Positions 1 to 50,503 of a stretch of 50,503 nucleotides of DNA are shown here, piece by piece. Each line of letters starts with the position of its first letter. Position 1 is the first letter of the stretch. A model generated the notes under the pieces. That model saw nothing but the letters and a program-made list of their open reading frames with translations. It was not told where the DNA came from and searched no databases. Source of the DNA: Chitinivibrionales bacterium (lineage in GTDB: Bacteria > Fibrobacterota > Chitinivibrionia > Chitinivibrionales > FEN-1185); the NCBI GenBank assembly GCA_035516255.1, contig DATJAL010000036.1, positions 1 through 50,503 of the forward strand, written 5' to 3'. A program made the position numbers and the translations under genes.

Positions 1-141
1 GAATACGCGCTGGCGAAGGCGACGAGCATGATGAAGAGCGCGGGCCAGGTGAAGGAGATCGAGAAGTCGAAGAAGGAAGAGGAGAATATCAACAAAGAGA
101 TCGAGAACCTCAAGAAAAAGCTTAATAACGAGAAAAAGTAA
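1..141 (+). CDS. C-terminal end of a coiled-coil protein (partial)
   Basis: Frame 1 is open from the window edge to a TAA at 139-141 and gives 46 residues. They are almost all Lys, Glu, Asn and Ile or Leu in heptad-like order, as in the end of a long coiled coil. The Lys/Glu-rich tail and clean reading frame make it a real gene end, but the function cannot be told because the body lies outside the window. It is followed by about 95 bp before the next gene, in the same direction, with no clear terminator between them. Confidence 0.6.
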   Translation, partial: EYALAKATSMMKSAGQVKEIEKSKKEEENINKEIENLKKKLNNEKK

Positions 142-237
142 CGGGCGGGTTTTCTTCCGCTTGAAAAATGGAGAGAGAAGACGTAGTTTAAGGGCAGTCA
201 GGATGAAAATCTTTGAAAAGAAAGCGCAGGGGGTCTT

Positions 238-1536
238 ATGAAGTTGAGTGTCCAGGCAATGCTGCTTGCGGTGGCCGTTTTCGCTGCCGGCCCGTGGGCG
301 GCGCCCAGGAAGATCGTTGTTCCCGCCAACGCGCCGACCATCCAGAAAGCGCTTGACGAAGCGGATGAGGGAGACACCGTGTTCGTGAGCAACGGCACGT
401 ACAAGGAAAGCATCGTGATGAAGGACAACGTCGTGCTCGAGGGCCAGGACGCGGAGAAGACCATCATCCACGGCAATGCCAGCAAGCCGGTGGTCGAGGG
501 AGCAAACCGAGCGGTGATCAGGAACTTCACCATCGAGCACGGGAGCACGGGCATCATCTGCAAGAACACCAACCCCGTCATCGAGCACAACATCGTCCGC
601 AGCAACCGCACCGGCGTCCACGCGCTCATCTCGCTGCCCGAAATCAAGAACAACATCATCTACGGCAACGAATGGACCGGCCTGTACTGCGAGCTGATCA
701 CCAACTCGCAACGCACGTCCATCGACCACAATTTCATCGGCGAGAACAACTACAGCGGCATCATGCTGGCGCACAAGAGCGAGGTGCTGATCCAGAACAC
801 GATCCTGTTCAACAACAAGCAGTACGGCATCTACGTCAACGAGGACTCGAAGCGCTCGCGCATCGTATATAACGACTTTTGGGGCAACCGCAACTCCTAC
901 AATATGTACGCGGTGATCAACGAGACCAACATCGCCAAAGACCCGGGCCTGAACGAGATGGGCGTCAAGGACTTCTCCTTTGCCGATTTCGGCGGCAAAA
1001 ACTATCCGCTCGCGGGGCTGGGTAAGAGCGGCGGCGACATCGGCCCCATGTCGGAGGCGGCGCTTAACAGAATGCGCATCGATACGGACGGCGACGGCAT
1101 CCCCGACGACGTCGACCAGTGTCCCGATGTCCCCGAAGACAGGGACGGGTTCCAGGACGAGGACGGCTGTCCCGATTTCGACAACGACAACGACGGCATC
1201 TACGACGCGCAGGACAAGTGCCCCAACGAACCCGAGGACTACGACGGCTACCAGGACGAGGACGGGTGCCCTGATCCCGACAACGACGGCGACGGCATCC
1301 CCGACAAGCTTGACAAATGCCCCAACATCCCCGAGGACATAGACGGGTACGAGGATGACGACGGCTGCCCTGACGGCGGCGGCCCAGGCAAGATGCCCGC
1401 CACCGGCGCGGCACCGGCAAAGACCGGGGTGACGGCAACGAAGTCCGCAGCCGGCCAGCAGGGCCCGGCGACAACGGCAACGCCGGCGGATGCAAAGAAG
1501 AAGGAAGCGAAAAAGACTGAGCCGGCGAAGCAATAG
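238..1536 (+). CDS. Secreted parallel beta-helix protein with thrombospondin type-3 repeats
   Basis: A 432-residue exported protein. Residues 1-22 form a signal peptide with a hydrophobic core ending at Ala-Ala. Residues about 27-240 look like a right-handed parallel beta-helix of the NosD/DUF1565 type: it opens with a PTIQKALDEADEGDTV-like block and continues with repeated N-x-I and G-I turns. Residues about 280-375 hold three copies of the Asp-rich thrombospondin-3 calcium-binding repeat (DGDGIPD...CP...EDxDGxxDxDGCPD). A Pro/Ala/Lys-rich tail follows. Such TSP3 blocks often link to an OmpA domain, but none is present here. A GGGGG-rich ribosome site lies just before the ATG. A polysaccharide-binding or cell-surface role is possible. 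The fold is well supported and the function is not known. Confidence 0.8.
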   Translation: MKLSVQAMLLAVAVFAAGPWAAPRKIVVPANAPTIQKALDEADEGDTVFVSNGTYKESIVMKDNVVLEGQDAEKTIIHGNASKPVVEGANRAVIRNFTIEHGSTGIICKNTNPVIEHNIVRSNRTGVHALISLPEIKNNIIYGNEWTGLYCELITNSQRTSIDHNFIGENNYSGIMLAHKSEVLIQNTILFNNKQYGIYVNEDSKRSRIVYNDFWGNRNSYNMYAVINETNIAKDPGLNEMGVKDFSFADFGGKNYPLAGLGKSGGDIGPMSEAALNRMRIDTDGDGIPDDVDQCPDVPEDRDGFQDEDGCPDFDNDNDGIYDAQDKCPNEPEDYDGYQDEDGCPDPDNDGDGIPDKLDKCPNIPEDIDGYEDDDGCPDGGGPGKMPATGAAPAKTGVTATKSAAGQQGPATTATPADAKKKEAKKTEPAKQ

Positions 1537-1561
1537 GATTTGTCAAACAGGATTTATAGTG

Positions 1562-1587
1562 AAGGGGAGTGAAAGCTCCCCTTTTTT
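1562..1587 (+). terminator. Rho-independent terminator after the beta-helix gene
   Basis: An 8-bp perfect stem (AAGGGGAG at 1562-1569, CTCCCCTT at 1576-1583) with a 6-nt loop is followed by a run of T. It sits 25 bp after the stop codon. Confidence 0.85.
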
Positions 1588-1661
1588 ATTGCCGGAAGGA
1601 ATGCTATTTTATGTGCGATAGTCAAGATTCCCGGTGATGCTTTAATTGCTTTTTATTATTA

Positions 1662-3701
1662 TCAACTCAATCCAACCGTATTCTTCCCGTCCATAATAAT
1701 CAACCCCTCAAAAAACTCCCTCGCCTCCCCGGTGCATTTGAACGGCCGCGGGCTCTTTCCCGCGCCGATGAAGAACCCCACTTCGTAGGCGACGGAGCCC
1801 GCCCGTATTTCCTGTCCGTCAACGTGTACGCCCATGGTGTCGAGGCGGCAGTTCTTCCAATAGGGAGGGGAGTTTCGGGCGGATGAGGGAAGGTACACAA
1901 GGCCCTTGGTGCGGCCCCAGAGGAACTGGAACAGAAGGCGGCTCTCGACGCTGGCCCAGAATGACGGGCAGGGGACCTCCTTGAACACCTTGAGGGACGG
2001 CGTGAACGTCTCGCGGAGCGAGCCGCTGGAGAATTCGACGCGGTGTTTGGTCCAGATGTCGTTGACAATATAGACAGGCGAGAGGATCTGGTCCTCGAGC
2101 CGCACGTCTTTTTCAGCCACGATCCTGTCGAACACCACGAGGCCCTCGTCGGCCCAGGTGACCACGCGCGCGTCCCTGCGCAGCAGTTTTTCGCCCGCCG
2201 CGTTAAGGTAAGAGATGCGGCCCATGGTTTCGAACCCGTCTTTCTGGAACCGGTCGCTGTGGTACACGACTTCCCATTGCTTGACACGGTCGGACACGGC
2301 CGGGATGCCGAGCATGGCGGCCCTGTGCTGCATAATGAGCTCGGGGTAGCTGTGCAGGTTGAGCCCCACCATGGGATGGCCGCCCAGCGCCTTCCACGCC
2401 ACGCTGCGCGTCATGCGCACGTTCCGGCGGTAGCACACTTCCACGTACGGATAGATGTGCCGCGTGTCAACGGCGTTCTCGAGCTGGCCCGCGCTGTAAA
2501 ACCTGAATTCTTCGGGAAAGGGCAGCACGGCAAGCATGGCGAGCTCGAAGCCCACCTGGCTCTGGAAAAAAAGTTCCCAGCCCTCATGCGCGGGCGTGAA
2601 ACCAAGCACCCACGGCGGTCCTGATTTTTCCTGCGAGGCAAGCTGGCCGTCCATCCAGGTGAGGAGTTTGTTCGTGATCGAAAGCGCGCGCGGGTCGTTG
2701 TTCCACAGGCCCCAGGCAAGGGCGAACGGCCGGGGCAGGAAGTAGGGCAGGTCCTGGCCGCCGGGCGCGTAGAACATGCCGTTGGGAAGGCAGAACCGAA
2801 GCAGCAGGTCGAACGTTTCCTGGTGGTTCTTGCGCCTGAAATATTCCGGCACAGGGTTCTTGTGCAGCGTGTAGGCGGCCATGGACAGCGCCACCCACAT
2901 GCCGTAGCACAGGATTTCGGGATGGAAAAACCCGTGGTTCTCTGCGGTCATGTCGGAAAACAGCGTCTGCGTTGTTGCGAAATGGGAAACAGAATGTTCG
3001 AGATATTCCGAGTGATCGGCCTTGTCGGCCTGCGACGTGGCGATGTTGAGCGCCCAGACTGCGCCGGCGCGCTTCCAGCGCCCGGCGTTGGGATTGTTGG
3101 GGCACAAATTTATGGCCCAGCTCAGGCACAAGGCGTCGATGGCGTTTTCCTCGATCTTGGTGTCAACGTCGCACCCGCTGGGCGGCGGCACGCCGATGAA
3201 CCGGTCGGCCTCGAAGGCGGCCACGCGCTTTACTTTTTCAACAAGCTCCGGTCCCAGAACATCCTGCGCGAGGCGGCAGCACAGGCCGAGCAGCGCGGCC
3301 CACAGGCCGCTGCGCCAGTTCTCCCCCCAGCGCTTGCGTCCCAGGAATGTCTCGACGTCGCGGTTGCCGGCGAGGTGGGTGTCGCACGCCCATGCAACGC
3401 CCTTCCGCAGCATATCGTCAAGGCGTTCCTTTGACAGGTGCGGCTCAAGCAGACACGTCTCGCTTCTGTAAACATATGCGGCGAGGAGGCACAGCGTCTG
3501 CAGGTGCGGGCGCAGCACATATTCGACCACCGGCGACGATGACGCCACCGAACGCATGTTGAAGGCGGCGGGGTCTGTGGCGCCGAACATGCCGGTGCCG
3601 TCGCCGAGGTCGTGCCACGACGCGAGATAGTAGTCGAGGCCGTGCAGCAGCAGCTGCAGGATGGGGCGGGGCTCGAGCTTTTCTTCAAAGTGAAGCGTCA
3701 T
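1662..3701 (-). CDS. Heparinase II/III-like (alpha/alpha-toroid plus beta-sandwich) protein
   Basis: A 679-residue protein without a signal peptide. The first ~400 residues are alpha-helical and rich in Trp, His and Tyr, with conserved-looking blocks such as TAENHGFFHPE and YAPGGQDLPYF. The last ~280 residues are beta-rich. This order resembles polysaccharide lyases of the heparinase II/III and alginate-lyase classes and their inactive relatives; the N-H-G-F-H-P segment (around residue 255) is where such enzymes often keep a catalytic Asn/His. I cannot identify a precise family or substrate. The start lies 6 bp after the stop of a small upstream gene, so the two are probably translated together. 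It could also be a non-catalytic relative acting in the cytoplasm. Confidence 0.5.
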   Translation of the reverse strand: MTLHFEEKLEPRPILQLLLHGLDYYLASWHDLGDGTGMFGATDPAAFNMRSVASSSPVVEYVLRPHLQTLCLLAAYVYRSETCLLEPHLSKERLDDMLRKGVAWACDTHLAGNRDVETFLGRKRWGENWRSGLWAALLGLCCRLAQDVLGPELVEKVKRVAAFEADRFIGVPPPSGCDVDTKIEENAIDALCLSWAINLCPNNPNAGRWKRAGAVWALNIATSQADKADHSEYLEHSVSHFATTQTLFSDMTAENHGFFHPEILCYGMWVALSMAAYTLHKNPVPEYFRRKNHQETFDLLLRFCLPNGMFYAPGGQDLPYFLPRPFALAWGLWNNDPRALSITNKLLTWMDGQLASQEKSGPPWVLGFTPAHEGWELFFQSQVGFELAMLAVLPFPEEFRFYSAGQLENAVDTRHIYPYVEVCYRRNVRMTRSVAWKALGGHPMVGLNLHSYPELIMQHRAAMLGIPAVSDRVKQWEVVYHSDRFQKDGFETMGRISYLNAAGEKLLRRDARVVTWADEGLVVFDRIVAEKDVRLEDQILSPVYIVNDIWTKHRVEFSSGSLRETFTPSLKVFKEVPCPSFWASVESRLLFQFLWGRTKGLVYLPSSARNSPPYWKNCRLDTMGVHVDGQEIRAGSVAYEVGFFIGAGKSPRPFKCTGEAREFFEGLIIMDGKNTVGLS

Positions 3702-3707
3702 AGCGGT

Positions 3708-3947
3708 TCAGGAGCGTTCTGGGGAAAGCGGATGGTCCATGGGATACACCGAGATCTGGCCGGCACCGGCGTCGTCGCCGCATTTTTTCGCGAACTCGCG
3801 TGCCGTGTTCGAGTCGTACAGCACCACAAAGCCGTCGCCGAAAAAATGCGGCCGCCTCTCGCCCTGAAGCCAGGAAAAATATTTATCAACTTGGTTCCGA
3901 AGGAACGAGCCGTCCTGTCCCGAATACCCGATGCCGATGTAGGCCAT
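3708..3947 (-). CDS. Small hypothetical protein paired with the heparinase-like gene
   Basis: A 79-residue protein rich in Gly, Tyr, Phe and Asp. It ends 6 bp before the heparinase-like start, and an AAAGGA-like ribosome site lies upstream of its ATG. The composition (GIGYSGQDG, HFFGDGFVVLYDS) looks like a real folded protein rather than a frame shadow. The spacing suggests a two-gene operon. The sequence looks as if it could be the stub of a longer domain, since a different frame stays open further upstream, so a truncated gene is possible. No family recognised. Confidence 0.5.
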   Translation of the reverse strand: MAYIGIGYSGQDGSFLRNQVDKYFSWLQGERRPHFFGDGFVVLYDSNTAREFAKKCGDDAGAGQISVYPMDHPLSPERS

Positions 3948-3976
3948 AGCGGGATTAATCCTTTACATAGAAAAGA

Positions 3977-4112
3977 TCCCCGCAGAGACACAGAGGGCAC
4001 AGAGAAAAACAAAATTGGAAATTGCAGGTTGAAAGCGACAAAACAAATAATTAACCTTAAACTTTCAACTTCCAACGTTGAACTATGTATGTTTTCTGCG
4101 ACTCGGCGGTGA
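3977..4112. repeat. CACCGCAGAG-type inverted repeat, copy 1
   Basis: The left end reads CCCCGCAGAGACACAGAGG and the right end TTTTCTGCGACTCGGCGGTGA, which is an imperfect inverted complement. The interior is AT-rich and includes a stretch of TTTCAACTT-like words. Two further copies of this arrangement lie at 21883-21952 and 22418-22532. Confidence 0.7.
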
Positions 4113-4252
4113 TGGTTCACTCAACTGAGATGCGCAATAGAAAAATATGTTGTCGCCAAGAGCAGTGAACAGTGTTGACGGAAACCTCACGCAGGTCCGG
4201 TCAACCATTGACAAAATAAAAATTGAAAAACCGCATCACGAAAAAAGGTTAC

Positions 4253-4281
4253 TTGAAGTAATGTCCTTCGGGTATTATTTT
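4253..4281 (+). promoter_or_regulatory. Candidate sigma70-type promoter for tRNA-Ala
   Basis: TTGAAG at 4253-4258 and TATTTT at 4276-4281 are separated by 17 bp. The predicted start, about 7 bp downstream, would fall a few bases before the tRNA 5' end. Only the hexamers and spacing support it. Confidence 0.35.
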
Positions 4282-4292
4282 TATGTCCCTGT

Positions 4293-4368
4293 GGGGCTGT
4301 AGCTCAGCTGGGAGAGCGGTTGGTTCGCAATCAACAGGCCAGGGGTTCAATCCCCCTCAGCTCCACCA
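4293..4368 (+). tRNA. tRNA-Ala, anticodon CGC
   Basis: A full cloverleaf can be drawn. The acceptor GGGGCTG pairs with CAGCTCC and contains the G3:U70 pair that marks alanine tRNAs. The D-arm stem is GCTC/GAGC, the anticodon stem GTTGG/TCAAC with loop TTCGCAA, and the T-arm AGGGG/CCCCT with TTCAATC. The anticodon CGC is at 4326-4328 and reads GCG codons. The 3' CCA is encoded. The methyltransferase gene starts 34 bp downstream. Confidence 0.95.
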
Positions 4369-4402
4369 CTTCTTTTTTCTTCCCCGTTGAGAGCCCCAAG
4401 CC

Positions 4403-5200
4403 ATGCGCTGTCCCATCTGCAACACTGAAAATCACGTTGCGTTTTCCGCAACAGTGATCACCAAATACGCCGTATCGTATTTCTCGTGCGGAAATTGCGG
4501 TTTTGTCCACACCCAAGAGCCGTATTGGCTCGAGGAAGTTTACAAAGAGGCGCATAACGACGAAGACACGGGTTCGCTTCAGCGGAACCTTTTTCTTTCA
4601 AAGATCGTCCCGTCCGTCATTTTCTCGTTTTTCAATCCTCATGGCCGGTTCCTTGATTTCGGCGGCGGCCACGGCGTGTTCTGCAGGCTTATGCGGGATC
4701 AAGGATTTGATTATTTCTGGAAGGACGCATACGCAAAGAACATTTTCTCACGCGGTTTTGAACTTTCAGAACATAACGGCCCTGTTGAAATGGTGACCGC
4801 CATCGAGTGCTTCGAGCATTTTCCCCGGCCGGTCGAGGAGATCCAATCAATGCTTGCGACCTCGGCGAATATTTTTTTTACCACGGATCTGCTTCCCTCG
4901 CCGGTGCCAGGAGCCGGCCAATGGTACTATTACGCACCTACCCACGGCCAGCATATTTCGTTTTATTCACTTAAGACGCTTTCGTTTCTCGCCGCACATT
5001 TCGGATTGAACGTGTATTCCAATGGTTCTAACATTCATTTGTTCACAAAAAAGAAATTGACGGATTCAAAATTCAAGAGAGCGCTCAAAACGGGATTTCT
5101 CGTGCGCCAGAAAATACGCATGATGATGAAAAGCAGGACGAAGCAAGACGAGGAGTTGATAATTGCGAGGAAGAAACAAGGCGGAAAAGTAACAAAGTGA
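4403..5200 (+). CDS. Class I SAM-dependent methyltransferase with N-terminal zinc ribbon
   Basis: A 265-residue protein. The N-terminus has two CxxC pairs (Cys3/Cys6 and a CGNC near residue 30), as expected for a small zinc ribbon. A glycine-rich SAM-binding motif I, LDFGGGHGVF, follows around residues 84-93. The segment AIECFEHFPRP fits motif IV (the Methyltransf_23 type has EHxxxP here). The Lys-rich C-terminal tail ends before a repeat-rich gap. Similar proteins are found in sugar or surface-polysaccharide methylation, but the substrate cannot be read from the sequence. It lies just after tRNA-Ala and may be co-transcribed with it. Confidence 0.75.
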   Translation: MRCPICNTENHVAFSATVITKYAVSYFSCGNCGFVHTQEPYWLEEVYKEAHNDEDTGSLQRNLFLSKIVPSVIFSFFNPHGRFLDFGGGHGVFCRLMRDQGFDYFWKDAYAKNIFSRGFELSEHNGPVEMVTAIECFEHFPRPVEEIQSMLATSANIFFTTDLLPSPVPGAGQWYYYAPTHGQHISFYSLKTLSFLAAHFGLNVYSNGSNIHLFTKKKLTDSKFKRALKTGFLVRQKIRMMMKSRTKQDEELIIARKKQGGKVTK

Positions 5201-5646
5201 CGAAGATTATTCAGTCAAGAAGAATTTATTTGTCTATAACATTTATTGATCGGAATAAAAGATGGGTTCCCGATTTCGCGGGAATGGCACAATAAGTAAT
5301 GCCATCTGGTTACTGGAGGACTAATAAATCTGGTGCTGGAAGATATTTTTAAGGAGATTGCCTCGTCGAAGACTCCTCGCAATGACCCCCCTACCAAAAC
5401 AGCTACCGCTCGCGGGTGCGCCCAAAAAATAGCGGTCAGAGATCGGCAGTCAGCGGTCACAGATCGGAATCAATTTGCGTAATGCGGTATTGATAAAGTG
5501 GACTCGCGTGGCATCTACATCGGTTTATTCACTATCGCTCGCCAGCGGTAGGCAGGACTGGAGGGTGAGCCAGAGCGAATTGCCGACCGACCCGAAGCCC
5601 GAAGTTTACTGAGGGCGAGGGGAACGCACAACATTGTATTAATTTC
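5201..5646. other. Gene-free region made of stacked repeat fragments
   Basis: No convincing gene. In order it holds: a short hairpin GTTCCCGATTTCGCGGGAAT (5266-5285); an element AGGAGATTGCC...CTCGCAATGAC (5352-5387), a form I recall as a common interspersed repeat in many bacteria; a fragment CCGCTCGCGGGTGCGCCC (5406-5423) shared with the repeats at 20270-20491 and 38113-38287; a 16-nt direct repeat AGCGGTCAnAGATCGG at 5431-5446 and 5452-5467; and a copy of the GCGTT/AACGC family at 5545-5627. Confidence 0.7.
5545..5627 (-). repeat. GC-rich GCGTT...family repeat, copy B
   Basis: Read on the minus strand it opens with GCGTTCCCCTCGCCCTCAG and ends in CCTGCCTACCGC. Its first ~40 nt are essentially identical to the start of the copy at 7569, and its centre (a CTCTGGCTCACCCT block) matches the copy at 16930. 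Confidence 0.8.
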
Positions 5647-6900
5647 TTATGCTATCTTTCTGTCAACCTTCAACCCGATCACCGGCTCGATCTTCCTCAA
5701 TATCACGTCGCGGGTGATGAGGCATTCCTTCACGTCGTCGCGCGAGGGGATGTCGAACATGATGGTGATGAGCACGCTCTCCAGCACGCTGCGCAGGCCG
5801 CGGGCGCCGGTTTTTTTTGCAAGCGCGATCTTCACCACTTCGCGCAAGGCGTCCATGGAAAACGTGAGGCGGATGCCTTCCATAGCGAACAGCTTTTGGA
5901 ACTGCTTGGTGAGCGCGTTTTTCGGCTCGGTGAGGATCTTAAGCAGGGCCTCGTCGTCGAGCTGGTCGAGCCCGAACACCGCAGGCACCCTGCCCACGAT
6001 TTCCGGGATCATGCCGTATTTGATGAGGTCGTCGGGTTCCACTTTACGGAGGAGAGCGCCGATCGAGTTGCCGTGCCGGCGCCTTAGCTCCGCGTTGAAC
6101 CCCATGCGGCTCTGGCCGATTCGAGCCTCGATGATGTCCTCGAGCCCCACGTAGGCGCCGCCGCAGATGAACAGGATGTCGCGCGTGTTGATGGGGATCA
6201 GGTTCTGCTCCGGGTGCTTGCGGCCTCCCTTGGGCGGCACGTTGGCGATGGTGCCTTCAAGAATTTTGAGCATGGCCTGCTGTACGCCCTCGCCCGACAC
6301 GTCGCGCGTAATGGACGGGTTGGGCGACTTCCGGGCGATCTTGTCGAATTCGTCTATGTAAATGATGCCCTTTTCCGCCTTGGCAACCTCGTAGTTTGCA
6401 ACCTGCAGAAGGCGCACGAGCATGTTTTCCACGTCCTCGCCCACATAGCCGGCCTCGGTATAGACCGTGGCGTCAACAATGGTGAAAGGCACCTTGAGCA
6501 TTTTCGCGAGCGTCTGCGCGATGAGCGTCTTGCCCGTGCCCGTGGGGCCGATGAGCAGGATGTTGCTTTTTTCGATCTCCACGCCGTCGTCGGTTGCCTG
6601 CGAGCGCGACAGGATGCGCTTGAAATGGTTGTACGCGGCCACGCACACGCCTTTTTTCACCTCGTCCTGGCCGATCACGTACTGGTCGAGGAACGCCTTC
6701 ATCTCCCGCGGCGTGGGCAGCGAATCGAGCGCAAGGTCGCCCGGCGTCTTCGCCTTGTCCTCCCGCAGGATCTCGTTGCACATCTCCACGCACTCGTCGC
6801 AGATGTGGACCGACGGTCCGGTGATGAGCTTTGCCACCGCGTCCGCGCTCTTGCCGCAGAAGCTGCACTTGATGCCGGGGTACTTGGGCTTAGAGGTCAT
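5647..6900 (-). CDS. clpX: ATP-dependent Clp protease ATP-binding subunit ClpX
   Basis: A 417-residue AAA+ unfoldase, the normal length, that feeds substrates to ClpP. Its zinc-binding domain has Cys12, Cys15, Cys34 and Cys37. It is followed by Walker A GPTGTGKT (about residue 117), Walker [12 protein letters not shown], and the arginine-finger/sensor region with [19 protein letters not shown]. The IGF-type ClpP-contact loop appears as IGQSRMGF rather than plain IGF. The ATG lies one base after the clpP stop (TAA-C-ATG), so the two are translationally coupled. The order tig-clpP-clpX is the classic bacterial one. Confidence 0.97.
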
Positions 6901-6901
6901 G

Positions 6902-7489
6902 TTATTTTTCCCGTTTGGTAAGAATTTCGTCTATGATGCCATAGGCCTTTGCCTCGTTGACGTCCATGAAGAAATTGCGGTCGGTGTCCTTGCGGATCAC
7001 GTCGATGGGTTGGCCCGTGTGCTTCACGAGGATCTCGTTGAGCGATTCCTTGACGCGCATGATTTCCTTGGCGTGGATCGCGATGTCGGCTGCCTGGCCG
7101 CCGGCGCCGCCCGCCGGCTGGTGCAGCATGATGCGCGAGTGGGGCAGCGCGTACCGCTTGCCCTTGGCGCCGGCGGCGAGCAGAATGGCGCCCATGCTCG
7201 CTGCCTGGCCGATGCAGATGGTGCACACGTTGGGCTTGATGTATTGGATGGTGTCGTAGATGGCGAGCCCGGCCGAAACAATGCCGCCCGGCGAGTTGAT
7301 GTAGATGGTGATGTCCTTGTCGTCGTCCTCGTATTCGAGGAAGATGAGCTGGGCCATCACGAGATCGGCGATGGTCTCGTCGATTTCCTGGGCGAGAAAG
7401 ATGATGCGCTCTTTGAGCAGCCGCGAATAAATGTCATACGAGCGCTCTCCGCGGCCGGTCTGTTCGACTACTATTGGGACAAGTGACAT
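6902..7489 (-). CDS. clpP: ATP-dependent Clp protease proteolytic subunit ClpP
   Basis: A 195-residue serine peptidase (family S14) of normal length. The catalytic Ser98 lies in GQAASMG, His123 in MLHQPAGG, and the third residue of the triad is an Asp of the KDTDRNFF segment. The N-terminal [22 protein letters not shown] block is the standard gating and assembly region. A GAGGAA ribosome site precedes the ATG. It partners clpX immediately downstream. The 378-bp gap to tig contains an interspersed repeat, so clpP may have its own promoter. Confidence 0.97.
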
Positions 7490-7568
7490 AGTATTCCTCT
7501 TCTTTCCAGTTCTTATGATGTCATGATAAATTTGGTTTTGTCAAGTTAAATAAATTTCAAATTTATTT

Positions 7569-7775
7569 GGGCGTTCCCCTCGCCCTCAGTAAACTTCGGG
7601 CTTCGGGCCGACCCTCCTTCCGGTCCACCCCTTCGGGTGCTTCTCCCTCGTCAGGGATTTCCAAGGGTCACAAGGGTCGTCGTCCTTCTGCTCGGGCTGC
7701 CACGGCCCCTGTATGCCTGAGGGCGAGGGCCGGGCAGCACCGCTCTCCAGAGCGGCCTCCAGTCCTGCCTAACGC
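7569..7775 (+). repeat. GC-rich GCGTT...TAACGC family repeat, copy A (reference copy)
   Basis: It runs from GGGCGTTCCCC to CCTGCCTAACGC. The interior is a string of short hairpins (CACCCCTTCGGGTG, CTCGGGCTGCCACGGCC, CGCTCTCCAGAGCG). It fills most of the tig-clpP gap (7490-7867). Long blocks recur at 48249-48444, and the end together with its flank (GCGGCGGCGnAnnTCTA, GTCAAC) recurs at 38026-38056. Confidence 0.85.
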
Positions 7776-7867
7776 GGCGGCGGAGATCTAGTTCGTCAAC
7801 GACCTGCCTTGGCGCCAATCGAACAAAAACTTCTTATCGGACAAGATGGCATTCTCTTGTTTTACTT

Positions 7868-9163
7868 TCAACCTTCAGCTTTCAACTTGTCACCGGATTC
7901 CTCTATTTTCCCAGGTGTATATTCACCTATCAAGAAATCCAGCGTTTTTTGTTCTCTTATATCGGCTCTGATCCGGTTTGTGGTGCCGTTTTCCCGCAGC
8001 CGTTGCTTGAGCTGCTCGAACGGCTGCTTGTAGGCGTCGGCAAGCGCCTGAACCTGGCGGTCCACCTCCTCCTGCGTCGCTTTGATCTTCTCCTGCGCCG
8101 CGACAAAGTCGATGATCTTGTACCGCATGATGCCGCGCTCGGCGGTTGCCCGGTATTTCTGTTCGAGTTCCTCGCGCGTGGGCGGCGCCTCACCCGGACG
8201 CAGGTAGCGCGTCACCTCATCGGCCATGTGGTCGAGGTAGGCCTGGATGCGCGCCTCGGGAACCTCGAAATGGTTTTTGTCAATCAGTTTCTCTATTGCC
8301 TTGCCGTACGCCTCGTTCTTGGCGCGTTCCTTCTCGCGTCGCTCAAGGTCTTTGCGCACGGCCTCGCTTAAAGCGCCGGCGTCCGCGAAATCGCCGAGCT
8401 TCTTGAGGAATTCAGGCGTGAGCTCCGGCACCACCTTCTCCTTCACGGCATTGATCTTTACGGAAAAGAAAGCGTCCTTGCCAGCGAGGTCCTTGGTGGA
8501 GAAATCCTTGGGAAACCTGATGGCAATGTCGACCGCCTCTCCGGCGGAATGTCCGATGATGCCCTTGTCAAAGTCCTTTATTTCGCCGGCGCCGAGCTCG
8601 ATGGGATACTTGGGATTTGAAAAGTCCTTGCGCTCAACGCCGTCGATGACGACCTTGAAGTATTCGATGGCGACGCTGTCGCCTTTTTCGGCGGGCCGGG
8701 AAACGTCTCTCAATTCGGCGTTGCGCTGCCGCAGGTCTTCCACCGCCTTTTCCACGTCGCCGTCCTTGATTTTCTTCGGGTCCGCGCTGATGCCGAGGTT
8801 CTGGTAGCCCCTGATCTCCACCGGCGGGTCGATCTCGAATTCGACGGTGAAGGAGACCGGCGCGCCCTCGTCGGCCTTCAAGTTGCTGATCTTTCCTTTA
8901 CTGATGGGAAATATCGAATGCTGCTTGCAGGCGTCCTCAAACGAGCGCTCGACAAGGTCCTCCACGCTCTCGGAGTAAATGGACTTGCCGAAACGGCTCC
9001 TGATAAGGTTGGGCGGCGTTTTCCCGGGCCTGAACCCGGGCAGCGCCGCTTTTCGGGTGTACGTTGCCAGCTTTTTGGTAAATTCGCTTTCAACTTCTTC
9101 CTTGGGAATCTCGATGTCGAGGATCCGGATGAATGATTTTGGCTCTGAGACGGATACCTTCAA
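7868..9163 (-). CDS. tig: Trigger factor (ribosome-associated chaperone and prolyl isomerase)
   Basis: A 431-residue protein of the usual length. The N-terminal domain carries the ribosome-binding signature GFRPGKTPPNLIRSRFG (residues about 44-60). The FKBP-type PPIase domain covers about residues 150-245 (RPAEKGDSVAIEYF...), and the helical C-terminal chaperone arms follow. The start is TTG: AGGAGG lies about 5 bp upstream, and no ATG in frame fits the family's N-terminus. The 3' end of the gene runs into a TTTCAACTT-like repeat word that also occurs near 4060. Confidence 0.96.
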   Translation of the reverse strand: MKVSVSEPKSFIRILDIEIPKEEVESEFTKKLATYTRKAALPGFRPGKTPPNLIRSRFGKSIYSESVEDLVERSFEDACKQHSIFPISKGKISNLKADEGAPVSFTVEFEIDPPVEIRGYQNLGISADPKKIKDGDVEKAVEDLRQRNAELRDVSRPAEKGDSVAIEYFKVVIDGVERKDFSNPKYPIELGAGEIKDFDKGIIGHSAGEAVDIAIRFPKDFSTKDLAGKDAFFSVKINAVKEKVVPELTPEFLKKLGDFADAGALSEAVRKDLERREKERAKNEAYGKAIEKLIDKNHFEVPEARIQAYLDHMADEVTRYLRPGEAPPTREELEQKYRATAERGIMRYKIIDFVAAQEKIKATQEEVDRQVQALADAYKQPFEQLKQRLRENGTTNRIRADIREQKTLDFLIGEYTPGKIEESGDKLKAEG

Positions 9164-9293
9164 AAAATCCTCCTGTCAATGTTGACCGATGATAGGTTCA
9201 CCCTTCCCCGTTCAAGGTTCAGAGGCCCCCCCGTTCAGGGTTAAAGATTTAAAAAGGAGAGCACCGAATGTTGAACCGTGCAGCCCTGTTTAT

Positions 9294-9375
9294 TGCGAGA
9301 AGGGGGACTCGAACCCCCACAGGTTTCCCTACGAGATCCTAAGTCTCGCGCGTCTGCCAGTTCCGCCATCCTCGC
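9294..9375 (-). tRNA. tRNA-Leu, anticodon UAG
   Basis: On the minus strand the acceptor GCGAGGA pairs with TTCTCGC. The anticodon stem CGAGA/TCTCG carries the loop CTTAGGA, giving anticodon UAG. A long variable arm (TAGGGAAACCTG) marks a class II tRNA. The T-arm GGGGG/CCCCC holds TTCGAGT. CCA is not encoded, unlike tRNA-Ala in this window, so it must be added after transcription. It lies between tig and the outer-membrane protein gene. Confidence 0.93.
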
Positions 9376-9441
9376 AAAGAAAGGAAAAACCTTGTTTAAA
9401 AAATAACTCATACGGCCGGCGGCCTACAAACTTTTATGCGT

Positions 9442-11229
9442 CTATCGAGAGGTGTTAAACGAAAACCGGAGCCATATCCTGTGCTGCGATAGGTCGACCT
9501 TGGGGTCGGTGGAGAGCGGCTGGCTGTATTGGTAGGTGTAAAGGTAATCCAGGGTTACCGATTGGGCGATGCGCCAGGAGACCGTGGTGTTCACCCAATA
9601 CGTGGGGCGCAGCATGTGCTCCTTGATTATCGGGATGATGGGAAATTGAACGATCACCTCTCCTTCGGCGGTAATCCACCGTTCGAGCCGCAAAGCCGCG
9701 TTGATTGAAGTTTCGGGACCGTAGGAAATGACGGTGTTATCGCGTTCTTGTTGCACCACCTTGTAATTTCCATGAAAACGCGACAAAAGGGAATCGAGCG
9801 TGTCCCGCGTAAATATCGACCGCGGGTCCTGTTCCTTGGTCTTTATGGCCCCGGTGTCCACGTCCTGGAATTGGTCCCAGGTATTCCGCTGCGAATAGCC
9901 GAAACCGACCTTAAATTTGCCGTCAAATACGCCGGAGGTGATCGCATCGACATTCGCGCCGATGCCGAGTTCGATGTCCATTGGAGAAAATGAGGGCTTG
10001 AGCCTTTTCGCCTGAGCCGTGGAATCGGCTCCCGTGATCACCGAATCGGCGCCGGTAAGCAAAAACATATGGTATTGCGACGATTCCTGGAACCGGTCGT
10101 ACACGGGAAAAAAATTTGTCTCGAATTGCATGCGGCCGTATGGGCCGAGCCAGGGCATGAACCGCCAGACATAGAGGGAATACACCCTGAAATCGTCCGA
10201 CGTGTTGTTGATCTCTGTTACCCGTAAATTTGTAAAGTTGAATTCCTCATCAAAAAAGAATTTCGTGTCCCATTCCCCCTTGCCCAGCGAATGGTTGACG
10301 CGAAGGTTGGTGAGAAACACGATGGCCGAGTTGTTCGTGTCGTTGCTGGTGTTGAAGAGGATGCTGCCGCCGAGGTCGAGCCCGTACCGCCAGTGGGACG
10401 CGAACCGGCGCGACGCTTCGCTGGCGACGGTGACGCCGCCACTGGTGATTTTGCCGGTCACGGAATCCTCCACCACGGAGAAATGCGTGAGCTCGCCGGG
10501 AAGCAGGCGCACCGTCACAAAACTGGAAACTGCGTTGTAGCTCCCGCCGGTGCCGAATATCTTGTACAGCCCGGGGTTGAGTATCCACGTGTTCACGCGC
10601 TCGCCGAGGTTGGGGTCCCTGCCGTAGGTCCGGCCGAACGGTTCGAATTCGTCAAGCCGCACCATTTCGTAGCTGCCGCGGAACGGGATGTTGCTTTCGC
10701 TGACCACGTCGACCTGGAGGCCGGCCCACGTGGGATAGAGCGGAAGGGTCTTGCCCTCCTCGATGACCACCCATTTGACAAGCCGCTGCTTGGTGGAGCC
10801 GCTGCCGAAATGCACGCTGTAGGTGCCGGGGATGAGGCAGAATTTTTTTCCGGGCTTGCCCGACTGCAGCACCTTTCCGTTGGAGTCGGCGATCTGGACA
10901 TCGGGCTCGAGGGAGGGGTCCCCCATGCGGGGCACGAACACCGCGCCCTTGCCGATGGGAATGGAAGTCTCATCCTCGTCGACCTGCTGCGACACGGGGG
11001 GCGCGTCCCACGTCTTCACCGCCTCGGTATACCATTCCGGCGCGTAGGGTGACATCGTTGGCGCCCGCACCGAGGCGGTGTCGCGGCGCACGCTCGCGTT
11101 CATATCGCCGGTGATCTCATCGCCGGGGAGCGCGGGCGGCGGTTCCGCAAACGCAAGGGCGGCGTAGCATATGCCCGTGACGCACGCCGGCCGCAGCGCC
11201 GTGGAAATGCGGGAGCGCGTCGCCTTCAT
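9442..11229 (-). CDS. Outer-membrane beta-barrel-like protein, last gene of the Mla operon
   Basis: 595 residues from the ATG at 11229, chosen because it gives a signal peptide (MKATRSRIST...ALAFA) and sits one base after the stop of the lipoprotein gene; a longer frame upstream would overlap that gene. Residues about 75-270 look like two or three beta-sandwich repeats, and the last ~320 are alternating aromatic/polar strands. The chain ends HRIWLRFSFNTSR, as in outer-membrane barrels with a late terminal Phe. No named family recognised. Its place at the end of an MCE transport operon suggests it could be the outer-membrane partner of the system (inference). Confidence 0.65.
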   Translation of the reverse strand: MKATRSRISTALRPACVTGICYAALAFAEPPPALPGDEITGDMNASVRRDTASVRAPTMSPYAPEWYTEAVKTWDAPPVSQQVDEDETSIPIGKGAVFVPRMGDPSLEPDVQIADSNGKVLQSGKPGKKFCLIPGTYSVHFGSGSTKQRLVKWVVIEEGKTLPLYPTWAGLQVDVVSESNIPFRGSYEMVRLDEFEPFGRTYGRDPNLGERVNTWILNPGLYKIFGTGGSYNAVSSFVTVRLLPGELTHFSVVEDSVTGKITSGGVTVASEASRRFASHWRYGLDLGGSILFNTSNDTNNSAIVFLTNLRVNHSLGKGEWDTKFFFDEEFNFTNLRVTEINNTSDDFRVYSLYVWRFMPWLGPYGRMQFETNFFPVYDRFQESSQYHMFLLTGADSVITGADSTAQAKRLKPSFSPMDIELGIGANVDAITSGVFDGKFKVGFGYSQRNTWDQFQDVDTGAIKTKEQDPRSIFTRDTLDSLLSRFHGNYKVVQQERDNTVISYGPETSINAALRLERWITAEGEVIVQFPIIPIIKEHMLRPTYWVNTTVSWRIAQSVTLDYLYTYQYSQPLSTDPKVDLSQHRIWLRFSFNTSR

Positions 11230-11230
11230 G

Positions 11231-11932
11231 CTATTCCCCGCCTTCGCCCCGGAATTTTTCAATTTCCTTGGCTCTGCTGGAATCGGCGCTCGCCGCGTTA
11301 TTGCCCGAGGCGCCGTATTCGCGGGCGAACACCTCGTCCAAATCGTGGACCGCCTGGTTGACGATGAACTCGAGGAGCGAAGACATCTCGCGCACGACAT
11401 TGTCGGGCGAGTATTGATAGACGCGTTTCCTGTTGTCAAAAACGCGGGAATACAAAACGCGTCCGTCGCTCATCCTGGAAAGCGTGAGGCGCAGGGCAAG
11501 GTGCGCAAACCACAATTGGTCGCTGTCGTATTCCTCGATCGCCTCGATGTTCCCGGAAAGTTCGTAATCGGCCTTGAAGCCCTCGTCGAACCGCCGGATG
11601 ATGTGACTGACGAGGTTGATGGCGTTGAGGTGCTTCTGCACAAGGTCGGTGATCATACGGTTGGGTTTAACCGCCCATATTTTATAAAAGTAGTAGCGCA
11701 GCTCGAACGGACTTTGCCGGTACACGATCTGCGGCCGGTTGTAGGCGTCTTCGATGCTGAATTCCTTGAGCCGCAGCGTGAACGGGTACGGTGAGGCAAG
11801 GAGCCTGCCCGTCAGTACCGAGGGCACGTAATTGAGGACGTAATATTGCTTAACGGGAATGGTGCCGCAGCAGGCGATGACGGCCAGCAGGACCGCGATG
11901 CTCCATAGCACTCGTGCGTGGCTGTATTTCAT
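11231..11932 (-). CDS. ABC-type transport auxiliary lipoprotein (PqiC/PF03886-like)
   Basis: 233 residues from the ATG at 11932, which lies one base after the mlaD-like stop (TGA-C-ATG). The N-terminal sequence has a hydrophobic stretch followed by a lipobox-like VIACCG, so it is probably a lipoprotein. VKQYYVLNYVP just after the Cys is the typical opening of the PqiC/YmbA and related auxiliary lipoproteins, followed by a predicted TRLKEFSIEDAYNRPQIVYR-like strand and helix pattern of that family. Such proteins sit at the outer membrane and contact MCE tunnels. A longer start reaching into mlaD is unlikely. It is coupled to the genes on both sides. Confidence 0.75.
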   Translation of the reverse strand: MKYSHARVLWSIAVLLAVIACCGTIPVKQYYVLNYVPSVLTGRLLASPYPFTLRLKEFSIEDAYNRPQIVYRQSPFELRYYFYKIWAVKPNRMITDLVQKHLNAINLVSHIIRRFDEGFKADYELSGNIEAIEEYDSDQLWFAHLALRLTLSRMSDGRVLYSRVFDNRKRVYQYSPDNVVREMSSLLEFIVNQAVHDLDEVFAREYGASGNNAASADSSRAKEIEKFRGEGGE

Positions 11933-11933
11933 G

Positions 11934-12851
11934 TCACCGTTCTCTCTCTTTCTGTTGTTCTCCTTTGAGAATGAGCGACGGGTTTTCGGAAAGCTCGTTG
12001 ATAAGCTGGTTGGCGTTTTCAAGCGCCTCGCGAAGGTTCTGCATGGACACCGAAACGTCCTCACGGCTCTGGCGTACAATGAGGAACATGGTTTCGGACA
12101 GATTTTTAAGGGACAAGACGGTGGAATCGACCCGGGTCACGATCCGCGAAAGCTGGCTTTCCGGAAGGCTGCGGTTGACCGTTTTTGTTATCGAATGGAT
12201 ATCGGATGAAATGCTGTCAATTTTTGTGATGACGTGCCTGGCGGTGCCGGCGATGTTGGTGAAATCCGGGCCCGCGGTGCTGAAGAATTTCCTGGCGTCG
12301 GAAGAGACCGCGACGAGGTTGTCGAGGATTTTTTTGATTGAGGCGAGACTGTCGGGCTCCGAAATGGCGTTGAGATGGTTGAGGAGGATCTCCACCTTGC
12401 TCACGATGACGTCGAACTTACCGGTGAGCTGGTTCAATACGGAAACTTTCGTCGGGATCTCTGAATTGGGCGGCAGCAACGGCGCCTCGTTGGTGCCTCC
12501 CATGATGTCGAGATAGTTGAGGCCCGTTATTCCCATTGACCACGACTGCGCGAACATGTCTTTCTTCATGGGAAAGTCGTTCTGCACCTTGATCACCACC
12601 TGGATCCTCGAAAGGTTTTTTGGATCGTAGGAAATTTTGGATACTTTACCGATAAGAACGCCGTGATATTTCACCTGCGATCCCTGCTCGAGCCCGCTCA
12701 TGGATTCTCCCGTAAAGTACGCGAAATAGGTCTTGTCCTTGTGCGTGAGGCGGATGCCGAGCGGGATGGCGACGAGCACGACCAGTATGCATGCCGCAAT
12801 GGTCACGAAAATCCCGAGACGAGCGCGCTGTGCGGCGGTGATGTTGCTCAT
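11934..12851 (-). CDS. mlaD: MCE-domain protein, MlaD-like
   Basis: 305 residues. One transmembrane helix (residues about 10-30) anchors it in the inner membrane. The MCE domain (about 38-120) contains GSQVKYHGVLIGKVSKI and a GITGLNYLDI strand. The long helical C-terminal part (about 140-300) has heptad-like Leu/Ile spacing, as in MCE proteins that form periplasmic tunnels. It is the substrate-binding, tunnel-forming subunit of an ABC phospholipid transporter. The ATG overlaps the mlaF stop by 4 bp (ATGA). It is longer than E. coli MlaD (183 aa), closer to the Mce/LetB-like or plant-TGD2-like single-MCE form. Confidence 0.88.
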   Translation of the reverse strand: MSNITAAQRARLGIFVTIAACILVVLVAIPLGIRLTHKDKTYFAYFTGESMSGLEQGSQVKYHGVLIGKVSKISYDPKNLSRIQVVIKVQNDFPMKKDMFAQSWSMGITGLNYLDIMGGTNEAPLLPPNSEIPTKVSVLNQLTGKFDVIVSKVEILLNHLNAISEPDSLASIKKILDNLVAVSSDARKFFSTAGPDFTNIAGTARHVITKIDSISSDIHSITKTVNRSLPESQLSRIVTRVDSTVLSLKNLSETMFLIVRQSREDVSVSMQNLREALENANQLINELSENPSLILKGEQQKERER

Positions 12852-13657
12852 GCGGTCTGCTCCACGGTAAAGAGCGACGCTCCCGCGGCGGCGGCCGCGG
12901 CTGGCGTGCTGTCCTTGCGCATGAAGAAGTCGAACACCGGGCCCGAGGCGAATCGCTCGGCGCGTGCCAGGGGCCCATCGAAGAGCACGTTGCCGTTGTG
13001 CAGGAACACGATGGTGTCCGCGATTTTCTTAATGGAGGCCAGCTCGTGCGTCACCACCACGACGGTGATGGACAGCCTTTCGCGCAGCGACAGAAGGAGC
13101 CCGTCGAGGCCGGCCGCGGTCACCGGGTCGAGCCCGGCCGACGGTTCGTCGCAGAACAGAAGGGGAGGGTCGAGCACCAGGGCGCGGGCGAGCGCCGCGC
13201 GCTTGCGCATGCCGCCCGAGAGCTCCTCGGGCAGCAACGTGGCCGCATGGGCAAGCCCCACCTGCGAAAGCTTGAGCATCACGATCTCGCGCATCAAGTC
13301 GGGCGAAAGGTTCGTGTGCATCTCCAGCGGCAAGGCGACGTTTTCAGCCACGGTGAGCGAGCCGAGCAGCGCACCGTTCTGAAACAGGATGCCCGCCCGC
13401 TTGAGCAGGTCAACGGTTTCCTGCGAGTCAAGGTCCGCAAGCTCCCTGCCGAACAGCCGCACGCTGCCGTGCGACGGCGAAAGCAGTCCGACAATGGTCT
13501 TGAGGAGGGTTGTTTTGCCGCACCCCGAAGGGCCGAGAATCACCTTTATTTCCCGCGGCAGCACGCTCATGCTTACATTGTCAAGCACTGTGTGCTCGCC
13601 GTAGGCGACGCTGACATTGCGGACTTCTATGACGGGTACGTTTTGATTTTCAGCCAT
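12848..13657 (-). CDS. mlaF: ABC transporter ATPase, MlaF-like
   Basis: 269 residues from the ATG at 13657, the same length as E. coli MlaF; an upstream ATG at 13699 would add 14 residues without a better ribosome site. Walker A is GPSGCGKTTLL, the signature LSGGMRKRAALARAL, Walker B LLFCDEPSAGLDP and the H-loop VVVTHELAS. It powers the MlaE permease. It overlaps mlaD by 4 bp and lies 110 bp after the permease gene. The C-terminal tail is Ala-rich, not the usual MlaF hook, so contact with a STAS subunit may differ. Confidence 0.92.
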   Translation of the reverse strand: MAENQNVPVIEVRNVSVAYGEHTVLDNVSMSVLPREIKVILGPSGCGKTTLLKTIVGLLSPSHGSVRLFGRELADLDSQETVDLLKRAGILFQNGALLGSLTVAENVALPLEMHTNLSPDLMREIVMLKLSQVGLAHAATLLPEELSGGMRKRAALARALVLDPPLLFCDEPSAGLDPVTAAGLDGLLLSLRERLSITVVVVTHELASIKKIADTIVFLHNGNVLFDGPLARAERFASGPVFDFFMRKDSTPAAAAAAGASLFTVEQTA

Positions 13658-13767
13658 AAAAAGATCTATCTCAGAATAAGAGCATTTCTCATTATACAAC
13701 AGGGAACCGATTTATTTCAATAAAAGACGGGCAAATCATTACACATCAACGTTATTCCAATCGCTGA

Positions 13768-14829
13768 TTAAAAAATAAACGAAAAAGCCGCGTCCGCCAT
13801 GATGATAATGAAAATTCCCGTCACCACGCTGGCCGTGGTTTCCTTTCCCACCGATTCCGCGCCTCCGCGCACCCTGAATCCGTGGAACGAGCCTATCCAG
13901 ATGATGAGCCAGGAAAAAACGACGGACTTTACCACGTTCGCCACGACGTCGATGAAGACGATGTTCTTCATCATTTCCCGTATGAAAAGCCCGGAGGAAA
14001 TGTCAAGGTAAAACACCGCGACCAGATAACCGCCGAGAAGTCCGAACATGGTGCCGGCAATGGAGAGCAGGGGCATGGTGATTGACAGGGCGATAAATTT
14101 CGGGATGATCACAAACTGGACCGGATTAATGCCCATGGTGCGCAGCGCATCGATCTCCTCGCCGACCACCATGGTGGCGATCTCCGCCGTTGTGGCGCTG
14201 CCGTTGCGGCCCGTGAGTATTATCGCGGTCATGAGCGGGCCGAGCTCCTTTATCATTGAAATGGTCATCATGGGGGCGAGAAAGATGCCGGCGCCGAACT
14301 GCTGGAGCTGCAGCGCCGCCTGGAGCGCGAGCACGATGCCGATGAGAAATGAAAGCAGGCTCACAATACCGAGCGCCTTGTATCCCATTAAAAACATCTG
14401 CAGCTCAATCGACCCTTTCCTGAAATCTCTTTTTTTCAGCACTCCGGCGGTTCCCCAATAAATAATTTCCGTAAACATTGACAGTGCTGCAACGGCTGTG
14501 GTGCGGAATGCCAAGACAAAGTCTCCCATGCGCGCGAACGCATTTTCTTTTTTTCCGGAAGCCTCCTGCTTCTCAACGGCGGATCTGCCGTAGGAGTCCA
14601 AAGTGGAAAGTAGGTCGTGGGATGCGTTGCGGAGCGTGAGTTTGTTTCCGGCCTTGGCATACTGTCTGCCGAGGAAAAAAAGCAGGGAGAGCCCGGCGGA
14701 ATCGAAGAGTGTGGTGCTTGATAAATCCAGCACCAGCGGTTCGGTGTTTCGCCTTGCTAAAAGAGTGCGCCCGTTTTTTTCAATCCATTCCCTGGTCAGG
14801 GATGCCGGAAGATGAACGGTTTCGGCCAT
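13768..14829 (-). CDS. mlaE: MlaE-type permease with an N-terminal STAS domain
   Basis: 353 residues. Residues about 1-95 are a STAS domain (VLDLSSTTLFDSAGLSLLFFLGRQ), the fold of MlaB. Residues about 110-350 are an MlaE permease with five to six hydrophobic helices and the conserved block ELGPLMTAIILTGRNGSATTAEIATM. In E. coli MlaB is a separate protein that binds MlaF; here it is fused to the membrane subunit, so the regulatory domain is delivered in cis. It is the first gene of the five-gene operon. The ribosome site is weak. Confidence 0.92.
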   Translation of the reverse strand: MAETVHLPASLTREWIEKNGRTLLARRNTEPLVLDLSSTTLFDSAGLSLLFFLGRQYAKAGNKLTLRNASHDLLSTLDSYGRSAVEKQEASGKKENAFARMGDFVLAFRTTAVAALSMFTEIIYWGTAGVLKKRDFRKGSIELQMFLMGYKALGIVSLLSFLIGIVLALQAALQLQQFGAGIFLAPMMTISMIKELGPLMTAIILTGRNGSATTAEIATMVVGEEIDALRTMGINPVQFVIIPKFIALSITMPLLSIAGTMFGLLGGYLVAVFYLDISSGLFIREMMKNIVFIDVVANVVKSVVFSWLIIWIGSFHGFRVRGGAESVGKETTASVVTGIFIIIMADAAFSFIF

Positions 14830-15216
14830 ACTATGTTCAAAATATATTGATCGCAGGGGTGTGTTGGAGCCTTTTAACCTTAAATGACCGGTACCGGCTT
14901 GGAACGGGATTGCTTGACAAAATGGTCTATCCTTTTGTCAATCAATTTCCTCGAAATTGCCCCATAGTAAATTTGGGTGAAATCGCATTAATAATATGTT
15001 GTAAGACATTATATAACATTGAGTTGCAAATATGCGGCGAGTCGAATCTCGGAAGATTTTTAAGAAAATAATATAAGAAAGTTGTTGATTTTTTTGCCAT
15101 TTAGCCCTATATTTGTTATGCTTATTTAGTAAAGGATTGGGTTTCTGGCCATCTTAGCTAACCAAAGTTCCTGATACTAAATCACCTTAAAAACCTGGAA
15201 AGGATACCGAACGTCT
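14830..15216. other. Divergent intergenic region between mlaE and the zinc-finger gene
   Basis: 387 bp with no gene recognised. It is AT-rich and starts both divergent transcripts. The clearest element is the promoter candidate at 15085-15113 for the plus-strand gene. I see no good promoter for mlaE and no repeat in it. Confidence 0.5.
15085..15113 (+). promoter_or_regulatory. Candidate sigma70-type promoter of the double zinc-finger gene
   Basis: TTGATT at 15085-15090 and TATATT at 15108-15113 are separated by 17 bp. It would give a leader of about 95 nt before the ATG at 15217, which has GGAAAGGA upstream. Confidence 0.4.
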
Positions 15217-15684
15217 ATGCAGTTACCAAAGTCCAGACGTCGCCAGAAATTGCGTGAAAAAAAATGCCAGTATCCGGGGTGCGGCAAGATTTTCTTCGGC
15301 ATTCACATTTCAAAATACTGCCCGGAACACCGGCAGGACCGTTACCGTATCAGGAAACGGACGAAGCCCGAAGATGTGAATATCAAGAACCAGACCTTCA
15401 AGCACAATTATACCGAGGTAATCACGATGGTGCTCAATTGCGCGCTTGAGGGATGCGACAACCAGTTTGAGGTGAAGATTTATCCGCGCCAGTATATTTA
15501 TCCAAAATACTGTCCTGAGCACCGGAACGAATACAAGAGAATACGGCACCTGCGCCAGATCGGCAGGGAAGACCTCATTGAGCAGATGATGAAGGAAAGC
15601 GAGATGATCGAGATCGAGCCTTCGACGCTCAAGGAAAAGGAGGGCAAAGCGGACGACGTGGAGGCTGTTGACGAGGTCGCCTAG
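15217..15684 (+). CDS. Small protein with two CX4C...CX2H zinc-finger-like repeats
   Basis: 155 residues. Two similar blocks carry Cys17-X4-Cys22...Cys35-X2-His38 and Cys75-X4-Cys80...Cys99-X2-His102, each ending in YCPEHR followed by a run of Arg/Lys (DRYRIRK, NEYKRIR). The N-terminus is also very basic and the C-terminus is acidic. The spacing and the HxxxR ending suggest two zinc knuckles with basic nucleic-acid-facing helices. No named family recognised. It is a candidate DNA- or RNA-binding protein. It has its own promoter candidate and terminator, so it is probably a monocistronic gene. Confidence 0.75.
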   Translation: MQLPKSRRRQKLREKKCQYPGCGKIFFGIHISKYCPEHRQDRYRIRKRTKPEDVNIKNQTFKHNYTEVITMVLNCALEGCDNQFEVKIYPRQYIYPKYCPEHRNEYKRIRHLRQIGREDLIEQMMKESEMIEIEPSTLKEKEGKADDVEAVDEVA

Positions 15685-15721
15685 TCGCAAGAAAAATCTT
15701 TTCCTCGGATAAGTGGACAAA

Positions 15722-15756
15722 ATGAGGATGGCAGCAATGCCATCCTCATTTTTTTA
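15722..15756 (+). terminator. Strong Rho-independent terminator after the zinc-finger gene
   Basis: A 12-bp perfect stem (15722-15733 with 15738-15749) has a 4-nt GCAA loop and a run of seven or eight T. The A-rich left flank may let it also act for the minus-strand gene ending at 15792. Confidence 0.93.
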
Positions 15757-15791
15757 TCCGCTCGATATCCTGTTTGATGGCCGAATGGATT

Positions 15792-16508
15792 TTATTTCTT
15801 CCCCGTAAGCTCCATCGCCGCGCCGGGCCTTCCCGGAATCCCGGTTGATTCGCTTCTGACAAGCACGCCGTCGCTTTTCCTGAACCAGTAGTTTGCGTGC
15901 CAGAGGGCCGCGAAAATGCCTGTCGGCGAGGCCCGCACATGGACCGCGGCGGTTTTTTCGCCCTTGAAAACTATGGTTTCCTCGCCGATGCGCTTCACCT
16001 GCATCTGCGCGGTCTTCAGCGGGTACGGCCCCATGAGCGCAACGGTCTGGAACACAAGCGACGTGTTGTTTGAAAAAGCGAAATCCGCGAGGTCAAACGG
16101 TATCATCTGCTTCCACGCGGCTCCTTTGAGCGCATACGATTTTGCCACCGGTTTTTTCCTGAAAATGCCGGAAAGCAAAAGGCTGTCGCCGGAACGAACG
16201 ACAGCCACCCGTGTGCCTTCCCACGCATTGCTTGATTTCCACGACCGCTCAATGCCCGTCGAATCAATCATGAGCTCGCTCGCCACAGACGCCGTTTCTG
16301 CGCGCCAATCGGAATACATGGTTTCGGATTTCCCGGATTTGGTGATGATGCAGGTTGAAAGTGCCGTGTCTCTGCCCATGAAGAAACGGTAGGAGAGCGT
16401 GTCGGAGGCGCAAATGTCAAGGGATGTCAGCAAAAGAATCGGGATGATCAGCGACCGCGCTGACATGGAGGGTTGCCGGCGGACGCGAAAGCGCACCGTC
16501 ATTTGCAT
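15792..16508 (-). CDS. Secreted hypothetical protein, DUF3108-like
   Basis: 238 residues; the ATG follows the rhodanese stop directly (TAA-ATG). A signal peptide is likely (after MSARSLIIPILLLTSLDICASD; an alternative start at 16466 would begin just there). The rest is a beta-rich pattern, with strands ending in an LVRSESTG / AMELTGKK motif of the kind seen at the end of proteins that measure or bind an outer-membrane ligand (DUF3108-like). The relation is weak. It is predicted to be periplasmic and possibly co-regulated with the rhodanese just upstream. Confidence 0.6.
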   Translation of the reverse strand: MQMTVRFRVRRQPSMSARSLIIPILLLTSLDICASDTLSYRFFMGRDTALSTCIITKSGKSETMYSDWRAETASVASELMIDSTGIERSWKSSNAWEGTRVAVVRSGDSLLLSGIFRKKPVAKSYALKGAAWKQMIPFDLADFAFSNNTSLVFQTVALMGPYPLKTAQMQVKRIGEETIVFKGEKTAAVHVRASPTGIFAALWHANYWFRKSDGVLVRSESTGIPGRPGAAMELTGKK

Positions 16509-16871
16509 TTATTTTTTCCTGTCATATCGAGAAATATTATCATATCCGCCCGCGTTCACCACATTGGCAAATCCGTTTTTCTTGAGGACCTTTTCCGCCG
16601 TTGCCGCCCTGTTTCCGCTGTGGCAATACAGGATCACGGTTTTCAGTTTGTACGGTTCCAACTCCCCGATCCGGCCCGCGACCTGGTCATAAGGAATATT
16701 GAGTGCCGTGCTGAAGTGGCCGGCATCGTACTCCTGTTTTGTACGGACGTCGATCACGAGCAATTCGCCGGGAGGAAGTGAAAAGAGGTCTTCCATGGAT
16801 TCCCTTTTGTAAATGTTAAAAGCGATGACCGCAACCGCGATGATTATCGCGGCGATAATCAGGAGTTTCAT
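16509..16871 (-). CDS. Membrane-anchored single-domain rhodanese
   Basis: 120 residues. An N-terminal hydrophobic helix (residues about 3-19) anchors it to the inner membrane. The rhodanese domain includes LLVIDVRTKQEYDAGH and the active-site loop CHSGNR with Cys83, in the CxxGxR form typical of sulfurtransferases. It likely transfers or binds sulfur, or acts as a thiol sensor. It sits directly before the secreted gene (stop and start adjacent) and 212 bp downstream of cyclophilin. Confidence 0.85.
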   Translation of the reverse strand: MKLLIIAAIIIAVAVIAFNIYKRESMEDLFSLPPGELLVIDVRTKQEYDAGHFSTALNIPYDQVAGRIGELEPYKLKTVILYCHSGNRAATAEKVLKKNGFANVVNAGGYDNISRYDRKK

Positions 16872-16929
16872 ACTAGGTTTTTTCCACTGGATTTCATACG
16901 TTGTACAGGCAAAAACAGGATGATGTTTG

Positions 16930-17061
16930 CGCCAGGCCGGACTGAAGGGTGAGCCAGAGCGAATTGCCGGCCGACTCCTCGCCGAAGGCGACTAGGGCGG
17001 TCCGGCAACGAGGCGGACAGCCGAGCCCGGAAGGAGGGCCGGTGCCGACGGCAGGCGCCCA
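16930..17061 (-). repeat. GC-rich family repeat, copy C (GGCGCC-end subtype)
   Basis: Read on the minus strand it opens GGGCGCCTGCC and ends CGGCCTGGCGC. It shares GGCCCTCCTTCCGG with the copies at 7569 and 48249, and the CTCTGGCTCACCCT block with the copy at 5545. It lies in the cyclophilin-rhodanese gap and nearly touches the cyclophilin stop. Confidence 0.7.
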
Positions 17062-17083
17062 GCTCTTTATTGTAAACTTCCAG

Positions 17084-17587
17084 TTATCTCAGCTTCTTGT
17101 TCCACTGCTCCACTTCCTCCCGCTGCTCCTTTAACAATTCATCCGCATTACCGCTTATTTCTATCGTGTCAATGCGGTCGCCCTGGCGGATGGCGTTGAC
17201 CACGGCCATGTCCTGATCGCCCTTCACCTCGCCGAACACGGTGTGATGACCGTCGAGCCAGGGCGTGGGCACGTGCGTGATGAAGAACTGGCTGCCGTTG
17301 GTGTTGGGGCCGGAGTTGGCCATTGACAAAATGCCCGGTTTGCCGTGGCGCAGTTCCTTCACGAATTCGTCGCGGAACTTGTAGCCCGGCCCGCCCGTGC
17401 CGTTTCCTTTGGGGCACCCGCCCTGGATCATGAAGTCTGCGATCACGCGGTGGAACCTGAGGTTGTTGTAAAATCCCCGTTTGGCAAGGTTCACGAAATT
17501 GGCCGCAGTGAGCGGCGTTTTTTCGGCGAACAGCGTGAGGTTGATGGTGCCTTTTTCGGTTTTGATCGAGGCGGTGAGGTCGGACAT
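17084..17587 (-). CDS. Cyclophilin-type peptidyl-prolyl cis-trans isomerase
   Basis: 167 residues, no signal peptide, so cytoplasmic (PpiB-like). The cyclophilin core is intact: [27 protein letters not shown], then [16 protein letters not shown] and HHTVFGEV. The catalytic Arg is in FHRV, and the Gln and Phe positions are present in FMIQGG and SQFF. A Glu/Lys-rich tail adds about 15 residues. An AAAGGA ribosome site precedes the ATG. It is probably a single-gene unit, since the next gene on the strand lies 212 bp away beyond a repeat. Confidence 0.93.
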
Positions 17588-17755
17588 GGTGGTGGTCCTT
17601 TGAAGATGGTGGAATACATTCAGGTTCGATGTATCAATATAATAGAAAATAACCGGCTACCGGAAAAGGGAAAATCCTTCAAAAACTTAAAATTGTCCTG
17701 AGGGATAGAATGATTTGGCAGGGTTTTCCCTCACAAGGTATTTTTCACTACGCAC

Positions 17756-18868
17756 ATGAAGAAACCCTATCAGACCGCGGTTGACAACATCGTGGAAACC
17801 CTGGAATGGTTTTTCACCAGGGCATTTTCAAAAATCCACGTTGATCTGAACGGATACAAGCCCGAAACGCTCAAGGATTCCATGGTCATGGCGGTGTCGT
17901 CGCACCGGAGCCAGACCGATTATTTTCTCTTCGGATGGGTGCTGTTCAACAACGGCGTCAAATACCTCCGCATTGCCGCGGGCGACAATCTGACCACCCT
18001 GCCGTTCATCGGAAAAAAATTCAAGTCTTTCGGCGCCTTTCCCGTGAAACGGGACATGGCCCTCAGGAAAAATTACGTGCGCCAGCTCTGCCTTGACGTT
18101 GTGGGAATGCTTGAGGACAACGAGCCGATTCTCGTGTTTCCCGAAGGCGGCAGGAGCTACGGCGGCGACATGATGGAGCCCAGGGGCGGCATTCTCTTGT
18201 CCGCGATCCTTGCCCAGGCGAGGAACCCCCAAAAAAAAGTGTATTTGCTTCCCGGCACCGTTTCCTATGAATACCTGCCCGAACTTCCCTATTTCGAGAT
18301 GCTGGGAAAGGGCAAGGAGATGCGGAAGAAATCGAACAATGTTTTCAGACGGCTCGCCGGCACCCTATATTACTTCGGCGCCGACATTCTCGCGTTCGGT
18401 AAATTTCTTTTGCGCACGCGGCTCGGCCTTTCGCAGGGCGAGGTGTACGTCGACATTGGCACGCCCCTTGCTGTCAATGAAATTGTGGATGTCAAGGCGA
18501 ATTTCAACGCAAAGGCGCGCGATGATTTTTCAGGCCACCAGGCGTCCATGCGGATTGTCTGCAACAAACTGTCTACGGTGTTCCGGTCGCTGTACCGGTT
18601 TTTGCCCGAGCATGTGGTGGCCGGCGTTCTCAAGAAAAACCCGGCAATCGCCAAACGGGCGGCTGCGGAACGGGTGCAGGAGATTGTGCTGCGTCTCAGG
18701 GAACAGAAACGCAACACCAAAACCCTTGACGCCCTCACCGAACACCAGATCGTCGCCATCGGCTTCAAGCAGCTGCGGCGCGTGAAAGCTGTTTCGATGC
18801 AGGGTGGCGCGCTCGCGATCCGGAAACAGTCAATCATCGATTATTACGCGTCGGCGCTCATGGAATAG
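17756..18868 (+). CDS. PlsB/PlsC-superfamily glycerolipid acyltransferase
   Basis: 370 residues. The acyltransferase motif I is HRSQTD (His50...Asp55), a HX4D form. Motif II/III is seen in FPVKRDMALRKNY, and FPEGGRSYGGDMMEPRGG matches motif III (FPEGxRS). The length and motif spacing fit a PlsB-like or DHAPAT-like enzyme, shorter than PlsB (about 800 aa). It would acylate sn-glycerol-3-phosphate or lysophosphatidate at the inner membrane. The next gene starts 10 bp downstream with a good ribosome site, so the two are likely co-transcribed. Confidence 0.85.
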   Translation: MKKPYQTAVDNIVETLEWFFTRAFSKIHVDLNGYKPETLKDSMVMAVSSHRSQTDYFLFGWVLFNNGVKYLRIAAGDNLTTLPFIGKKFKSFGAFPVKRDMALRKNYVRQLCLDVVGMLEDNEPILVFPEGGRSYGGDMMEPRGGILLSAILAQARNPQKKVYLLPGTVSYEYLPELPYFEMLGKGKEMRKKSNNVFRRLAGTLYYFGADILAFGKFLLRTRLGLSQGEVYVDIGTPLAVNEIVDVKANFNAKARDDFSGHQASMRIVCNKLSTVFRSLYRFLPEHVVAGVLKKNPAIAKRAAAERVQEIVLRLREQKRNTKTLDALTEHQIVAIGFKQLRRVKAVSMQGGALAIRKQSIIDYYASALME

Positions 18869-18878
18869 GAGGAAACAG

Positions 18879-20264
18879 ATGCCGTTCCAGGATTATGTCA
18901 AGGTCCCGGCGGTGGTCGATCTCAAGTCCACCGAGAAGATGGAGGCGATCAAGGAACTCGTGAAGGAGCTGTGCAAGGCGCTCAAGGTGGGTCGCCGGCA
19001 GAAGGCCTTTGTGGAAGACATCCTCAAGCGCGAGGAAGCGGCCTCCACGTTCATCGGCCAGGGGATCGCCATCCCGCACCTGCGCGCCGACATCAATGAC
19101 GATTTCGCCATCGCGGTCGGCAGAAGCGTCGCGGGCGTCAAGTACGACGCCGCGCGCGGCGCGCTCGCCTACGTCATCGTGCTGGTGATCACCAACGAGC
19201 ACGCCGACAACACCGGGCACATCCAACTGCTGTCGGAGGTGGCCTCCTTTTTCAAGGCCGACGCGGTGCGGGCCAAGCTGCTGTCGGCCCCCGCCGGCGT
19301 TGACTTTGCGGAACTTTTCTCGCCGGCCGCGGGCGTCACCGACGAGGAGAAGCCGCAGAAGGTGGTGAAGAAGGCGTCGGCGCCGGTGCTCAGCGCCGCC
19401 ATCGACCTGGCCAAGGACATCAAGGCGACGGCGATCATGGTGTTCGCCGACGCGGTGCGCGACAACGATTTCCTCGACGTGCTGAAGGGCAGGGGCAAGG
19501 TGATCGTGGTGACGAGCAACAAGTCGCGCTTCGACCCCGAGGACAAGCGGTTCGCCGCCTGCATCCAGGCGCCGTCGTTTCCGGCCTCGCGCACCGGCCA
19601 GGTGAAGATCGGCATGCTGCTGTCGCTGTCACGCAACCTGATTGACAACAACGACAAGGTCGTGTGCCTGTCGGGCAATTCAAAGACCGGCGTGTTCGAT
19701 ACGGTCGTGGCGCTCGACGTTTCGAGCGAGTACGAGTTTTTCTTCTCCAATTCGCCGGCGCTCCTGCCGCCCGACATCATGCCCGAGGTGCTCGAGCGCG
19801 TGCTCGGGCTCGCGGCGGAGATCGCGGTGGAGGGGCGCGAGGGCAAACCCATGGGAACGATCTTTGTGCTCGGCGACACCAACACCGTGAACAAATACGT
19901 GACGCAGCTCATCATCAATCCGTTCCGCGGCTACAGCGAGGCCGAGCGCAACATCATCGATCCGGCGCTCGCCGAAACCATTAAGGAGTTCGCGGCCATC
20001 GACGGCGCATTCATCATCACGGGCGACGGCATCGTGCTCTCGGGTGGAAGTTATTTAAGACCCCAAGCCGAGGTTGAATTGCTGCCGAGCGGGTTCGGTT
20101 CACGCCATGCGGCTGCGGCGGGAATTACGGCGTGCACGAAAGCGCTGTCGATAACGGTTTCGGAGTCGACCGGCCAGGTGACACTATTTAAAAATGGCGC
20201 GATCGTCTTGACGATCTCAAAGCCGGTTGACAGAGAGAAAAGTACGATACAGAAATATTTGTAA
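18879..20264 (+). CDS. PTS EIIA - pyruvate-kinase-C-like - diadenylate cyclase (DacZ-like) fusion
   Basis: 461 residues from the ATG at 18879, which follows TAGGAGG. Residues about 1-150 are a fructose/nitrogen-type EIIA domain with the phosphate-accepting His67 in GIAIPHLRAD. Residues about 165-320 resemble the pyruvate-kinase C-terminal-like domain found before DAC in DacZ proteins (LSAAIDLAKDIKATAIMVFAD). Residues about 322-447 are a DAC domain (GKPMGTIFVLGD; DGA at 375-377; GSRHAAAAGIT; ITVSESTGQV). The canonical RHR is RHA here (409-411). The DAC domain makes c-di-AMP from two ATP, so the protein may couple the phosphorelay to c-di-AMP. It is located between the acyltransferase and pgi. 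Confidence 0.85.
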   Translation: MPFQDYVKVPAVVDLKSTEKMEAIKELVKELCKALKVGRRQKAFVEDILKREEAASTFIGQGIAIPHLRADINDDFAIAVGRSVAGVKYDAARGALAYVIVLVITNEHADNTGHIQLLSEVASFFKADAVRAKLLSAPAGVDFAELFSPAAGVTDEEKPQKVVKKASAPVLSAAIDLAKDIKATAIMVFADAVRDNDFLDVLKGRGKVIVVTSNKSRFDPEDKRFAACIQAPSFPASRTGQVKIGMLLSLSRNLIDNNDKVVCLSGNSKTGVFDTVVALDVSSEYEFFFSNSPALLPPDIMPEVLERVLGLAAEIAVEGREGKPMGTIFVLGDTNTVNKYVTQLIINPFRGYSEAERNIIDPALAETIKEFAAIDGAFIITGDGIVLSGGSYLRPQAEVELLPSGFGSRHAAAAGITACTKALSITVSESTGQVTLFKNGAIVLTISKPVDREKSTIQKYL

Positions 20265-20269
20265 GACAA

Positions 20270-20491
20270 GAGTCGGGGGAGAGGTATACCCCTTCGGGTA
20301 CTTCCAAGGGTCGTCTCCCCAGGCCTCGGCCTCCTCGCCCCTGGCGGGGCCGCGGGGTCCTCGGAAGCGCTTTCCGCCCTTCCCAGTTGGGCGGGCGCTT
20401 TCCTCTCCTGGATGCGGCCGGGTACCGACAGTTACAAGATTCACCCCTTCAGTTGGGCGCACCCGCGAACGGCGGTTGGAAGGGAACGCCC
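20270..20491 (-). repeat. GC-rich family repeat, copy D
   Basis: Read on the minus strand it opens GGGCGTTCCCTTCC, followed by CGTTCGCGGGTGCGCCCA. The far end carries CCCTTGGAAGTACCCGAAGG and GGTATACC. The same two ends in the same order are found at 38113-38287, also on the minus strand (CGCTCGCGGGTGCGCCC...GGAAGTACCCGAAGGGGTATA when read on the plus). It fills the 267-bp gap between the EIIA-DAC gene and pgi. Confidence 0.8.
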
Positions 20492-20531
20492 GGATTTACA
20501 AACAATTAAAAAAGAGGAGAATCACCGAATT

Positions 20532-21875
20532 ATGCAGAGAATATTCTACGACGACCGATGCCTCGGCGAATGGATCAAAGAAAATGAATGGAAGGCCTAT
20601 AATGAATCCTTTATGGCCGCCCAGGAAATGCTGGAAAAGAAAACCGGGGCCGGGAGCGATTTTCTCGGTTGGCTTGATCTGCCGTCGGCCATCGGCAAGG
20701 ATGAAGTGAAGAAGGTAAGCGACATTGCCGCAGCGCTGCGTCCGGAAACCGACGTGCTCGTCTGCATCGGCATCGGGGGGTCGTACCTCGGCGCGAAGGC
20801 GGCGATCGAGTTCGTGTCGCCGTCGTTCGAGGACCTGCGCAAGCCGCGCGTGATTTTCGCCGGCCACCAGATCAATTCCGATTTCATCACTGACCTGCTC
20901 GAGCTTGTCAAGGACAAGAGCGTTGCGGTGAACGTGATCTCCAAGAGCGGCACCACCACCGAGCCGGGCATCGCTTTCCGTATCGTAAAGCAGTGGATGG
21001 AGAAGCGCTACGGCAAAAAGGACGCGGCGAAACGGATCGTCGCCACCACCGATGCCGCAAAGGGCGCCCTGCGCAAGCTCGCCGATGAGGAACAATATGA
21101 AACGTTCGTTATTCCCTCGGACGTGGGCGGCAGGTTCTCGGTGCTCACGCCCGTGGGACTTTTCCCCTGCGCGATGGCAGGCCTTGACATAAGCAAAATG
21201 CTCGCGGGCGCAAAAGAGGCAATGGGATTCTGCAGTGAAAAATCGCTTGCGAAAAACATCGCCGGCCGCTACGCCGCCGCCCGGAACATTCTTTTCCGCC
21301 GCGGCAAGACCACCGAGGTCATGGCGCTTTTCGCGCCGCAGCTGCATTACCTGGGCGACTGGTTCAAGCAGCTTGCCGGCGAAAGCGAGGGAAAGAACCT
21401 TACCGGCATTTTCCCCTCGTCCGTGGATTACACCACCGACCTGCACTCGCTGGGGCAGTGGATGCAGGAAGGCGTGCGCAACGTGTTTGAGACCTTCGTG
21501 GTGCTCAAGAAGACCGCATCGTCGATGAAGCTGCCGAAACTTTCCGACGACAGCGACGAGCTCAATTACCTTGCGGGAAAAAGCTTCGAGGACGTGAACG
21601 CCGAGGCGTACCGCGGCACCCTCCTTGCGCACCTTGACGGCGGCGTGCCGTGCGCCACCATCACGCTTGCGGACAGGGGCGAGGAGACGCTGGGCCAGAC
21701 GTTCTACTTTTTCGAGAAGGCCATCGCGCTCTCGGGCTACCTGCTGCGCGTGAACCCGTTCGACCAGCCCGGCGTCGAGGCCTACAAGAAGAACATGTTT
21801 GCGCTTTTGTCAAAGCCGGGCAACGAAAAGCAGGGCGGTGAATTGAAGCAGAGGCTTGCGAAATTAGGTTTATGA
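20532..21875 (+). CDS. pgi: Glucose-6-phosphate isomerase
   Basis: 447 residues from the ATG at 20532, with AGAGGAG upstream. The phosphate-binding signature VISKSGTTTEPGIAF and the block VCIGIGGSYLGAKAAIEF are typical, as are the GRFSVLTPVGLFPCAMAGLD and HSLGQWMQEG segments. The length matches the short (about 450 aa) bacterial type rather than the ~550 aa E. coli form. It interconverts glucose-6-P and fructose-6-P in glycolysis. The fusion gene upstream has an EIIA domain, so both genes relate to sugar-phosphate flux, but the repeat between them argues against one tight operon. Confidence 0.97.
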   Translation: MQRIFYDDRCLGEWIKENEWKAYNESFMAAQEMLEKKTGAGSDFLGWLDLPSAIGKDEVKKVSDIAAALRPETDVLVCIGIGGSYLGAKAAIEFVSPSFEDLRKPRVIFAGHQINSDFITDLLELVKDKSVAVNVISKSGTTTEPGIAFRIVKQWMEKRYGKKDAAKRIVATTDAAKGALRKLADEEQYETFVIPSDVGGRFSVLTPVGLFPCAMAGLDISKMLAGAKEAMGFCSEKSLAKNIAGRYAAARNILFRRGKTTEVMALFAPQLHYLGDWFKQLAGESEGKNLTGIFPSSVDYTTDLHSLGQWMQEGVRNVFETFVVLKKTASSMKLPKLSDDSDELNYLAGKSFEDVNAEAYRGTLLAHLDGGVPCATITLADRGEETLGQTFYFFEKAIALSGYLLRVNPFDQPGVEAYKKNMFALLSKPGNEKQGGELKQRLAKLGL

Positions 21876-21882
21876 TAAAATT

Positions 21883-21952
21883 CACCGCAGGGAGCACAGG
21901 GAAAAAAATGGGTTGTATAGATTCATTGTGTCCTCTGTGTCTCCGTGGTGAG
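21883..21952. repeat. CACCGCAGAG-type inverted repeat, copy 2
   Basis: TTCACCGCAGGGAGCACAGG at the left and GTGTCCTCTGTGTCTCCGTGGTGA at the right (last bases at 21929-21952) are imperfect inverted complements around a short AT-rich centre. It fills the pgi-yjbQ gap and ends 18 bp before the yjbQ ATG. Confidence 0.75.
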
Positions 21953-21969
21953 TCATTCTTGAGGAAATC

Positions 21970-22386
21970 ATGAAATCATACAGGGAAACCCTTGAGTTTA
22001 GCACTCACACCCGGCGCGAATACATCAACATCACGCCGCAGGTGGAGGCCGCGCTCCAAAAGAGCGGCGTCCGCGAAGGACTCTGCCTTGTCAATGCCAT
22101 GCACATCACGGCGAGCGTGTACATCAACGACGACGAGCCCGGGCTCCTCAAGGACTACGATGACTGGCTCGAAAAACTCGCCCCGCACGAACCCGTGAGC
22201 AGGTACCGCCACAACGGCGCTGAAGACAACGGCGACGCGCACCTCAAGCGCCAGGTCATGGGACGCGAGGTGGTGGTGGCGGTCACGGCCGGCAAACTTG
22301 ATTTCGGGCCGTGGGAGCAGATTTTTTACGGGGAATTTGACGGAAGAAGAAAAAAGAGGGTTCTGATTAAAATAATAGGGGAGTGA
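21970..22386 (+). CDS. yjbQ: YjbQ/UPF0047-family protein (thiamine-phosphate-synthase-like)
   Basis: 138 residues, the standard length of the family. The conserved pieces are [46 protein letters not shown] and [24 protein letters not shown], and the His/Asn/Asp pattern matches the metal site of the E. coli YjbQ class. Some members have weak thiamine-phosphate synthase activity; the main role is unclear. A GAGGA ribosome site lies 8 bp before the ATG. It is flanked on both sides by inverted repeats of one family (21883-21952 and 22418-22532). Confidence 0.93.
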
Positions 22387-22417
22387 TTTTGTCTCTTGGA
22401 TTTTTCATAAAAAAACA

Positions 22418-22532
22418 TCACCGCAGAGACGCCGAGTACGCAAAGAAAAAAATAGAGAGAGTTTAATGATGTCGTGTTTTCGGTTTCATTCTGACTTTGG
22501 CTTTCTCTGCGCTCTCTGCGCCTCTGCGGTGA
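22418..22532. repeat. CACCGCAGAG-type inverted repeat, copy 3 (best preserved)
   Basis: TCACCGCAGAGACGCCGAG (left, 22418-22446) and its imperfect complement CTCTGCGCCTCTGCGGTGA (right, 22504-22532) flank an AT-rich interior of about 57 nt. It lies in the yjbQ - LOG-like gap. Confidence 0.8.
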
Positions 22533-22566
22533 ATTCTTGAATCAAGTTAAAGCAAAGGACTTCTGA

Positions 22567-23058
22567 ATGGCAAAAGTAAACCCGGCAATCGGCGTGATAG
22601 GCGGATCTGAAGCTTCCGAAGAAACGCTCAAGATTGCCTATGAAGTAGGCAGGTACATCGCCAACAACAACGCGGTACTCGTGTGCGGCGGGCTCGGCGG
22701 CGTCATGGAAGCGGCGAGCAGGGGAGCGTCCGAAAACGGCGGCGTTGTGGTGGGCATCATTCCGGGAGCGGATAAGAGCGCGGCAAATCCGTATGTGCAG
22801 ATCGTGATTCCCACGGGCATGGGCGTTGCGCGCAACGCGCTCGTGGTGCACGCGTCCGACGTGCTCGTCGCGTTTCCGGGGAAGTTCGGCACGCTCAGCG
22901 AAATAGGTCTGGCGCTCGATCTCGGCAAGCCGGTGATCTACCTGCCCGGTGCGTGGAACTTGCAGAAAATAGAACCGGTCGACGCGGCGCTTTACAAAGA
23001 GGCGTTCGACGCGCACGGAGCAGTGGGGCTGGCAATGGACGCCTTGCGGAAGAAGTGA
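22567..23058 (+). CDS. TIGR00725/LOG-like Rossmann-fold protein
   Basis: 163 residues. The PGGxGTxxE-type motif appears as PGKFGTLSEIGLALD, with GGLGGVMEAASRGA before it and VVVHASDVLVAF between. This places it in the lysine decarboxylase/LOG superfamily (TIGR00725), whose relatives bind nucleoside monophosphates and cleave the N-glycosidic bond. Here the usual Thr/Glu active site GGGxGTxxE is changed to PGKFGTLSE. AAAGGA lies 9 bp before the ATG. It is close to yjbQ, but a repeat separates them. Confidence 0.8.
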   Translation: MAKVNPAIGVIGGSEASEETLKIAYEVGRYIANNNAVLVCGGLGGVMEAASRGASENGGVVVGIIPGADKSAANPYVQIVIPTGMGVARNALVVHASDVLVAFPGKFGTLSEIGLALDLGKPVIYLPGAWNLQKIEPVDAALYKEAFDAHGAVGLAMDALRKK

Positions 23059-23079
23059 CCCGCAGCGACGGGAAATATC

Positions 23080-23547
23080 GTGACCGCCATCAAATCTTTT
23101 TTATTTCTCATTTTCGCGGCAGGTCTCGGCGCGGGCTACGTTCCCTTTGCCCTTCTTCCGAAAAGTCCGCAAATCGAAACGGGCATTTTTGCCTTTCTGG
23201 CATTTCCCCTTTGGATCATCGGCGCGGTGACCGTCCTGTGGTGCTTCTGGGAATTCACGTTCAAGGGCCGTGGCACGCCCGCGCCGGTCGACCCGCCGAA
23301 AAAACTTGTCGTCACCGGCGTTTATCGCCAGGTTCGCAATCCTATTTACCTTGGCGTGTTGACCATTTTCATTGGTTACTTCTTTTGGTTCAAATCGATA
23401 TGGCTTCTCGGATACGCTGCCGCGGCATTTGTGGCGTTTCATCTTTTTATCACGCTCTATAAGGAACCGAAGTTGAAGAAGAAGTTCGGTGAGGCTTACG
23501 AGAAGTATTGCAAATCAGTTCCCCGGTGGATTCCGAAAATGAGATGA
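23080..23547 (+). CDS. Isoprenylcysteine/phospholipid methyltransferase-like membrane protein
   Basis: 155 residues from a GTG start. Three to four hydrophobic segments and the conserved C-terminal block RQVRNPIYLGVLTIFIG ... FHLFITLYKEPKLKKKFGEAYEKYCKSVPRWIP (quoted in parts) match the ICMT/PEMT family fold. Such proteins methylate lipids or small thiols or amines at the membrane; the substrate is not known. The start codon is 21 bp after the LOG-like stop, so both may be co-transcribed. Confidence 0.8.
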   Translation: MTAIKSFLFLIFAAGLGAGYVPFALLPKSPQIETGIFAFLAFPLWIIGAVTVLWCFWEFTFKGRGTPAPVDPPKKLVVTGVYRQVRNPIYLGVLTIFIGYFFWFKSIWLLGYAAAAFVAFHLFITLYKEPKLKKKFGEAYEKYCKSVPRWIPKMR

Positions 23548-23737
23548 TCAGGCGCTTCCTCGCAATTCATCCGGCTTGAATTTCCGGATGAACTCGCTTA
23601 TTTTTCCTGTTGGAAGGGTAAGAATTTTCCGCAGAGATTTCCGAGAAAATGATGAAGAAAATCCATTGATATGCAGATGTCAGTCTTTTCATTGATAATA
23701 GATTGTTAAACCTTCTCAACCTGTCAACAAGAAGCTT

Positions 23738-25618
23738 ATGAATGTTTCCGGTCTCAAGAGCGGGTTGTTAAAGCGGGATTTTCCGTTTTTCCAGGCACTC
23801 CTTTTCTTCTCGGCCTATTACCTGTTCATTCTCTTCTACGTCCAGCCGGGCGTCATCTATACCTTCAACGGCGCCCATAAGTTTTCCTATCTCTTTGAGT
23901 TTACAAAAGAATATGCCGCCGGAATAGCATCGGTTCCCGGCGGGTTGACAAAATTGACCATCACGCTTCTCGTCGAGGCGTGCGGGCTCCCGTGGCTCGG
24001 CGCGCTGCTCACTACCGGCATGGCCTGGCTGCTGTTTTACCTGCCGATCGCAGTCGGAAAAAAGGCCGGCGGCTCCCTGCCTTCGTTTCTTTCGTTCATC
24101 TGGTATGTACCGCCGGCGCTGCTGCTTGCGGTCGTGTCACGGTACGAAATGCATTATTTCCCCGCCATCGTCGCGGCGGCGGGATCGCTTGCGCTCTGTG
24201 CGCTGTTTCAGCGCGTGCCGTCTGGTTTGTCTAGGCTCCGCCCCGTTGTTTTTTTTATTCTGGGACTTCTCTCCTATTACGCCTTCAGCCTGCCGGGGCT
24301 TTTATTTTTGGCGGCCGGCATGCTTTGCGAATTTCATTCGTCAAAATCCTTTTTTCCGACCTTTATTGCCGGCCTGTGCGTTGTCGGCATCGTCATCATT
24401 TGTAAATTCTCCATGTTCCCTTTTGACCAGGTTTTCAATTATTCCACGATGTTTGACGTGAAAAGACCGGTCCTCTACCTTTACTCGTGTCCATTGGCCA
24501 TCGCGCTTTTATCCGGCTTACCCATAACGGATAAAAAAACAAATGCGAAAAAGACTCCTAATGCTGGAACCATTTCAGCAGTCGCGGGTTTTTTAATGAC
24601 GTCCGCCCTCCTCGCCGGCGTGATGGTCTTCACCGTTCAAAGCAGCACGACGGAGAACATCCGCGGCCTCGGCCAGGCGCTGCACTACACCCGTTACGGG
24701 CAGTGGGACAAAATACTTGACATGAGAAAATCGGCCATTTTCAGGGATTTCCCGGCCAGGTCTACCAACACCCAGCTCATGGTCACCCATGCGATCTACC
24801 GCGCGCTGTTTCACACCGGGCAGTTTTCCTCGAACATGCTTTCGTTCCCCCAGTCATGCGATCCCGAGCCGCTGCTGCTCTTCAACATGTCGTGGCTGGT
24901 GTACTTTCCCGCCTGGGCCCTCGGCGCCGACGTCGCCCTCGACCTCGGCTCAACCGCGCTCGCGGAAAAGCTCCTGGGGGAGGCCATGGAAAACATGGGA
25001 CCGCACCCCTTCCTCATGTACGCTCGCGCACGGGTGCAGATCGCGCGCGGGAACATGGAGCTTGCCGGAGCCTATTTGCAAAAGTTAAGGCATGCGCCGC
25101 AGTACGGCATTGCGGCGGGCCGCCTTCTGGATCAAATCGCAAAGGATCCTTTATGTCATGCCGACCCCGAGGTCGCGCGGCTCCGGTCGCTGATGGACCG
25201 TGAGGATTTCATTCTCAACAACGTCAGCGCGGAAAAACTGCTGGTAAGCCTTTTGCGGAGCAACCACGCGAACAAAATGGCCTTTGAATACCTCATGGCA
25301 TACTACCTGCTTTCGCGCAGGCCCGACAAGGTGGCGAAACTGCTGTACCGTGTCGATGATTTCGGCTACGCGGAAACGCCGCGGCTTTATCAGGAGGCGC
25401 TTGTCGTTTACCAGCGGGAACACCCGGATTCATCGGCGGGCCTGGTGCTGCCGAAGGCCGGCATTGCCAAAGAAACGTTCGAACGCGGCGACCGGTTTAT
25501 TCAAGCGCTTGACGCATACGGAAACCGTCCGGGCGCGGAAAAGGCCCTTCTGAAAGAATTCGGGAACACCTACTTTTACTTCTACACGTTCGGTTTCATC
25601 CCCGGAGGAAAACAGTGA
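23738..25618 (+). CDS. Polytopic membrane protein, DUF6057-like
   Basis: 626 residues. The first ~300 hold about eight to ten hydrophobic helices (LLFFSAYYLFILFYVQPGVIYTFNG, and so on); the last ~300 are soluble and helical with TPR-like pairs (ALDLGSTALAEKLLGEAMENMGPHPF). This matches the DUF6057 architecture known to me from Bacteroidota, where it lies next to a TolB-like protein; that context is repeated here by the following gene, whose GTG start overlaps the TGA stop. Function unknown. A transport or assembly role for surface material is plausible. Confidence 0.7.
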   Translation: MNVSGLKSGLLKRDFPFFQALLFFSAYYLFILFYVQPGVIYTFNGAHKFSYLFEFTKEYAAGIASVPGGLTKLTITLLVEACGLPWLGALLTTGMAWLLFYLPIAVGKKAGGSLPSFLSFIWYVPPALLLAVVSRYEMHYFPAIVAAAGSLALCALFQRVPSGLSRLRPVVFFILGLLSYYAFSLPGLLFLAAGMLCEFHSSKSFFPTFIAGLCVVGIVIICKFSMFPFDQVFNYSTMFDVKRPVLYLYSCPLAIALLSGLPITDKKTNAKKTPNAGTISAVAGFLMTSALLAGVMVFTVQSSTTENIRGLGQALHYTRYGQWDKILDMRKSAIFRDFPARSTNTQLMVTHAIYRALFHTGQFSSNMLSFPQSCDPEPLLLFNMSWLVYFPAWALGADVALDLGSTALAEKLLGEAMENMGPHPFLMYARARVQIARGNMELAGAYLQKLRHAPQYGIAAGRLLDQIAKDPLCHADPEVARLRSLMDREDFILNNVSAEKLLVSLLRSNHANKMAFEYLMAYYLLSRRPDKVAKLLYRVDDFGYAETPRLYQEALVVYQREHPDSSAGLVLPKAGIAKETFERGDRFIQALDAYGNRPGAEKALLKEFGNTYFYFYTFGFIPGGKQ

Positions 25619-27135
25619 GGCGCGTCGCAGTGTATATCATTCTTTTGTGCGTTGCCGCCGGCATTGGCTGCTGCAGGGGACACTTTTCCGATATAAGCCA
25701 ACGCAGCACTGCGGTTGACCGCCTACCATCGATGCGTCCTGATTACAACGGCGTCAAGGTCCCGCCGAACATCGGGCCGCTCAATTTCGTGATCGGCGAG
25801 CGCGGGTCAGCGTTCTTTGTGCGTATTTCCTCGACCAGCGGAACGCCGATCGATCTGTTCGCGCCGGGACCGCGCGTCGTCATTCCCCAAAAGAAATGGG
25901 CCGCGCTCCTTTCGAACAATGCGGGGAAGCCGCTTCACATCGACGTTTTCGCGCGAAACAAGGGGGCGTGGAGCAGATATAAAACGGTCGAGGACTCCAT
26001 TGCCTTTGAAAAAATCGACCCGTACCTGGTGTACCGCACCCTGAGCGTGCTGTACAATTTTTCGCGCGATCTCTGCATCTATCAACGCGACCTCGAGACG
26101 AACCGGGAATCGGAGGTGCTTAACGCGCGCAACTTTTTCCCGGGCTGCTGCAACTGCCACACGCTGTGCAACAACGATCCGTCACGGGCCATGTTCCACG
26201 TGCGCACGCAGGACCTGGGCAATTCCGCGCTGGTCGTGGAAAACGGCGCGATCACGAAGATAAACACGAAGCTCGGCTATTCCTCGTGGCACCCGAGCGG
26301 AAAGCTCGCGGTGTGCTCGCTGAACAAGATCAACCAGTGCTTTCACGCGGCATGGCGGGACCTCCGCGACGCCTTCGACCTCACGTCGGGCCTCGTGGTC
26401 TACGATGCCGTGAAGCACAGCGTCGTGACCGTGCCCCAGATTTACAAAGAGGAAGAGCTCGAAACCTGGCCCTGCTGGGCGCCCGACGGGAAATACCTGT
26501 ATTTTTCCAGCGCGCCCGTCCCGTGGAAGGATTTTAAAACCGTGCCGCCGCCCGGGCTTGAAAAGCTTCGCTACAACCTGATGCGGATTTCCTACGACGA
26601 GAAAACAGGTACCTGGGGCGATCCCGAAGTGGTGCTCTCGTCCGAGACCACCGGCCTGAGCATCACACAGCCGCGCGTTTCACCCGACGGAAAATTCGTG
26701 CTGTTCTGCATGCACCGTTACGGGCCGTCGCCGTACTTGCAACATTCCAGCGACCTGTACCTCATGAACCTCTCCACCAGGGCGTATTTGCCGCTTTCGG
26801 CCAACAGCGGTTTTTCCGAATCGTGGCACACGTGGTCGTCCAACGGCCGGTGGATCGCCTTTACAAGCAAGAGGGACGGCGGCATCCTCGCGCGGATCTA
26901 CCTCTGCCGCATCGACGCCGCCGGCGCCTCGTCAAAACCGTTCATCATGCCCCAGGCCGACCCGGAGTTCTACGATTCGTTCATCAAGGTGTACAACGTG
27001 CCGGAATTCTCCACGGCGCGGTTTACGGTTCCCGAAAGGAAACTGGTGGATGCGATAAAGTCGTCGAAGAAGATCGACGTTAAAATGCCGGTGACGGGCG
27101 CGACGCCGGTGAGGACGAAGGTGAAGGCGGAATAA
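25615..27135 (+). CDS. TolB-like beta-propeller lipoprotein with a CxxCH haem-like motif
   Basis: 506 residues from a GTG that overlaps the previous stop (GTGA). The signal sequence ends at IGCC, so it is probably a lipoprotein (Cys19 or Cys20). Residues about 200-480 carry repeated WxPDGKxxxFxS/PD40 blocks (SWHPSGKLAVCS, CWAPDGKYLYFSS, VSPDGKFVLFC, WSSNGRWIAFTS) forming a propeller. Residues 178-182 are CCNCH, a CxxCH, with CNNDPSRAMFHVRT after it; a single c-type haem is possible. Its partner membrane gene and the propeller suggest an extracytoplasmic complex. Confidence 0.75.
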   Translation: MRRVAVYIILLCVAAGIGCCRGHFSDISQRSTAVDRLPSMRPDYNGVKVPPNIGPLNFVIGERGSAFFVRISSTSGTPIDLFAPGPRVVIPQKKWAALLSNNAGKPLHIDVFARNKGAWSRYKTVEDSIAFEKIDPYLVYRTLSVLYNFSRDLCIYQRDLETNRESEVLNARNFFPGCCNCHTLCNNDPSRAMFHVRTQDLGNSALVVENGAITKINTKLGYSSWHPSGKLAVCSLNKINQCFHAAWRDLRDAFDLTSGLVVYDAVKHSVVTVPQIYKEEELETWPCWAPDGKYLYFSSAPVPWKDFKTVPPPGLEKLRYNLMRISYDEKTGTWGDPEVVLSSETTGLSITQPRVSPDGKFVLFCMHRYGPSPYLQHSSDLYLMNLSTRAYLPLSANSGFSESWHTWSSNGRWIAFTSKRDGGILARIYLCRIDAAGASSKPFIMPQADPEFYDSFIKVYNVPEFSTARFTVPERKLVDAIKSSKKIDVKMPVTGATPVRTKVKAE

Positions 27136-27197
27136 AGTTTAAAAGCGTGCGGGGTTTTCGAAGGACGGATCGCGTTGTTTGATTAAACGGAATGAGG

Positions 27198-29183
27198 TTA
27201 CAGTTTTCCGGTAATCCTTTCCACAATCCGTTTCATTTTCCTCTGTGTAAAGTACCACTCAAGCGCTCCCTTTCCCGGCTCCATCTTCCCTGCAAACGAG
27301 ATGCAGCACGCCGACGCCCTTTTGAACTCAACCGGCGCTCCCCGGCCGGATTTAAGCAGCGCCTTTGACAAATGCGCCAGGTGCGGCATGTGCCCCACGC
27401 ATACTGCGGACTTCTGGCGAATGGTTTTCAGCCAGGCAAGTGTGTCGGCGACGTCGGCGTCGGGCAGGAGGCACTGCTTTTTCGTCACCGGCGCGTTGAA
27501 CGAGAAATTCTGGGCCAGGACCGCCGCGGTGTCGTGCGCGCGCGCAAGCGGGCTCGACGCGAGGACGCCCGGCCGGCACTGGAGGAGCGACAGGGCGCGG
27601 CCCGCGGTCTGCGCCTCGCGTATTCCCTGCGTGTCAAGCCGGCGTTTTTCACCGCCGGTTGCGGCCGCGGTCGCATGGCGCACGAGGTGGAGAAACGCGG
27701 CATTGCTTTTGCCCTGACCAAACAGCGCGGCCGCCGCATACAGCATCGACGACATCCGCAGGGAACGCCACGACCGGCGGAACGCGGCGAGGATCACGCG
27801 CTTACTGGCAGAAAGCGCCAAAAGAAGCTGTGGCGCCGCGGGGGAATCCTGCTGGCGCAGGCGCAGGAGCGCCATGTCGGTGTCGTGCAGGTCGCCGAGC
27901 GTGTCGGCGAGCGCCTTGAAGCGGCGGGCAAACAGCGCCGCAGGTCTGCCGAGTACGGGCGCGAAGAACTCGGACCAGTAGCGGCCGCGCCTGCACAGCT
28001 TCCGCAGGTGGTGCATCTGCTTCACGTCATAGTCGGGTTTCACGCCCGGCCGCGACAATACCTCAAAGTAAAGAGCGGCGAGCCTGCGGCCGGCAAACGG
28101 TGCAAGCGGGACCTGCGGCTTATTTGACTTCTGCGGAAGCTCGATCCGCAGGAAGCGGTTGATGTGACGCATAAGAGCGGTATACTCACGGCCGGCCAGG
28201 ATTTTCCGCAACGCCTGCTGGTCGGCTTTTTTCATGCGCGACTGCAGCGCGCAGAAGTGGACGAAATCGCTGCTGCCCCTAAAGCGGTCCGACATCCGCC
28301 GGGAAAACAGGAAAGCGCGCCAAACGTCGTTGTCGCGCACCGGCGAAAGCGCAAGCGCGATCGATGCGATTTTTTCATCGATGGCGCGGCAGGTTTTCGC
28401 CGGGAGGAACGGCGCAAAAAGGCGCAGGCAGGAACGGAGCCGGCGCAGGGCCACGCGGGCGTCATGGAGCGGCTCGTCGCTTTCCCCGGTGAGCATGCCG
28501 CCGTACTGTTCGGCAACGATGCGGTACTGGAGATACAAAAGCCTTCGCGCCGCGTCAAGAACGCCGTCGCCGGGCCGCACGATCCCGAAAAATTTCCCCG
28601 CCGCTTCCGCTCGGGTGCTTTCGACGATGCGCAGCTCTTTGGGAAAAATATTTTTCCACAGGTCGGCCTTGGCCCGGGCCCACGCGATGTTGCCCCGGTA
28701 GGTGGGACTCGAGACCGAAAGCAGGGTGCCGCCGCGGCGGTTCTTGACGGAAAGTATCGATGTGTTCTGTACGTGGCCGTGGTCAAGGCCGTCGGCGACG
28801 CGCAGGATCGCGCCAAGCCTGAGGGCGGTTACCTTATTGTCAAGATTTTTGAAAAAGCGGTCGAAATACGCCTTCGTGTAGTCCTTGCGGTGGAGCAGGA
28901 TTATGGCCGCAATGGTCCTGCATTGTTCGTCGGTAAAGCCCGCCACCCCCTTTTTCATCACGATACGCATGCCCTGTGCCTGATGATCGGACGGTTTTTG
29001 GAAATAGCCAATGTCATGGAGAAGCGCCGCGGCTCTCAGCGTCGGGCGAAGGGACGCCGGTAATTTCAGATGACGGCTCATCGCATCGAATATCTGGAGC
29101 GAAAGCCCGGCGACAAACCGCGAATGGGCATCCTCGTTTTTATATTTTCTGCAGAGGGATTCTATGGTCGGCTTTTTGGACAT
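27198..29183 (-). CDS. HD - CHAD - SixA triple-domain protein
   Basis: 661 residues. Residues about 1-200 are an HD domain: His20, His56/Asp57 in LLHDIGYF, His98 and Asp131 in GAILRVADGLDHGH, close in style to the C-terminal domain of the Ppx protein encoded in this window (AAILRVADALDRSH). Residues about 205-490 are CHAD, with H240DARVALRRLR, RDND (283-286) and HHLRKLCRRGRYWSEFF near 391. CHAD domains bind polyphosphate. Residues 495-661 are a SixA-type histidine phosphatase (LVRHA 500-504; SSPLARAHDTA; GHMPH 597-601). It is the last gene of ppx-hyp-ppk1-this. Confidence 0.9.
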   Translation of the reverse strand: MSKKPTIESLCRKYKNEDAHSRFVAGLSLQIFDAMSRHLKLPASLRPTLRAAALLHDIGYFQKPSDHQAQGMRIVMKKGVAGFTDEQCRTIAAIILLHRKDYTKAYFDRFFKNLDNKVTALRLGAILRVADGLDHGHVQNTSILSVKNRRGGTLLSVSSPTYRGNIAWARAKADLWKNIFPKELRIVESTRAEAAGKFFGIVRPGDGVLDAARRLLYLQYRIVAEQYGGMLTGESDEPLHDARVALRRLRSCLRLFAPFLPAKTCRAIDEKIASIALALSPVRDNDVWRAFLFSRRMSDRFRGSSDFVHFCALQSRMKKADQQALRKILAGREYTALMRHINRFLRIELPQKSNKPQVPLAPFAGRRLAALYFEVLSRPGVKPDYDVKQMHHLRKLCRRGRYWSEFFAPVLGRPAALFARRFKALADTLGDLHDTDMALLRLRQQDSPAAPQLLLALSASKRVILAAFRRSWRSLRMSSMLYAAAALFGQGKSNAAFLHLVRHATAAATGGEKRRLDTQGIREAQTAGRALSLLQCRPGVLASSPLARAHDTAAVLAQNFSFNAPVTKKQCLLPDADVADTLAWLKTIRQKSAVCVGHMPHLAHLSKALLKSGRGAPVEFKRASACCISFAGKMEPGKGALEWYFTQRKMKRIVERITGKL

Positions 29184-29243
29184 ATGCCTTGAATTTCGCG
29201 GATTGAAATGATGTCGCTCATGTCAAACTAGAGATGCAAAGTC

Positions 29244-31388
29244 CTATTTTCTTGCCTTTGCCGGTTTGTGCGCCTCGAACATGGTGCGTTTCATCCGCTT
29301 GGCCTTTTCCGTTTTTTCCCGCACCTCGTCGTACAGTGCCTCGTGGCAGTTGAATTCCTTTTTCCCGCGGCCGTCTGTTATGCGCCGCCAAGACCCATCC
29401 GGAAAAAGCCGCCACGAGTTTACCGTGTCCTTGAAGCACCAGTCGAGGATGTGGAGGAGCCGCGCCTTTGCGTCCTTGTCCTCGACCGGCGTTAAAAGTT
29501 CCACGCGTTTGTCAAGGTTGCGCTGCATCCAGTCCGCGGTGCAGATGAAGACCCTCTCCCTGCCGCCGTTGTAGAAGCTCCAGATGCGGGCATGCTCGAG
29601 GAACCTGCCCACGATGCTTTTGACCGTGATGTTTTCGCTTAGGCCCTCCACGCCCGGCTGCAGGCAGCAGATGCCGCGGACGTTGAGGGAGATTTTAACC
29701 CCTGCCTGCGATGCGGCGTACAATGCCGAGATGATATCAGGATGGGTGATCGAATTCATTTTTGCCTGAATGGAGGCCTTCTGTCCCTGGCGGCAGCGTT
29801 CGGTCTCTGCCTCGATCAGCGAAATCACGCGCTGCTTAAGGCCGAGCGGCGCGGACTCGATCTTCCGGTATTTCTGCGGCTGCGAGTTGCCGGTGATGGA
29901 ATTGAAAAAGGCGGAAGCGTCCGCGCCGAGGTCCTCGTCGCAGGTGAAAAGTGATGCGTCACTGTAAATGGTCGCGGTGATTTCGTTGTAGTTGCCGGTC
30001 CCGAAATGGACATAGCGTTTGAGGCCGTCGCGCTCGCGACGCACCGCGATGAACACCTTGGCGTGCGTCTTGAGCCCCTTCACGCCGTAGATGACCTGCA
30101 CGCCCGCGTCCTCGAGTTCGGCGGCCCATTCGATGTTGCGTTCCTCGTCGAACCGCGCCTTGAGCTCCACGAGCGCGGTGACGTATTTGCCGGCCCGCGC
30201 CGCGTCGGCGAGCGCGGCCACGAACGGACTTTTCTTGCTGGTGCGGTACAGGGTCTGCTTGATGGCCACGACATCAGCATCCTTTGCCGCCTCCTGGACA
30301 AAACGGAGCACCGGATCGAAGCTCTCATAGGGATGATACAGCAGGACGTCGCGTTTGGAAATCACCTCAAACATTGACAAGGGCGATTTCAGAAGGGGAG
30401 GCGTTTTGGCCGGCCACGGCTTGTACCGGAGCTTTTCAAAGCCCGAAAGCGTGGTGAGCTGCATGAACGCCGAAAGATCAAGAGGCCCCAGGGCGCGGTA
30501 CACGGTGTTGCCGGCCGCGCAGAGGGACGAGGCGAGCGCAGCCACGAGGACGGGCGTCGCCTTTGCGTCGACCTCGAGCCGCACACAATCGCCGCGTTTG
30601 CGCGCGTCAATCACGTCCTCCATTGCCGAAAGCAGGTCATGCGCGTCGTCTTCCTGCAGCGACATGTCCGCGTTCCGGGTCACGCGGAAGCAGGCGGTCT
30701 CGGCGATCGCCTCGCCGGGGAAAAACCTGCTGACAAACAGGGTGACCAGGTCCTCGACGAGCATGAAGTGATAGCCGCCCTCGCTCGGAAGGGTGAAAAA
30801 CCGGCCTGACGCTTTACCAAGGGGAATAACGGCCAGCCTGCGGCCGCGGGCGGTGGTTTTCCCCCCCCTTGCGCTAAAGGGGCCGTCGGGCGACGAAAAC
30901 CGCACGGCGATGTACAGCATCCGGTTGGCGAGCAGCGGCGCATGCTCGGCGTCGGCGAGCGTCATGGGCGACAGCACCGGCGCCAGCTCGTTTTCGAAAA
31001 CGTATTCGGCGTGCCTGCTCTGCTCCTTCGAGAGTTCATGCGCCGCTACACGCACGATCCCGGAGCCGGTGAGCTCCTTTTCGAGCCCGAAAAAACAGGC
31101 GTACCGGTCTGCCGCCATGGCCGTGGCGCGTTTGTAAATGGCGTCGAGCTGCTCCGACGGCCGCATGCCGGCGGGATCTTTTTTGCCGTCGTTTTTCTTT
31201 GAAAGCATCTGCAGCCCGCCCACCCGCACCATGAAGAATTCGTCGAGGTTTGAGCCGGTGATGGCAAGGAACTTGAGCCGCTCGAGCAGGGGAATGGACG
31301 CGTTCTGCGCGCACTCGAGCACGCGGTCGTTGAATTCGAGCCACGAAAGCTCGCGGTTGATGAACTCGGTTTTTTTCAGGTTGAGCAT
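29244..31388 (-). CDS. ppk1: Polyphosphate kinase 1
   Basis: 714 residues, normal for PPK1. It makes long-chain polyphosphate from ATP. The N-terminal FINRELSWLEFNDRVLECA block, the catalytic segment GLKTHAKVFIAVRRE with the phospho-accepting His, the VRGICCLQPGVEGLSENI segment and the WMQRNLDKRVELLTP segment are all in place. It sits 60 bp upstream of the HD-CHAD-SixA gene and 51 bp after a small secreted protein gene, in the same direction, so the set is probably one operon. The reaction is reversible. Confidence 0.97.
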   Translation of the reverse strand: MLNLKKTEFINRELSWLEFNDRVLECAQNASIPLLERLKFLAITGSNLDEFFMVRVGGLQMLSKKNDGKKDPAGMRPSEQLDAIYKRATAMAADRYACFFGLEKELTGSGIVRVAAHELSKEQSRHAEYVFENELAPVLSPMTLADAEHAPLLANRMLYIAVRFSSPDGPFSARGGKTTARGRRLAVIPLGKASGRFFTLPSEGGYHFMLVEDLVTLFVSRFFPGEAIAETACFRVTRNADMSLQEDDAHDLLSAMEDVIDARKRGDCVRLEVDAKATPVLVAALASSLCAAGNTVYRALGPLDLSAFMQLTTLSGFEKLRYKPWPAKTPPLLKSPLSMFEVISKRDVLLYHPYESFDPVLRFVQEAAKDADVVAIKQTLYRTSKKSPFVAALADAARAGKYVTALVELKARFDEERNIEWAAELEDAGVQVIYGVKGLKTHAKVFIAVRRERDGLKRYVHFGTGNYNEITATIYSDASLFTCDEDLGADASAFFNSITGNSQPQKYRKIESAPLGLKQRVISLIEAETERCRQGQKASIQAKMNSITHPDIISALYAASQAGVKISLNVRGICCLQPGVEGLSENITVKSIVGRFLEHARIWSFYNGGRERVFICTADWMQRNLDKRVELLTPVEDKDAKARLLHILDWCFKDTVNSWRLFPDGSWRRITDGRGKKEFNCHEALYDEVREKTEKAKRMKRTMFEAHKPAKARK

Positions 31389-31439
31389 AATGAGATGATT
31401 TTGAATGAGGTGGGAATTGTGTTGCTTACCGACGCTCTC

Positions 31440-31919
31440 TTATCTGCAAAATGATACGTTCACGGCATTGCTGCGCGCAAAGCCGATCAAGGTCTTGAAT
31501 TTCGTGTTGTCCTGCTCCATCGAATTTTCATAATTGCATTCAATCTGGTATTTCGCGGTTGCTGAAATTTTGTATTGATCGGAAAAATTTATTTCCTGAA
31601 TCATTTCAAACGATCCGGTCCCCTTTAACAGCTCGAATTGAGGATCAAAAGGGCCCTCGGGCGCCCGTTTGTTGTCCGCCTCCTCGACCATTTTCCCGTT
31701 TTCATGCCGCAGAAGAACGCGGATGTTCCAGGTATTTATCCAATAATCGTTCTTTGATTTGTTCACCAGCCGGATCTTGACGGTGTTTTTCCCGTCAATA
31801 ACCAGGCAACTGTCGACCGCAATGGAAATTGAGGCGTTCTTCTCGACATTCACCGGATTGCTTGCCATTCCCATGAATAAAATTGCGGCGCACAGGGAAA
31901 TTAATTTGACCTTATTCAT
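31440..31919 (-). CDS. Small secreted protein between ppx and ppk1
   Basis: 159 residues. The signal peptide (MNKVKLISLCAAILFMGMA) is followed by a beta-rich domain (KNTVKIRLVNKSKNDYWINTWNIRVLLRHENGK quoted in parts). Its location between ppx (33 bp) and ppk1 (51 bp) suggests co-transcription, yet it is extracytoplasmic while its neighbours act in the cytoplasm or at the membrane. No family recognised. It is also lower in GC than its neighbours, so an inserted gene is possible. Confidence 0.65.
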   Translation of the reverse strand: MNKVKLISLCAAILFMGMASNPVNVEKNASISIAVDSCLVIDGKNTVKIRLVNKSKNDYWINTWNIRVLLRHENGKMVEEADNKRAPEGPFDPQFELLKGTGSFEMIQEINFSDQYKISATAKYQIECNYENSMEQDNTKFKTLIGFARSNAVNVSFCR

Positions 31920-31952
31920 TGATATTTTCCTCTGCGGTTGTTTCCGAGCTGA

Positions 31953-33527
31953 TCACGAGGATTTATCGGGCTTTTTCTCAACCGCCACGCTCATGCCGTA
32001 CACGTCTTCGAACATGTCTCCCTTGTTCTGCAGCGCGAGCTGCTCTAAGGTGAGGTCGTCCGCGTTGGGCACCGCGATCACGAACCGGTCCTTTTCCCGG
32101 CGGCACTCGATTCCCGCGATGCGCTGGCTGTGCGAGCGGTCGAGCGCGTCCGCGACCCGCAGGATGGCGGCCAACTTGGCGACGGCGAGCCTTCCCTCTC
32201 TGTCAAGGTCCGCGTATTCCCTGTGCTCCGGCTTGGGCGCTGCGCGGCGATGGTACCGCGCGATGAGCGCCACGAGAAGGATGTCGCGCCGCGAAAGCCC
32301 GAACAGCTCGCTGTTCTGGATAAGGTACATCGAATGCTTGTGGTGGCTCCGCGCCGAAATGAACACGCCTGCGTCGTGCAGAATTCCCGCCACCGAAAGC
32401 AGCAGGCCGTACCACGGGCCGAGCAGGTGCTCCTCCTTGAGGCTTGCAAAGAGCGCGGCCGAAAGCGACACCACATGACGTGCATGCGACTCCTCGACGC
32501 CGTATTTCTTCGCCACTTCCCACGCGGACCGTATGATCTGCCGGGCGAAATCGTCGCCCGATGGTTCCGCTTTGGCCATTTCCAGAAGGATGCCGTGCCG
32601 CATGGAGATGTCGGACACGACGAGGCTTTTGAGTGAAAACGCGCGGCCCAGCATGCAGTAAAAAAGCAGCGCGGGCGAGAGCGTCTCGGCGTCAGGGAAC
32701 GGAATTTTGTATTTGCGCACGCAGTCGTTTACCGACAGCGACAGCGTTTCCTCGGTGAACTTTTCGAGCGCGCCAAGCAAAACGCGGGTCGGGACGAGCG
32801 GATTGTAATCCGGTATCAGCCGGTTCGCGGCGATGCGCATGTCGCCGCCGAGCGCGATCATGGTTTTTATGGCTGCCGGCGGGACGCTGTGCAGGATCTG
32901 GGCGATGGCGCGCCGTATTTCGTTTTCCATGAGCGTGCGCTGCCGGGCCAAAGGCGCGTGGAATTTCTCGAGCACCTCGCGCAGCCTGAGCGCGCCGGGC
33001 CGGAACGAGTGCGTGGCGACGATGTTGCCTTTTGCCATCAGGAGCATCTCGATGCTGCCGCCGCCCATTTCGCATATGACAATCTGGCCGCGGGACAGCA
33101 TCGGGTCCCTTTTCAGCAGCGATCGCGCGGAGAGGTAGGTGAGTCGCGCCACGTCCATGTCATCGAGCGTCTCGATGCGGAGGCCGGTCGCGATATACAC
33201 GCGGTCGATGAACGCGTCCCGGTTCTGCGCCTCGCGCACCGCCGTGGTCGCCACGGCGCGGACCCGGTCTTCGCGCGTGATGCCGTATTCAAGAAGCACC
33301 CTTCGGAAATTCTTGAGGCAGTGCACGCACTCCTCGATGGTTCCCCTTTCGATGTACCCCTTGGTGAACGTGTCTTTTCCCAGGCTCACCGCCTGCTGCA
33401 GGAATTCCAGCGGCCGCGCCGCGCCGTCCGGCTCTACAATGGCGACGGTCATGCGTATCGAGGTGGTGCCGATGTCAATGACGGCGATGGAAAACACGGA
33501 TTCCTGTACAGGAGGCTTTTCATGCAT
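31953..33527 (-). CDS. ppx: Exopolyphosphatase / pppGpp phosphohydrolase (Ppx/GppA)
   Basis: 524 residues. The actin-like ATPase-fold N-terminal part has IAVIDIGTTSIRMTV and VICEMGGGSIEMLLM, the two phosphate loops of Ppx/GppA, and VRAVATTAVREAQNRDAFI with the conserved Glu. The C-terminal HD domain (about 330-500) has HARHVVSLSAALF, ILHDAGVF, YHRRAAP and KLAAILRVADALDRSH. It would release phosphate from the ends of polyphosphate or hydrolyse pppGpp. It is first in the gene cluster, as is usual for ppx-ppk pairs, though here the order on the strand is ppx, small gene, ppk1. Confidence 0.95.
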   Translation of the reverse strand: MHEKPPVQESVFSIAVIDIGTTSIRMTVAIVEPDGAARPLEFLQQAVSLGKDTFTKGYIERGTIEECVHCLKNFRRVLLEYGITREDRVRAVATTAVREAQNRDAFIDRVYIATGLRIETLDDMDVARLTYLSARSLLKRDPMLSRGQIVICEMGGGSIEMLLMAKGNIVATHSFRPGALRLREVLEKFHAPLARQRTLMENEIRRAIAQILHSVPPAAIKTMIALGGDMRIAANRLIPDYNPLVPTRVLLGALEKFTEETLSLSVNDCVRKYKIPFPDAETLSPALLFYCMLGRAFSLKSLVVSDISMRHGILLEMAKAEPSGDDFARQIIRSAWEVAKKYGVEESHARHVVSLSAALFASLKEEHLLGPWYGLLLSVAGILHDAGVFISARSHHKHSMYLIQNSELFGLSRRDILLVALIARYHRRAAPKPEHREYADLDREGRLAVAKLAAILRVADALDRSHSQRIAGIECRREKDRFVIAVPNADDLTLEQLALQNKGDMFEDVYGMSVAVEKKPDKSS

Positions 33528-33939
33528 AAGTATGAAATATAGTAAAGGATACGCAAAGGAAAGTTGTTAAACGTTGCGCTAACGGAATCCAAATACTTCC
33601 GGAAAAGAGGGAATTACGCGGCCGGAAAGCAAGGGTTTCTACTGAAAACCCGTAAAATATTTGATATATTAAGGATAAAAACATCGCGCAAAATCATCCA
33701 AAAGAGCAATGAGGCATCAAGAATATATAATGGCGGTCCTGAATGATAGGGAATTACAGCCTGTTTTCCTTTGCAGGCCGTTTTTGCGGGAAATGTATTT
33801 TGTGATGGGCGTCACATCGAAACATAAAAACGAACAGTATTTTTCATTACAATTGAAGGAGCCGGGATAATACGCCATTTTTTACTTTAACGACACTTGC
33901 AGAACCTCAAAATAATCCTGGTTCGAGGTCTTAGTAAAA
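33528..33939. other. Divergent gap before the polyphosphate cluster and a secreted gene
   Basis: 412 bp, AT-rich, no gene recognised (a 60-residue frame at 33564-33746 has no support). A weak hairpin, GCCTG/CAGGC followed by CGTTTTT, lies near 33755-33785. The rest shows no repeat and no clear promoter. Confidence 0.4.
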
Positions 33940-34413
33940 ATGAATGCAATGATTCGTCGGAAAGTATTTTTTCAATACGCACAATCTATGAAATACCTTT
34001 GCCTTGCCGTCAACCGTCTCGCCGGACTCCTTGTCCTGCTTTTCGCGCTCGCTGCCGGCGCGGTTGCCCAGGATTTGCGAACGCCAGTTTCCTCATGCGA
34101 CACTGCAAACATTACACTGTCCTCGCGCGATTCCGTCGCGCACGACAGCACGCTGGTGTTAATGGTCCGCGTTATGAACAAAAGCAGGCGTGTCGCGGAG
34201 GCTGCGGTGAGCCTCATCGACAGCGCAAGCGGCGACACCATCGAAAATTGGTATCCTCTTATTCCGCCTCAAAGCTCGGACTCAACCGAGATATTCTGGA
34301 ACACCAAGGGAGCGAAGGTGGGGAATCACACCTTGAAGGCCGTTTACAGCCTGCCTCAAGACAGTGTTCCGGCAATCGAGGAACGAAAACTTCAGGTGCG
34401 GGTAAAGCCCTGA
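33940..34413 (+). CDS. Secreted hypothetical protein with a CARDB-like beta-sandwich
   Basis: 157 residues. The start at 33940 has GAGG about 13 bp upstream; a second ATG at 33988 would begin directly before the hydrophobic signal peptide (MKYLCLAVNRLAGLLVLLF...). The mature part (SDSTLVLMVRVMNKSRRVAEAAVSLIDSASGDTI... quoted in part) has the strand pattern of CARDB-type Ig-like domains: STLVLMVRVMN, then PPQSSDSTEIFWN, then GNHTLKAVYS. It would be periplasmic or surface-associated; the partner is unknown. It converges with GGGP synthase 13 bp away. Confidence 0.65.
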   Translation: MNAMIRRKVFFQYAQSMKYLCLAVNRLAGLLVLLFALAAGAVAQDLRTPVSSCDTANITLSSRDSVAHDSTLVLMVRVMNKSRRVAEAAVSLIDSASGDTIENWYPLIPPQSSDSTEIFWNTKGAKVGNHTLKAVYSLPQDSVPAIEERKLQVRVKP

Positions 34414-34425
34414 ACAATTTTTCCT

Positions 34426-35178
34426 TTAAATGTTTTTGATCGCGGCCGCGATTTCTTTCATCGCCGCAATCCCGCCTTTTGCCTGCAGCAGGTTGCCGGT
34501 CACGATGATGTCGGCGCCGGCCCTGATTTTCTCCTTCGCGGTCCTCGCGTCGCGGATGCCGCCGCCGACGATCACCGGGATGTCGACCACGGAGCTCACC
34601 AGCGAAATCATCTCGTCGGGCACGGGATGGAGCGCGCCACTGCCCGCCTCAAGATAGATAAGCTTCATTCCCATGTATTGCGCGGCGAGCGCATGGGCCG
34701 CCGCGATGGCTGGCTTGTTGCGGGGAAGGGGACGGGTGTTGCTCATGAATTCGACGGAGGTCACGGTTCCCGATTCCACGAGCATGTATGCCGTTGAAAT
34801 AGGTTCTATGCCGAGCTGTTTTATGGTCGGCGCCGCTTTCACGTGCTCGCTGATCAGGTTCACCGGGTTGCGGCCGGAAATGAGCGAAAGGTACAGCAGC
34901 GCGTCGGCGTGACCCGAAAGCTGGGTCGCGTCGCCGGGAAAAAGAATCACCGGGATTTTCACGCCCTTTTTGACAGATGCGACAAACGCGTCGAAGCGGT
35001 TGGTGTGCAGCAGGCTGCCGCCGACGAGCAGGGCGTCGGCGCCCGCCGTCTGGGCGGCCTTCGCAATGGCCGCGCCGTCTTTGGGGGAAAAGTCGTCGGG
35101 GTCGAGAAGAACCCAGTACGCGGGGGCCTTCGCGGACGCTTTTTTCCGGATCGCCTCGAACACCGTGTTTGATTTCAT
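34426..35178 (-). CDS. Geranylgeranylglyceryl-phosphate synthase (GGGPS / PcrB-like)
   Basis: 250 residues, TIM-barrel. The opening VLLDPDDFSPKDG, then GADALLVGGSLLHTNRFDAF, and the C-terminal GIRDARTAKEKIRAGADIIVTGN (quoted in parts) match GGGPS. The enzyme joins a prenyl chain to sn-glycerol-1-phosphate, the first step of archaeal-type ether lipids; bacterial relatives include PcrB and the Bacteroidota group II enzymes. It overlaps the alaS stop by 4 bp (ATGA), so the two are one transcription unit. The prenyl chain length cannot be told from the sequence. Confidence 0.92.
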   Translation of the reverse strand: MKSNTVFEAIRKKASAKAPAYWVLLDPDDFSPKDGAAIAKAAQTAGADALLVGGSLLHTNRFDAFVASVKKGVKIPVILFPGDATQLSGHADALLYLSLISGRNPVNLISEHVKAAPTIKQLGIEPISTAYMLVESGTVTSVEFMSNTRPLPRNKPAIAAAHALAAQYMGMKLIYLEAGSGALHPVPDEMISLVSSVVDIPVIVGGGIRDARTAKEKIRAGADIIVTGNLLQAKGGIAAMKEIAAAIKNI

Positions 35179-37862
35179 ACGTGCTGTCCCGCCTTCTTCT
35201 CCAAGATTTCCCTCACCGCAGCCAGCGCCTCGCCAAGTTTCTCCGGGTTTTTACCGCCGGCCTGGGCCCGCGTCGGGCTCCCGCCGCCGCTGCCGCCGGC
35301 TATCTGGGCCGCGGCCTTGACAAGCTCGCCGCAGTGGACGCCGCAGTCCTTGACCGCTTTCTGGCCTGCGGTGGCGAAAAAGAGAACGCGGCCTTCAATG
35401 GAAGCACCGAGTATGACGGCGAGGCCACCGAGGTTGCGGCTTTTAATTGCGTCGGAAATGGCGTCGCAGAGGGAGGAAAAGGTTTCCTTGTCCGTCGCAC
35501 CGAGGTCTTTCATGGTCCAGGAGCAGATTGCCTTTTTCGCCTGCGCCTCGGCGATGATTGCGTCCGCCCGGCCTTTCACCTGTCCTTGGGAAAGCCCCGC
35601 CATTTTCTGTTCAAGTTCCTTGATGCGCCCGCCGAGCCCTTCCACCCTGTTGACAAGCGCGTCTTCGTTCACCTTAAGCATGCGGCACAGTTCGGAGACG
35701 GTCGATTCCTTCAACGAAAGGTATTTCACGGAATTCATTCCCGTGATTGCCTCGATGCGGCGCACGCCGGCCGCGATACTCATTTCGGCCGTGATGTGGA
35801 ACAGCCCTATGGTTCCGGTCGAAGAAACATGCGTGCCGCCGCACAATTCCTTGCTGACGCCGCCCATGCTCACCACGCGCACGGTTTCCCCGTATTTTTC
35901 GCCGAACAGCGCCATAGCGCCTTCCTTTTTCGCCTCGTCGGTTGATTTCACCGCCGTGGCCACGGGAAAATCGGCAAGCACCCACTCGTTCACCATGTCC
36001 TCCACCTTGCGGAGCTCGTCAGGAGTTAATGCTTTATGGTGGGTAAAGTCGAACCGCAAAGATTCCGGCGCTACCCGCGAGCCCGACTGTTGCACATGCG
36101 TGCCGAGCACCTTCCGCAGCGCGGCCTGTAGCAGGTGTGTGGCGCTGTGGTTGCGCCTCGTATGGCGTCTGTCGGTGGAAAGGATCTCGGCCCGCACCGG
36201 TTCTTTCAACTCATCCGCACCAAAGGACTCGCCAGAGGCCGCGATGTGCACGGTCATGTCGTTCCACTTGATGGTGTCTGAAACGCGGAGGACCGTGCCT
36301 CTGGCCGTGGTCAGCACGCCGGCGTCGCCCACCTGTCCGCCCGATTCGGCGTAAAACGGGGTTTTGTCGAGGATGAGAAGGCATTCGCGAATGCGCGGCC
36401 CGTCCGATACCGTGATTTTGTAGCGGCACACATTGCACTGCGCCGTATCGCTTTCGTATCCCACGAATTGCGTTCCCTGCACCTGGCGCAGGGTCACCCA
36501 GCCTTCGGCGGTGAGCCCCGATTCGTCGCCTTTCTTGGCAGCATCACGTGCGCGCTCGCGCTGCTTGCCCATTTCTTTTTCAAAGCCTTTTTCGTCGACG
36601 GCGTAGCCTTTTTCCTCGGCCATGAGCCGCGTGAGGTCCATGGGAAAACCGTAGGTGTCGTACAGCATGAACACGTCGCCGCCGGGGACGGTTTTCGCTT
36701 TTGATTTGTCAAGCCCCGCCAGGATCTGCCCGAACTTTTCGATGCCCTGCTCGAGCGTGGCGCCGAAACGCTCCTCTTCCGAGCGGATGACGTCGGAAAC
36801 GTAGCCGGTGCGTTGCTTGATTTCGGGGAATGCGTCGCCCATCATGTTCACCACGACCGGAACGAGCGAGAACAGAAACGGTTCATGAAACCGGAGTTCG
36901 CGTCCGAAGCGGCTGGCGCGCCGCAGCAGCCGGCGCAGCACGTAGCCGCGGCCCTCGTTCGACGGCACGCCGCCGTCGGTTATGGCGAACACCAGCGCGC
37001 GGATGTGGTCTGCGATGACGCGGAACGGCGTGCCGGACGCGTCGGCGGAATACGGCTTGCCGCTCTTTTTCGCGAGCTCGGCGATGATGGGCAAGAAGAG
37101 GTCGGTGCCGTAGTTGGAGGTGGTGTTCTGGAGAATCGAAACCACCCGTTCGAGGCCCATGCCCGTGTCGACATGCTTGCTCGGCAGTTCGGAAAGCTTT
37201 CCGTCCTTGCCGCGGTTGTATTGGATGAACACGAGGTTCCAGATTTCGCGGAACCTGTCGTTGGCGCCGTTGACGCCCCTTACGGGATCGTTGAACACCT
37301 GCTTGCGGTCCTTTGCGTCGCCGATGTCGTAATGGATTTCCGAGCACGGGCCGCACGGCCCGGTATCGCCCATTTCCCAGAAGTTGGATTTTTCGCCGAA
37401 ACGCATGATGCGCCAGTGCTCGATGTCGGTTTCGGATTTCCACAGTTTTTCCGCCTCGTCGTCGGACTCAAACACCGTGACGAACAGCCGGTCCTTATGC
37501 AGTTTCCATACTTCGGTGAGCAGCTCCCACGCCCAGGAAATCGCCTCTTTCTTGTAATAGTTGCCGAACGACCAGTTGCCGAGCATTTCGAAAAATGTGT
37601 GATGGTAATGGTCGCGTCCCACTTCCTCGAGGTCGTTGTGCTTTCCGGACACACGCATGCATTTCTGCGAGTTTGCCACGCGCGTGTAGCCCTGCCGGTT
37701 CTCGCCGAGGAATATCGCCTTGAACTGGTTCATTCCCGCGTTGGTGAATAATAAAGTAGGATCGTCCTGCGGGATGACCGGTGCACTAGGAACGAATAAG
37801 TGGCCTTTACTTTTGAAAAAGTCTATGAATTCCTGCCGTATTTGATTCCCTGATTTGGTCAT
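35175..37862 (-). CDS. alaS: Alanyl-tRNA synthetase
   Basis: 895 residues, the normal bacterial length. The class II core has FTNAGMNQFKAIFLG and GRDHYHHTFFEMLGNWSFGNYYK; the editing domain has HSATHLLQAALRKVLG and the C-terminal SELCGGTHVSSTGTIGLF (CGGTH). The final domain ends in GGSGGGSPTRAQAGG, the typical C-Ala end. It charges tRNA-Ala, encoded at 4293-4368 in this window. AAGGAAAT lies before the ATG. GGGPS follows with a 4-bp overlap. Confidence 0.98.
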   Translation of the reverse strand: MTKSGNQIRQEFIDFFKSKGHLFVPSAPVIPQDDPTLLFTNAGMNQFKAIFLGENRQGYTRVANSQKCMRVSGKHNDLEEVGRDHYHHTFFEMLGNWSFGNYYKKEAISWAWELLTEVWKLHKDRLFVTVFESDDEAEKLWKSETDIEHWRIMRFGEKSNFWEMGDTGPCGPCSEIHYDIGDAKDRKQVFNDPVRGVNGANDRFREIWNLVFIQYNRGKDGKLSELPSKHVDTGMGLERVVSILQNTTSNYGTDLFLPIIAELAKKSGKPYSADASGTPFRVIADHIRALVFAITDGGVPSNEGRGYVLRRLLRRASRFGRELRFHEPFLFSLVPVVVNMMGDAFPEIKQRTGYVSDVIRSEEERFGATLEQGIEKFGQILAGLDKSKAKTVPGGDVFMLYDTYGFPMDLTRLMAEEKGYAVDEKGFEKEMGKQRERARDAAKKGDESGLTAEGWVTLRQVQGTQFVGYESDTAQCNVCRYKITVSDGPRIRECLLILDKTPFYAESGGQVGDAGVLTTARGTVLRVSDTIKWNDMTVHIAASGESFGADELKEPVRAEILSTDRRHTRRNHSATHLLQAALRKVLGTHVQQSGSRVAPESLRFDFTHHKALTPDELRKVEDMVNEWVLADFPVATAVKSTDEAKKEGAMALFGEKYGETVRVVSMGGVSKELCGGTHVSSTGTIGLFHITAEMSIAAGVRRIEAITGMNSVKYLSLKESTVSELCRMLKVNEDALVNRVEGLGGRIKELEQKMAGLSQGQVKGRADAIIAEAQAKKAICSWTMKDLGATDKETFSSLCDAISDAIKSRNLGGLAVILGASIEGRVLFFATAGQKAVKDCGVHCGELVKAAAQIAGGSGGGSPTRAQAGGKNPEKLGEALAAVREILEKKAGQHV

Positions 37863-37899
37863 GGCTGTTGTAATTTCCTTTTTTATCGATTTAGAATGA

Positions 37900-38031
37900 G
37901 CGTTACCCGCTTCGCGGGGTCGGCCCTCCCTCCGGTCTCGCCTTCGGCTCGGGCCGCCACGGCCGTATGCCGCTCCGCGGCGGGTCCGGGCGGCACCGCT
38001 CTCCGGCGCGGCCTCCGGTCGTTCCTAACGC
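37900..38031 (+). repeat. GC-rich GCGTTA...TAACGC family repeat, copy E
   Basis: The ends GCGTTA (37900-37905) and TAACGC (38026-38031) are inverted complements. The interior has the shared GGTCTCGCCTTCGGCTCGGGC, GCCACGGCC and CACCGCTCTCCGGCGCGGCC blocks. The flank GCGGCGGCGAATGTCTAATT after it resembles the flank of copy A (GCGGCGGCGGAGATCTAGTT), so the two share more than their ends. Confidence 0.85.
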
Positions 38032-38112
38032 GGCGGCGAATGTCTAATTAGTCAACATACTTTTGCGGCGCCTAACGACCACTTTATTACATCCTCAAAA
38101 GGATACCATAAT

Positions 38113-38287
38113 CAACTGCCGCTCGCGGGTGCGCCCAGCGAATGTATGGAGCTTGCAGATGCCGGTACCGGCCGCACCCAGGAGAGGGGGGTGCCGAGGA
38201 CCCCGCAGCCCCGCTTGGGGCGAGGAGGCCGAGGCCGGGGGAGACGACCCTTGGAAGTACCCGAAGGGGTATACTTCTCCCCCGAAA
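38113..38287 (-). repeat. GC-rich family repeat, copy F (related to D)
   Basis: It has the same order of blocks as copy D at 20270-20491: CGCTCGCGGGTGCGCCC at one end and GGAAGTACCCGAAGGGGTATA at the other, with GCGGCCGG/GGCCTCGG hairpins between. Together with copy E it fills most of the 432-bp alaS-recA gap. Confidence 0.8.
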
Positions 38288-38294
38288 TGATTTA

Positions 38295-39368
38295 TTATTT
38301 TTCTTCTTTCTCTTCCTTTTTTTCTCCTTCATCTCCCGCCGGCTTTTTCCCCAGTGTTTTTAACTTTTCCCGCAGCTCCTTTTCGATCTTCGCCATGATG
38401 TCTTTATTTTCCTCGAGAAAATCACGCGACTTGTCGCGTCCTTGTCCCAGCCGCTCGCCGTTGTACGAGAGCCAGGTGCCGCTTTTCTCGATGATGTTGT
38501 TCGCGGTGGCGAGGTCGATGACGTCGCCGGCGAAAGAGATTCCCTTTCCGTAAAGGATGTCGAACTCGGCGTCCCTGAACGGCGGGGCCACCTTGTTCTT
38601 CACCACCCGCACCTTGGTGCGGTTGCCAATCACGTTGTCGCCGTCCTTTATGGCGGCGATGCGGCGGATGTCGAGGCGCAGCGACGAATAAAACTTGAGC
38701 GCGTTGCCGCCGGTGGTGGTTTCCGGGTTGCCGAACATGACGCCGATTTTCATGCGCAGCTGGTTGATGAAAATGAGGCAGGTCTTGGATTTCGAGAGGA
38801 TGGCGGTGAGCTTGCGCAGCGCCTGCGACATGAGCCGCGCCTGGAGGCCCATGTGCGAGTCGCCCATGTCGCCCTCGATTTCGGCCGCGGGCACGAGCGC
38901 GGCCACACTGTCGACCACGATGATGTCAACCGCGCCGCTCCTGATGAGCGTGTCCGCGATTTCGAGCGCTTGCTCGCCGGTGTCGGGCTGCGACACGAGC
39001 AGGTTGTCGATGTCGACGCCCAGGTTTTTCGCGTACAACGCGTCGAAGGCGTATTCGGCATCGATAAGCACGGCGATGCCGCCCGCCTTTTGCACATTCG
39101 CGATCGCGTGCAGGGCGAGTGTGGTTTTTCCCGACGATTCCGGCCCGAAGATTTCCACGATGCGTCCCTTGGGAAGGCCGCCCACGCCGAGCGCCATGTC
39201 GAGCGAGATGGATCCGGTGGGGATCACCGGGACGTCGATTTCGAGTGTTGCCGAGCCCAGGCGCATGATGGCGCCCTTGCCGTGCTGCTTTTCGATCTGG
39301 TCCACGGCGTGCTCAACCGCCGCGACCTTGTTTTTAAATTCCTGGTCTGTTTCGGTTTTTTTTGCCAT
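38295..39368 (-). CDS. recA: RecA recombinase
   Basis: 357 residues of the expected length. Walker A GPESSGKT, Walker B-region [19 protein letters not shown], the loop [26 protein letters not shown] (quoted in part) and the C-terminal [12 protein letters not shown] are typical. The tail is Glu/Lys-rich. AGGAG lies 5 bp before the ATG. It mediates strand exchange and, in cells with LexA, activates its cleavage. I see no convincing LexA site in its upstream region. Confidence 0.98.
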
Positions 39369-39848
39369 ACGGTCTCCTGGTTATGAAAAAATGGCGCTGC
39401 AGCGCCTGCGCGGCAGCGATGTGGCCGAAGATACAGTAAGTGAAAATACGAAATCGCACCGCCGGCGGAAAAAAGATTTGTTAATAATTTTGGCGGCAGC
39501 CTGAAAAGTTAGTTGACAAAAAGATATTATATTTTCAAAACGACTGCGCTCCTACAGTCACGGAAGATAGATCATGGTTTTTAAAACCCGTATAATATAG
39601 TAGAAATGGGGGTGAGACACCACAACAACTGGAAGAATATCCCAACCGCCATAAAATCAATAAGATACTATTAATATGCTTGTTTCATTTCCGGCGGTTG
39701 AGGTTGCACCACCACAGGGGAAATTTTTTATGATGTTTTTCGATTTGCATAACAATATACCAATCAATCAAATAACCTTTTTGGCTTATGCTTTGATGTT
39801 TTTGTAAGGGGAAAGTGGAATAAGGTATATTTTTAAAAGGCGGTTTTT
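39369..39848. other. Gap between recA and the small secreted gene, with a structured segment
   Basis: 480 bp with no gene. It contains a 14-bp perfect palindrome (GGCGCTGCAGCGCC, 39393-39406) in the recA leader, a TATAAT box (39591-39596) without a good -35 box, and an 8-bp inverted repeat CAACCGCC (39643-39650) / GGCGGTTG (39693-39700) around 42 nt, with a GGGGG-, CCACCACAGGGG- and TTTTTT-bearing surround. Confidence 0.5.
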
Positions 39849-40262
39849 ATGAAAATACGCGGGATTTTTATTGCGGCATTGATCGTGGCATGCGGCATTA
39901 CCGCTGGTAATGCCCAGACGCCGGCAGAACCCGGCACATGCCAGAGCGGGTTTGCTGATTCGAAAACGGTCATTCAGACAAATTACAACGAAATGTACCA
40001 GGCACTGCCGCAGGACCTCAAGGACCGGATACTCGGCGCTGCAATAACCATTGAGAATTTAAGAATGAAGACCCCTGCGGATTTGCAGAATTATGTCACC
40101 ACGGAGCGCGCTAAGGCAGAAGATTTCATAAAAACCACCATATCCCAGATGGCGGTTTCGGACATGCTCAAGGCCCAGGTCGATGACGCACGCAAGGATG
40201 TGAACGTGCAGATAAACGACAGAATGAATGAGCTGAAAGCAAGAAGGGCCGCGCACCGATAG
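39849..40262 (+). CDS. Small secreted helical protein
   Basis: 137 residues. The signal peptide is MKIRGIFIAALIVACGITAGNA; the mature part is alpha-helical with many Lys/Asp/Glu and few aromatic residues (KTVIQTNYNEMYQALPQDLKDRI; MKTPADLQNYVTTERAKAE). It would fold as a helical bundle in the periplasm. AAAAGGCGG lies just before the ATG. No family recognised. A good terminator follows 54 bp after the stop, so it is a single-gene unit. Confidence 0.7.
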   Translation: MKIRGIFIAALIVACGITAGNAQTPAEPGTCQSGFADSKTVIQTNYNEMYQALPQDLKDRILGAAITIENLRMKTPADLQNYVTTERAKAEDFIKTTISQMAVSDMLKAQVDDARKDVNVQINDRMNELKARRAAHR

Positions 40263-40315
40263 GACGGAGAGAAAAACGCGACGTATTCAATACTGCAAAA
40301 AAGAGTGAGATATTG

Positions 40316-40347
40316 ACAGCAGGGGAGCGTTTTCCCCTGTTGTTTTT
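40316..40347 (+). terminator. Rho-independent terminator after the helical protein gene
   Basis: An 11-pair stem with one wobble (40316-40326 with 40333-40343; core CAGGGGA/TCCCCTG) is followed by TTTTT. Confidence 0.85.
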
Positions 40348-40377
40348 CAGCACGATCCTGCCGCTTCAAGCAAGACA

Positions 40378-41529
40378 ATGGGGAAGGAAAAAACCGTGAG
40401 GATGAACATTCGCGCCATTGCCTTGGTCCTGTGCGTCATATCCTTCGGCACCATCTGTCCCGCGGATACGCTTTCGGTTTCCGGGGTGGTTACCTGGGAG
40501 GGCAGTTTTGTGGTGATCAGAAACGCCCTTGTCGTCGTCACCATGGGCAGCGCGGCCGGCATTGACAAAATAGATTCGGTGCGCACCGATGCGCTGGGCG
40601 GATACAGCATCGTCACCACATCGGTTTCGCCGACCGTCCAGATTTCCGTCACGGCCGCCGGTTTTCAGCCCGCGGAAAATAGTATTGCAGTGGCGGAACC
40701 GGACAACGGCGTCACGGATAGGGTTACCGAGAATTTCGCCCTGCGGCCCGCGAGCGCCGGCGATACCGCCAGGATAACCGGGGTCGTTGCGGACGCCGGA
40801 ACGCGTCTCCCGCTTTCCGGCGCGTCAATCATCGCCCGGGGATATGCGGGGGTGGGCGGTGCCGCCGTCAACGATACGGTACAAAGCGGCGCGACCGGGG
40901 AATTTTTCATGCTGCAGCCCGACAAAAACCGGTATTATCCCTCGCTTCTTGTCGAGAAAGACGGATACCGCTCCCTGCTGTGGCCGCTTCCCACCGGTTA
41001 TACCACCATCCGTCTCGATACGCTGTTTCTTGTCAAACTCACCGCGAGCGACAGCATAACCTATTCGGTGAGCGGATCGGTGGTCGACACGCTCGGAACG
41101 GGGATTCGCGGCGCGACCGTGATCGTGCGGGTAAGCAACGGACAAAACCTGCTCTTCACGGTGAGAGATACGACGACGCAGTGGGGCGGATATTACTCCG
41201 TGCAGAGCAGGCAGCCCTACACGCCGGGCGCGATCACCGTCGAACTGCTCGTTGATAAACCGGGATACTTTTCCAAGGACACGACCCAAACCCTGCCGTC
41301 CTCTACGCCGGATGCGCTGATCAACGTGACATTGTGGCCCACCGCTGCGTCCGTACTGCCGCAGGCCCGGATGGTGCGACGCGAAACTGCGCTGCCCCCC
41401 GCCTGTTACACGGTTGACGGCCGGTATTTGGGCACCTATTCGCTTCTTAGTAATCGAGATTTTATCAACAAAGTTATTGTGATCAGGAAAAATGGTGTTT
41501 CTGCGCGGACGTCCGTGCAGTTGCGGTAG
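40378..41529 (+). CDS. Secreted protein with carboxypeptidase-regulatory-like (Ig-like) repeats
   Basis: 383 residues from 40378, or 375 from an ATG at 40402 (MNIRAIALVLCVISFGT...), which starts directly at the signal peptide and is preferred by some criteria. Three repeated blocks (residues about 30-115, 122-215, 221-315) start with a TLSVSGVVTWEGS / RITGVVADAGTRLPLSGASI / TYSVSGSVVDTLGTGIRGATV pattern and continue with a GxYSI strand, as in carboxypeptidase-regulatory-like domains. The C-terminal TVDGRYLG...VIVIRKNG resembles a T9SS-type tail. Likely cell-surface or extracellular. Confidence 0.7.
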   Translation: MGKEKTVRMNIRAIALVLCVISFGTICPADTLSVSGVVTWEGSFVVIRNALVVVTMGSAAGIDKIDSVRTDALGGYSIVTTSVSPTVQISVTAAGFQPAENSIAVAEPDNGVTDRVTENFALRPASAGDTARITGVVADAGTRLPLSGASIIARGYAGVGGAAVNDTVQSGATGEFFMLQPDKNRYYPSLLVEKDGYRSLLWPLPTGYTTIRLDTLFLVKLTASDSITYSVSGSVVDTLGTGIRGATVIVRVSNGQNLLFTVRDTTTQWGGYYSVQSRQPYTPGAITVELLVDKPGYFSKDTTQTLPSSTPDALINVTLWPTAASVLPQARMVRRETALPPACYTVDGRYLGTYSLLSNRDFINKVIVIRKNGVSARTSVQLR

Positions 41530-41562
41530 CGATACTCCCTCTTTGCCGGGAATGGTGTTTGT

Positions 41563-41597
41563 CAAGGCCGGAATAATCTTTAGGTTTTCCGGCCTTG
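41563..41597. repeat. Inverted repeat overlapping the Nudix 3' end
   Basis: CAAGGCCGGA (41563-41572) and its perfect complement TCCGGCCTTG (41588-41597) flank a 15-nt loop. It sits between two convergent genes. There is no T-run after either arm, so it is not a classical terminator, though it may help to end transcription. Confidence 0.7.
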
Positions 41598-42137
41598 TTC
41601 TTTGGCCGACAGAAAATCATAAAGCCTGCGGTATTCCTCGGGATGCGGGGAGAAATCAGGGCCGGGCGATGCGGCTATCCGGCGAAGGACGTTTATGGGA
41701 AAATACCGCACGCCTGTGACCTCGCTGCGCTGCAGGGAAAGCCCGGAAACAGGGATGCCTTGGCGCAAGAGAAATACGTCGCTTATTTCATTGTCGATGA
41801 ACTTCCCCTCGTGCTGCACCGATGAAGTTGCAATGGTGAACAGAAGGCGAAGCTCTTGAGCTGCGGCGCGGATCCCGAGCTCCTCACATAATTCTTTTTC
41901 CGCGGTTCTGATCGGAGAATCCCCGGACGAGACATGCCCGGCGCTTGACACGTCCCATGTCCCGGGAAACGATTCTCTGTTTAGGGAGCGCTTCTGAAAA
42001 AGCAGTTCGCTTTTTTTATTGACAATCCAGACATGCACGGTACGGTGCCGGTCGCCGTCGCGATGGACCGCGTCCCGCGGCTTTGCCCTGCCGAGAGGGG
42101 TTCCCGAGGGATCAACAACGTCGAGGAGTTCCGGCAT
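41580..42137 (-). CDS. Nudix hydrolase (YfcD/IDI-like)
   Basis: 185 residues from the ATG at 42137, which lies two bases after the stop of the upstream gene. The longer frame that runs over that gene has a low-complexity N-terminus and is rejected. The Nudix box is GHVSSGDSPIRTAEKELCEELGI, with Asp at the first acidic position and KE in place of RE. RTVHVWIVNKKSELLFQKRS opens the domain, as in IPP-isomerase-like and YfcD Nudix proteins. It hydrolyses or isomerises an unknown nucleotide or prenyl-diphosphate substrate. Confidence 0.85.
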   Translation of the reverse strand: MPELLDVVDPSGTPLGRAKPRDAVHRDGDRHRTVHVWIVNKKSELLFQKRSLNRESFPGTWDVSSAGHVSSGDSPIRTAEKELCEELGIRAAAQELRLLFTIATSSVQHEGKFIDNEISDVFLLRQGIPVSGLSLQRSEVTGVRYFPINVLRRIAASPGPDFSPHPEEYRRLYDFLSAKEQGRKT

Positions 42138-42139
42138 GG

Positions 42140-42889
42140 CTATTGGCAGGGCCTGTTCGACATGACGATGCAGACCGGAGCGTCGCCGGCGCCGGCATAC
42201 GGCAGGCCGATTGACGCCGCGGGATACCGCACATTGTTGAGGAGGATGGTGCTGTCCTTGACATCGGAAATGGACTCGACCTTTTCCATGCCCAGTACGG
42301 TGGTTCCCTGCTTTACCAGGATAGAATAGCCGGGCCAGCAGGAGAGCCTGGCAAGGAAGTCTTTTCCCACGGCCATGCCGCCGCACACGTAGAACACCGC
42401 GTTGAGGATCTTGAACGGCGACTTGGACTGGAGCGTGAGCACGGTTTCACCCTTGACATTGTCCATGACGAACGCGGGTTTGTCGCCGAGCAGGCTGCCA
42501 GACGTGAACATGGATCCCGCGTTTGCCGGAAAATGGCCGCAGGAAAGAATCACATACTGGGAATCGGTGATGGAAAGGATGGAAAGCCCCATGGGCGCAA
42601 GGTAGCGCTGTGCGATCTCGGTGACTTCCGGCGCCGATTTGTCTTTTTCAACAAGGAGCTTCATGGAAAATTCCCTGTCTCCCGCGACCACCGCCGCGAA
42701 TGCCGCGATTTGCTGCGCGAGGCAATCCTCCTGGGAGTTTATCTGCCGCTCGACCGATTGTTTTACAAAGGCAAGTTCCCTGTAGGCGGCCTCGGTCTGC
42801 TGCTTCTTTGATTGGCACAAGCAAAGAAGCAATGCGCCTATAAGGATTGGCAGGGCGGGAAAATTGCCGGCTGACTTTCGAAGGATCAT
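42140..42889 (-). CDS. Membrane-anchored protein with a sensor-like periplasmic domain
   Basis: 249 residues from the ATG at 42889, with AAAAGGA upstream; an upstream start would add 25 residues of low plausibility. An N-terminal hydrophobic helix (about 13-30) is followed by a periplasmic domain with EVTEIAQRYLAPMGLSILSITDSQYVILSCGHFPANAGS (quoted in parts), a pattern like the double-Cache-type sensor of histidine kinases (LxxxDxxGxVLxSGHxP). It stops without a histidine kinase or any output domain. It may be a sensor fragment or a stand-alone ligand-binding protein. It is coupled to the Nudix gene. Confidence 0.55.
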   Translation of the reverse strand: MILRKSAGNFPALPILIGALLLCLCQSKKQQTEAAYRELAFVKQSVERQINSQEDCLAQQIAAFAAVVAGDREFSMKLLVEKDKSAPEVTEIAQRYLAPMGLSILSITDSQYVILSCGHFPANAGSMFTSGSLLGDKPAFVMDNVKGETVLTLQSKSPFKILNAVFYVCGGMAVGKDFLARLSCWPGYSILVKQGTTVLGMEKVESISDVKDSTILLNNVRYPAASIGLPYAGAGDAPVCIVMSNRPCQ

Positions 42890-42994
42890 ATGAAAATTTC
42901 CTTTTAGATATGAACCGCGACTATCCACCAAGAGTAAAGGCTTACAGTTGAGAGTTGGCGACACGGCTATTATAAAAACAGATGACGTTTAAAT

Positions 42995-43107
42995 GTGTCA
43001 TTCCCCGGAAACGGGAAAACGACTATGCATACATGACTAATGGAGTTTGGGTTCCTACCAATCCATGTTGATTTGAGCACCGGACTGCCGCGTACGCGGG
43101 AGTGACA
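42995..43107. repeat. Short inverted-repeat element with TGTCATTCCC/GGGAGTGACA ends
   Basis: TGTCATTCCCCGGAAACGGGA (42995-43015) and CCGCGTACGCGGGAGTGACA (43088-43107) are imperfect inverted ends, each with its own hairpin. The style (TGTCATTCCCGCG...CGGGA) is that of a common interspersed repeat. It nearly fills the gap between the sensor-like gene and adk. Confidence 0.6.
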
Positions 43108-43126
43108 TATGCTATCAAATTCATTT

Positions 43127-43702
43127 CTAATGAATAAAAATCTTCTTTATCCTTCCAAACACATCGTCTATCGAGCCCACACCGTCTATGTCCTTCACAA
43201 TTCCTTGGGGCCGGTAATATTTGATACACGGCTCGCTTTGGCTCTTGTAGGTGTCGATGCGGTTCTGTATCACGTTGGGGTCTGCATCGTCGGCCCTGCC
43301 CTCGATGGCGGCGCGTTTGAGCAGCCGCGAGCGGATTTCTTCGTCCGCAACGGCAATATTGATTACAGAGTCAAGCTTTGTGCCGAGTTCCTTTAGGATT
43401 TTATCGAGCGCCTGCGCCTGCGGCACGCTGCGCGGAAAGCCGTCGAGCAGAAATCCCGCCTTCATATCTTTCTGGCCGAGCCTGTCTTTCACCATGGCGA
43501 TGGTCACCTCGTCCGGGACTAGCTTGCCCTTGTCGGAATAGCTCTTGGCGGTTATGCCCAGTTCGGTGTTGTTCTTGATGTGAAAGCGGAACATGTCGCC
43601 GGTTGACACATGCGGAAGGGAGAGCAGCTCGACCAGTCTTTTCGCCTGCGTGCCTTTTCCCGCGCCCGGAGGGCCGAAGAGGACGATGTTGTTGTTAGAC
43701 AT
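43127..43702 (-). CDS. adk: Adenylate kinase (short form)
   Basis: 191 residues from the ATG at 43702, with GAAAGG upstream; a longer frame to 43780 would place a non-family N-terminus before the P-loop. The P-loop is GPPGAGKGTQ (10-19), with the DMFRFHIKN, FLLDGFPRSVPQAQALDKIL and adenine-binding segments in order. The length indicates the short type without a zinc-binding LID insert. It makes 2 ADP from AMP and ATP. It has its own ribosome site and is monocistronic. Confidence 0.95.
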   Translation of the reverse strand: MSNNNIVLFGPPGAGKGTQAKRLVELLSLPHVSTGDMFRFHIKNNTELGITAKSYSDKGKLVPDEVTIAMVKDRLGQKDMKAGFLLDGFPRSVPQAQALDKILKELGTKLDSVINIAVADEEIRSRLLKRAAIEGRADDADPNVIQNRIDTYKSQSEPCIKYYRPQGIVKDIDGVGSIDDVFGRIKKIFIH

Positions 43703-43887
43703 AAAATATGCCTTTCTGTTGAATGTCCAGGGAGTGCGTAAGATTTGTAAAATAGTACAGGGGAAGCCATGGCTCAACAACTAGACTACGTCTTTCGTGC
43801 ATCGTTTCCCATCGGCCTGATATCGTTGTATGGGCAACATCATTCGGCAAAATGTATAAACAATACCGCCTTCCGTATATGGTTGGC

Positions 43888-43928
43888 ATATAAGGTGCTG
43901 CTTATATTAGTACCGTAAGCTTTCGGTA
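43888..43928 (+). promoter_or_regulatory. Candidate operator region upstream of the aldo-keto reductase
   Basis: Two inverted repeats lie in a row: ATATAAG (43888-43894) / CTTATAT (43901-43907), and TACCG-T-AAGCTT-T-CGGTA (43911-43928), a nearly perfect 18-bp palindrome. A TATATT (-10-like) overlaps the end of the first. The AAGGAGG ribosome site and the ATG follow 15 to 29 bp later. Confidence 0.5.
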
Positions 43929-43929
43929 A

Positions 43930-44946
<1,017 letters not shown>

Positions 44947-45021
44947 GCCAAATAAACCATGCGGGAATCGTCCAGTGAAAAGCGTTTCATCAGAAAAAAA
45001 TCATGCGAGGAAAATGAGCTT

Positions 45022-45561
45022 ATGAGCAAGAAGGTTTTGATTTTATCTTCGAGTCCAAGGAGAGGCGGAAATTCCGACCTGCTGTGTGATCAATTTGCAA
45101 AAGGAGCGCAGAAAGCCGAGCATCATGCCGAAAAACTCTTCCTAAAGGACAAGAAAATCAATTACTGCACAGGATGCGGAACGTGTCTCAATGGAAAAAA
45201 GCCGTGCCCGCAAAAAGACGATATGGCGGGTATTCTGGAAAAGATGATCTCGGCTGATGTAATTGTCATGGCAACCCCTGTTTACTTTTACACAATGTGC
45301 GGGCAAATGAAAACGTTTATAGACCGATGCTGCTCGCGCTATACCGAGATCAAGGACAAGGAATTCTATTTTATCGTGACGGCAGCTGACGATAGCAAAC
45401 CGGCAATGGAAAGAACAATCGAAGGATTTAGGGCATTCATGTCGTGTCTTGACAGACCACAGGAAAAAGGCATCATTTTCGGTACGGGTGCCTGGAATAT
45501 TGGAGATATAAAGGAAAGTGATGCTATGAATGAAGCATTTGAAATGGGTAACAAAATATAG
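45022..45561 (+). CDS. NADPH-dependent FMN-reductase/flavodoxin-like protein
   Basis: 179 residues from the ATG at 45022 (AGGAAAAT about 13 bp upstream); the frame reaches 44959 but its first 21 residues are atypical. The FMN phosphate-binding loop is ILSSSPRRGGNSDLL. CTGCGTCLNGKKPCPQKDD is a Cys-rich block seen in the iron-sulfur-flavoprotein-like NAD(P)H reductases. ATPVYFYTMCGQMKTFIDRC is the conserved flavin-contact part. It is probably co-transcribed with the aldo-keto reductase 75 bp upstream. Confidence 0.88.
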   Translation: MSKKVLILSSSPRRGGNSDLLCDQFAKGAQKAEHHAEKLFLKDKKINYCTGCGTCLNGKKPCPQKDDMAGILEKMISADVIVMATPVYFYTMCGQMKTFIDRCCSRYTEIKDKEFYFIVTAADDSKPAMERTIEGFRAFMSCLDRPQEKGIIFGTGAWNIGDIKESDAMNEAFEMGNKI

Positions 45562-45700
45562 CGCACTCTTCATCATGTTCCGGCAGGATCAGCGCAGGAG
45601 GCGGGGGTATTCGTTGCCATGCCTTGAGTAAAATCAAAATAGTATACGTGGCTATCCGGAAGAATTGGAATAAGGAAAAGGTTATGGAGAAAGGACTTTT

Positions 45701-46879
45701 ATGAATGCATTAGAAAATCAAAATGCAATTTTCCCCAAGGGTGAAAAAACATCATCAAACTACTTTACCGGTACTGCATGGTTGAATATCCTGGTACCGC
45801 AAGACGAAACCGGAAATTATGCGATCGGTAACGTTGTATTTGAGCCGGGCTGCAGAAACAACTGGCATAAACATCCGGCAGGACAAATCCTGCTCGTTAC
45901 CGACGGCAAAGGCTTTTATCAGGAAAAAGGCAAACCAGCAAGGTTGATTACAAAAGGCGATACGGTAGTTATTCCGTCCCATACAGAACACTGGCATGGC
46001 GCTGCCAGCGACAGCAGCTTGACCCATATTGCAATTACCAATAATTCGAAGCAAGGAGCTGTGGAATGGTTGTTGCCGGTAACCGATGAGGAATATTACG
46101 GCTGTCAACAGCCGTATCGGAAATCCAACAAACTGAATTTGACCGCTGCTGCAATCAGAAACCATCAGGAGCTTTTCTCAAACCATCAGTCGGCCTTGAA
46201 GATAACCGACCCGGAACTGATAGAGGCATTCGACAATTTTGCCTTTGATGAAGTGCTCCATTATGGGAATCTCGACACAAGAACACGATTGATGATGATT
46301 TTGGGATCAACGATTGCGAGTCAAGCTTTGGGTGAATATAAAGTGATGCTTGGCGGTGCACTCAACATAGGAGTGACGCCGGTTGAAGCGAAAGAGATAT
46401 TATATCAAGCTGTACCCTATGTCGGCATGGCAAAAGTGTTTGATTTCATCCATGCCACCAATGAGATTTTGGCAAATAGAGGCGTTCAATTGCCCTTGGA
46501 AGGGCAATCCACTACTTCATCCGAGGCACGATATGAAAATGGGTTGGCATTGCAAAAGTCGATATTTGGAGAAATGATTGATAAGTTGTACAAAGATTCT
46601 CCCTCAGATCAAATTCACATTCAAAGACTCCTTTCCGCGAATTGCTTCGGGGATTATTTGACCCGAAAAGGTTTGAGCGTGAAAATCCGGGAACTGCTTA
46701 CCTTTTCAATGCTCTTGTCCCTGGGCGGGTGCGAACATCAGGTAACGGCACACATTCAAGGAAATTTGAATGTTGGAAATGACAAAGGGGTATTGCTTGC
46801 CGCTGTGACACAATTGATCCCTTTCATAGGTTATCCCAGGGCATTGAACGCATTGCGTTGTCTGAATGAAGTGAATTAA
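45701..46879 (+). CDS. Cupin - carboxymuconolactone-decarboxylase fusion
   Basis: 392 residues. Residues about 25-130 are a cupin (WHKHPAGQILLVTDGKGFYQEKGKP quoted in part, with HxH and a later His in SHTEHWHG). Residues about 160-270 and 290-385 are CMD/AhpD-like domains: the first has RTRLMMILGSTIASQALGEYKVM, the second has RELLTFSMLLSLGGCEHQVTAHIQGNL with CxxxxxxH. The two domains are often separate genes. AAAGGA precedes the ATG. Likely acts on a small oxygenated or peroxidised substrate. Confidence 0.88.
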   Translation: MNALENQNAIFPKGEKTSSNYFTGTAWLNILVPQDETGNYAIGNVVFEPGCRNNWHKHPAGQILLVTDGKGFYQEKGKPARLITKGDTVVIPSHTEHWHGAASDSSLTHIAITNNSKQGAVEWLLPVTDEEYYGCQQPYRKSNKLNLTAAAIRNHQELFSNHQSALKITDPELIEAFDNFAFDEVLHYGNLDTRTRLMMILGSTIASQALGEYKVMLGGALNIGVTPVEAKEILYQAVPYVGMAKVFDFIHATNEILANRGVQLPLEGQSTTSSEARYENGLALQKSIFGEMIDKLYKDSPSDQIHIQRLLSANCFGDYLTRKGLSVKIRELLTFSMLLSLGGCEHQVTAHIQGNLNVGNDKGVLLAAVTQLIPFIGYPRALNALRCLNEVN

Positions 46880-46921
46880 GGATTTTTTGGATAACAGGGG
46901 AAAGGAACCTATTTTAAAAAT

Positions 46922-47815
46922 ATGATGCATTTCAAAACCATAAGCGAACTAGACAAGGCCGAGGGTTTCCCGCCGCCGGAGAATCCGTTGTTCAGTCTCA
47001 ACCTTCTTACCAAATCGAGCCGATTCAAGAAGGACTTGGAATTTACCTGTGATTGTTACATCATCTGCTTCAAGAAAGTGAAATCCGGAGAACTTTTGTA
47101 CGGCAAGACAAAATATGACCACAACACTGGCCTCATGTTCTTTGCAAAACCGTCACAGGTTTTTATTACGCGTGGCCTCCAACTGAAGGAAAAGGGATTT
47201 GCTATTCATTGTCATCAGGATTTCTTGATGGGGCATCCTCTTTTTGCGGAAATCAAGAAATACAGCTTCTTTGACTATGAAACGCATGAAGCGCTTCACC
47301 TATCGCCAAGGGAAAAAGAAATCATGTGGTCGTTGTATTACAAGATGGAAACGGAGTACCACAACAATCCGGATGAATTTAGTAAAGCCATCATCCTCTC
47401 GCATCTGGATTCAATCTTGAAATATGCCCAACGCTTTTATAAAAGGCAATTCATCGACCGGAAACCGCTATCCGGCGTTACCGTTTCAAGGTTCAACGAA
47501 CACCTTGAGGCCTATTTTGAAAATGGTCGAGCAGAGGGAAAGGGATTGCCTACCGTAAACCACATGGCTACACAGCTGGCCTTGTCCCCAAAATACCTGA
47601 GCGACTTGTTGAAGCAGGAAACCGGAAAGACCGCGTTGGAGTTGATTCATCTATTTGTGATCTCCGAAGCCAAAAACATGCTTGTCGGTGGCGAGCAGAA
47701 CGTATCAGAAATCGCATATCAACTCGGCTTTGAAAATCCGCCTTACTTTTCTCGGCTTTTTAAGAAGGAAGTTGGCATAAGTCCAAAGGAATTTAAAAAG
47801 TCCCTTCTTAATTAG
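46922..47815 (+). CDS. AraC-family transcriptional regulator
   Basis: 297 residues. The N-terminal ~165 residues form a cupin-like effector domain; the C-terminal ~100 have two helix-turn-helix motifs: LSPKYLSDLLKQETGKTALELIHLFVISEAKNML and VSEIAYQLGFENPPYFSRLFKKEVGISPKEFKKS (quoted in parts), the AraC/XylS pattern. It lies 42 bp after the cupin-CMD gene on the same strand, so it likely controls this cassette. GGAAAGGA lies about 15 bp before the ATG. Confidence 0.92.
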   Translation: MMHFKTISELDKAEGFPPPENPLFSLNLLTKSSRFKKDLEFTCDCYIICFKKVKSGELLYGKTKYDHNTGLMFFAKPSQVFITRGLQLKEKGFAIHCHQDFLMGHPLFAEIKKYSFFDYETHEALHLSPREKEIMWSLYYKMETEYHNNPDEFSKAIILSHLDSILKYAQRFYKRQFIDRKPLSGVTVSRFNEHLEAYFENGRAEGKGLPTVNHMATQLALSPKYLSDLLKQETGKTALELIHLFVISEAKNMLVGGEQNVSEIAYQLGFENPPYFSRLFKKEVGISPKEFKKSLLN

Positions 47816-48580
47816 AGATCACCTCTTTTTGGTCCTTTTCTTAAAAAAATCCATAGATTGCCAAATGAAACACAACATCACGATATTTTTTCCCGCCATG
47901 ATGGTATGCCTTTCTGTGAGGGTGAGCAATGGAGAGAGGTAAAATACTAAAGGGATGAAAGTTACTTCAAATGCTATAATATTTGGTGGGGGCACCGCTT
48001 CGCGTTTCCCCCTGGCCCCCGGCTTCCGTCGCGATGCGCCGGTGATCCGGGGGCACACCCCCTCCTGCGAAGGTGCGCGCGAGGTCGCTCGCATTACGCT
48101 CGCGAGGCGTCGCACCTTCGCAACGCATCCTCTGCGGAATGCCGCTGCGCGGCGATGAAAATTGATTTTTTAATTTCATTCATTAGTCTTGGAATGAATC
48201 AATGCAAGAGAGGAGAGATAAAGTAAAAAAGATACAAGATAAAATCATGGCGCCTGCCGCCTTGAAAGGCGGCACCGGCCCTCCTTCCGGTCCACCCCTT
48301 CGGGTGCTTCTCCTTCGTCAGGGATTTCCAAGGGTCACAAGGGTCGTCGGCCTTCAGCCTCGGGCTGCCACGGCGGCTATGCCGCTACGCGGCGGCGTCC
48401 GGGCAGCACCGCGCTCCAGCGCGGCCTCCAGTCGTTCCTGGCGCTGGTATTAAGGCGGACTCCCTGGTTGATTTTTTCAAGAAAGAAAATAGGGATTGGT
48501 TTGTGGGAAAGCGGGAAATCAGTCAATTTGTATTTTTCCCCTTCTCCACCTGTAGAGGGGAGGCCGGGGTGAGGCGGCGG
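47816..48580. other. 765-bp gene-free region with hairpin block and a repeat
   Basis: No gene. It starts with an AT-rich part, then a GC-rich hairpin-rich block (about 47985-48160) in which TGCGAAGGTGCG pairs perfectly with CGCACCTTCGCA, with CGCGAG/CTCGCG nested between. Copy G of the GC-rich repeat family follows at 48249-48444, then an AT-rich tail to the next gene. Confidence 0.6.
48249..48444 (+). repeat. GC-rich family repeat, copy G (GGCGCC-end subtype)
   Basis: It runs from GGCGCCTGCCGCC to CCTGGCGC. The middle matches copy A closely: GGTCCACCCCTTCGGGTGCT, TCGTCAGGGATTTCCAAGGG and TCACAAGGGTCGTCG are shared. Its first 11 bases match the start of copy C. Confidence 0.85.
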
Positions 48581-49423
48581 CTATTTTATCGCTCTCACTA
48601 CAACAACGCCGTTTGAGATTGAAAATTTCCGCAGGTCCATTACCTTTTGGTTTGCCGCTGAAACACGGCCCAGCATTTTCCCGGCAAGGTCGTATACTGC
48701 AATGACTGCGTTCTTCCCTTGTAAATAAGCAGGAACGGAAAATTTGCCTGTTGCTACTTTGAAAACCATTGGGCTAGCACCAATGGTAGATTGCTTACGG
48801 CCGGAAACGGGTTGTGAGAGAGTTGTTCCGCCGAGATGAAAGGTGTCGAGGCCGGATGTATGGAGATCTGTGGTTCCAGAATTATTGTATGCCCACAGAA
48901 ACACCATCTGGATTTGATGCTGTGAGCTGTCTACGACAATGAATTTAAGAATCTTGATCTTTGCGTAAAATGGTCTGTTCCAGACTGGACGAGGATCGGT
49001 GGCGGTCTTGAGAAGGTAGACGTTGCCGATGCATTTGGAAAGCGAGTCGGGGGCGATTTTAAAGAACATGTACGCCAAACCTAGACCAAGGTCGTATTTC
49101 ATAAGGCTGTCCGGAGGGGCGGTTTTGATGCTGTCAAGGTTGAGTTTGCCGAGGTCCGCGGCAAGCCCTCCAGGGACGCCCGCAGTATAAGCATTGTATG
49201 CGCCCATGTAATCCAACCCAAAATGCCTGACACAACCATTATCTGAAGTTGCTGAAGTGCAAGGTCGTTCCAAAACAAAATCCATTCCATTGTGTTGGGC
49301 ATCGTCTATCAAGGTATCTACTCCAGTAAATATCAATCCGCTCTCCTCTTTTCCAAAACTCAAAGAATGAAGAATTAAGAAAAGGCAACACAAATTGCTG
49401 AACAAATACCTCTTGAGAACCAT
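48581..49423 (-). CDS. Secreted protein with a T9SS-like C-terminal tail
   Basis: 280 residues. A signal peptide (MVLKRYLFSNLCCLFLILHSLSFG) is followed by a beta-rich body. The last ~75 residues (VFKVATGKFSVPAYLQGKNAVIAVYDLAGKMLGRV...VMDLRKFSISNGVVVVRAIK, quoted in parts) have the pattern of the T9SS/FlgD-like C-terminal sorting domain (vYDlaGkml...dl..lsnGvYvvrv). It is probably exported and delivered to the surface. Its ATG follows the upstream gene's stop directly (TAA-ATG), so the pair is one unit. Confidence 0.7.
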   Translation of the reverse strand: MVLKRYLFSNLCCLFLILHSLSFGKEESGLIFTGVDTLIDDAQHNGMDFVLERPCTSATSDNGCVRHFGLDYMGAYNAYTAGVPGGLAADLGKLNLDSIKTAPPDSLMKYDLGLGLAYMFFKIAPDSLSKCIGNVYLLKTATDPRPVWNRPFYAKIKILKFIVVDSSQHQIQMVFLWAYNNSGTTDLHTSGLDTFHLGGTTLSQPVSGRKQSTIGASPMVFKVATGKFSVPAYLQGKNAVIAVYDLAGKMLGRVSAANQKVMDLRKFSISNGVVVVRAIK

Positions 49424-50044
49424 TTATTCTCCTACTTTTTGAACTTTAATGTTTTGTACCTTGATTCCCGAAGTGTTCGTGTTGTAGCCCAAAGAGGAAC
49501 CGTCATAATTGACAATAATCCCACAATATCCCTCGCTTTTACGAGTGCCCAATACGTCAACAGGATAACTCGATGGATACCCAGGCCTTGCACCACTTGC
49601 AGGCCAAATTACACCCTCAATGCTGGTTTCGCCGTCAACTATTGTGTCCTGGAGATTGCTGGTCTTGACCCTCACGCTGAAATTCATCGTGTCATTCCCA
49701 CCCTCAAACAACACATCCGAAACCAGAACCATCACCGAATCCACCTCCATCCCATATCTTTCAAAATGGCTCACCAAATAAAACTTATTCGCATTAGTGC
49801 TCGTATCATTCGCCTTTCCATTCACTCTTAACGAATAATAATTCTTCGCGTCCTTTGCATAGAAAACTACCCCAACGCCAGCGCTGTCATACACATCACC
49901 TGCCGGCTTGATGATCGTCCCGCTGAACTCGTAGTTTCTCCAATCCAGATTTGTCTGCGGGGCTATAAGACAGGTGACCGGATATTCCGTGCCTGGTTTA
50001 TGCCGATACATAAGCGAAGTATCGGCTTGGAATAAATAAAACAT
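49424..50044 (-). CDS. LamG/3-keto-disaccharide-hydrolase-like beta-sandwich protein, possibly truncated
   Basis: 206 residues. FSGTIIKPAGDVYDSAGVGVVFYAKDAKNYYSLRVNGK (in parts) fits a concanavalin-like/LamG-type sandwich that binds sugar; such domains occur in secreted glycan-binding proteins. There is no signal peptide, and the upstream ~130 bp has no good ribosome site and borders a repeat at 50176. The frame probably lost its N-terminus. It precedes the T9SS-tail gene with adjacent stop and start. Could be a fragment that still reads through into the following gene. Confidence 0.5.
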   Translation of the reverse strand: MFYLFQADTSLMYRHKPGTEYPVTCLIAPQTNLDWRNYEFSGTIIKPAGDVYDSAGVGVVFYAKDAKNYYSLRVNGKANDTSTNANKFYLVSHFERYGMEVDSVMVLVSDVLFEGGNDTMNFSVRVKTSNLQDTIVDGETSIEGVIWPASGARPGYPSSYPVDVLGTRKSEGYCGIIVNYDGSSLGYNTNTSGIKVQNIKVQKVGE

Positions 50045-50428
50045 ATAAAAATATCAAGCTGAAAAATAGGCGGGCCTGCTCTACCCCAAATAATACCCAA
50101 TAATTTCCCTTTTTGCAATCAAAATCTTCCTTATTTCCCTTAAACCACGTTTAGTAAGAACAAACAGGAGTATTTGCGTTAGGGGCGACCGCAGGCCGTC
50201 GCTAAAGCGCGGTGCTGCCCGGACCCCGCCGCGTTTCGCGGCATCGGGCCGTGGCAGCCCGAGCCGAAGGCGAGACCGGAGAGAGAACCGACCCCCGCGT
50301 GCAGGGGCGGTTCGCGAACCGCCCCTGCACGCGGGGGGAACGCCCACTTCTTTAATCTTATTAGAGGTTCCCCCGATTTTGTGGACACACAACCATTCCT
50401 GTATTTTACAGGAGAAGGAGTGTGTCTT
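50045..50428. other. Gap holding a family repeat and the IS left end
   Basis: 384 bp without a gene. It has an AT-rich stretch (50045-50175), the full-length GC-rich repeat with the large palindrome (50176-50344), and the left part of the IS3-family element. Confidence 0.6.
50176..50344 (-). repeat. GC-rich GCGTT...AACGC family repeat, copy H, with a 46-nt perfect palindrome
   Basis: On the minus strand it runs from GGGCGTTCCCC to CCCCTAACGC, the same ends as copy A. An inner palindrome of 23-nt arms (50291-50336), centred on TCGCGA, has no mismatches; its outer part reads CCCCCGCGTGCAGGGGCGG. The remaining hairpins match copies A, E and G (GGTCTCGCCTTCGGCTCGGGC, CGGGCAGCACCGCGCT). Confidence 0.88.
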
Positions 50429-50503
50429 ATGGCAAATCGGTCGTATTCGGATGAGTTCAAGAAGGAAGCCATTCGTCTGGTGTTAGAAGAGGGCCGCACT
50501 CGT
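50364..50503 (+). mobile_element. Left end of an IS3-family insertion sequence (runs off the window)
   Basis: AGGTTCCCCCGATTTTGTGGACAC (about 50364-50387, given here only as style) resembles the terminal sequence of IS3-family elements that carry a MANRSYSDEFKKEA-type OrfA. The start of orfA follows. The right end, target duplication and the second frame are outside the window. Confidence 0.6.
50429..50503 (+). CDS. IS3-family transposase OrfA, N-terminal part
   Basis: 25 residues from the ATG at 50429 to the window edge. MANRSYSDEFKKEAIRLVLE is the opening of the helix-turn-helix OrfA (HTH_Tnp_1) of IS3-type elements. GGAGAAGGAG lies 9 to 18 bp upstream. OrfA binds the inverted repeats, and OrfAB is made by frameshift in this family. 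The rest lies outside the window. Confidence 0.85.
   Translation, partial: MANRSYSDEFKKEAIRLVLEEGRTR

Follow-up and report, generated by a model that had tools for sequence, protein, structure and literature searches.

The window analysed here, a 50,503-nucleotide stretch of DNA from a Chitinivibrionales bacterium, carries a group of polyphosphate (polyP) genes on one strand (Table 1). These are read in the order ppx, a 159-residue open reading frame (ORF), ppk1 and, as the last gene, an ORF for a fusion protein that runs from 29183 to 27198 with no internal stop. The fusion ORF begins 60 bp after ppk1 on the same strand, and so directly follows it, as originally predicted. In an alignment to 1xdo, H442 of the ppk1 product corresponds to the catalytic histidine H435 of E. 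coli PPK1 and is conserved. The position of ppx upstream of ppk1 is conserved in relatives. The sister genome (G001) has no counterpart of the 159-residue ORF, its ppx and ppk1 being directly adjacent; this ORF lies outside the conserved operon. Separately, about 7 kb from the polyP locus (18804-20264, plus strand), a PTS EIIA domain (PF00359), a DacZ_P-type sensor and a diadenylate cyclase (PF02457) are joined in one chain. Direct control of c-di-AMP synthesis by the PTS is possible for this second fusion, which was not named in the papers found in a limited literature search.

Table 1. Features of the polyP locus, with positions in the window.
Feature	Position	Strand	Remarks
HD(Ppx III+IV)-CHAD-SixA fusion protein, 661 aa	27198..29183	-	same fusion in G001, G030
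Ppx/GppA domain III (HD) + domain IV, residues 5-188	28620..29171	-	PF21447, PF01966; Z 21
CHAD domain, long form, residues 197-491	27711..28595	-	PF05235; Z 26.9 to 6qva
SixA-type histidine phosphatase, residues 496-652	27228..27698	-	PF00300; Z 23.1 to 1ujb
ppk1, polyphosphate kinase 1, 714 aa	29244..31388	-	TIGR03705, 814 bits
159-aa ORF, signal-peptide-like start, between ppx and ppk1	31440..31919	-	no Pfam family
ppx, exopolyphosphatase (ASKHA + own HD), 524 aa	31953..33527	-	PF02541, PF21447

All Pfam matches in the fusion protein exceed their gathering cut-offs: CHAD (PF05235, residues 223-443) scores 134.7 bits against a gathering score of 25.6, Ppx-GppA_III (PF21447, residues 5-147) 57.5 bits against 27.3, His_Phos_1 (PF00300, residues 498-568) 26.9 bits and HD (PF01966, residues 19-134) 26.2 bits. 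PF02541, the ASKHA catalytic domains I+II that Pfam finds in the neighbouring ppx product, had no match in the fusion. An AlphaFold2 model built with 26 relatives (mean pLDDT 93.9, pTM 0.92) was compared with known structures. Its CHAD part matches the CHAD-polyP complex 6qva over 289 residues and, with the PF05235 match, has the fold of two four-helix bundles. Residues 5-188 fit residues 325-508 of D. radiodurans Ppx (8jgr; Z 21.0 over 159 residues), which is the C-terminal half of that enzyme; the N-terminal part of the fusion is therefore a complete Ppx domain III+IV unit and no generic HD domain. The C-terminal part matches E. coli SixA (1ujb) with an rmsd of 1.6 Å over 151 residues. In the mixed alignments A3 and A5 the first part of the rows of separate SixA proteins is misplaced, and A5 was the input of the model; despite these rows, the SixA part retains its 1.6 Å fit. 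Pfam and structure matches thus agree with the claim that HD, CHAD and SixA-type domains occur in one 661-residue chain.

The assignment of the third domain needs a qualification. Its best NCBIfam match is the SixA family TIGR00249, at 42.6 bits against an equivalog cut-off of 74.5, and all three of the fusions that we found stay below this cut-off (42.6, 42.5 and 50.8 bits), whereas the separate SixA proteins of two related genomes exceed it (95.5 bits in G015, 94.9 in G006). All 29 relatives compared share the catalytic residues R502, H503, R548 and H598. The motif RHA, however, takes the place of RHG: it is present in all three fused SixA domains, and the separate proteins compared (set A4) have RHG. 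The fused domains also sit on a long branch of the SixA tree. The prediction of a SixA-type phosphatase therefore stands for the PF00300 match, the fold and the catalytic residues, but the domain is SixA-like and divergent, so that its specificity or activity may have changed.

The other two domains also keep their functional residues. Aligned to C. tepidum CHAD, the fusion retains the polyP contacts H240, R243, R247, R283, R401, Y402, R420 and K423 (C. tepidum H253, R256, R260, R296, R418, Y419, R438 and K441), the first six of which are invariant in seven relatives. Mutating pore or front-side residues of the C. tepidum domain weakens polyP binding (PMC6537752), and all pore and front-side residues of that mutant set are retained in the fusion; the comparison covers these two faces, with four back-side residues outside the mapping. 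In the HD unit, H20, H56-D57 and D131 make up an H...HD...D ligand pattern, to which H67, H98 and D134 add; this set is invariant in seven relatives from the order and nearly invariant in 39 HD-CHAD rows, a set containing a few near-duplicates, with D57 the least constant (D in 30 of the 39). The ligands are also kept in most Ppx proteins of the phyla compared; D. radiodurans Ppx has HE at the position of H56-D57. One reading of the protein is that of a structural phosin, which would organise polyP granules and whose HD and SixA domains would mainly bind polyP or PPK1, with no important catalysis. Ralstonia CHAD proteins do lie on granules and can be deleted without a phenotype (PMC6537752), and the SixA part diverged after fusion, as its RHA motif and long branch indicate. 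Purely structural domains, however, would have no need of SixA catalytic residues kept in every relative or of HD ligands kept in nearly all, and we regard this reading as quite unlikely. The intact CHAD pore and front side, HD ligands and SixA catalytic set together argue instead for a phosphatase that docks on polyP.

The same domain order was found in other ppk1-bearing genomes. Among 40 genomes of the order Chitinivibrionales, three carry the triple fusion, in each case after ppk1: besides the window, the sister genome G001, in which the fusion (63% identity) follows the abutting ppx and ppk1, and G030 (41% identity). Because it is present in two further genomes at these identities, the fusion is not an assembly artefact, and an origin by frameshift is excluded likewise. 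Four more genomes (G015, G007, G006 and G012) have the order ppx-ppk1-hd-chad-sixA, in which the last two genes are not fused; the G015 contig begins within ppk1, and this genome has a ppx on a different contig. Within Chitinivibrionales, CHAD is restricted to PPK1-bearing genomes, occurring in 8 of 21 with PPK1 and in 0 of 19 without (Fisher p 0.004, uncorrected for relatedness). A further arrangement was seen in G011 (L032, 8973-9905, plus strand), where CHAD has been lost from the operon and what remains is a 128-residue HD stub before an intact SixA, with an HD-less CHAD gene on a different contig (C23).

A first scan of genome contigs with the single fusion protein gave no match. About 85,000 species genomes were then scanned with a profile, and the best 80 loci were evaluated. 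Among these, Kiritimatiellae (L038, L040) and Lentisphaerae (L045) have split hd-chad followed by sixA after ppk1. HD-CHAD lacks a neighbouring SixA in Verrucomicrobia, Opitutae and Neomarinimicrobiota, and Chloroflexi have HD-CHAD as well. The triple fusion occurred in none of 388 Verrucomicrobiota genomes, 14 of which have HD-CHAD. Two other architectures were encountered. A Phycisphaeraceae protein of 871 residues (L076, 6033-8648, plus strand) has two CHAD matches, perhaps halves of one domain, before a complete Ppx (ASKHA + HD). A stand-alone Ppx-type HD protein of about 200 residues (III+IV; L080-L112) is common in Gastranaerophilales, which account for most of these loci.

In the HD tree, a branch with an SH-aLRT support of 99 separates HD-CHAD domains from Ppx HDs, and five other HD-bearing proteins, from Chloroflexi or archaea, group on the HD-CHAD side. 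The HD of the fusion had been likened to that of the neighbouring Ppx. This likeness holds for the Ppx III+IV fold, but the kinship is distant and the lineage separate, and the same branch rules out a recent copy of the neighbouring Ppx HD. Judged from the tree, HD-CHAD domains belong to an ancient line distinct from every Ppx HD. In both the HD tree (99) and the SixA tree (100/100) the three fusions group together as a single clade; with three genomes in it, the fusion is rare, and the idea of a widespread architecture is unsupported. The old polyphosphate operon behind the fusion would have consisted of ppx, ppk1, hd-chad and sixA. Taken together, the two trees suggest that the HD-CHAD lineage is old and that SixA was joined to it later, most simply once; the fusion would then be a recent join, of single origin, between hd-chad and sixA, both of them old genes of the operon.

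We further analysed which genes SixA accompanies in 289 Verrucomicrobiota genomes, comparing the 27 best SixA matches with about 118 weaker ones. Seventeen of the 27 adjoin CHAD and/or ppk1 (10 beside CHAD only, 2 beside CHAD and ppk1, 5 beside ppk1 only) and 10 are unlinked; inspection by eye showed none of the weaker ones linked to CHAD or to the ppk1 matches listed, and some links may have been missed. Two Verrucomicrobiota genomes in which no CHAD was detected genome-wide (G330 and G188) have ppx-ppk1-sixA as overlapping genes, so that even in CHAD-less genomes sixA directly follows ppk1, with a 4-bp overlap. Operons of this kind from CHAD-less Verrucomicrobiota lie at L155 (1073-5302, plus strand) and L156 (1823-6094, plus strand). 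In other genomes, which have ppk1 on another contig, sixA lies next to TTM-CHAD genes or overlaps them, and a draft Planctomycetia genome with no ppk1 detected has ppx-CHAD-sixA (L075/G069). Published neighbourhoods are similar: histidine phosphatases are among the common genes downstream of ppk (PMC8003754), HIMB59 has ppk with a phosphohistidine phosphatase and ppx (ppk-sixA-ppx; PMC10734472), and biomining archaea, said to have no identified polyP-making enzyme, carry SixA-PPX-CHAD clusters (PMC10892726). An exclusive tie of SixA to either PPK1 or CHAD is ruled out, as each pairing occurs apart from the other. Since SixA follows ppk1 without CHAD and accompanies TTM-CHAD away from ppk1, its place is in the polyP pathway at large: the close SixA family is part of polyP metabolism, tied to neither CHAD alone nor PPK1 alone. 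From the pairings without ppk1 nearby (TTM-CHAD, Planctomycetia, archaea) it also follows that PPK1 is not the sole partner of the family.

These linkages bear on a second reading, that the fusion is an enzyme of polyP degradation, in which HD and SixA would hydrolyse polyP, oligophosphates or end groups, CHAD would feed the substrate, as proposed by analogy with the TTM-CHAD polyphosphatase ygiF, and PPK1 would be a mere neighbour. The SixA-CHAD pairs without ppk1 nearby are consistent with such an enzyme, as are the descent of the HD unit from the Ppx family, its occupation of the N-terminal place that TTM has in TTM-CHAD, and the increase of ygiF activity by its CHAD domain (PMC6537752). 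The ppx-ppk1-sixA operons without a CHAD gene point the other way, as they place SixA in the pathway without a need for CHAD, and the substrates known for SixA enzymes are phosphohistidine proteins. Nor is the catalytic part of Ppx known to be its HD. On balance, we consider a degradation enzyme somewhat unlikely.

The likeliest function, as far as sequence and gene order can tell, would be that of a polyP-docked phosphatase, in keeping with the operon place after ppk1, fused in three genomes and split in four more. CHAD would hold the protein on polyP chains or granules, as its retained residues suggest, and the SixA part, docked beside PPK1 and Ppx, would strip the phosphate off a phosphohistidine. 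By analogy with Ndk and NPr, this would most likely be the catalytic phosphohistidine of PPK1, whose discharge would stop synthesis or deplete the intermediate. The HD unit may be a metal-dependent phosphohydrolase for polyP ends or nucleotide polyphosphates, replacing the TTM tripolyphosphatase at its position in TTM-CHAD proteins, or, like its counterpart in Ppx, it may provide one more surface that guides polyP. We put this explanation forward as a whole tentatively, with confidence somewhat short of even.

E. coli SixA dephosphorylates NPr (PMC7948535) and the catalytic phosphohistidine of Ndk (PMC12934123). These precedents, together with sixA right after ppk1 even where CHAD is missing and a neighbouring PPK1 that keeps its catalytic histidine, argue for PPK1 as the target. 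The PPK1 histidine is buried, however, and SixA must reach it; the fused SixA is divergent, with a possible change in specificity or activity; and a role on PPK1 only is opposed by the pairings with TTM-CHAD away from ppk1, with ppx-CHAD in the ppk1-less draft Planctomycetia genome and with PPX and CHAD in the archaea (PMC10892726). Discharge of PPK1 by the SixA part is thus a possibility that we would not yet back at even chances, and the SixA part may alternatively cut short polyP. The same E. coli targets, NPr (PMC7948535) and Ndk (PMC12934123), would also suit a third reading, in which SixA acts on another phosphohistidine protein (PTS HPr or Ndk) and CHAD binds polyP just to signal the phosphate or energy state. 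The genome encodes two HPr proteins, and the PTS EIIA-diadenylate cyclase fusion lies 7 kb away; the close SixA family, in contrast, sits with polyP genes in most loci examined, and this reading is unlikely.

The fusion joins a polyP-binding domain to two phosphatase-type domains that are usually on separate neighbouring genes. A natural fusion, its unfused neighbouring genes in other phyla, and ppk1-sixA gene pairs in CHAD-less genomes together make a strong circumstantial case for a histidine phosphatase in polyP metabolism. The shutdown of PPK1-driven polyP synthesis is poorly understood, and few CHAD and SixA proteins have a known partner. The fusion suggests a histidine-phosphate eraser at work directly within the polyP (phosphate storage) machinery of the cell. 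With more reserve than for the docked phosphatase as a whole, one could propose that a CHAD-held SixA strips the PPK1 phosphohistidine, as the first off-switch known to target a polyphosphate kinase itself; separate SixA proteins encoded with ppk in other phyla could act likewise.

The known systems each share part of this protein. E. coli ygiF is a TTM-CHAD short-chain polyphosphatase. TTM(CYTH)-CHAD proteins such as ygiF and the Ralstonia phosins likewise have a polyP-binding CHAD preceded by a phosphohydrolase-type domain; the fusion differs in having the Ppx HD unit for TTM, plus a C-terminal SixA. A literature search for CHAD with SixA, an HD domain or a histidine phosphatase, with subscription papers and domain-architecture pages outside its scope, returned no such fusion, in line with the original view that the domain order is undescribed. 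As the parts are known and their gene-level link is already published, only the joined architecture is new. The HD-CHAD proteins of ppx-ppk1 operons in Kiritimatiellae, Verrucomicrobiota, Lentisphaerae, Neomarinimicrobiota and Chloroflexi have the identical first two domains, of one HD lineage, and mostly the same operon place, but with SixA as a separate next gene or absent. Ppx/GppA exopolyphosphatases share their whole C-terminal half (domains III+IV, HD) with the fusion, which differs in having no ASKHA domains I+II and an HD of a separate ancient lineage. SixA (TIGR00249; E. coli 1ujb) has the fold and the catalytic R-H-R-H set in common with it; the E. coli enzyme targets NPr and Ndk, whereas the SixA of the fusion is joined to CHAD, has RHA and falls under the cut-off. 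Finally, the published SixA/CHAD/PPX neighbourhoods (PMC10892726, PMC10734472, PMC8003754) bring together the same functional set side by side, as separate genes for which no fusion is reported.
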